Shown here piece after piece: positions 1 to 37,386 of a stretch of DNA of 37,386 nt. The translations under genes and the position numbers were made by a program. The stretch is from assembly GCA_902572735.1 (NCBI GenBank), contig CACGGX010000013.1:1-37386 (forward strand), given 5' to 3'. This stretch comes from an uncultured Alphaproteobacteria bacterium. GTDB taxonomy: Bacteria; Pseudomonadota; Alphaproteobacteria; HIMB59; GCA-002718135. Every line of letters begins with the position of its first letter. Positions within the stretch are counted from its first letter, which is position 1. A model generated the notes under the pieces. That model had not been told where the DNA came from. It saw only the letters and a program-made list of their open reading frames with translations, and searched no databases.

Positions 1-65
1 CAATAGTATGGAATTTGTGAAAATTTCTAATATGTTCATTTATATTATTAGTTTAATTACAACAT

Positions 66-884
66 ATGGCAAAAAAAGAGAAATATTTAGTCTCACCTGA
101 TATTAATAATAAGTCCTTAATTACAAAACTAAATGGTTTTGATGAGAAAGGAAATAAAATAATTTCTAAAGTTATTAATGAAAAAGCTCTTACAATATTT
201 CTTAATAATCAAGAGATAGTAACGCTAATGTCTATTAGTGATCACCCAAAATATCTTGCAGTTGGGTATTTATTGAATCAAAATATGCTTAAGAAAAATG
301 ACATAATTACAAAAGTTGAAATTGCTAATGATTTAGGTGTGGTTGTTGTACGAACAAAACGTAAAACAAATTATGAAAACAAATTAAGAAAGAAAATAAC
401 AACTAGTGGTTGTGCAATAGGTACAGTATTTGGGGATATCTATGCAGAAATAAAAAAATCAAATTTAAAATCCAAAAAGAAAATTAAACATAAATGGATT
501 TATGAGATTTCAAAAAAAATTACATTAACACCGAGTTTATATTTAGAAACAGGAGCAATACATGGTTGTGCCATTATTCATAATAATAAACCATTAATTT
601 ATATGGAAGACGTAGGGAGACATAATGCTGTAGATAAAATTGCTGGTTTTATGTTTTTAAAAAAAATTAGCTCTTCAAATAAAATTTTTTACACTACAGG
701 AAGACTAACTAGTGAAATGGTTATTAAAACCATAAAAATGGGTATTCCAATATTAATTTCTAGATCTGGATTCACAGCATGGGGTGTAGAGCTGGCGAGA
801 GGTTCAAATTTAACACTTATTGGACGAGCAAAGGGAAAAAAATATTTAGCACTTTCAGGAGAACATAGAATTGACCATAAATAA
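66..884 (+). CDS. fdhD: FdhD-family sulfurtransferase for molybdoenzyme maturation
   Basis: FdhD proteins pass sulfur from a cysteine desulfurase to the bis-MGD molybdenum cofactor of formate dehydrogenases, in the cytoplasm. At 272 residues the length is normal. Visible family blocks are SGCAIGTVFGD (114-124, the active loop), ETGAIHGCA (161-169), EDVGRHNAVDK (181-191) and GRLTSEM (212-218) followed by the GIPILISRSG stretch. The loop keeps one cysteine (C116), but G119 sits where the E. coli protein has the second cysteine of its CxxC. The gene overlaps mobA by 14 bases, so both probably come from one mRNA. No formate dehydrogenase subunit is in the window; one may lie upstream of base 1. 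I am sure of the family, less so of the client enzyme. Confidence 0.9.
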   Translation: MAKKEKYLVSPDINNKSLITKLNGFDEKGNKIISKVINEKALTIFLNNQEIVTLMSISDHPKYLAVGYLLNQNMLKKNDIITKVEIANDLGVVVVRTKRKTNYENKLRKKITTSGCAIGTVFGDIYAEIKKSNLKSKKKIKHKWIYEISKKITLTPSLYLETGAIHGCAIIHNNKPLIYMEDVGRHNAVDKIAGFMFLKKISSSNKIFYTTGRLTSEMVIKTIKMGIPILISRSGFTAWGVELARGSNLTLIGRAKGKKYLALSGEHRIDHK

Positions 885-1473
885 GAAAAAAATTTTGTTT
901 GCCATACTTGCTGGAGGTCAGTCAAAAAGATTTGGAGGAGGATTTAAAGCTTTTGCTAAAATAAATGGAATTACAATCTTAGACAAAATAATAAACAAAC
1001 TTAAAAAATATAATAATGAAATAATAATAAATGCTAATGACTTAAAAAGTTTTAAGAAAATTAATTACCCAATAATTGAAGATAAATTCAAAGGTTTTGT
1101 TGGACCTTTAGCGGGTATTCACACATCTATGTTGTGGGCTATAGAAAATTACGCTGACAAAGAATGGATTTTTACTGTTCCAAGTGATACCCCATTTTTA
1201 CCTGATAATCTTTTAGATAAGTTTTTAGATGCATATGATGAAAATATACAAATTTTGATTGCAAGATCAAATAGTAGACATCATCCTGTAATAGCAATGT
1301 GGCATATATCATTAATAACTAGTTTAGAAAATGAGTTAAAATTAAAAAATAGAAAAATTATGTTTTGGGTTAAAAAACACAAATATAAATTTGTTGAATT
1401 CGACAAAAGCCAGGAAAAGAATTTTTTCAATATTAATACTCAAGAAGAATGGAATACTGCAAAAAATATCTAA
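871..1473 (+). CDS. mobA: Molybdenum cofactor guanylyltransferase (MobA-like)
   Basis: MobA joins GMP from GTP to molybdopterin, giving the guanine dinucleotide form used by DMSO-reductase-family enzymes such as formate dehydrogenase. The nucleotide-binding loop LAGGQSKRFGGGFKAF (13-28) is a variant of the usual LAGGxSxRMGxDK. GFVGPLAGI (75-83) and VPSDTPFLP (103-111, with D106 the likely metal ligand) follow. At 200 residues it is of normal length. The start is a TTG inside the end of fdhD, chosen because AGGAGA lies 8 bases upstream at 857-862 and the next residues lead straight into the Rossmann strand. Pairing with fdhD supports a shared role in building one molybdoenzyme. A CoxC/MocA-type cytidylyltransferase is a less likely alternative. 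Confidence 0.85.
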   Translation: MTINKKKILFAILAGGQSKRFGGGFKAFAKINGITILDKIINKLKKYNNEIIINANDLKSFKKINYPIIEDKFKGFVGPLAGIHTSMLWAIENYADKEWIFTVPSDTPFLPDNLLDKFLDAYDENIQILIARSNSRHHPVIAMWHISLITSLENELKLKNRKIMFWVKKHKYKFVEFDKSQEKNFFNINTQEEWNTAKNI

Positions 1474-1527
1474 ATCTAATATAAATATGTAAAAAATATT
1501 TTTTTTGTATAAAGAATATTTTAAATA

Positions 1528-2619
1528 GTGAGCTCAATAAATAAAATTTTCCCAGGAATTATCTTTTGTTTTGTAATTGCTTATTCAGGCATATACCTAA
1601 GTGATTTTATCGGAAAAGAAATTTTAAATTTAAAAAAAAGTCCAATATCACCAATAATGCTATCAATAATATTTGGTCTTTTGATAGGAAATATATTTCA
1701 TATTAATAATTTTTTATTAGAAGGAATTAAGTTTTCTTTAAAATTTATTCTAAGATTAGGAATAATATGTCTTGGTATTAGACTAGGACTTTTAGATATT
1801 TTTAAAGTTGGAATAGTTGGAATACCTCTAATTGTTGCCTGTATTATTATATCAATCTTGGTTGTAAATTATTTATGCAAGTTATTAAATGTTTCTTCAA
1901 AAATGGGGTCATTAATTGCAGTTGGAACAAGTATTTGTGGAGCATCCGCAATTGTAGCAACTAGTCCTGCAATTAATGCTGATAAAGAGGAAGTTGCTTA
2001 TGCGATAGCAAATATTACAATATTTGGAATAATTGCAATGTTCCTCTATCCATTTATAGCATATTATCTTTTCAGTGGAGATGAGTTAGCATCAGGATTA
2101 TTTCTTGGAACTTCAATACATGAAACAGCTCAAGTTGCTGGTGCTGGACTGATATATGCAGAACAATTCAATTCACCAAAAACTATGGATATAGCAACGA
2201 TTACAAAATTAGTAAGAAATGTCAGTATGATAATCGTCATTCCTACAATAAGCTATATATATCTTAGAAATAATATTGGTGAAAACAATAGCAAACCATC
2301 ATTAATATCTATGTTTCCAATTTTCATAATTGGTTTTATTCTTATGGGTCTTATAAGATCAATTGGAGATTATGGAATTCAAAATAGTAATTTAGCTTTT
2401 GAAATACTAACTAATAATAACTGGCAATTAATCATCAATATTATTAAATCTATCGCTGAGTATTCTTTAGCAATAGCAATGGCAGCTGTTGGCATAAGTA
2501 CAAATTTAGTTTCTTTAAAAAGCTTAGGCATAAGACCATTTTATGTTGGTTTTTCTGCAGCTTGTTGTGTTGGAATTGTTAGTTATATCGGAATCATAGT
2601 ACTAAATAGTTTTATATAA
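1528..2619 (+). CDS. YeiH/UPF0324 family membrane transporter, putative sulfate exporter
   Basis: An integral membrane protein of 363 residues with about ten hydrophobic helices, of the Cons_hypoth698/UPF0324 (YeiH) family, often labelled putative sulfate exporter. Family signature VGTSICGASAIVA lies at 132-144, with a conserved SIHETAQVAGAG segment near the middle. The substrate is not firmly established for the family. The start is GTG; no strong ribosome binding site precedes it. It sits 54 bases after mobA and 63 before a second anion exporter (TauE/SafE), which suggests handling of oxidised sulfur, but that link is inferred from neighbourhood only. Confidence 0.85.
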   Translation: MSSINKIFPGIIFCFVIAYSGIYLSDFIGKEILNLKKSPISPIMLSIIFGLLIGNIFHINNFLLEGIKFSLKFILRLGIICLGIRLGLLDIFKVGIVGIPLIVACIIISILVVNYLCKLLNVSSKMGSLIAVGTSICGASAIVATSPAINADKEEVAYAIANITIFGIIAMFLYPFIAYYLFSGDELASGLFLGTSIHETAQVAGAGLIYAEQFNSPKTMDIATITKLVRNVSMIIVIPTISYIYLRNNIGENNSKPSLISMFPIFIIGFILMGLIRSIGDYGIQNSNLAFEILTNNNWQLIINIIKSIAEYSLAIAMAAVGISTNLVSLKSLGIRPFYVGFSAACCVGIVSYIGIIVLNSFI

Positions 2620-2639
2620 TTTTCTAAAATAAATATAAT

Positions 2640-2668
2640 TTGTACTTATTAAGTAATAATTATATAAA
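2640..2668 (+). promoter_or_regulatory. Candidate sigma-70 promoter before the TauE/SafE gene
   Basis: TTGTAC (2640-2645) and TATAAA (2663-2668) are separated by 17 bases in the gap between the two exporter genes. Transcription would start only about 8 bases before the ATG at 2683. In DNA this AT-rich such matches arise by chance, so this is tentative. Confidence 0.3.
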
Positions 2669-2682
2669 ATTTATAAAAAAAC

Positions 2683-3597
2683 ATGTCAATTTACCTTCCA
2701 ATAGCTGAAATGAACGTCAATATTTTTCTCATTATCTTTATTGGTATGAGTATAGGAATACTTTCAGGAATTTTTGGTGTTGGTGGTGGATTTTTAATGA
2801 CACCACTATTAATTTTTTTAGGTATACCTCCTGTTGTAGCTGTTGGTTCTGAAGCTCCGCACGTTTTAGCAACTTCAGTTTCAGGTTTTATTGCTCACTG
2901 GAGAAAAAGAAATGTTGATATAAAGATGGGTATATTCCTTTTAATAGGAGGTTTAATAGGCTCCACAGTTGGTGTAAATATTTTCAGTTATCTAAAAAAC
3001 TTTGGCCAAATAGATTTAGTTATTCAGTTATTATTTCTTTTCTTTTTAGGTTTTATTGGTTTTAGTATGGCTTTTGAAAGCGCAAGAACCACAATAAAAC
3101 AGTATAGAGCAAGAAACACTAAAAGAACAAAACTACATCAACATTCTTGGTTTCACGGACTTCCATTCAAAGTTCGCTTTCATAGATCAAAGCTTTATAT
3201 AAGTGCGATACCACCTGTACTGATAGGGTTCGCAGTTGGAGTAATGTCCGCAATGATGGGGGTTGGAGGAGGATTTATAATGATACCTGCGATGGTATAC
3301 ATACTTGGAATGCCGACAAGTATAGTAGTTGGGACATCTTTATTTCAAATCATATTTGTTACCGCTAATGCAACATTCTTTCAATCCTATATAAATTATA
3401 ATGTAGACATTGTTCTGTCTGCACTAATGATATTTGGAGGAGTAATTGGTGCACAAATTGGTGTAATTTTTGGATCTAAATTAAAAGCAGAATATTTGAG
3501 AGGTATTTTGGCTATATTAGTACTAGGTGTCTGTGGTAAAATTTTTACAGATCTAGTTTTAAGGCCAAATGATTTATTTTCTTTGGTAATGTTATGA
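2683..3597 (+). CDS. TauE/SafE family sulfite exporter-like protein
   Basis: A 304-residue membrane protein of the TauE/SafE (DUF81) family, whose studied members export sulfite or sulfoacetate or import small organosulfur anions. Two homologous halves are visible, each with the family glycine motif: GIFGVGGGFLMTPLL near residue 29 and AMMGVGGGFIMIPAM near residue 190. A basic cytoplasmic loop of about 40 residues (roughly 133-172) joins them. It is the first gene of a run in which each gene overlaps or nearly touches the next; its stop overlaps the next start as ATGA. The attached TIGR02186 gene is, to my knowledge, a regular partner of this transporter in alphaproteobacteria. Substrate not shown by sequence. 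Confidence 0.88.
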   Translation: MSIYLPIAEMNVNIFLIIFIGMSIGILSGIFGVGGGFLMTPLLIFLGIPPVVAVGSEAPHVLATSVSGFIAHWRKRNVDIKMGIFLLIGGLIGSTVGVNIFSYLKNFGQIDLVIQLLFLFFLGFIGFSMAFESARTTIKQYRARNTKRTKLHQHSWFHGLPFKVRFHRSKLYISAIPPVLIGFAVGVMSAMMGVGGGFIMIPAMVYILGMPTSIVVGTSLFQIIFVTANATFFQSYINYNVDIVLSALMIFGGVIGAQIGVIFGSKLKAEYLRGILAILVLGVCGKIFTDLVLRPNDLFSLVML

Positions 3598-4001
3598 TAT
3601 CAATATTTAATTTTTCAATTAATTTATTGATCGTAGTTTGTCTCTTCATATATTTTATTTTTACAACTATTGATTTTAATCTAAAGAACATTGAATATTT
3701 TTTAATTCTAATAATTGTTATAAATTCATTTAACAAAATATATATTTGGTCAAATTTCACAGTATTTATTAAAAAAGATCTTAATAAAGTATTTAAAGAC
3801 ATATTATTTAATGATTCATTTGCAAAACTATGTATTATTATTTTATCCAGTGTAGTTCCAATTTATATGCTTATGCAAAAAGATATATTAGTGATTGATA
3901 TATTGATTGAGAAAGCATCTTTTTTATTAGTATCAATTTTTTCATTAATTGGATTTTATTTAGAATTTTATATTTTAGAAGTAACAAAAATAGATGATTA
4001 A
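3594..4001 (+). CDS. Unknown four-helix membrane protein
   Basis: I do not recognise this 135-residue protein. It is strongly hydrophobic with likely membrane helices near residues 7-26, 34-52, 77-95 and 104-127, joined by short polar loops with conserved-looking Lys/Asp pairs (KKDLNKVFKD, 60-69). It starts on the ATGA that ends the TauE/SafE gene and its end overlaps the TIGR02186 gene by 8 bases, so translation is probably coupled to both. Position suggests an accessory membrane subunit of the exporter or a partner of the TIGR02186 protein, which is inference. The reading frame has intact flanking overlaps, so it is unlikely to be a chance ORF. Confidence 0.75.
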   Translation: MISIFNFSINLLIVVCLFIYFIFTTIDFNLKNIEYFLILIIVINSFNKIYIWSNFTVFIKKDLNKVFKDILFNDSFAKLCIIILSSVVPIYMLMQKDILVIDILIEKASFLLVSIFSLIGFYLEFYILEVTKIDD

Positions 4002-4758
4002 AAATATATATTTAAAGTTTGCTTTTGATCTAACAATTTTATTGACTATAATTTTTTTTTATAATTTTCTTCATGCAGAAGAAATTTACTTTGACTTATC
4101 TGAGGATAGTATTGAATTAAAAACAGATTTTAATGGAAAAGAAATTATTATTTTTGGATTACTAAAAAATGATCATGAGACACTTTTGACAATAAAAGGT
4201 CCGCCATCAAAAATGAGAATACAAAAAAAGGAGAGGTATTTTGGAATATGGATAAATAATCAATACGTTACCTATAGTAACATTCCATCTTTATTCTTTT
4301 TATCCTCATCTAAAGAAATTAACGAAATCTTGCCTGAATCGATATTAATTAATGAGGATCTAAGTTTCGAAAAAATTTTAAATAATAAGACTTTTAATCA
4401 AAATTTTATTTTCAAAAATGACCAAAAAAATTGGAATGAAAATTTTGTTAGAATAAAAAAAGAACAATCATTTTATAAAAGTTTTGAAATGAAAAAGGTC
4501 AAAGATAAATTATTTCAAACTAGCGTTTTTTTTCCAACAAATACAATACCAGGGATTTATAATGTTAATATTTACTATATAAGAAACAATACAATTATGA
4601 GTGCTGATCAAAAAAATATAGTTATAAAAAAAACTGGTATAGGAAGTCAAATATTTGACTTTGCTAATGAAAATGCAGCTACATACGGAGTTTTTGTAAT
4701 TATCTTTTCAATATTTTCAGGTTTTATTGCTGCTGCTTTATTTAGGAGAAGTAAATGA
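3994..4758 (+). CDS. TIGR02186 family protein (alphaproteobacterial secreted/membrane protein)
   Basis: A 254-residue protein matching the layout of the TIGR02186/Alph_Pro_TM family: an N-terminal signal peptide (hydrophobic 8-26, likely cut after A28), an extracytoplasmic beta-rich domain, and one C-terminal helix (about 232-250) ending in a basic RRSK tail. The N-terminal part carries the family-like stretches IIIFGLL and TIKGPPSKMRIQKKER. The function is unknown; the family is commonly found beside TauE/SafE exporters in alphaproteobacteria. Topology predicts a periplasmic domain anchored by its C-terminus. It overlaps the next gene as ATGA. Assignment rests on remembered family features, not on a search. 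Confidence 0.75.
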   Translation: MIKNIYLKFAFDLTILLTIIFFYNFLHAEEIYFDLSEDSIELKTDFNGKEIIIFGLLKNDHETLLTIKGPPSKMRIQKKERYFGIWINNQYVTYSNIPSLFFLSSSKEINEILPESILINEDLSFEKILNNKTFNQNFIFKNDQKNWNENFVRIKKEQSFYKSFEMKKVKDKLFQTSVFFPTNTIPGIYNVNIYYIRNNTIMSADQKNIVIKKTGIGSQIFDFANENAATYGVFVIIFSIFSGFIAAALFRRSK

Positions 4759-5228
4759 GTGATGACAGATATATTCTAGTTGTTGCAGATAATTCAGAAG
4801 AAATGAGAACAGCTCTTGAATATGCTTGCGCGAGATCAAAAAAAACGGGAAGAAAAATTATAATTGCAACATTCATAGAGCCTTTGGATGTTCTAACAAC
4901 CAAGGGTGTTACGGACATTATGAAAGAGGAAGCTAGAGAAGAAGCAGAAACAATTCTTAAAAAAGCTGCCTCATTTGTTCAAGAAAGAACAGGTGACTAT
5001 CCTGCTCTCTCTTTAAGAGAGGGAGATACTATATCTGAATTAAAAAATTTATTAGATGAGGAAAAAAATATTAATGTTCTTGTTTTAGCTGCCAATACTG
5101 ATCAAAATAGTAAAAATCCTGGTCCAATAATAACTTCTCTGTTGAGTAATGAAATAACAAACCTAAGAATACCAATAATGATTGTGCCTGGGAATTTATC
5201 ATCTGAACATATTGCGCAAATAACTTAA
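4755..5228 (+). CDS. Universal stress protein (UspA) domain protein
   Basis: A 157-residue single-domain UspA-like protein: a first strand YILVVADNSEEMRTALEYAC (6-25), a middle stretch typical of the fold (EAETILKKAASFV), and a final IPIMIVPGN strand. The usual ATP-binding G-x2-G-x9-G(S/T) segment is not clear; the matching place reads NTDQNSKNPGPIITSLLSN, so nucleotide binding is doubtful. It starts in an ATGA overlap with the TIGR02186 gene and ends 4 bases before pyrE. Regulatory partnership with the upstream exporter genes is plausible but not shown. Confidence 0.82.
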   Translation: MSDDRYILVVADNSEEMRTALEYACARSKKTGRKIIIATFIEPLDVLTTKGVTDIMKEEAREEAETILKKAASFVQERTGDYPALSLREGDTISELKNLLDEEKNINVLVLAANTDQNSKNPGPIITSLLSNEITNLRIPIMIVPGNLSSEHIAQIT

Positions 5229-5232
5229 AAAT

Positions 5233-5868
5233 ATGTCAAAAGAGATAGCAAAAATATTAGTAGATATAAAGTCTATTAATTTTTCATTTGATAAATATTT
5301 TACTCTTACTTCAGGCTTAGCTAGTCCTGTTTATGTGGATTGTAGAAAAATTATTTCTTTTACAAAAGAAAGAAATTTTATAATTGATAAAGCTATAGAT
5401 TATTTAACTAAAAATAATATTGAGACAGAAATTATTGCTGGTGGAGAAACTGCTGGAATTCCCTATGCAGCATTTATTTCTCAAAAATTAGATAAACAAA
5501 TGGTTTACATAAGAAAAAAAACAAAAGGTTTTGGAAAAAATAAACAAATTGAAGGTGAATTTAAAAATAATCAAAAAGCTCTTTTAGTTGAGGATCTAGC
5601 TACTGATGGGGGGAGTAAAATAATTTTTATTAAAGCAATGCGTGAAGCTGGATTAAAAGTTAAAGATATATTTGTAATATTTTATTATGATATTTTTAAT
5701 TTTAAAGAGTCAGAATTATTTAAATTAAATGTAAATATACACTCACTGTGTACTTGGAAAGATATAATTAATTATATTGAAAGTGAAAAAATATATTCTG
5801 AGGGTGAGATTTCAAACTTAAAAGAATTTTTAGAAGATCCAGAAAAATGGAGAAGCAAGTATGCGTGA
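5233..5868 (+). CDS. pyrE: Orotate phosphoribosyltransferase
   Basis: PyrE joins orotate to PRPP to give orotidine 5'-phosphate, the fifth step of pyrimidine synthesis. The PRPP-binding motif ALLVEDLATDGGS is at 116-128, in the TDGGS form seen in alphaproteobacteria. The lysine-rich mobile loop RKKTKGFGKNKQIEG (94-108) and the N-terminal TLTSGLASPVYVDCRK segment (24-39) are present. At 211 residues it is normal. It lies only 4 bases after the UspA gene and overlaps the next gene by 8, so it seems to depend on transcription from the exporter operon. Confidence 0.93.
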   Translation: MSKEIAKILVDIKSINFSFDKYFTLTSGLASPVYVDCRKIISFTKERNFIIDKAIDYLTKNNIETEIIAGGETAGIPYAAFISQKLDKQMVYIRKKTKGFGKNKQIEGEFKNNQKALLVEDLATDGGSKIIFIKAMREAGLKVKDIFVIFYYDIFNFKESELFKLNVNIHSLCTWKDIINYIESEKIYSEGEISNLKEFLEDPEKWRSKYA

Positions 5869-6295
5869 AATAGTTGTTGTCAGTGGAGGTTTTGATCCAA
5901 TTCACAGTGGTCATATAAAATTAATTAAAGAAGCTGCTAAACATGGTGAAGTTGTAGTTTTGCTAAATTCTGATTTATGGCTTCAAAAAAAGAAAGGTAA
6001 AGAATTTCTTCCTTATACTGAAAGAACTATAATTATGAATGAATTAAAAAATGTTATTGATGTTATAGAATTTGATGATGGAGATAAGACCTGCATTGAT
6101 GGTCTTAAAAAAGTAAAAAATAAATATCCAAAATCTATTATTAAATTTGCGAATGGAGGTGATAGAAATGATAACACAACACCGGAGTCAATATTCTGTG
6201 AAGAAAATAATATACAGTTACTTTGGGGTATAGGTGGTGACAATAAATCAAATTCTAGTTCATGGATTTTACAAAAATGGAAAGAAGATGATTAA
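5861..6295 (+). CDS. Small adenylyl/cytidylyltransferase-family protein, substrate unknown
   Basis: A 144-residue nucleotidyltransferase-superfamily protein. The N-terminal SGGFDPIHSGH (8-18) holds the HxGH catalytic motif (15-18) and the C-terminal NSSSWILQKW region takes the place of the family's ISSTxIR motif. A middle FANGGDRNDNTTPE block is distinctive. Relatives include glycerol-3-phosphate cytidylyltransferase and the RfaE/HldE adenylyltransferase domain, but I cannot tell which nucleotide or sugar is used. It starts inside pyrE (8-base overlap) and its stop overlaps that of pdxH on the other strand. Confidence 0.8.
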   Translation: MREIVVVSGGFDPIHSGHIKLIKEAAKHGEVVVLLNSDLWLQKKKGKEFLPYTERTIIMNELKNVIDVIEFDDGDKTCIDGLKKVKNKYPKSIIKFANGGDRNDNTTPESIFCEENNIQLLWGIGGDNKSNSSSWILQKWKEDD

Positions 6296-6897
6296 GGATA
6301 TAATTTTCTAGTAACCCAACGATCATTTTCCATACGGAATTCAAGTCTATCATGCAATCTGAAGGGCATATCTTGCCAAAATTCAATTAATACAGGCGCT
6401 ACTAAGTAACCATTCCAATGTGAGGGTCTTGGTATATTATTACCTGAAAATTTTTTTTCAAACTCTTCTACTCTTTTAGTTAATGTCGATCTATCATCTA
6501 GCTCTTCTGACTGTAATGAGGCCCAAGCTCCTATTCTACTTCCTAGTGGCCTTGAATTATAATATTCATCAGCTTCAGCGTTTGAAATTTGCGAAACATT
6601 ACCCTCTATTCTAATTTGTCTTTGAAGTGTTTTCCAATGAAAATTTAAAGCTACACTATCATTGTTTTTGATTGCTCTACCTTTTTTACTATTTGAATTT
6701 GTGTAAAAAACAAACCCTTTATCATCATATGATTTAAGTAAAACAATTCGTGAGCTGGGTTTGCCGTCAGAAGATATAGTAGCAAGGTTCATAGCATTTG
6801 GATCATTGATTTCACTTATCTTTGCCTCTTCAAACCATTCTTGAAAAAGTTCAATTGGTTTTTTATCAGAATTTATTAATTTTTGATTTGATTGCAT
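6292..6897 (-). CDS. pdxH: Pyridoxamine 5'-phosphate oxidase
   Basis: PdxH is an FMN enzyme that oxidises pyridoxine or pyridoxamine 5'-phosphate to pyridoxal 5'-phosphate. Visible are the N-terminal FQEWFEEAK helix, the FMN-binding stretch SSRIVLLKSYDDKGFVFYTN (48-67), NSKKGRAI, the SRIGAWAS block and the C-terminal RLHDRLEF...RKLYP, which is the usual carboxyl end. At 201 residues it is slightly short at the N-terminus only, as is common. It is divergent from fabI, and pdxH-fabI-aroC is a usual neighbourhood in alphaproteobacteria. Its tail overlaps the convergent nucleotidyltransferase gene by 4 bases. Confidence 0.93.
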   Translation of the reverse strand: MQSNQKLINSDKKPIELFQEWFEEAKISEINDPNAMNLATISSDGKPSSRIVLLKSYDDKGFVFYTNSNSKKGRAIKNNDSVALNFHWKTLQRQIRIEGNVSQISNAEADEYYNSRPLGSRIGAWASLQSEELDDRSTLTKRVEEFEKKFSGNNIPRPSHWNGYLVAPVLIEFWQDMPFRLHDRLEFRMENDRWVTRKLYP

Positions 6898-6965
6898 ATT
6901 ATAGATATGAATATTATTTTATAAGTATATATATCTATATTTATAAAAAAACACTGATTTACAAT
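6898..6965. promoter_or_regulatory. Divergent promoter region between pdxH and fabI
   Basis: These 68 bases are about 90% A+T and must hold the promoters of both divergent genes. They contain several TATAAT-like hexamers and an alternating TA tract (around 6926-6944) but no single convincing -35/-10 pair. No ribosome binding site is seen before fabI. Confidence 0.4.
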
Positions 6966-7793
6966 ATGTTGATGCAAAATAAAAAAGGTCTGATTATGGG
7001 AGTAGCAAATGACAGATCTATTGCCTGGGGTATTGCGAAAAAATTAGCTGAACAGGGAGCAGAAATTGCACTTACTTATCAAGGAGAAGCTCTTAAGAAA
7101 AGAGTTCAGCCACTTGCAGAAGAAATAGGGTCTAACACTATTATTCCTTGTGATGTTTCAGACTCACAAAGTATGAATAACGTTTTTGAAACACTTAAAA
7201 ATAAATGGGGTGAATTAGATTTTCTTGTTCACGGAATTGGTTTTTCCAATAAAGATGAATTAAGAGGTAAATATTACAATACATCTTCTGATAATTTTAA
7301 ACAAACTATGCATATATCATGTTATTCTTTTACAGAGGCTTGTAGGCTAGCAGAACCTTTAATGAATAATGGTGGATCAATTATAACTTTAACATATTAT
7401 GGATCAGAACAAGTTATGCCTCATTATAATGTCATGGGAGTTGCAAAAGCAGCTTTAGAGGCAAGTGTTAGATATTTAGCAGTTGATTTGGGAGAAAAAA
7501 ATATAAGAGTTAATGCTATTAGTGCTGGGCCAATTAAAACTTTGGCAGCATCAGGAATAGGTGATTTTAGATTTATTCTAAAATGGAACGAGCTTAATGC
7601 TCCTCTTAAAAGAAATGTAAATCAGCAAGATGTAGGAAATTCTGCTTTATATCTTTTAAGTGATCTTGGGAGTGCCGTTACTGGTGAGATTCAACATGTT
7701 GATTGTGGCTATCATACCGTAGGAATGGTTGCGGTTGATGAGAGTGAAAGTGTATCAGAATTATTAGGTGAATTTACAAATTCTAAAAAATGA
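6966..7793 (+). CDS. fabI: Enoyl-[acyl-carrier-protein] reductase (NADH), FabI type
   Basis: FabI reduces enoyl-ACP in the last step of each fatty-acid elongation cycle and is the triclosan target in many bacteria. The 275-residue protein from the ATG at 6966 begins with the family N-terminus ([20 protein letters not shown]). It has the catalytic pair Y154 and K161 in [14 protein letters not shown] plus Y144, then [16 protein letters not shown]. The open frame runs upstream to 6822, but those 48 codons overlap pdxH and look nothing like FabI, so they are not part of the gene. A second in-frame ATG at 6972 is an equally possible start. aroC overlaps its end by 4 bases. Confidence 0.95.
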
Positions 7794-8860
7794 CATCTAA
7801 TTCAATAGGAAAAATCTTTAATTTTACTACATGGGGAGAAAGTCATGGCAAAGCTATTGGTTGTGTTGTCGATGGAGTGCCATCAAACATAAATTTAACT
7901 GAAAAAGATATTCAACCCTATTTAGATAAAAGAAAACCTGGTCAGTCAAAATTTACAACTCAAAGAAAAGAAGAGGATAAAGTTGAAATACTATCTGGAA
8001 CTTTTGAGGGAAAAACAACAGGTCATCCTATTTCTCTAATTATCTACAATCAAGATCAGAGATCAAAAGATTATGGTGATATCAAAAGTAAATTTAGACC
8101 AGGTCATGCTGATTATACATATTGGAAAAAATATGGCATAAGAGATTATAGGGGTGGTGGTAGATCTAGTGCTAGAGAAACTGCAATGAGAGTAGCAGCA
8201 GGGGCAATAGCAAGAAAAATCATAAAAAATAAAATTAAAAATCAAGTTGTAATAACAGGTGCATTAATTCAAATAGGTAATCATAAAATTAATTATGATA
8301 ATTGGAATAATAATTTTATTCCAGAAAATAATTTTTGGAGTCCTGATAAAGAAATTATTAAAATATGGGAAAACGAAATACAAACTGCAAGAAAATCTGG
8401 TTCCTCTTTAGGTGCCATAATTGAAATTAGAGTAAAAGGTTTACCCGCTGGATTAGGAGAGCCTATTTATGAAAAGATAGACTCCGATATAGCTAAGGCA
8501 TTGATGTCTATTAATGCTGTTAAGGGTGTAGAAATGGGAAATGGATTTAGCAGTATTTATGAAACTGGAATTTCTAATGTTGATGAAATGAGAATTAAAA
8601 ATAAAAAACCTATATTTCTTTCAAATAATAATGGCGGAGTTCTTGGGGGTATTACAACGGGCCAAGAACTAATTACGAGGTTTGTAGTTAAACCGACAAG
8701 TTCAATTTTATCGACAAAAAAAACAATTAATACAAAATTAAAAGAAACAACAATATCGACTAAAGGTCGTCATGATCCATGTGTTGGTATAAGAGCTGTT
8801 CCTGTTGGTGAAGCAATGGTTGCCACAACTATAGCTGATCATTGTTTAAGATTTCTTTAA
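7790..8860 (+). CDS. aroC: Chorismate synthase
   Basis: AroC converts 5-enolpyruvylshikimate-3-phosphate to chorismate, using reduced FMN, as the last step of the shikimate pathway. The 356-residue protein shows the N-terminal signature [20 protein letters not shown], the middle [20 protein letters not shown] block and the C-terminal [17 protein letters not shown], all in family order and at normal length. The start overlaps fabI as ATGA, so the two are co-translated. The end overlaps convergent tlyA by 15 bases. Confidence 0.95.
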
Positions 8861-9595
8861 AATACTATAAATCAAAAATTCTTTATTTCCTTTTGGTCCT
8901 GTTATTGGACTTTCGATTAAACCTATAACTTCAGTCTTAATTGTTTTTTTAAACCAATTCGATATATCATTACATACTTGTTGATGAATCAATGGATCTT
9001 TCACAATACCTTTTTTCAAATTTATTTTATTAGTTTCAAATTGTGGCTTAATTAGTGAAATAATCTCAGCTTTACTTGATAAAAGCTTTAAGCTAGGTTC
9101 TATAACCTTTGTTAGACTAATGAAACTAACATCACAGACTACCAAATTAATTTTTTCATGAATTATTGAGTTATCTAAATATTTAGCATTAAAATTTTCT
9201 ATACTAATAATTTTTTTTTCTTTTTTTAATTTTTCATGAAGTTGATTTGTACCAACATCAATAGAATATATTTTTTTAGCGTTTTTTTTTAAAAGAACTT
9301 CTGTGAAGCCGCCAGTTGATGAACCGATATCTAGACAAATTTTATTTTCAATATCAATCTTAAAATGATCAATCGCTTTGAGTAATTTGAATGCACCTCT
9401 TGATACCCATGGTGGATGTAGTTGTTTAATTTTTATTTTTGAGTTTTCATTAAAACTGTTACCACTTTTGGTAATAATTTTATCGTTTACATAAACTTGA
9501 CCGGCCATAATCATAGATTGGGCCTTTGATTTAGTATCAGCTAAGTTTCTATCCATTAAAAGCTGATCAAGTCTTATTTTTAGATTTTTACTCAA
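8846..9595 (-). CDS. tlyA: TlyA-family RNA methyltransferase (S4 + FtsJ-like domains)
   Basis: A 249-residue protein with an N-terminal S4 RNA-binding domain (about 7-66: [19 protein letters not shown]...) and a Rossmann methyltransferase domain with the SAM motif [16 protein letters not shown] near residue 92. TlyA enzymes 2'-O-methylate cytidines in 16S and 23S rRNA and were once annotated as haemolysins. The alphaproteobacterial copy lies next to xseB, as here (8 bases apart). Which rRNA site is modified cannot be read from sequence. Confidence 0.9.
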
Positions 9596-9603
9596 TTTGA
9601 AAA

Positions 9604-9822
9604 TTACTTAAAATCTTCTTTTGCAACCTTATTGTTTTCTTGCTTAATTTTCTTAATTTGGCTTTCAATACTTTTTAATTTTTCCTCACATGCTTTTTTT
9701 AAATTCATTCCTTCTTCGTAAAGTTTTACAGATTCTTCTAAATCAACTTCACCATTTTCTAATTTCTCTACAATAGACTCAAGTTTTTTTAAATTATTTT
9801 CAAAATTATTATCTTTATTCAT
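9604..9822 (-). CDS. xseB: Exodeoxyribonuclease VII small subunit
   Basis: A 72-residue helical protein with the XseB pattern: FENNLKKLESIVEKLENGEVDLEESVKLYEEG starting at residue 7, followed by a Lys/Glu-rich tail. XseB binds the long helix of XseA to form the single-strand exonuclease VII; the large subunit is not in this window. It overlaps the upstream membrane-protein gene by 8 bases and is followed closely by tlyA. Confidence 0.9.
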   Translation of the reverse strand: MNKDNNFENNLKKLESIVEKLENGEVDLEESVKLYEEGMNLKKACEEKLKSIESQIKKIKQENNKVAKEDFK

Positions 9823-10108
9823 TAGATGTATCTATTTTTGTAATATTTGATGCTTCTATATCATATATTAAAGCATAAACTTTATCATTACTTTTTATTG
9901 TAAACAAAAACCGATTATTATCAATCATATCTATATCTGTAATTTTGTGCCCTTTTTCTAAATTTAAATTATATTCAATTAAATTTGTTTCTAAATTACT
10001 TTGTTTTTTTGTTGTTTTTATATACAAACCATAAACTAGAGCTAAAAAACAAATAACAATTAATATACCTAAAAATATTACAATAAATTTAAGGATTTTT
10101 TGAGACAT
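9815..10108 (-). CDS. Unknown single-pass membrane protein
   Basis: A 97-residue protein with one strong N-terminal helix (about 7-29, KFIVIFLGILIVICFLALVYGLY) and a small polar domain with a beta-rich look (ITDIDMIDNNRFLFTIKSNDKVYALIYD). Topology suggests a periplasmic domain on an N-terminal anchor. I cannot name it. Small one-helix proteins beside rluD occur in other alphaproteobacteria (possibly the DUF6476 type), but this needs a profile search. Its start codon shares two bases with the start codon of rluD on the other strand. It overlaps xseB, so these genes are co-transcribed. Confidence 0.75.
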   Translation of the reverse strand: MSQKILKFIVIFLGILIVICFLALVYGLYIKTTKKQSNLETNLIEYNLNLEKGHKITDIDMIDNNRFLFTIKSNDKVYALIYDIEASNITKIDTSNE

Positions 10109-11078
10109 GAACGATTTCTATAATCTTAAATTAACTATAAATAAACAATTAAGTTCACAAAGATTAGATAAAGTGCTCGTTTCAAAATTGGAAGGATATT
10201 CAAGAACACAAATTAAAACTTTAATATTAAATGGCAATGTATGTCTTGATGAAAAGGAAATAAAAGATCCATCTTACATAACTAAAGAAAATGAAAATTA
10301 CTTTATAAATATTATCTTGAAGCAAGAAACAAAACATTCAGCTGAAAATATAGACTTAAACATTATTTTTGAAGATGAAGATTTAATTGTTATAAATAAA
10401 CCTCCAAATTTAGTAATGCATCCAGCTCCTGGAAATGAAAGCGGCACTCTTGTGAATGCTCTTATACATTACACTAATAATCAACTAAGTAATTTAGATG
10501 ATAATTCTAGACCAGGAATAGTCCATCGTTTAGATAAGGATACAAGTGGAATTCTTGTTGTTGCGAAAAATAATAATGCTCATATTAATTTAGCTGAACA
10601 ATTCAAAGAACATACAATATCTCGTAGATATAAAGCAATAGTTTGGGGAACTCCTGATAATCAATCAATTGAAGGGTACATAGAGAGAAATAGAAAAAAT
10701 AGAAAAAAAATGAGTTTAAATAATAAGGGTTTTGGAAAATATTCTAAAACCGATATTAAATTAGAAAAAACTTTTGGTATTGCTAGTTTAATTGACTGTC
10801 ATTTACATACTGGAAGAACGCATCAAATTAGACTTCATTTAACTTCTAAAAATTCTCCAATCATTGGTGATAAGATTTATGGAAAAAGTAAAATTAATCA
10901 ATTTGGAAAAGATAAAAATACATTTAATAAATTCATGATTTTAAAAAATTTTGAAAGACAAGCATTGCATGCTTATCATCTTGGTTTTGATCATCCTACA
11001 TCAAAAAAAAGGATGGATTTTGATATTGAAATTCCTGAAGATTTTAAGAATTTAATTGAATTATTGCTTAAATATTAA
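10107..11078 (+). CDS. rluD: RluA/RluD-family 23S rRNA pseudouridine synthase
   Basis: A 323-residue pseudouridine synthase: S4 domain at about 16-70 (QRLDKVLVSKLEGYSRTQI), then the catalytic domain with HRLDKDTSGILVVAKN starting at H140, so D143 is the nucleophile. Later blocks SRRYKAIVWG and TGRTHQIRLHL match the RluA family. RluD modifies helix 69 of 23S rRNA in E. coli. Length and position just before rpoH, as in many alphaproteobacteria, favour RluD over RluA or RluC. Confidence 0.88.
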   Translation: MNDFYNLKLTINKQLSSQRLDKVLVSKLEGYSRTQIKTLILNGNVCLDEKEIKDPSYITKENENYFINIILKQETKHSAENIDLNIIFEDEDLIVINKPPNLVMHPAPGNESGTLVNALIHYTNNQLSNLDDNSRPGIVHRLDKDTSGILVVAKNNNAHINLAEQFKEHTISRRYKAIVWGTPDNQSIEGYIERNRKNRKKMSLNNKGFGKYSKTDIKLEKTFGIASLIDCHLHTGRTHQIRLHLTSKNSPIIGDKIYGKSKINQFGKDKNTFNKFMILKNFERQALHAYHLGFDHPTSKKRMDFDIEIPEDFKNLIELLLKY

Positions 11079-11108
11079 ATTATATTTTATTTATGATATA
11101 GGCGTATT

Positions 11109-14336
<3,228 letters not shown>

Positions 14337-14344
<8 letters not shown>

Positions 14345-15692
14345 GATAGGGCCTTACTAATCTTTTTATTTCTAAAGATTTCTTTTTAACTTCGGTAATT
14401 TCTTGCCCTTCAACTAGTATTCTTACTAATGGTTCAGTTCCAGATAACCTAACAAGAGATCTTATTTTTTTATTATTATACAGTTTATCATTTTTTAACT
14501 TACCAAGAATTTTTAACAGTTTGGAATTCTTTTTTTTATACCTTAAGTTAATTTTATCTTGAGGAAAATCATTATACAAATCAAAAAGTTTACTTGCCTT
14601 ATTTTTATTTGATATCAAAATTTCAGTAATTTTTAGAGCTGCTAAAATTCCATCTCCAGTATTAGAGTGTTCTGACAAGATTATATGTCCTGATTGTTCG
14701 CCACCAATCATAGATTTGGATTTTTTCATTTGATTTATAACGTTTATATCTCCAACATCTGTTCGTTTAATATTTAATTTTAATTTATTTGTAAGATAAT
14801 TTTCTAATCCCATGTTAGACATAACTGTTATAATAACATCATGTTGATTAGATATTTTCTTAGGTTTTACATAACTTTTACATAGCAATCCTATAATCTT
14901 ATCACCATCAACTTCTTTTCCTTCTTCATCTACAACTATTAACCTATCTCCATCACCATCAAATGCAAATCCAATATCTGCCTTTTCTTTTATAACATTT
15001 TGTGAAAGTGATTTAACGTCAACTGCGCCACAATTTTTATTAATATTCAAACCATCGGGATTATTATTTATGGCTATTATATTATGACCTAATTCCCAGA
15101 ATAAATTTGGGGCTATATTGTATGTGGCTCCATTCGCACAATCTAAAACAATTTTTAATTTTTTCTTGGATGAAGTTTTATTTAAAGTACTCTTTAAAAA
15201 TTCTGAGTACCTGCCTGAAGCATCTTCTAGTCTTTTTGCATTTCCAGATACAAATGTGTTGTTTGTTACTTTAGAATATTTTTTATTATTTAAAACTATA
15301 TTTTCAACCTTTTGCTCTATTGATGAACTTAATTTTGTTCCAGTACTGTCAAAAAATTTAAGTCCGTTATATTCATATGTATTATGAGAAGCTGTAATCA
15401 TTACACCAATATCAGCTCTTAAAGTTTTAATCATTAATGGTACAGCAGGTGTTGGAAGTGGACCAACTAAAATTACATCCATGCCCATAGAAATAAATCC
15501 AGCTGTAACAAGAGGCTCGTATAAATAACCAGATAATCTTGTATCTTTACAAATTACAACCCTACTGTTTTTAGAATTTTTCTTTTTGAGAAGAAATGCT
15601 ACTGTCTTTGATATTTTTAGACAGGTTTCTGCAGAAAGCGGCTCTTCATTAACTAAGCACCGTATACCATCGGTACCAAATATTTTAGACAT
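14337..15692 (-). CDS. glmM: Phosphoglucosamine mutase
   Basis: GlmM interconverts glucosamine-6- and glucosamine-1-phosphate for peptidoglycan and LPS precursors. In its 451 residues are the N-terminal FGTDGIRCLVN, the phosphoserine loop MITASHNTYEYNG with S102 as catalytic serine, the Mg-binding FDGDGDRLI near residue 242, the GGEQSGHI sugar loop and the C-terminal VRLSGTEPLVR phosphate-binding segment. The catalytic loop has Thr-Tyr in place of the common ProxxP/Asp form. It follows ftsH by 44 bases, as in many proteobacteria. Confidence 0.94.
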
Positions 15693-15736
15693 TTGTGTCT
15701 TTTATTCAAAAATATAAATAAAGTGAAGTAATTAAA

Positions 15737-17638
15737 TTAGTTTGCCGGTGCCGCAGCGGATCCGCCTGTTTTTGGAACAGATGTGGCTGGTTTTTTTGGT
15801 GTGTTTATATCATTATCAAAATCATCTCGGGTTGGCTTTATACCTTTGATTAAATCTTTAATTTCATCACCTGATAATGTTTCATACTCTAAAAGCCCCT
15901 TAGCAACTATATGCAATTCTTCAATATTATCTTGAAGAATTTTTCTACAATTATTTTCAGCCTCTTCTGCAAGAGATCTAACTTCTTCGTCAATTAATTT
16001 TGCTGTGGAGTCAGATAAATTTTTTGATTGCGCAACAGAATGCCCAAGGAAAACTTCCTCACTATCACTGTTATATCTAAGGCGGCCTAATTTTTCACTC
16101 ATACCCCATTCAGTAATCATTTTTTTTGATAGATTTGTCACCATTTGTATATCGCTGGCCGCACCATTTGTAATTTTATCTTTACCAAAAATCATTTCTT
16201 CAGCAATTCTGCCCCCAGTAGCTATTAATAAATGGGCTTTCATTTGATCTTTTCGCATAGACAGCTGATCTTTTTCTGGGAGTCTCATAACCATACCTAA
16301 GGCTCTGCCTCTCGGAATTATAGTTGCTTTATGGATTGGGTCAGAGGCTGGTGAGTGAAGTGTTGCTACTGCATGACCAGCTTCATGATAAGCTGTAAGT
16401 TTTTTTTCATCTTCTGACATGACCATAGATCGTTTTTCAGCACCCATCATCACTTTATCTTTGGCACTTTCAAAATCCTCAAGTGTAACCATTCTTTTAT
16501 TTTTTCTAGCAGCTAGTAATGCTGCTTCATTAACTAGATTTGCTAAATCAGCTCCAGAAAAACCTGGGGTTCCCCTAGCAATAATTTTTGAGTCAAATTT
16601 TGGCGAAACTTTAATTTTTTTAATATGAACTTTAAGTATTTTGTCTCTTCCCATTACATCAGGATTATTAACTGTTATTTGACGGTCAAATCTTCCTGGT
16701 CTAAGCAAAGCTGGATCAAGAACATCAGGCCTATTTGTTGCAGCAATAATAATTACACCTGCATTAGCTTCAAACCCATCCATTTCCACAAGAAGTTGAT
16801 TTAGAGTTTGTTCTCTTTCATCATTCCCACCACCAAGACCGGCGCCACGGTGCCTTCCAACAGCGTCAATTTCATCAATAAAAACTATACAAGGTGCGTT
16901 TTTTTTACCTTGGTCAAACATGTCTCTAACTCTACTTGCTCCAACCCCTACAAACATTTCAACAAAATCTGATCCTGAAATAGAAAAGAAAGGAACATTT
17001 GCTTCACCTGCAATTGCTCTTGCAAGTAAAGTTTTTCCAGTACCTGGAGGACCTACTAGAAGTGCACCTCTTGGAATTTTACCACCTAATCTGGAAAACT
17101 TTGAAGGATCTTTTAAAAATTCAACAACTTCTTCTAATTCTTGTTTAGCCTCATCAATACCTGCTACATCGTCAAATGTAACTTTACCAACTGCTTCATT
17201 TAATAATTTAGCTTTAGATTTACCAAAACCCATTGCTTTTCCACCACCGCCTTGCATCTGGCGCATAAAGAAAATCCAAACTCCAATTAATAGAAGCATT
17301 GGAAACCACGACAGCAATACACTCAAAAGTGGATGCATTGATCTTTCGGAAGGCTCAGCAGTAATTTTCACACCACTTTCATTTAATTTGTCTACCAAAT
17401 TAGGATAATTAGGAACATATGTGCTAAATGATCGTCCATCGTTTAGAAATCCTGTAACATTGCTTCCATTAATATTAACTTCTGAAACACTTCCACTTTC
17501 TGTTGCTGCAATGAAGTCAGAAAAGGATATTTTTGAAGTATTTCTATTATTAGAAGTTCCTTGGAAAAGATTGAAAAGCACAATTAAGAGCAATCCAATT
17601 ATTATCCATAATACAACGTTTTTACTGATGTTTTTCAT
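15737..17638 (-). CDS. ftsH: ATP-dependent membrane zinc protease FtsH
   Basis: FtsH degrades misfolded membrane proteins and short-lived regulators, RpoH among them in E. coli. Its 633 residues show two membrane helices (about 9-25 and 105-125), a periplasmic domain between them, Walker A GPPGTGKT (196-203), Walker [10 protein letters not shown] (251-259), the second-region-of-homology segment [18 protein letters not shown], and the zinc site HEAGH (418-422). The tail is a Pro/Ala/Gly-rich flexible end. rpoH in the same window makes a classical regulator-protease pair. Confidence 0.96.
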
Positions 17639-17659
17639 CTACTTATTACATAGGAATTT

Positions 17660-17688
17660 ATTATAAAAACACAATAGTTTTGTAGAAA
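17660..17688 (-). promoter_or_regulatory. Candidate promoter upstream of ftsH
   Basis: On the minus strand a perfect TATAAT lies at 17665-17660, with a weak TTTCTA -35 at 17688-17683 after a 17-base spacer. The predicted start would leave a leader of about 15 bases before the ftsH ATG at 17638. I saw no TTGAAA/CCCCAT heat-shock element here. Confidence 0.4.
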
Positions 17689-17698
17689 ATTAAACAAA

Positions 17699-18661
17699 TT
17701 ATCTTGAAAATGTAAGAAAATCATCATTTTTTTTAACAATCATACCCCTGATGTTAAAATATTTAAAATTCAATTTCTTTATTTCATTAATTAAGATTCT
17801 AATTTTTTTCGATCGTGGAGCATTAGATTGATAAAATAAATACTGATATATTCTTCGTATAATATTTTCAGCAGTAATTTCATTTAAATGTTTCATATTG
17901 TCAAGGTCAACAATAATTTTTTTACTATCTATCTTAACAATATTTTTGAGAAGTATTTCAAATATCATTTGAATGAAATATGGTGAATAAAAAAGTATAC
18001 GCTCAAAATCTTTATTTATTTCTTTAATTGTTTTTTGGTCAGATTTTTTAAGAAAATTTCTTATTGTAGGACGAGTGTAATCTAAATTAAAATTTGATGG
18101 ATCATTAATATATTCTATTTCATTTTTCTTATTGTAGTCTAATAACATTTCTTTGGAGAAATTTAAAAGTGGCCTTATGATATTGACTCTGTTGTAAAAT
18201 GACAGTTCAGACATTGATTTTAAACCATAAAAATCACTACCAGCAATTTTTCTATTCAAAAAAGTTTCTAAATTATCGTCTTTGTGATGAGCAATAAATA
18301 AATGCAAAATATTATTTTTTATACAAAAATCTGTAAGTAAATTATAACGATTATTCCTAGCCTCATTCATACTTTTCTTACTCACTTTATCTTTGTTTAC
18401 AGTTAGAATTTGAGATTTAATGTTGTTTTTACCCAAGTAGGAAGAAATAAATTTAGCTTCATCTTTGGAATTTTTTCTAATTCGATGATCTACAATTAAA
18501 GCCATCAATTTCCCTTCTTTGTATTTTATAAAAGCATTTGCTAGGAATAATAAGGACATACTATCTGGACCGCCAGAAACTGCCACAGCGACAGAAGGTT
18601 TTTTTTCAAAAGTATATTTTTTTTCTATGTTTTTAATAAATTCTTTATTTGTGAGCTTCAT
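17699..18661 (-). CDS. tilS: tRNA(Ile)-lysidine synthetase
   Basis: TilS changes cytidine 34 of the tRNA-Ile CAU anticodon to lysidine, so that it reads AUA, a codon that is common in AT-rich genomes. The PP-loop ATPase motif VAVSGGPDS is at 26-34; LIVDHRIRKNSKDEA, AHHKDDNLETFLNR and RPLLNFSKEMLLDY follow in family order. At 320 residues it is the short form, without most of the C-terminal domain of the E. coli enzyme. It starts in a 4-base overlap with the cpoB stop. Confidence 0.9.
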   Translation of the reverse strand: MKLTNKEFIKNIEKKYTFEKKPSVAVAVSGGPDSMSLLFLANAFIKYKEGKLMALIVDHRIRKNSKDEAKFISSYLGKNNIKSQILTVNKDKVSKKSMNEARNNRYNLLTDFCIKNNILHLFIAHHKDDNLETFLNRKIAGSDFYGLKSMSELSFYNRVNIIRPLLNFSKEMLLDYNKKNEIEYINDPSNFNLDYTRPTIRNFLKKSDQKTIKEINKDFERILFYSPYFIQMIFEILLKNIVKIDSKKIIVDLDNMKHLNEITAENIIRRIYQYLFYQSNAPRSKKIRILINEIKKLNFKYFNIRGMIVKKNDDFLTFSR

Positions 18662-19575
18662 TCATTATTTTCTAAACAATTATACTCAACAATTTGTTTT
18701 TTAGTTTGAGGAATTATTTTATTTTTTGGAAAATCAATAATTAATTTTTCCATAGTTTTACAAGCCTCAACAGTTTTTTCCACTTGGTATAAAGACTGAG
18801 AAAGTTTGAAAAGCATTTCTGCAGCTTTAATACTATCTGGAAATTTTTGAAAACCTTCTGCAAATATAAGTGCCGCTTCTCTATAATTTTTTTCTAGAAT
18901 ATATAATTCTCCGAGCCAATAATGTGCTGAACCTGATAGTTGATTATCAGGATTGTCTGAAATAAACTGTTCGAATGAAGTTTTGGCATCCTGCCATTTT
19001 TTATCTCTAATATTATCAAATGCTTCTTGGAATTGATCTTCAGGTGATAAGACCTCTTCTTTTTCATTAGAATTTACTTCCTGATCTTCAGATATAACTT
19101 CTTCATTTGTATCATTTGTGTTTTTTGAAATATTTAATGTTCCAAGTGTATTTTCAGTTTCAGTGTCACTTAAAGTTTTACTTTTAACTTCAGAAGTATC
19201 TTGTGAAGCTTCATCGGTATCTACTTCAACATTATTTAAAGGAACTGATTGGAAATTATTAATGACTAATTCTAAATTTTCTAATTTATTAAAGATATCG
19301 TCTAATTGAAAATATAATTCTTCTAAATTAGAAGTTAAATTTTTTATATCATTTTCAATATCATATATTCGCAAATCGATAGCAGAAAGATTTTTAACGA
19401 AATCATTATTTGTTCCATTTGATTGATTTGGAGAATTTGAAAATACTTCTTTGGAAAGATCTGAAACTTCTCTTTGCAATCTTTCTAATTGTTGGGAGAT
19501 TGTTAGATCACTTTCATTAGAAAAAGCATAACTTGAGAAAAATAAAATTAAAACTGTAATTATGTATTTAAACAT
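18658..19575 (-). CDS. cpoB: Tol-Pal system coordinator CpoB (YbgF)
   Basis: A 305-residue periplasmic protein: signal peptide (about 1-19, ending SYAFSNE), a coiled-coil segment (about 25-110, starting LTISQQLERLQREVSDLSK) that trimerises in E. coli, an acidic Thr/Glu/Asp-rich linker (about 115-185), and three TPR-like repeats from DQFQEAFDNIRDKKWQDAKT to the end. CpoB links outer-membrane constriction by Tol-Pal to peptidoglycan synthesis at division. It follows pal after a gap that holds a strong hairpin. Confidence 0.9.
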   Translation of the reverse strand: MFKYIITVLILFFSSYAFSNESDLTISQQLERLQREVSDLSKEVFSNSPNQSNGTNNDFVKNLSAIDLRIYDIENDIKNLTSNLEELYFQLDDIFNKLENLELVINNFQSVPLNNVEVDTDEASQDTSEVKSKTLSDTETENTLGTLNISKNTNDTNEEVISEDQEVNSNEKEEVLSPEDQFQEAFDNIRDKKWQDAKTSFEQFISDNPDNQLSGSAHYWLGELYILEKNYREAALIFAEGFQKFPDSIKAAEMLFKLSQSLYQVEKTVEACKTMEKLIIDFPKNKIIPQTKKQIVEYNCLENNE

Positions 19576-19609
19576 TAACGGTTTTTAATTTCTAAATGAG
19601 ATAAAAATG

Positions 19610-19633
19610 TGGCGCTATATTTCTATAGCGCCA
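19610..19633 (-). terminator. Perfect hairpin with GAAA loop after pal (terminator or attenuator)
   Basis: Arms TGGCGCTATA (19610-19619) and TATAGCGCCA (19624-19633) are perfect inverted repeats of 10 bp with a 4-base loop. Read on the minus strand, the RNA follows the pal stop codon, the loop is GAAA (a GNRA tetraloop) and CATTTTTATC comes next. This looks like an intrinsic terminator with a short U-run, or an mRNA-protecting stem between pal and cpoB. GC pairs at the stem base stand out in this DNA. Confidence 0.7.
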
Positions 19634-19652
19634 AAGTATTAAGGAATAATAA

Positions 19653-20174
19653 TTAATTAACTATAGTTACTGATCTTCTGTTTTGAGCCCATGCTCCATC
19701 ATTTGATCCGACAACAGCAGGTCTTTCTTTACCATAACTAATAGTTGAAACTCTGTCAGGATTTATTCCTAATCCTATGAGATAATTTTTTACAGCCTGA
19801 GCTCTTTTTTCACCAAGAGCTAAGTTGTACTCCCTTGTTCCTCTTTCGTCACAATGCCCTTCGATTGTTATAGTAACATCGCTATTCTGTTTTAGCCAGG
19901 CAACCTGATCTTGCAGTAACTCTAGAGCGTCAGAGTCTAAATCCGAACTGTCATATCCAAAGAATACTCTGTCACCAACATTAACAATTAAGTCTTCCTG
20001 AGATCCTGAAACTATTCCACTTCCGGTAGTTTCAGTAATAGTGCCTTCTGAAGAGACATCACTTCCAGAACTACTGGACCCTGATCCAGAAGAGTCGGCT
20101 GAATCTTTTGGTGTCGTTGCACAAGCGGCAACAAATAAAACCATAAATATAGAGATAAAAAACTTGTAAAACAT
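19653..20174 (-). CDS. pal: Peptidoglycan-associated lipoprotein Pal
   Basis: Pal anchors the outer membrane to peptidoglycan and binds TolB. The 173-residue protein has a lipoprotein signal with lipobox VAAC (C18 is the lipidated cysteine), a Ser/Gly-rich tether (about 22-60), and an OmpA-like domain. In that domain VFFGYDSSDLD, TIEGHCDERGTREYNLALGEKRA and the final NRRSVTI hold the Asp and Arg that bind diaminopimelate. Translation is supported by a strong AAGGGAG site (20189-20183), 8 bases before the ATG, among the best in the window, which suggests high expression. Confidence 0.95.
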   Translation of the reverse strand: MFYKFFISIFMVLFVAACATTPKDSADSSGSGSSSSGSDVSSEGTITETTGSGIVSGSQEDLIVNVGDRVFFGYDSSDLDSDALELLQDQVAWLKQNSDVTITIEGHCDERGTREYNLALGEKRAQAVKNYLIGLGINPDRVSTISYGKERPAVVGSNDGAWAQNRRSVTIVN

Positions 20175-20212
20175 AAATAATGCTCCCTTAATACTTTGAG
20201 TAGATATACTAA

Positions 20213-20243
20213 ATTATATGGAGTTCCTTAACATTTTTTTCAA
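20213..20243 (-). promoter_or_regulatory. Candidate pal promoter with sigma-32-like elements
   Basis: On the minus strand TTGAAA (20243-20238) is followed after 14 bases by CTCCATAT (20223-20216), close to the E. coli heat-shock pattern TTGAAA-N13/14-CCCCATnT. The same stretch ends in a perfect TATAAT (20218-20213), which would give a sigma-70 promoter with a long 19-base spacer. The leader to the pal ATG would be about 32 bases. Which sigma factor uses it is unknown. Confidence 0.55.
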
Positions 20244-20274
20244 AATTTCGTATATTTTTTTGTATTATATTGAA

Positions 20275-21594
20275 TTAATGCATCAAAGGAGACCAAGCTG
20301 GGTCAGATCCTCCCAAGGGAGTTATTACCTTTCTTTCATTAAAACCAGTTAAATCAATAGAATATAGACTAGATTCACCCCCAGATCCATCTTCGGCAGT
20401 TCTCTCTTCTTTAAAATACATTAGAAATCTACCATTTGGTGCCCATGTTGGCCCCTCGACATGGAATGATTTTGCAATCATTCTTTCATTTGAACCATCT
20501 ACCTCCATAACACCTATATAAAATTGCCCTCCCTCTTGTTTAGTGAAAGCAATCATATCACCTCTTGGAGACCAGACTGGTGTGTAGTAACTTCCTGCTT
20601 GCCTGCTAATTCTTTTAATATTTTTTCCATTATTATCACTTACATATAAATGCCTTCGTCCACTTCTATCTGAATTAAAAACTATTTTTTTTCCATCAGG
20701 TGAAAAACTTGCAGAAACATCTATTGAAGAATTATTTGTAACTCTTTTTGAAATTCTCGTTTTTAAATCAAGAATATAAATTTCAGAATTTCCAATTTCT
20801 GGATCAGTGTAAGACATAACAATTTGATTACCATCAGGTGAAAAACGTGGAGCGAATGTCATTCCAGGAAACTCACCTACTATTTCTTGCTTACCAGTTT
20901 CTATATCAAAAATGTAAACTCGAGGATTATTTCTGTTTACGTAAGACATGTATGTAATTTTTTGTGAATTAGGAGAGAACCTTGGAGTTAAAACTAGATA
21001 GGATCCGTCTGTTAAAAAACGATGGTTTGATTGATCTTGATCCATGATTGCTAATCTTTTTTGTTTATTTTCTTTTGGTCCTGTCTCAGCAACATAAACT
21101 ATCCTTGTATCAAAGTAACCACCTTCTCCAGTTATATTTTTAAAAATTGAGTCCGAAATAATATGAGCAACTCTTCTCCAATTTTTTTCATTAGTCTCAT
21201 ATTTTTTTCCCACTATTTGCTTTTGTTGAAACACATCAAACAATCTGAATTCGACAGATATTTTTCCATTATTATTAGAAATTTTACCAGAAACTAGATG
21301 TTGAGCTTTTATTAATTTCCAATCTTCAAATCTTGGTTTGTTTGCCAATGATTCGTTATCTTGAATAAATGACCTTTTATCTATTGGTAAAAAAAGTCCA
21401 GATCTTTCTAAGTTGTCAGAAATGACAGTTGAAATGTTTTTTCCAACTTTTGTTAATTGCTCATTTTTTGAAAATAGTTCTGTAACAGCTATTGGAGTTG
21501 GTTTTACACTACCTTGTGTAAGAGTTACTTCTAAAGATAAAACTTTAAAACTAAAAAATAAAAAAAAGGTTATTAAAAAAACTTTTTTCATCAA
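20275..21594 (-). CDS. tolB: Tol-Pal system periplasmic protein TolB
   Basis: TolB (439 residues) has a signal peptide (about 1-20, ending KVLSLE), an N-terminal anticodon-binding-like domain (about 25-160) and a six-bladed beta-propeller built from repeats of the form FSPDGxxIxxxS/T (for example near residues 208, 250 and 295). It binds Pal and TolA. The start overlaps tolA by 4 bases; 100 bases, the longest non-coding gap here, separate it from pal. Confidence 0.95.
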   Translation of the reverse strand: MMKKVFLITFFLFFSFKVLSLEVTLTQGSVKPTPIAVTELFSKNEQLTKVGKNISTVISDNLERSGLFLPIDKRSFIQDNESLANKPRFEDWKLIKAQHLVSGKISNNNGKISVEFRLFDVFQQKQIVGKKYETNEKNWRRVAHIISDSIFKNITGEGGYFDTRIVYVAETGPKENKQKRLAIMDQDQSNHRFLTDGSYLVLTPRFSPNSQKITYMSYVNRNNPRVYIFDIETGKQEIVGEFPGMTFAPRFSPDGNQIVMSYTDPEIGNSEIYILDLKTRISKRVTNNSSIDVSASFSPDGKKIVFNSDRSGRRHLYVSDNNGKNIKRISRQAGSYYTPVWSPRGDMIAFTKQEGGQFYIGVMEVDGSNERMIAKSFHVEGPTWAPNGRFLMYFKEERTAEDGSGGESSLYSIDLTGFNERKVITPLGGSDPAWSPLMH

Positions 21595-22661
21595 TATCCT
21601 TTCATAATACTATAATCAAAAGTAATTGTAAGATTTTTCCATAGATTATATTTATCTTTTGGAAGTTTTAACGGTGTACATTCTGGGTTTAAAAGAGTTC
21701 TCATTGCGCTATCTGTTATTGGTCCATAAAATGGATTAGTTTTAGCTATATTTGTGTCAACAATGCGGATGCTACTTGGTGAAACCTTCATATTTTGTAA
21801 TATTTTTGCTGAAATTGTTACTTTGTCTCCTCTTTCTATAACTGCACCTGCTGGAGCATTCCAACAAGAAGATAATTGCTGCCTCAACATGTCTATTTCA
21901 GATATTGATAGCATAATATTGTCGTCAGTATCATCTGTACTTTTATTATCAACCTCTTCAACCTCTTCCTTAACTTCATTTTGAACTGTATTTGTTTTTT
22001 CATTTCTTAAATCTTTAAGCATTGATGCTATGCTAAAATCTTTCTCAGGTTTCGGCTTTGGTTTAGATACGGTTTTATCATTTTCCAACTTTGGTTTATC
22101 CTTTATGTTTGTTTCAACATCTAAATCAGATTTAACATTTTCATTATTTATAATTTTTGGCTTTGGCTTGAGTTTTGGTTTAATTATATCAGTTTTAATT
22201 GTTTCTACTTTTTTCTTAACCTCTAAAATTTCCTTTTCTTTGATAGCTACTTTTTTTGTTTCCTTAACTTCTAAATTTGGAGTTTGTTTCATTTCCAAAA
22301 CTGGTTGATTTGGATTAGTTTTTTCTTCAATTTCAGTTTTATTTATTTCAACATTTTTTTTTACTTCTAATTGATCTGATGAATTAAATTTTTTTTGCTT
22401 AGTAATTGTTTCCTTATTTTTATTTTCTGGTTTTTCAGTATCAGATTTTTTCAAATTTGTATTTTCATCAACATTAAGTATTTCAATAGGTATTACGTTT
22501 GGAACATAGATTTGTTTTGGAGAAAAAAAATTTGGTAAGCCGACCATAAACAAAAGGATAATTAAATGTATTAGTGTTGAAAAAATAACTCCTGATGTTT
22601 TAGGATTTAAATTTTCAAAAAAGTTTATAATTTTTAAACTATTATAGCTTATACGATCCAT
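21591..22661 (-). CDS. tolA: TolA, inner-membrane energy-transducing protein
   Basis: A 356-residue protein: one N-terminal helix (about 20-42), a long charged periplasmic spacer (about 55-245), and a C-terminal globular domain (about 248-356) with LSISEIDMLRQQLSSCWNAP and paired cysteines at CWN and PEC. TolA carries proton-motive-force energy from TolQR to TolB-Pal. The spacer is rich in Lys/Glu/Pro with KPKLKPKPK and KPKPKPEK tracts, so it is more TonB-like than the Ala-rich helix of E. coli TolA. It directly abuts tolR. Confidence 0.9.
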   Translation of the reverse strand: MDRISYNSLKIINFFENLNPKTSGVIFSTLIHLIILLFMVGLPNFFSPKQIYVPNVIPIEILNVDENTNLKKSDTEKPENKNKETITKQKKFNSSDQLEVKKNVEINKTEIEEKTNPNQPVLEMKQTPNLEVKETKKVAIKEKEILEVKKKVETIKTDIIKPKLKPKPKIINNENVKSDLDVETNIKDKPKLENDKTVSKPKPKPEKDFSIASMLKDLRNEKTNTVQNEVKEEVEEVDNKSTDDTDDNIMLSISEIDMLRQQLSSCWNAPAGAVIERGDKVTISAKILQNMKVSPSSIRIVDTNIAKTNPFYGPITDSAMRTLLNPECTPLKLPKDKYNLWKNLTITFDYSIMKGY

Positions 22662-23090
22662 CTATTGCTCAAGATTTTGAGTAATTAATGCAACTTTAAT
22701 ATATCCTGCTGAATTTATTATGGACATAATTTCCATAATCCTTCCATAAGCTACCACTCTATCACCTCGTATATAAATTCTTGCTTCTGTGTTTTGTTCA
22801 GTAATAGCGTTTAGTCGAGGAATCAAATTTTCTACTTCAACCTTTGATTCCCCAATGTATACTTCTCCGTCTAACTTAACAGTTATCTCAATTGGATCTT
22901 TAATATCAGTTAATGCAGTAGCTTTAACCTTTGGTAAATCAACTTTTATTCCAACCGTTAGAAGAGGTGCGGTAACCATAAAAACAATTAGTAAAACAAG
23001 CATAACATCTACAAAAGGTGTAACGTTAATTTCACTCATTTGAGTGTACCTTTGCTTCTTACGTTTGTTTAAATTACTTGAGGTAATCAA
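22662..23090 (-). CDS. tolR: TolR, proton-channel subunit of the Tol system
   Basis: A 142-residue ExbD/TolR protein: basic cytoplasmic N-terminus, then SEINVTPFVDVMLVLLIVFM with the proton-conducting aspartate in the single helix (about residues 28-45), and a periplasmic domain ending in VALITQ. The ATG at 23090 is kept because alphaproteobacterial TolR proteins carry such a basic leader before MSEINVTP. One base separates it from tolQ. Confidence 0.94.
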   Translation of the reverse strand: MITSSNLNKRKKQRYTQMSEINVTPFVDVMLVLLIVFMVTAPLLTVGIKVDLPKVKATALTDIKDPIEITVKLDGEVYIGESKVEVENLIPRLNAITEQNTEARIYIRGDRVVAYGRIMEIMSIINSAGYIKVALITQNLEQ

Positions 23091-23091
23091 T

Positions 23092-23805
23092 TTATTTTTT
23101 CTCTAGCTGTCTAAAAAAAATTGTTGAGAACTCATCCATAAATGTTTCCAGGGATATAAAGTATTTTGATAGGTCGTTTGAAATTTTATTGTACGCAACT
23201 ACGGCTGGTATAGCTACAAAAAGACCTAGAGCAGTTGCAAATAACGCCTCTGCAATTCCTGGTGCAACTACTGCTAAATTTGTATTTTGAGCTATTGCAA
23301 TAGATTTAAAACTATTCATTATACCCCAAACTGTTCCAAATAATCCTATAAAAGGTGCAGTTGATCCAGCAGTTGCGAGGAAAGTTAAATTTCTTTCAAC
23401 ATTTTCACTTTCTTTGTTAAAAACAACTGTCATTGATCTCATCATTCTATCCTTTAAAGAGTTTATATCTGAAGTATCATTTTCATATTGAGATTTACTT
23501 TTTTTCCACTCTAAAATTGCAGCACAAAATAACTTTGACTTTGGATCTGTCTGATTAAAATTTAAAGTTTCATATAAATCTTCAAATGAATTTCCAGACC
23601 AAAAAATATCTTCAAATTCTTTTTCAAGTTTTTTTAATTGTCTAATTCTTAAAATTTTTGAAATTATTACATTCCAAGAATAAAGAGAGGCTAAGATTAA
23701 TATTATAATTACTGATTTGACAACAATGTCAGCCTGCATGAATAAAGCAAGCATTGAAAAATCTGGTGCTTCTGTCGATAAATTTGTACTATTAATATCT
23801 GCCAT
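23092..23805 (-). CDS. tolQ: TolQ, proton-channel subunit of the Tol system
   Basis: A 237-residue MotA/TolQ/ExbB protein with three membrane helices: about 27-45, then the paired helices around LTFLATAGSTAPFIGLFGTVWGIM and IAEALFATALGLFVAIPAVVAYN. TolQ and TolR form the proton channel that drives TolA. Only 5 bases separate it from the upstream Hjc-like gene. The thioesterase gene ybgC, which usually precedes tolQ, is absent here. Confidence 0.94.
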   Translation of the reverse strand: MADINSTNLSTEAPDFSMLALFMQADIVVKSVIIILILASLYSWNVIISKILRIRQLKKLEKEFEDIFWSGNSFEDLYETLNFNQTDPKSKLFCAAILEWKKSKSQYENDTSDINSLKDRMMRSMTVVFNKESENVERNLTFLATAGSTAPFIGLFGTVWGIMNSFKSIAIAQNTNLAVVAPGIAEALFATALGLFVAIPAVVAYNKISNDLSKYFISLETFMDEFSTIFFRQLEKK

Positions 23806-23810
23806 AATTA

Positions 23811-24104
23811 TTATTTTTTAATTTTTTCAAGATCGCTACTATGAACCATAACCCAAAACCCTGGTCTATTTTTTTCACATAATGCTATTACTGGAGTCTT
23901 GCCCTCTTCTTTGGCAAGTTTTGCAGTATCATCCCATAAACTAATTGCTGTATGCTTTGCTCTTAATTTACATTCTATAAATAAATCTTCATGAATTACA
24001 TCAGCTCTTGTTACTTTACCATTACCCCCGCTCAAAGGTGTCCTTTTCCCATTGAAATAGTTTGCAACATCTCTTTCTCTTTTTTTCCAGGCTTTATCAG
24101 GCAT
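23811..24104 (-). CDS. Hjc-like PD-(D/E)XK nuclease, probable Holliday junction resolvase
   Basis: A compact 97-residue protein. It has a basic N-terminus with E10 in KKRERDVANYF, a GxxGK loop SGGNGK (25-30), D35 in TRADVI, and E44-C45-K46 in LFIECK, then an amphipathic helix and the IALCEKNRPGFWVMVHSSDL strands. The E...D...ExK spacing is that of archaeal Hjc and related PD-(D/E)XK endonucleases (known family layout). It lies between yebC (14-base gap) and tolQ (5-base gap), with a good AAAGGA site 6 bases before its ATG. This is where alphaproteobacteria usually have ruvC-ruvA-ruvB-ybgC. Its GC content (about 36% by hand count) seems slightly high. Junction cleavage is inferred; another PD-(D/E)XK role is possible. 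Confidence 0.7.
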   Translation of the reverse strand: MPDKAWKKRERDVANYFNGKRTPLSGGNGKVTRADVIHEDLFIECKLRAKHTAISLWDDTAKLAKEEGKTPVIALCEKNRPGFWVMVHSSDLEKIKK

Positions 24105-24118
24105 CTATATTCCTTTCA

Positions 24119-24868
24119 TTAGGCTGTCAGTGAAGATAAAACATTATCATCAACTTCAAAATTTGATGATACAACTTGAACGTCGTCATTGTCTTCTAAA
24201 ACTTCAAGTAATTTAAATAGTTTGTCTGCTGTGTCTTTTCCAATATTTATATTATTTTTACTTTTCCAAATTAAATTTGCAGAGTTTGTCTGTCCATACT
24301 GTTGAATTAATTTATCATTAAGTTCATGCAAATGGTTTTGATCACAGTATATTGAATATTCGGTGTCATTAATTTCATAATCTTCACTATTATTTTCAAT
24401 AAGAAATTCTAAGAGTTGATCTTCTTTTACTAAGTTTTTATCGAGAGTGATATTTCCAAATCTGTCAAAACCAAAACTAACACTTCCTGTTTCACCCAAA
24501 TTACCTCCATATTTACTAAAAGAGGACCTAATCTCAGCAGCTGTTCTATTTTTATTATTTGTAAGGGCCTCAACTATTATTGCAATACCTTCAGGGCCAT
24601 ATCCTTCATATCTTACTTCTTCATAATTACTATCAGGATCATTTCCTTGACCTTTTTTTATTGCTCTCTCAATGTTATCTTTTGGCATATTGAGAGACTT
24701 GGCTGAAGCAATTGCAGATCTTAATCTAATATTACTTTCAATATCTTCACCTCCTACTTTGACAGCAACAGAAATTTCTCTTCCAAGTCTTGAGAAAACT
24801 TTTGCTCTTTTTTTATCTTGAGCACCTTTACGATGCATAATATTTTTAAATTTCGAGTGCCCTGCCAT
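24119..24868 (-). CDS. yebC: YebC/TACO1 family protein
   Basis: A 249-residue YebC-family protein starting with the signature MAGHSKFKNIMHRKGAQDKK and including NMPKDNIERAIKKGQG and YEGYGPEGIAIIVEALTNN. The family was annotated as transcriptional regulators; later work ties it to relief of ribosome stalling, as for mitochondrial TACO1. It is normally next to ruvC; here the Hjc-like gene takes that place. No ribosome binding site is visible before its ATG. Confidence 0.93.
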   Translation of the reverse strand: MAGHSKFKNIMHRKGAQDKKRAKVFSRLGREISVAVKVGGEDIESNIRLRSAIASAKSLNMPKDNIERAIKKGQGNDPDSNYEEVRYEGYGPEGIAIIVEALTNNKNRTAAEIRSSFSKYGGNLGETGSVSFGFDRFGNITLDKNLVKEDQLLEFLIENNSEDYEINDTEYSIYCDQNHLHELNDKLIQQYGQTNSANLIWKSKNNINIGKDTADKLFKLLEVLEDNDDVQVVSSNFEVDDNVLSSLTA

Positions 24869-24878
24869 TACGAGTAGA

Positions 24879-24908
24879 TTTATAAATATTTAATCCGATG
24901 TTAGTAAA
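24879..24908 (-). promoter_or_regulatory. Candidate promoter upstream of yebC
   Basis: On the minus strand TTTACT (24908-24903) and TATAAA (24884-24879) are 18 bases apart. The predicted start would be only a few bases before the yebC ATG at 24868, which itself lacks a ribosome binding site, so a nearly leaderless mRNA is possible. Chance matches are common in this DNA. Confidence 0.3.
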
Positions 24909-24916
24909 GATATAAA

Positions 24917-24940
24917 ATATTAGATAAATGTGTCTAATAT
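24917..24940 (-). terminator. Weak inverted repeat after ymdB (possible terminator or operator)
   Basis: ATATTAGA (24917-24924) and TCTAATAT (24933-24940) form a perfect 8-bp inverted repeat with an 8-base loop just after the ymdB stop codon. On the minus strand it is followed by TTTTATATC. The stem is mostly A-T, so termination would be weak; a protein-binding palindrome is the alternative. Confidence 0.35.
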
Positions 24941-24947
24941 ATGTAAA

Positions 24948-25739
24948 TTATGTCTCTTGAATTGGGGTGATATTTTTAGCTAAACCAGTATTAGTATCAA
25001 TCTCTATTAAAGCCCCGCATACTGTTATGTTTTCAGTGGCAGGTGTAAATCTACCTTCTGCCCTGTACCCCTTAACAAATCCATGTATTGGATTATTTAT
25101 ATCAAAACCAATTATTGAATTATAATCACCTGACATCCCCACGTCTGTTTGATAGGCTGTACCTTTAGGTAAAATAACACTGTCTGCCGTTGGCACATGA
25201 GTATGTGTGCCTAAAACTGCCGTAACTTGTCCATCAACATAATATCCAAATGCCTTTTTTTCAGAAGTTGCTTCACCATGCATATCAATAATTATCGCAT
25301 CACATGTACTGCCTAACTTCTCTTTTTGAAGAAATTCAATTATGCCTTTAAAGGGATCATCTAATGATAAATTCATAAATAATCTGAGCATTACTTGTAC
25401 TACTATAATTTTTTTTCCATTTAAAAGTTCAAGATTATAATATCCTTTTCCAGGAACCCCGTCAGGATAATTCAAAGCTCTGATTATTTTTGGATTTTCT
25501 TCAATATAAGAAAGCATATCTCTTTGATCCCATGCATGATTCCCAAGTGTAAGTAGATCAATTCCGCTAGAAAATAATTCTTCTGCATCCTTTTTTGAAA
25601 TTCCATAACCAGAAGTAGCATTCTCACCATTAGCAATAATCATATCTGTATTATATTTAGATTTGAGTGTTGGGATAATTTCTTTAATTTTTTTTCGTGA
25701 CGCCTTACCGACAATATCACCTATAAAAAGAATTTTCAT
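24948..25739 (-). CDS. YmdB-type metallophosphoesterase (TIGR00282 family)
   Basis: A 263-residue binuclear metallophosphoesterase. Metal-binding motifs in order are FIGDIVG (5-11), NGENAT (38-43), TLGNHAWD, DMHGEATSEK and GTHTHVPTAD. Bacillus YmdB and relatives hydrolyse 2',3'-cyclic nucleotides or act on RNA-related substrates; the cellular role in alphaproteobacteria is not settled. It starts in a 4-base ATGA overlap with the 5-FCL gene, a usual neighbour in this class. Confidence 0.9.
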   Translation of the reverse strand: MKILFIGDIVGKASRKKIKEIIPTLKSKYNTDMIIANGENATSGYGISKKDAEELFSSGIDLLTLGNHAWDQRDMLSYIEENPKIIRALNYPDGVPGKGYYNLELLNGKKIIVVQVMLRLFMNLSLDDPFKGIIEFLQKEKLGSTCDAIIIDMHGEATSEKKAFGYYVDGQVTAVLGTHTHVPTADSVILPKGTAYQTDVGMSGDYNSIIGFDINNPIHGFVKGYRAEGRFTPATENITVCGALIEIDTNTGLAKNITPIQET

Positions 25740-26317
25740 TGAAAACTATATAAATTTTTTTCAGTAATAACATAATCCACTTTAAAATCAAATTTGTCTA
25801 TGGGTATGTAATCTAACTTTTGTTCTTCATATGCATAGGCCACAGAGGTGAATCTGTGATTAATTTTATTTAAATAAGCAAATGTCCTGTCATAATAACC
25901 TCCACCATAACCTAATCTATTTCCCTTCTTATCAAAAGCTAAACAAGGTACAAAAATTAATTCAGGATTTAAAATTTTATTTTTATTTTGAGGCTCTGAT
26001 ATATTCATATGTCCTTTTACAAAATTCTCTTCACTCTTAAATTGCTTAAAGATTAAATGACTATTTTTTTTTTCAATTACAGGGAGACATAAAATTTTAT
26101 TTTTAATAAAGATAAGATTGTTAAGCTCTCTTGTATTTATCTCAGAATTTATAGAAATAAAACTAGAAACAATATTAATTTCTTGAAAGTTAATTTTTTC
26201 AAAAAGGTCATTAAACAAAGTTAAAGCAAAATGAGATGGTTTATTATTAAAAATCTTATCTCTTATAATTTTTTGTTTTTTTCTGATAATTGATTTTTCA
26301 TCTTTAATATTATTCAT
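25736..26317 (-). CDS. 5-formyltetrahydrofolate cyclo-ligase
   Basis: A 193-residue 5-FCL/MTHFS enzyme, which converts 5-formyl-THF to 5,10-methenyl-THF with ATP. The family signature NRLGYGGGYYDRTFAYL lies near residues 133-149, and the N-terminal IIRKKQKIIRDK carries the usual basic helix. It overlaps zapA by 8 bases. In many alphaproteobacteria the 6S RNA gene lies between zapA and this gene; here there is no room for it. Confidence 0.92.
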   Translation of the reverse strand: MNNIKDEKSIIRKKQKIIRDKIFNNKPSHFALTLFNDLFEKINFQEINIVSSFISINSEINTRELNNLIFIKNKILCLPVIEKKNSHLIFKQFKSEENFVKGHMNISEPQNKNKILNPELIFVPCLAFDKKGNRLGYGGGYYDRTFAYLNKINHRFTSVAYAYEEQKLDYIPIDKFDFKVDYVITEKNLYSFQ

Positions 26318-26729
26318 AATAAGAATTCTTAATTATATTAATTAAACCTTCTACCTTTTTATTTATTTCATCAAATTCTTGATCTAATTTCAATTTTTCA
26401 TCTTCTAAAATTTTTTTTTCATTTTGTAGTTTTAGTATTTTGTCTTTAAGTTCTAAATTGTTCTTTAGATATTCTTGTTTCTTGGTATCGTTTACTTCTG
26501 TACTTCTTTCTATATTTAATTTTTCTGAGAGTTCTGCTTGAAGCTCAATAGAGAGAAGTGATAACAATATAGTATCACTTATTTTTCCATTAGAATATTT
26601 TGGATTTTGTAATTTATCATCAATTTTTTCATTAATTAAATTTATTGAATCTATTATTTTTTTTTCGTCTTTTTTTTCATATTCTAATGATATTTCTCTA
26701 TTTAAAATTTTTGTCTTATAAAAAGGCAT
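26310..26729 (-). CDS. zapA: Cell division protein ZapA
   Basis: ZapA binds and bundles FtsZ filaments at the division ring. Its 139 residues start with the ZapA domain (TKILNREISLEYEKKDEKKIIDSINLINEKID), followed by ISDTILLSLLSIELQAEL and then a long Lys/Glu coiled coil (about 85-135). Alphaproteobacterial copies have this extended C-terminal helix. Its place between a small coiled-coil gene and 5-FCL is the class-typical one. Confidence 0.88.
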   Translation of the reverse strand: MPFYKTKILNREISLEYEKKDEKKIIDSINLINEKIDDKLQNPKYSNGKISDTILLSLLSIELQAELSEKLNIERSTEVNDTKKQEYLKNNLELKDKILKLQNEKKILEDEKLKLDQEFDEINKKVEGLINIIKNSYYE

Positions 26730-26731
26730 AG

Positions 26732-26920
26732 TTATTTCTTAATTAGAAGTTCCAATTCATCAATATACTCGGACATTTGTTTTCGTAAATTTTTAATTTC
26801 ATTTTCAAGATTTTTAATTTTTTCTTTTTTAGAAATATGATGATCCCTAAAATCTTCTAAAGCTGATCTTAGATTATTTAAGTTTTCGCTTAGAACTGTA
26901 ATTTTTTTTTGTATTTCCAT
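26732..26920 (-). CDS. Small coiled-coil protein, likely DUF4164 family
   Basis: A 62-residue, nearly all-helical protein with heptad-like Leu/Ile spacing (ITVLSENLNNLRSALEDF...IKNLENEIKNLRKQMSEYIDEL) and no membrane helix. By size and position directly before zapA it matches the DUF4164-type coiled-coil protein found there in other alphaproteobacteria, possibly a ZapB-like partner. Sequence alone cannot settle the family. Confidence 0.7.
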   Translation of the reverse strand: MEIQKKITVLSENLNNLRSALEDFRDHHISKKEKIKNLENEIKNLRKQMSEYIDELELLIKK

Positions 26921-27005
26921 TATAATTTTATAGTTTGTAATTTTATAATTGTCACTGTAATGAACCCATATTAAATAATTTTATATCAACCATAAAGGTA
27001 AGTAT
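26921..27005. promoter_or_regulatory. Divergent promoter region between the zapA run and tkt
   Basis: This 85-base AT-rich gap must serve both directions. For tkt, TTGTCA (26949-26954) is a fair -35, with AATAAT at 26974-26979 as a poorly spaced -10. For the minus strand, TATAAA/TATAAT-like hexamers lie close to the start at 26920. No riboswitch-like structure is seen. Confidence 0.35.
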
Positions 27006-28982
27006 TTGAATAATTTAAATAATATCAACAATCTAAGACAATTATCAAATTGTATTAGATTTTTATCAATGGATGCAGTGGAAAAAGCAAAGTCTGGTCA
27101 TCCTGGTATGCCTATGGGTATGGCAGACATCGCAACAATTCTTTATAAAAATCATTTAAAGTTTAACCCGAATGATCCGGAGTGGATTGATAGAGATAGA
27201 TTAATTATTTCAAATGGGCATGGCTCAATGCTTTTATACTCTTGTTTGTATCTAACAGGATATAAAGACATAGACATAAATCAAATTAAAAATTTTAGAC
27301 AATTACATAATAAAACTGCAGGTCACCCAGAATATGGAAGTGCAGAAGGAATAGAAACAACGACTGGACCTTTGTCTCAAGGTTTAGCAAATGCAGTTGG
27401 AATGGCGCTAGCGGAAAAAAAATTATCAAATAATTATGGAGAAGAATTATTCGATCATTACACTTATGTTTTTGCTGGAGATGGATGCTTAATGGAAGGT
27501 TTAAGTCATGAAGCGTGTAGTCTCGCAGGACATTTAAAATTAAATAAGCTTATTATGTTTTTTGATAATAATTCTATTTCCATTGATGGATCAACAGATC
27601 TTTCAGTTTCAGACAATGTGAAAAAAAGATTTGAAGCTTATAATTGGAATATAATTGAAATAGATGGTCATAAATATGAGGAAATTGATCAAGCTATAAT
27701 TCAAGCAAAAAAAAATGATGCTCCGACAATTATATCTTGTAAAACTAAAATTGGTTTTGGCTCTCCAAACAAAGAGGGTTCAGCTTCATCACATGGTTCA
27801 CCTCTTGGTGCAGATGAAATTAGTTTAACAAGAAAAAAATTAGAATGGAATTATTCGCCGTTTGAAATTCCAGATGATTTATTACGTGAGTGGAGAAGTT
27901 TCTATAAAAGAAATGAAGAATCAAGAAATTCATGGTTATCAAAAAACAAAGAATTAATTGAAAGTAAAAATTTTAAAGATAGTTTTTATCAAAAAATTAA
28001 TTCACAACTTCCAGAAAAACTTAGTGAATTAAAATCTGAGCATTTTAATGACAAAACAAATTGTGCTTCAAGAAAATCGAGTGAGCTAACGCTTAATTTA
28101 ATTTCAAACTATCAAAAAAATCTTATTGGTGGATCTGCTGATCTTACTGGATCAAATAACACTAAGGCAAAGGATATGAATGTAATTACATCTAATAATT
28201 TTAATGGAGATTATATTCATTACGGCATAAGAGAACATGGAATGGCTGGAGTAATGAATGGCATTGCTTTACATAAAGGTTTAATTCCATATGGAGGAAC
28301 GTTTTTGGTATTTACCGATTATTGCAGACCTTCAATTAGATTATCAGCTATTATGAATATACCAGTTATTTATGTAATGACGCATGACTCAATAGGATTA
28401 GGAGAAGATGGACCAACCCATCAACCTGTTGAACATCTTGCATCTTTAAGATCTATACCAAATTTAACAGTCATTAGGCCTTGTGATATTATTGAAACTA
28501 TAGAAGCATGGGAATGTGCAATCAACAATACTGGACCAACAATCTTAGTTTTAACAAGACAAAATCTACCGATGTTACAGAAAGATAATCGCAAAGAAAA
28601 TCTTGTAAATAAGGGTGCTTATAAAATAAGAGATTTTAAAGAATATGATGCAACAATTTTATCTTCTGGTTCTGAAGTTGAGATTGCTTGCTCTGCATCA
28701 AATAAACTTTTTGAAAACAATAATTTAAAGATAAGAGTTGTAAGCATGTCTTCATTTGAATTGTTTGAGAAAAATGATGATGGTTATAAAAATGAAATTT
28801 TAGGAAATAAACCGATTTTTGCTATTGAGGCTGGAGTAATAAATGGTTGGGAAAAATATATTAAAAATGAAAATTTTGTTGGTATGTCAACTTTTGGTGA
28901 AAGTGGTCCATACAAAGATTTATATAAGCACTTTAAGATAACAGATGATTACTTAATTGAAAAAATAATTAAAAGTTTATAA
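27006..28982 (+). CDS. tkt: Transketolase
   Basis: Transketolase moves two-carbon ketol units between sugar phosphates in the pentose phosphate pathway, using thiamine diphosphate. The 658-residue protein has the N-terminal IRFLSMDAVEKAKSGHPGMPMGMAD, the cofactor-binding GDGCLMEGLSHEAC...DNNSISIDG, and in the second half GLGEDGPTHQPVEHLASLR. The start is TTG (AAGGT lies about 8 bases upstream). The first ATG would cut into the conserved N-terminal helix, so TTG is preferred. It is followed by gap after 11 bases. Confidence 0.94.
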   Translation: MNNLNNINNLRQLSNCIRFLSMDAVEKAKSGHPGMPMGMADIATILYKNHLKFNPNDPEWIDRDRLIISNGHGSMLLYSCLYLTGYKDIDINQIKNFRQLHNKTAGHPEYGSAEGIETTTGPLSQGLANAVGMALAEKKLSNNYGEELFDHYTYVFAGDGCLMEGLSHEACSLAGHLKLNKLIMFFDNNSISIDGSTDLSVSDNVKKRFEAYNWNIIEIDGHKYEEIDQAIIQAKKNDAPTIISCKTKIGFGSPNKEGSASSHGSPLGADEISLTRKKLEWNYSPFEIPDDLLREWRSFYKRNEESRNSWLSKNKELIESKNFKDSFYQKINSQLPEKLSELKSEHFNDKTNCASRKSSELTLNLISNYQKNLIGGSADLTGSNNTKAKDMNVITSNNFNGDYIHYGIREHGMAGVMNGIALHKGLIPYGGTFLVFTDYCRPSIRLSAIMNIPVIYVMTHDSIGLGEDGPTHQPVEHLASLRSIPNLTVIRPCDIIETIEAWECAINNTGPTILVLTRQNLPMLQKDNRKENLVNKGAYKIRDFKEYDATILSSGSEVEIACSASNKLFENNNLKIRVVSMSSFELFEKNDDGYKNEILGNKPIFAIEAGVINGWEKYIKNENFVGMSTFGESGPYKDLYKHFKITDDYLIEKIIKSL

Positions 28983-28993
28983 AAAGGAGAAAT

Positions 28994-29998
28994 ATGAAAG
29001 TTGCAATAAATGGATTTGGAAGAATTGGAAAACTTGTTTTTAGAGCTTTATTAGAAAAAAATCCTAAAGATATTAATATTGTAGCTATTAATGAACTAGG
29101 AAGTGTTGAGAGCAGTGCACACTTACTTAAATATGACAGTGTTCACGGTATTCTTAAAGATGAGATTAGCTCAATCAAAAATGGATTAAAAATTGGTAAA
29201 CATAAAATTAATTTTTATTCAGAAAGAGATCCAAATAACCTTCCTTGGAAATCACTCAAGGTAGATGTCGTTCTTGAATGTAGTGGTGTTTTTACTTCAA
29301 AAGAAAAGGCGATTTCTCATTTAAATGCAGGAGCAAAAAAAGTTATTATTTCAGCACCAGCTTCAAATGTAGATGCCACAATTGTTCAAGGTGTAAATAA
29401 CGATACCATTAAAAAAAATCATAACGTAATTTCAAACGGATCTTGTACTACTAACTGCCTTGCTCCTTTAGCTATGGTTCTTGATGAAAAATTAGGAATT
29501 GAAAGTGGTTTCATGACAACAATTCATAGTTACACGGGTGATCAAAGAACTGTTGATCAAACCCATTCTGACTTTAGAAGAGCAAGGGCTGCAGCTGAGT
29601 CAATGATTCCAACTTCTACAGGAGCAGCAAAGGCTTTGAGTCTAGTCTTACCAAAATTAAAAGGTAAACTAGATGGAACAGCTATTCGAGTACCTACTCC
29701 TAATGTCTCACTTATAGATCTTACATTTGTAAGTAAGAAAAAAACTAGCCCAGAAAAAATTAATTCTATAGTTCTTCAAGCTTCAAAAACTAAAAAATTA
29801 AATGGAATACTAACAACAAACTCATTACCTCTGGTTTCAATTGATTTTAATCATAATTCAAGCAGTTCTGTATTTGATATGAGTCAAACTCAAGTTGTCA
29901 AAGATAAATTCTGCAGAGTTTTATCTTGGTATGATAATGAATGGGGATTCTCAAATAGAATGGTAGACACTTTGGTTGATCTTAAAAAATTTATTTAG
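28994..29998 (+). CDS. gap: Glyceraldehyde-3-phosphate dehydrogenase
   Basis: Gap interconverts glyceraldehyde-3-phosphate and 1,3-bisphosphoglycerate. Its 334 residues start with NGFGRIGKLVFRALLE (6-21). The catalytic cysteine is C151 in SNGSCTTNCLAP, with the HSYTGDQRTVDQTHSDFRRARAA block and a C-terminal WYDNEWGFSNRMVD. The cofactor-side segment AINELGSVES (31-40) is the alphaproteobacterial form. A strong AAGGAG at 28984-28989 precedes it. pgk, the usual next gene, is absent; an unknown gene starts on its stop codon. Confidence 0.95.
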   Translation: MKVAINGFGRIGKLVFRALLEKNPKDINIVAINELGSVESSAHLLKYDSVHGILKDEISSIKNGLKIGKHKINFYSERDPNNLPWKSLKVDVVLECSGVFTSKEKAISHLNAGAKKVIISAPASNVDATIVQGVNNDTIKKNHNVISNGSCTTNCLAPLAMVLDEKLGIESGFMTTIHSYTGDQRTVDQTHSDFRRARAAAESMIPTSTGAAKALSLVLPKLKGKLDGTAIRVPTPNVSLIDLTFVSKKKTSPEKINSIVLQASKTKKLNGILTTNSLPLVSIDFNHNSSSSVFDMSQTQVVKDKFCRVLSWYDNEWGFSNRMVDTLVDLKKFI

Positions 29999-30396
29999 TG
30001 CCTAAAAAAATCTGTTTTGCAGTATCGACACTAATACAAATTGAAAATTTAATAGAATTTCGAAAATCAAAGTTCAAAACTTCGGTCATATTTATAAAAT
30101 ATTTTTTAATTAAAGGTTTTGGGATAGAGTGGCTTAGAACGTTAATAAACCATACTAAAAATAAATATAAGGCACACAATATTAAGTTTTTTATCGACTC
30201 AGGCTATGATCAAGGTCTTAGTATATTATTAACTCATGAAAATATTGATTATTTAAAATTAAAAAATAATAAAATCATCTTAAATAAAATTAATCAAATT
30301 GCTAAAAAAAATAAGGTTTTATTAAATCCAACTTTTGATGTAGTAGATCTTACGAAAATTAAAAATATACAAAAAAAACTTAAGATGAAACTATGA
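29998..30396 (+). CDS. Unknown protein between gap and efp
   Basis: A 132-residue soluble protein that I cannot assign. It starts with GTG overlapping the gap stop (TAGTG) and ends overlapping efp (ATGA), so it is firmly inside the operon. Features are a basic N-terminal half (FRKSKFKTSVIFIKYF), a KYKAHNIKFFIDSGYDQGLSILL core that looks like a small alpha/beta unit, and a Lys/Asn-rich end. Small uncharacterised proteins with an FxDxGxxxGLxLxAL-like core occur near fba/efp in other alphaproteobacteria (recollection, unverified), and this may be a diverged member. Confidence 0.7.
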   Translation: MPKKICFAVSTLIQIENLIEFRKSKFKTSVIFIKYFLIKGFGIEWLRTLINHTKNKYKAHNIKFFIDSGYDQGLSILLTHENIDYLKLKNNKIILNKINQIAKKNKVLLNPTFDVVDLTKIKNIQKKLKMKL

Positions 30397-30962
30397 AAAT
30401 AGATGGAAATGAAATTAAAGTCGGAAATATTTTAGAAATTAATAACAAACTTTGGAAAGTTTTGAAAACCCAGCATACTCAACCAGGAAAGGGTGGTGCC
30501 TACTTGCAAGCTGAACTTAAAGAAATAAGAGAAGGTACTAAAATGAATAGTAGGTTTAGATCATCAGAAACAGTGGAAAGAGCTATCCTTGATGAAAAAG
30601 AATTTCAATATCTTTATGATGATAATAATAATTTTATATTCATGGATAAACAAACCTATGAACAAATAGAACTTGGCTCAGACATATTAACTGAGGATCA
30701 ATCAAAATTTTTAGTTGAGAATAGTAATGTTATTATTAATTTCTATAATGAAAAACCGGTCGGCATTGACTTGCCTGATACTGTAGAATTAACTGTTATA
30801 GAAACTGAAGGTGTTGTAAAAGGTCAAACAGCTGCTTCATCATATAAACCAGCTATTTTAGAAAAGAATATTAAAACATCTGTACCGCAATTTATTGCAG
30901 TTAATGATAAAATAGTAATAAGTACAATTGACGGTAGTTATATCGAAAAATCAAAAAATTAA
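30393..30962 (+). CDS. efp: Translation elongation factor P
   Basis: EF-P helps ribosomes through proline runs. The 189-residue three-domain protein has the loop HTQPGKGGAYLQAEL with K33 at the position that is beta-lysylated in E. coli; the modification enzymes are not in the window. The C-terminal GVVKGQTAASSYKPAILE...VPQFIAVNDKIVI block is typical. It overlaps the previous gene by 4 bases, and its stop overlaps the suhB start by 1 base. Confidence 0.95.
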   Translation: MKIDGNEIKVGNILEINNKLWKVLKTQHTQPGKGGAYLQAELKEIREGTKMNSRFRSSETVERAILDEKEFQYLYDDNNNFIFMDKQTYEQIELGSDILTEDQSKFLVENSNVIINFYNEKPVGIDLPDTVELTVIETEGVVKGQTAASSYKPAILEKNIKTSVPQFIAVNDKIVISTIDGSYIEKSKN

Positions 30963-31738
30963 TGCAGCCTGCTGTAATTAATATCTTTGAAAAGGCAGTA
31001 AAAAAAGCTGGTAAAATTTTATTAAGAGATTTTGGAGAATTAGAAAATTTACAAATACAATCTAAATCAGTTGGAGATTTTGTAACAAATGCAGATATTA
31101 AAGTAGAAAAAACACTCTTAGAAACTCTAAAATATTATTATCCAGATTATACTTACATAACTGAAGAAACTGGTGAAATAAAGGGTGATGAAAACACCAT
31201 TATTATTGACCCAATTGATGGAACATCTAATTTTATTCATGGAATACCTCATGTTGGAATAATCGTTGCCAAAATGACAAATGATGAAATCACAGACGGT
31301 GTGATTTATAATCCAATTTTAAACGAATTTTTTTGGAGTTCTAAAGGTAAAGGTTCGTGGTGTAATAATAGTAGACTTAGAGTGTCAAACAGGCAAATTT
31401 TTTCAGATTGCTTGATCGGCACTGGGCTTCCGTTTGGAGAAAGAATTTATAAAAACTATTTAAGTGAGATTGATGAAATCCTAAAATCATCTGCAGGAAT
31501 AAGAAGACTCGGTTCTGCAGGCCTTGATCTTGCTTATGTTGCCTCTGGTAAATTAGATGGTTTTTGGGAAAAAGATCTAAATTTATGGGATGTTTCAACG
31601 GGCATTCTTTTAGTTAAAGAAGCTGGGGGGAAAATTTCTAAAATAGATGGAAATGCATGGGAGATAAATTCTCGTGATTTAGTTGCTTCAAATAATAAAA
31701 TTCATAATGAATTAGTTAAAAAACTTACTTTACTTTGA
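30962..31738 (+). CDS. suhB: Inositol-1-monophosphatase family protein (SuhB-like)
   Basis: A 258-residue Mg-dependent phosphatase of the inositol monophosphatase family. Metal-site motifs are EETG (68-71), DPIDGTSNFIHG (83-94) and LWDVSTGILLVKEAGG in the C-terminal third. Members hydrolyse inositol phosphates and related substrates; E. coli SuhB also takes part in rRNA antitermination. The efp-suhB adjacency is frequent in alphaproteobacteria. Substrate not determined by sequence. Confidence 0.9.
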   Translation: MQPAVINIFEKAVKKAGKILLRDFGELENLQIQSKSVGDFVTNADIKVEKTLLETLKYYYPDYTYITEETGEIKGDENTIIIDPIDGTSNFIHGIPHVGIIVAKMTNDEITDGVIYNPILNEFFWSSKGKGSWCNNSRLRVSNRQIFSDCLIGTGLPFGERIYKNYLSEIDEILKSSAGIRRLGSAGLDLAYVASGKLDGFWEKDLNLWDVSTGILLVKEAGGKISKIDGNAWEINSRDLVASNNKIHNELVKKLTLL

Positions 31739-31762
31739 AATCTATATAAATATAAGACAGGC

Positions 31763-31990
31763 ATGAAAAAAGATATACATCCTAAATATCATGAAATAAA
31801 CGTTGTTATGACTGATGGATCTACTTTTAAAACTAGATCTACTTGGGGTAAAGAAGGTGATACTCTTAAATTAGAAATTGATTCTAAATCTCACCCAGCA
31901 TGGACCGGTGGTAAGGCTGGTCTTAATGAATCTGAAGGACAGGTAGCTAGATTCCAAAAAAGATTTAAAGGTCTTAAAATTAATAAATAA
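31763..31990 (+). CDS. rpmE: 50S ribosomal protein L31
   Basis: A 75-residue L31 starting [20 protein letters not shown], with STWGKEG and SHPAWTGG. It has no cysteines at all, so it is the zinc-free (C-minus) form. It lies 24 bases after suhB and its stop codon directly abuts the end of the DUF1192 gene on the other strand. Confidence 0.94.
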
Positions 31991-32179
31991 TTATTTAAAA
32001 AACTTTTCAGCATTAAGTTTTAAATTTACCTTCTTTTTTATCTCATCTTGAACTCTTAGTATTTCAGTTTGAAGTTCAGAAATATAATTTTGCAAATCCT
32101 CAACACTGAAATCATCCAAATTTAATATTTTAACCGTCTTTTGTTTTTCATCAACTTCAAAAAAATCTGTCATAGTCAT
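31991..32179 (-). CDS. DUF1192 family small protein
   Basis: A 62-residue protein with the DUF1192 pattern: LNLDDFSVEDLQNYISELQTEILRVQDEI followed by a Lys-rich end and AEKFFK. Function unknown; the family is restricted mainly to alphaproteobacteria and forms a short coiled coil. A second ATG two codons downstream (32173) is also possible as start. It is divergent from trcR. Confidence 0.82.
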   Translation of the reverse strand: MTMTDFFEVDEKQKTVKILNLDDFSVEDLQNYISELQTEILRVQDEIKKKVNLKLNAEKFFK

Positions 32180-32223
32180 ATTTTGTTATATATTATTTTT
32201 TGATTATATTATATGAGCCAATT

Positions 32224-32766
32224 ATGAAATATCCTTTAATGCCTAAAGCAACAGCAATATGGTTAGTTGAAAATACAGCTTTAACGTTTGATCAAATAGC
32301 TGAATTCTGTGGATTACATGAATTAGAGGTTCAAGGAATAGCTGATGGAGAAGTTGCTGTCGGTATGAGAGGTTATGATCCGATTGATAATAATCAATTG
32401 ACAAAAGAAGAAATTGAAAGATGTGAAAAAGATAATGCAGCTCGTTTGAATCTTATCAAGTCTGATGTAATTGAAGATTTACCACCAAGGAAAAAAGACT
32501 CTAAGTATACACCTCTTTCTTTAAGACAAGAAAAGCCATACGCTATTTTGTGGCTTATAAAAAGATATCCGACTGAATTAAGTAGTTCTCAAATTGCAAA
32601 ACTTACCGGCTCAACAAAAAATACAGTAGAGGCCATAAGAAATGGCACATACAGAGAAGCAGTTCTTGAAGCAAAGAGTCCAATGGATGTTGGTTTATGT
32701 ACTTATAAGGATCTCGAAAGAACTTTAAATAGAACTAGAGCAAAAAAAGTAGATCAAGAAAATTAA
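32224..32766 (+). CDS. trcR: DUF1013 family regulator TrcR
   Basis: A 180-residue protein of the DUF1013 family, named cell cycle transcriptional regulator TrcR in alphaproteobacteria. It starts MKYPLMPKATAIWLVENTALTFDQIAEFCGLHELEVQGIADGE. That first helix-turn-helix-like unit is followed by a second one (YAILWLIKRYPTELSSSQIAKLTGSTKNTVEAIRNG). The open frame reaches a TTG at 32200, but the extra eight residues do not match the family N-terminus, so ATG 32224 is preferred. No ribosome binding site precedes it. Its end overlaps the convergent DUF2878 gene by 4 bases. Confidence 0.85.
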   Translation: MKYPLMPKATAIWLVENTALTFDQIAEFCGLHELEVQGIADGEVAVGMRGYDPIDNNQLTKEEIERCEKDNAARLNLIKSDVIEDLPPRKKDSKYTPLSLRQEKPYAILWLIKRYPTELSSSQIAKLTGSTKNTVEAIRNGTYREAVLEAKSPMDVGLCTYKDLERTLNRTRAKKVDQEN

Positions 32767-33275
32767 TCATTTTTTATAACGTAATTTAGATAATATAACA
32801 TCAAGATCATCCAAAATAATACCATTGAAATAAAAAAAATCTGAAAGTTATATATTTTTATAACTCCGATAGGCTCGCCAAGATAATAGGTTAAAGGTCC
32901 TAAAACTCCACTTAAAATAATTCCTAAAATTTTATAACTTTTAAAAAAAGTAAGAATTTCATCAAAAAGAGTACTAAAACTAAACCATAAAACAATCATC
33001 CATAATGGCAGAGTACCAAGTTTAGCAATAGTTGCAAAATCGTAAATTTGGAAATAAACTAATAAAGTATCAAAAAAATATCCTGGAACTGAAATCAAAA
33101 GTGAAATCTTAATAAATTTTTGTTTATTATGATTAAAATAAAAATAAGTTAATAAGAAAATAATTCCAACCCAAATACCCAACATAGGATTAGAAAATTT
33201 TGTTTCACCAAATACACAGGCTAACCAAGTTAGTTGATAGCCAGTTAAGACTAAAAATACTTTTAGTTTTTGCAT
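32763..33275 (-). CDS. DUF2878 family membrane protein
   Basis: A 170-residue protein with about six membrane helices (including GYQLTWLACVF, GIWVGIIFLLTYFYF, ISLLISVPGYFFDTLLVYF and WMIVLWFSFSTLF). The FFDTLLVYFQ and LPLWMIVLWFSF stretches are characteristic of DUF2878. Function unknown. It follows the CFA-synthase-like gene after 2 bases and is the last gene of the photolyase-lipid operon; this family keeps company with CFA and DUF1365 genes in other proteobacteria. Confidence 0.8.
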   Translation of the reverse strand: MQKLKVFLVLTGYQLTWLACVFGETKFSNPMLGIWVGIIFLLTYFYFNHNKQKFIKISLLISVPGYFFDTLLVYFQIYDFATIAKLGTLPLWMIVLWFSFSTLFDEILTFFKSYKILGIILSGVLGPLTYYLGEPIGVIKIYNFQIFFISMVLFWMILMLYYLNYVIKND

Positions 33276-33277
33276 TT

Positions 33278-34471
33278 CTATTTTTGAATTAAGAAATGGG
33301 AAACATCGGTTGAACTATTTGCAAAACCTGTTTCACAATAAGATAGATAAAATTCCCACATTCTTTTAAATTTTATATCGAAACCAAACTTTGATAAATC
33401 AGTCCAAGATTTTTGAAATTGTTTATTCCACATTTTAAGTGTTTTTGCATAAGAACCACCGAAACTTAGATTTTCAATACATTTTAATCCAACGTGTTTT
33501 GCCGAATATTCAAATTGTTTTTTAGTTGGAAGCATTCCACCTGGAAAAATATATTGTTGAATAAAATCTGGTCTGTTTTGATAATCTTTAGCCTTTTTTT
33601 CATCAATCGTTATGACTTGTAGCGCAGCCATACCGCCATCGTTGAGAGAATTTCGAATTGTATCAAAGTAATTATGCCAGTATTTCTTCCCAACTGCCTC
33701 AAACATTTCAATTGAAACAATATTTGAATATTTTTTTTTGATATCCCTATAATCTCTGAATATAACTGATACTTTTTCAGACAAACCTTCATTTTGAATT
33801 TTTTCAGAAGCATATTCGTATTGTTCCTTGGAAATAGTTATAGCATCAACTGAACAATTGTAATTTTTCGCTACAAATGATGAAAACCCGCCCCATCCAC
33901 ATCCGATTTCTAAAGTTTTAGAATTTGAGTCTAATGATAAAGTTTCAGCAATCTTTCTATATTTGTTAAATTGTGCATCCGATAAATTGGTATTCTTATT
34001 ATCAAAAAGAGCAGAAGAATAGGTCATGGTTTTATCTAACCACTTTTCGTAAAAATTATTTCCTAAATCATAATGATATTTAATGTTTTTTTTACTCTGT
34101 GATTTTGAATTGTTATTTAAAAAATGCTTTAATTTCGCAAAAGTAGCAAAAAAAAGATTAGTATTTATGCTTTGTAAAAAATAACTCTCATTTTTGTGAG
34201 AAAGTAGTAACAAATTAGTCAAATCGGTGCTTGAAAAGTAACCATTCATATAGGCTTCTGCAAAACCTACAGAACCTTTTTTAAAAATTAAATTTAAAAA
34301 ATTATAATTATGAATTTTTATACTTGCAGATATATCCTCCTCTTTTCCAACAAAAACTCTCTCCTCGCCAGTAGGAAATTGAACTGTTAATTTTCCATAT
34401 CGAATTTTAGATAAAAAGTTTACTAATAATTTTTCGACAGTTTTATCAAAATTTGTTTTAAAAAAATTCAT
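33278..34471 (-). CDS. Cyclopropane-fatty-acid synthase family SAM methyltransferase
   Basis: A 397-residue protein of the CFA synthase family, which uses SAM to modify double bonds of phospholipid acyl chains at the membrane. An N-terminal lipid-binding-like domain (about 1-120) precedes the catalytic part: KYHYDLGNNFYEKWLDKTMTYSSALF (131-156), SAM motif LEIGCGWGGF (187-196), IEMFEAVGKKYW, and a C-terminal YCETGFANSSTDVSHF. Within this gene cluster the product might be a cyclopropane ring or a methylated chain as made by Rhodobacter UfaM; sequence reading alone does not separate them. Confidence 0.9.
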   Translation of the reverse strand: MNFFKTNFDKTVEKLLVNFLSKIRYGKLTVQFPTGEERVFVGKEEDISASIKIHNYNFLNLIFKKGSVGFAEAYMNGYFSSTDLTNLLLLSHKNESYFLQSINTNLFFATFAKLKHFLNNNSKSQSKKNIKYHYDLGNNFYEKWLDKTMTYSSALFDNKNTNLSDAQFNKYRKIAETLSLDSNSKTLEIGCGWGGFSSFVAKNYNCSVDAITISKEQYEYASEKIQNEGLSEKVSVIFRDYRDIKKKYSNIVSIEMFEAVGKKYWHNYFDTIRNSLNDGGMAALQVITIDEKKAKDYQNRPDFIQQYIFPGGMLPTKKQFEYSAKHVGLKCIENLSFGGSYAKTLKMWNKQFQKSWTDLSKFGFDIKFKRMWEFYLSYCETGFANSSTDVSHFLIQK

Positions 34472-35245
34472 TTAAAAATTACCTTCAAAACTCACTGTAT
34501 CATTTGGCTTCTTTTTTCGTGCATAATATTTACCACCTTTGTAAATTATTTTTAGAGCTTCATAAAGAATTCCAGCCATTACCTTGAAGCCTAAAAGTGG
34601 ATTATAATATAAAAATTTAAACATATTTTTTGAGTTAAAATCTATAAATTTGCCATGCTGAGAAGCTGTTAGAACTTTTTTATTATTTTTATCATAAAGA
34701 TCAATGTTAATATTTATTGTATCTTTTTGCATTCGATTAAAAAATTTATAATTTGCCTCCATTTCTATGAATGGAGATACATAAAACTGCTTTGCACATT
34801 CATGAGATAATTTAAAATCTTCAAAATTTACATTTCCTTTAAAAATATAGGTATGTTGTTCATTAGTCGTATTTTTGACTTCATAGAAAATAGATATTAA
34901 TTTTTTATCATCATAACAATATATAATTGATAAGGGATCAAATACATATCCCAAAATTCTTGGAAAACATAATATCATTATATTAAGATGCTTATATTTA
35001 ATATTAAATTTAGAGAGGGAATCTTTAACGAATGTCTTTATTGACCTTTTGTCTCTATATCCATGATCTTTTTCATAAATAGAAAAAAGATTAAAAGAGT
35101 TTAATGAAAAAAGTTTATAGTTCTTACTTAATTGATCAAGATTATCCAAATTAATAAAAAGACTTGGTGCCTCATATTTCAATGTGTGTTTAAATGGAAT
35201 AAATCTTTTATGTATAATGCTAGATAATAGTATTTGAGAAATCAT
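34472..35245 (-). CDS. DUF1365 family protein
   Basis: A 257-residue DUF1365 (COG3496) protein. It has the family opening HKRFIPFKHTLKYEAPSLFINLDNLDQL, DHGYRDKRSIKTFV, then LCFPRILGYVFDPLSIIYCYD and CAKQFYVSPFIEME. The family is found next to CFA synthases and FAD amine-oxidase-like proteins; no activity is firmly known for most members. It starts in an ATGA overlap with the FAD gene and abuts the methyltransferase gene, so the three are coupled. Confidence 0.88.
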   Translation of the reverse strand: MISQILLSSIIHKRFIPFKHTLKYEAPSLFINLDNLDQLSKNYKLFSLNSFNLFSIYEKDHGYRDKRSIKTFVKDSLSKFNIKYKHLNIMILCFPRILGYVFDPLSIIYCYDDKKLISIFYEVKNTTNEQHTYIFKGNVNFEDFKLSHECAKQFYVSPFIEMEANYKFFNRMQKDTININIDLYDKNNKKVLTASQHGKFIDFNSKNMFKFLYYNPLLGFKVMAGILYEALKIIYKGGKYYARKKKPNDTVSFEGNF

Positions 35246-36537
35246 TTAAAATTAATTTGCAATCTATTATAAAAATTTTTCTCTCTCTTCCAAGGTAAAT
35301 CACAATTTAATAATTTGCAAATGTAAGAAGATGATTGAATACCGTCTTCATGAAAACCATATCCAAGATAAGCCCCACAGAAAAAAGTATTATTCTTTCC
35401 TTGAATTTCCATAACGTTTTTTTGAGCTAAAATAGTATCGATGGTATATATTGGATGATTAAATGTTGTTTCGTTAATTATATTTTTAGGCTTTTTATAT
35501 GGATTTACAGTTACAAAATAATTTTGTTTGGTTGGTAATTTTTGCAAGAAATTCATCCAATAAGTTAAAGTAAATTTAGAAGATGATGACTTATTTAAAA
35601 AATTCCAACTCGACCAAGCAATTTTTGATTTAGGCATTAAAGAGTGATCGGAGTGAAGTATTGCTGAGTTAGTTGAATATCTAAATTGTGAAAATATTTT
35701 TACTTCTTCTTCTGTTGGTTTTTCCAAAATATCCAATACTTGATTTGCATGGGTTGCGAATATTACCTTATGAAATTCTAATATATTATTTTTCTCATCT
35801 TCTATTTTAATTTTACTATTTTCTCTAATAATTTTTTTAATTTTGAAATTTGTTTCATACTCAAAAACATTTTTATTAATAATTTTTTTTATATATTCGT
35901 TACTACCGCCTTCAACGTATTTCCATTGAGGTCTTTTTTTTAAATTAAATAAAGCATGATTTTTAAAAAAATTAATGAATGTTATGAGAGGAAAATTTTT
36001 TACATCACTTATATTGCTTGACCATATAGATGATATCATGGGTAAAATATGATAATTTATCAGGTATGTTGAAAAATTATTAGTTTTTAAAAAATCATTT
36101 AAGGTTTTAGTTTTCTCTAAATCACTAACATTCAAGCTATTACATAATAAATAAAGCTTTCTTATTTCAAATAACATTTTAAAAAAATTAAAAGAAAACA
36201 CATTTCTAAAATTAGCAAAAAGAGAAAATATATTTTTGCCACTATATTCAATTTGAGGATCTTGATTTGAGACGGCAAAAGACATATCTGAATTTTTGCA
36301 TTTCACATCAAGTAATTTAAAAAAATTTGTTAAATCTGGATAATTATTTTCATTGAATACAATAAACCCTGTATCGACTGGGATTGTCTTTGTTGATTCT
36401 TCAACATAGATAGTTCTTGTATGTCCGCCCAATTTATTATTTTTTTCAAATAAATGAACATCATATTTTGAAGACAAGAGGTAAGCTGCACTTATTCCTG
36501 AAATACCAGAACCAATAATTGCTATTTTTTTTCTCAC
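35242..36537 (-). CDS. FAD-dependent amine-oxidase-like oxidoreductase (COG2907 type)
   Basis: A 431-residue flavoprotein with an N-terminal dinucleotide fold IAIIGSGISGISAAYLLSS (5-23), FEKNNKLGGHTRTI, PVDTGFIVFNENNYPDL and a C-terminal FCGAYLGYGFHEDGIQSS that closes the FAD site. Members of this group lie with DUF1365 and CFA genes and are thought to act on fatty-acyl chains; Rhodobacter UfaD/UfaO-type enzymes are relevant models. It starts 1 base after the photolyase stop. Substrate is inferred from context only. Confidence 0.88.
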   Translation of the reverse strand: MRKKIAIIGSGISGISAAYLLSSKYDVHLFEKNNKLGGHTRTIYVEESTKTIPVDTGFIVFNENNYPDLTNFFKLLDVKCKNSDMSFAVSNQDPQIEYSGKNIFSLFANFRNVFSFNFFKMLFEIRKLYLLCNSLNVSDLEKTKTLNDFLKTNNFSTYLINYHILPMISSIWSSNISDVKNFPLITFINFFKNHALFNLKKRPQWKYVEGGSNEYIKKIINKNVFEYETNFKIKKIIRENSKIKIEDEKNNILEFHKVIFATHANQVLDILEKPTEEEVKIFSQFRYSTNSAILHSDHSLMPKSKIAWSSWNFLNKSSSSKFTLTYWMNFLQKLPTKQNYFVTVNPYKKPKNIINETTFNHPIYTIDTILAQKNVMEIQGKNNTFFCGAYLGYGFHEDGIQSSSYICKLLNCDLPWKREKNFYNRLQINFK

Positions 36538-36538
36538 A

Positions 36539-37386
36539 TCAACTAATAGTTTTAAATGCTGATAGTGCTCTATTTCTTGTTTCTTTTAAATCTACAATTG
36601 GTGATGGATATGAAGTACCAATCTCAAAATTATATTTCTTTTGATCCTCCATAGACATCTCCCAAGGGTTATGAATATATTTTTTAGGAATATTATTCAA
36701 CTCAGGAACAAATTCTTTTACATAATCACCATCTGGATCAAATTTTTGACCCTGCAATATTGGATTAAAAATTCTAAAATATGGACTTGCATCAGCACCA
36801 CAACCAGAGATCCATTGCCAACCTGCAGAATTAGACCCAACGTCAGCATCAACTAAAGTATCAAAAAACCACTCTTCCCCATTTTTCCAGTGTAACAATA
36901 AATTTTTTGTTAGAAACGAACCTACAATCATTCTTACTCTATTATGCATCCAGCCAGTTTTATATAGTTGTCTCATTCCAGCATCAACAATTGGAATACC
37001 AGTTCTACCATTATGCCATAATGATAAATTTTTAGCATTTTTAATCCATGGAAATTTATTAAATTTACTTTGTATAGGCTTATGAGTCATATCTGGATAA
37101 TGAAATAAAAGATTATAAGAAAAATCTCTCCAGCCAAGTTCAGCAAGAAATTTTTTTTTATTTTCAGGATCAATTTTTTTTTCAATATTTACGGTATCAT
37201 AAACTTCCAAAGCGGATATTTCTCCAAAATGAAGATACGGTGATAATTTTGAAGTTAAATCTTTATCGGGCCTATCTCTTCCAACTGAATAGCTATTTGC
37301 TTTTTGCAAAATATATTTTTTTAATTGTAATTTTGCATTACTTTCACCGGGTATCCAATATTTTTCAATTTTTTTGATCCATTGCT
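36539..37386 (-). CDS. phrB: Deoxyribodipyrimidine photolyase, C-terminal part (cut by window edge)
   Basis: Cryptochrome/photolyase family. The C-terminal FAD-binding domain is present: YSVGRDRPDKDLTSKLSPYL followed by HFGEIS, ELGWRDFSYNLLFH, GIPIVDAGMRQLYKTGWMHN followed by RVRMIVGSFLTKNLLLHW, and GSNSAGWQWISGCGADASPY. The frame stays open to the window end; codons upstream of 37309 continue the family (W-x-PGE-x-A), so the TTG at 37309 is not the real start. The missing part is the N-terminal antenna domain, about 190 residues. It repairs UV dimers with blue light. As first visible gene of the operon it ties the lipid genes to light stress. Confidence 0.92.
   Translation of the reverse strand, partial: QWIKKIEKYWIPGESNAKLQLKKYILQKANSYSVGRDRPDKDLTSKLSPYLHFGEISALEVYDTVNIEKKIDPENKKKFLAELGWRDFSYNLLFHYPDMTHKPIQSKFNKFPWIKNAKNLSLWHNGRTGIPIVDAGMRQLYKTGWMHNRVRMIVGSFLTKNLLLHWKNGEEWFFDTLVDADVGSNSAGWQWISGCGADASPYFRIFNPILQGQKFDPDGDYVKEFVPELNNIPKKYIHNPWEMSMEDQKKYNFEIGTSYPSPIVDLKETRNRALSAFKTIS

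Follow-up and report, generated by a model that had tools for sequence, protein, structure and literature searches.

In bacteria, recombining chromosomes are normally untangled by RuvCAB, a three-gene machine. RecU is an enzyme of the PD-(D/E)XK type, and archaeal Hjc acts as a dimer. In a 2005 survey, RuvC is thought to act with RuvAB as a resolvasome and RuvAB is ranked among the near-universal bacterial recombination genes (PMC1193525). According to the same survey, RecU displaces RuvC non-orthologously in Firmicutes while RuvAB is kept, with RecU located near ruvAB in two genomes only; RuvAB was absent from 2 of 117 RecA-positive genomes, those of Aquifex and Wigglesworthia, both of which have RecG (PMC1193525). 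In isopod Wolbachia, ruvA is under relaxed selection and recG is conserved (PMC4224334), and the RuvC of jumbo phages acts without coupling to a RuvB-like ATPase (PMC7824862). Displacement of RuvC by RecU with RuvAB kept and rare absence of RuvAB are therefore known. No report of a phage-type gene replacing all of RuvABC in the same operon slot was found in the literature searched, from which subscription papers were mostly absent, and the main text of the HIMB59 papers searched makes no mention of ruv or Holliday.

In the window, that is, the whole stretch of 37,386 nucleotides analysed here from an uncultured alphaproteobacterium, one gene for a 97-aa protein lies at the place of ruvCAB. We consider it likely that a minimal Holliday junction resolvase of phage type, able to work without a motor, was captured at this site, that ruvC, ruvA and ruvB were lost, and that RecG is the remaining known motor. 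When other lineages are included, the best reading is that autonomous phage resolvases displaced RuvABC repeatedly. The locus resembles the Firmicutes case in the displacement of RuvC, but here RuvAB is also gone and the new gene lies in the old slot. Aquifex and Wigglesworthia likewise have RecG and no RuvAB, but here RuvAB is missing from every one of the 26 genomes tested of a single order and from others as well, and a resolvase occupies the site that was left. Prophage and phage resolvases of the RusA or RuvC-like type work without RuvAB, but they are phage genes and the present one is fixed in the chromosome. The phage resolvase family PHROG_2002, to which the protein has a significant match, differs in the same way from this conserved chromosomal gene in the place of ruvCAB. 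Archaeal Hjc/Hje (1gef, 2wcw, 1hh1, 1ob8) have the PD-(D/E)XK core that is predicted for the protein, with D...E-x-K in register, and are the top structural matches; however, they are only 15-22% identical and have chains of 116-127 residues, whereas the present proteins are bacterial and viral and the bacterial gene occupies the ruvCAB slot.

The gene between yebC and tolQ

The preliminary description stated that a 97-residue gene stands alone between yebC and tolQ, where yebC-ruvC-ruvA-ruvB-ybgC-tolQ is the usual order. The open reading frame and the Pfam matches of its neighbours agree with this (Table 1), and the span noted there, 23811-24868, also covers yebC, an ordinary gene. The usual order was seen in the RuvC-bearing locus L252, and a second one, L254, has it without ybgC (ymdB - (194 aa) - yebC - ruvC - ruvA - ruvB - tolQ - tolR - tolA - tolB). 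Pfam matches were obtained for ruvC and ruvB of both loci, for ruvA of L254 and for the ybgC-like gene of L252; ymdB is upstream of yebC also in the ruvCAB-bearing L254 and L256. The yebC-tolQ gap is thus the ruvCAB slot of the RuvC-bearing genomes read here, and it holds one small gene in the window against three or four in L252, L254 and L256. tolQ is not near every RuvC locus: among the 20 fetched, several run yebC-ruvC and then other genes. The resolvase gene is separated from yebC by 14 nt and from tolQ by 5 nt, and the sequence AAAGGAAT together with the short gap to yebC is in keeping with a single operon.

Table 1. Coordinates of the features discussed (positions are those of the window unless a locus is named)
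Feature	Coordinates	Strand	Basis or remark
ymdB and fthC-like gene	24948-26317	minus	ymdB by Pfam PF13277; upstream context
yebC	24119-24868	minus	Pfam PF01709/PF20772; upstream neighbour; also flanks ruvC upstream in L252, L254, L256
yebC-resolvase gap	24105-24118	minus	Shine-Dalgarno-like AAAGGAAT just 5' of the resolvase start
97-aa Hjc-like PD-(D/E)XK resolvase gene (predicted), PHROG_2002 type	23811-24104	minus	ORF, profile match, predicted fold
E10 codon	24077-24075	minus	
D35 codon	24002-24000	minus	
E44 codon	23975-23973	minus	
K46 codon	23969-23967	minus	
tolQ	23092-23805	minus	Pfam PF01618; downstream neighbour; follows ruvB or ybgC in L252, L254, L256
tolR, tolA, tolB (rest of tol operon)	20275-23090	minus	named by position and likeness; order conserved
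Fused resolvase frame, AG-457-I08	L133:2118-3023		301 aa
Gene with resolvase-like domain, Bacteroides phage BS162P1	L262:7323-8315		annotated DNA endonuclease I-HmuI
165-aa gene of G197	L276:6498-6995		between yebC and ybgC
168-aa PDDEXK_15/PHROG_244 nuclease genes of G148 and G273	L273:6475-6981, L274:1745-2251		third kind of occupant

The resolvase gene was found in 86 of 101 genomes (the window's own and 100 of the same genus or order) and in all 12 of those that are at least 90% complete. The claim that it sits in the exact operon place of ruvCAB, for which L252 and L254 give the reference order, holds widely: all 49 loci read from the two families of the order (L004-L052, among them the window as L015) keep yebC-resolvase-tolQ, as do 79 of the 80 loci taken from named genome records. 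These counts are not independent, because the two sets overlap in organisms and loci of the same genus in two collections may come from identical single-cell genomes. In 87 same-genus comparisons its median dN/dS was 0.017, the lowest of the five operon genes compared (0.026-0.097 for the others). Its identity between the families (13 comparisons) is about 71%, compared with 49-56% for tolQ, tolR and yebC and 41% for ymdB. Because the gene order is kept in both sets of loci and dN/dS is so low, the slot gene is a real gene.

The one exception to the order is L133, in which the resolvase frame continues into another frame that is pyrE-like by eye, with other genes beyond; this is a rearrangement or a single-cell assembly chimera. 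A second weak match to the resolvase profile in one genome (G055) was judged by eye to be an epimerase-like protein and set aside.

Within the class, 385 genomes were drawn and searched with the resolvase profile A1 and for RuvC; A1 matched in 9 and RuvC in 353. All nine carriers are without RuvC, two of them (G352 and G430) being scored RuvC-negative by absence from the list of RuvC positives, and none of the 353 genomes with RuvC carries the resolvase. Five carriers are from the window's order and four from a family of another order (f25), in which yebC and tolQ again flank the gene (4/4) and RuvB gave no match at E 1e-20 (4/4). Fisher's test of the exclusion gives p 6e-11 for genomes that are not independent; since the carriers span three families only, few independent events lie behind it. 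In a draw of 398 genomes of the phylum, the window's own genome was the only carrier, with none among the other 397.

Viral relatives and the origin of the gene

In IMG/VR, 146 stretches encode a relative of the protein, and the best 80 of the 146 are 71-83% identical to it. In 74 of these best 80 loci the resolvase gene is followed within 1 kb, on the same strand, by the gene for the terminase large subunit (TerL), and in 54 the distance is at most 20 nt; the gene for the small subunit (TerS) is within 800 nt upstream in 46. No other protein of the window was matched in the best 80 loci, and therefore none of these viral genes adjoins yebC or tolQ. Several of the source contigs are 36-38 kb long, and one of the viral loci (L185) carries a head-tail adaptor and a helicase too. 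With the gene ahead of TerL, the resolvase would most likely clear branched DNA in phages just before packaging. In the annotated phage collection, two records only have a relative, 45-47% identical. In Bacteroides phage BS162P1 a resolvase-like domain (47% identical) ends a longer gene; in L263 this domain seems to stand alone.

A tree of 95 proteins was rooted on a Bacteroides phage and an unnamed gut phage sequence; L133 was left out, and the row labels f1 and f2 were assigned by sequence motif. The bacterial clades lie among the phages, 45 phage rows being paraphyletic around the bacterial ones with outgroups that are also phage, and the starred branches require that the phage label changed at least twice, in a tree with few columns, long outgroup branches and unsettled bootstrap values. 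AU tests gave p 0.03 for all bacterial copies as one clade, p 0.25 for f1 and f2 together and p 0.058 for the phages as one clade. The tree and these tests support a phage reservoir from which the bacterial copies may have come, with no firm count of transfers. Since the gene of three families is in one exact slot, one ancestral insertion is suggested, possibly followed by re-exchange of alleles with phages; we infer the direction and number of transfers from these sequence comparisons. In one metagenome protein (P0117) the N-terminal half is f25-like and the C-terminal half f1-like; this protein is a recombinant or an assembly chimera.

The opposite direction, in which a cellular gene of these bacteria was taken up by phages from their hosts, perhaps several times, seems to us rather unlikely. 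It is true that phage monophyly was rejected only at the borderline, and that Pelagibacter phage Baldr, the nearest cultured phage by TerL (77%) among those listed, has no such resolvase before TerL. However, the paraphyly of the phage rows and the phage outgroups argue against a cellular source, as do the nearly uniform position before TerL in viruses and the confinement of the carriers to three families in the class draw and to the own genome in the phylum draw.

Nuclease family and other occupants of the site

The 97-aa protein matches PHROG_2002 with E 2.5e-10 over residues 3-94 of 97, and the name of that family, 'Holliday junction resolvase', is an annotation. PHROG_2002 is also matched by the TerL-adjacent phage copy of L185 and by an f25 copy (L238). 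Searches of Pfam, NCBIfam and PDB sequences with the single protein gave no family, and neither UPF0102 (PF02021) nor RuvC (PF02075) was matched in it by Pfam; one PDB profile-search match with E 0.21 was treated as chance. The residues E10, D35 and E44-x-K46 pointed out earlier are all present, and they are invariant in 60 of 60 aligned relatives, including viral proteins and two outgroups 43-44% identical. An hhalign alignment with Hjc of solved structure had Prob 68.6 and a score of 33.2, where 100 column shuffles reached no more than 20.0. In it, D35, E44 and K46 are in register with D33, E46 and K48 of 1gef; the aligned block starts at residue 15, and E10 lies outside it. The predicted fold is PD-(D/E)XK. 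The structure comparison with Hjc that had been proposed put archaeal Hjc in ranks 1-4 by a small margin, and the fold scores give no clean separation of Hjc from other PD-(D/E)XK nucleases. From profile match and modelled fold, the product of the slot gene is predicted to be a minimal Holliday junction resolvase of phage type, which would cleave junctions.

Different genes were found beside yebC in other RuvC-less lineages. Nine more RuvC-less genomes were tried, and the yebC neighbourhood could be read in seven; no yebC was obtained from G211 and G226. In the complete genome G197 (1.21 Mb) the order is yebC - 165 aa - ybgC - tolQ. The 165-aa protein matches PHROG_1770 (E 4.8e-36) and is 43% identical to the resolvase of Salmonella phage epsilon15; it had no Pfam RuvC match and scored 21 bits against the NCBI RuvC model, whose cut-off is 163, and by sequence it is a remote RuvC relative. 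The sources label proteins of this type crossover junction endodeoxyribonuclease, and the JGI label is RuvC. Because an identical protein is assigned to Pelagibacteraceae and another, with 99% identity, to Ca. Pelagibacter sp. HIMB1517, G197 is taken as SAR11. IMG/VR held one relative, 38% identical. In G217, a 166-aa relative that is 35% identical and also matches PHROG_1770 is at the same place.

The third kind of occupant is a 168-aa PDDEXK_15 protein in G148 and G273, where the order is yebC - 168 aa - tilS-like PP-loop gene - ftsH. The neighbours take their names from similar genes of the window, and the stretch contains no tol genes. This protein is 44% identical to proteins of PA5oct-type phages and 63% identical to one in a viral contig with an adjoining SMC/RecN-type ATPase gene. 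RuvB gave no match at E 1e-20 in G197, G217, G148 and G273, in which loss was judged on the RuvC and RuvB searches. Altogether, a phage-type resolvase is beside yebC in 13 of the 32 RuvC-less genomes of the class draw, 22 of which were examined.

The remaining loci vary. Three genomes without RuvC and RuvB matches (G233, G270 and G297; L272, L277 and L278) have no recognised resolvase beside yebC, and so RuvABC may at times be lost without a visible successor. G233 is 99% complete, and its 177-aa yebC neighbour matched nothing. In G119 and G250 (L303 and L304), of one family, ruvA-ruvB is kept with no recognised ruvC adjoining and no RuvC match in the genome; G187 and G131 are RuvC-less with RuvB kept, and their contigs end at the locus.

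It is probable that the ruvCAB slot by yebC is a recurrent landing site, that resolvases of the PHROG_2002, PHROG_1770 and PDDEXK_15/PHROG_244 types each displaced the whole RuvABC, and that SAR11 and the window's order, ocean bacteria of very high abundance, recombine with virus-type, motor-free resolvases and without RuvAB. The RuvB-less condition extends beyond the window's order to 4 of 4 genomes of a further family and to the complete genome taken as SAR11. If this is true, the cell's need for RuvAB when a resolvase works alone becomes testable, and natural parallel replacements are available for comparison.

Alternatively, the protein may be a phage-derived PD-(D/E)XK nuclease with another use, such as anti-phage defence, DNA-end trimming or competence, with a coincidental slot and junctions processed by RecG alone. 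The lack of a clean separation of Hjc in the fold scores and the three genomes with no recognised resolvase at yebC would agree with this. We regard it as unlikely, however, because the gene and RuvC exclude each other, the slot is exact, and different resolvase types adjoin yebC in other RuvC-less lineages. Defence genes change fast, and a dN/dS of 0.017 is unlike them. As for the source, a viral or archaeal derivation had been proposed, and the viral part is favoured by the identity of the viral relatives, the adjacency to TerL and the tree. Horizontal transfer of Hjc from archaea is very improbable: archaeal Hjc gives the top fold and profile matches, but its identity to the protein is low, the Hjc profile in Pfam-A gave no match at E up to 1, and far closer relatives are in viral contigs.

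Absence of RuvABC matches and a proposed remaining motor

The preliminary description proposed the loss of RuvC and perhaps of all RuvABC, a claim that an intact ruvCAB elsewhere in the genome would remove; such a set was sought in the own genome and in relatives, and none was found. RuvC (PF02075) had no match in any of 101 genomes (the own and 100 relatives, of two genera). Among 26 better genomes, none reached the cut-off for RuvB (TIGR00635, 299 bits; highest score 34.1 bits) or for RuvA (TIGR00084, 85; highest score 20.4 bits). The same searches give matches in E. coli, Caulobacter and other controls. The window's genome (1.32 Mb in 40 contigs) is 83% complete, but absence merely through incomplete assembly is contradicted by G061, a single contig of 1,410,127 bases that is 99% complete, since it and 11 others at least 90% complete have the resolvase and no RuvC match, none of these 12 reaches the RuvA or RuvB cut-off, and the operon site is sequenced through.

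In the own genome, a Pfam RuvB_N match of 30.2 bits, summed over stretches and above a looser cut-off, was to DNA polymerase III gamma/tau, and other weak RuvB- or RuvA-like matches were to a ClpA/B-type protein, FtsH and DNA polymerase I. YraN is a bacterial family with an Hjc-like fold; YraN/UPF0102 (PF02021) was over the cut-off in none of 18 genomes, with one weak match in G352.

An ancestor of the bacterial order probably acquired the phage gene in its yebC-tol operon, at the place of ruvCAB, and ruvC, ruvA and ruvB would then have been dropped together under genome streamlining. Because an autonomous resolvase has no need of RuvAB, none of the three ruv genes would be needed any longer once it was gained, in agreement with their being absent together. 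In-place capture from a phage packaging module would thus be a concrete route by which streamlining sheds a conserved three-gene machine. Junctions in the cell would be resolved by the PD-(D/E)XK enzyme, which would work as a dimer like Hjc.

RecG would be the remaining known branch-migration motor and may act as the substitute. RecG was not found in two of the 26 better genomes (G064 and G096), and its curated cut-off was passed by 9 of the 26. In agreement with the earlier suggestion of another motor such as RecG, it was found in 24 of the 26, as a piece in three (G028, G039 and G072) and at full or nearly full length in 21.
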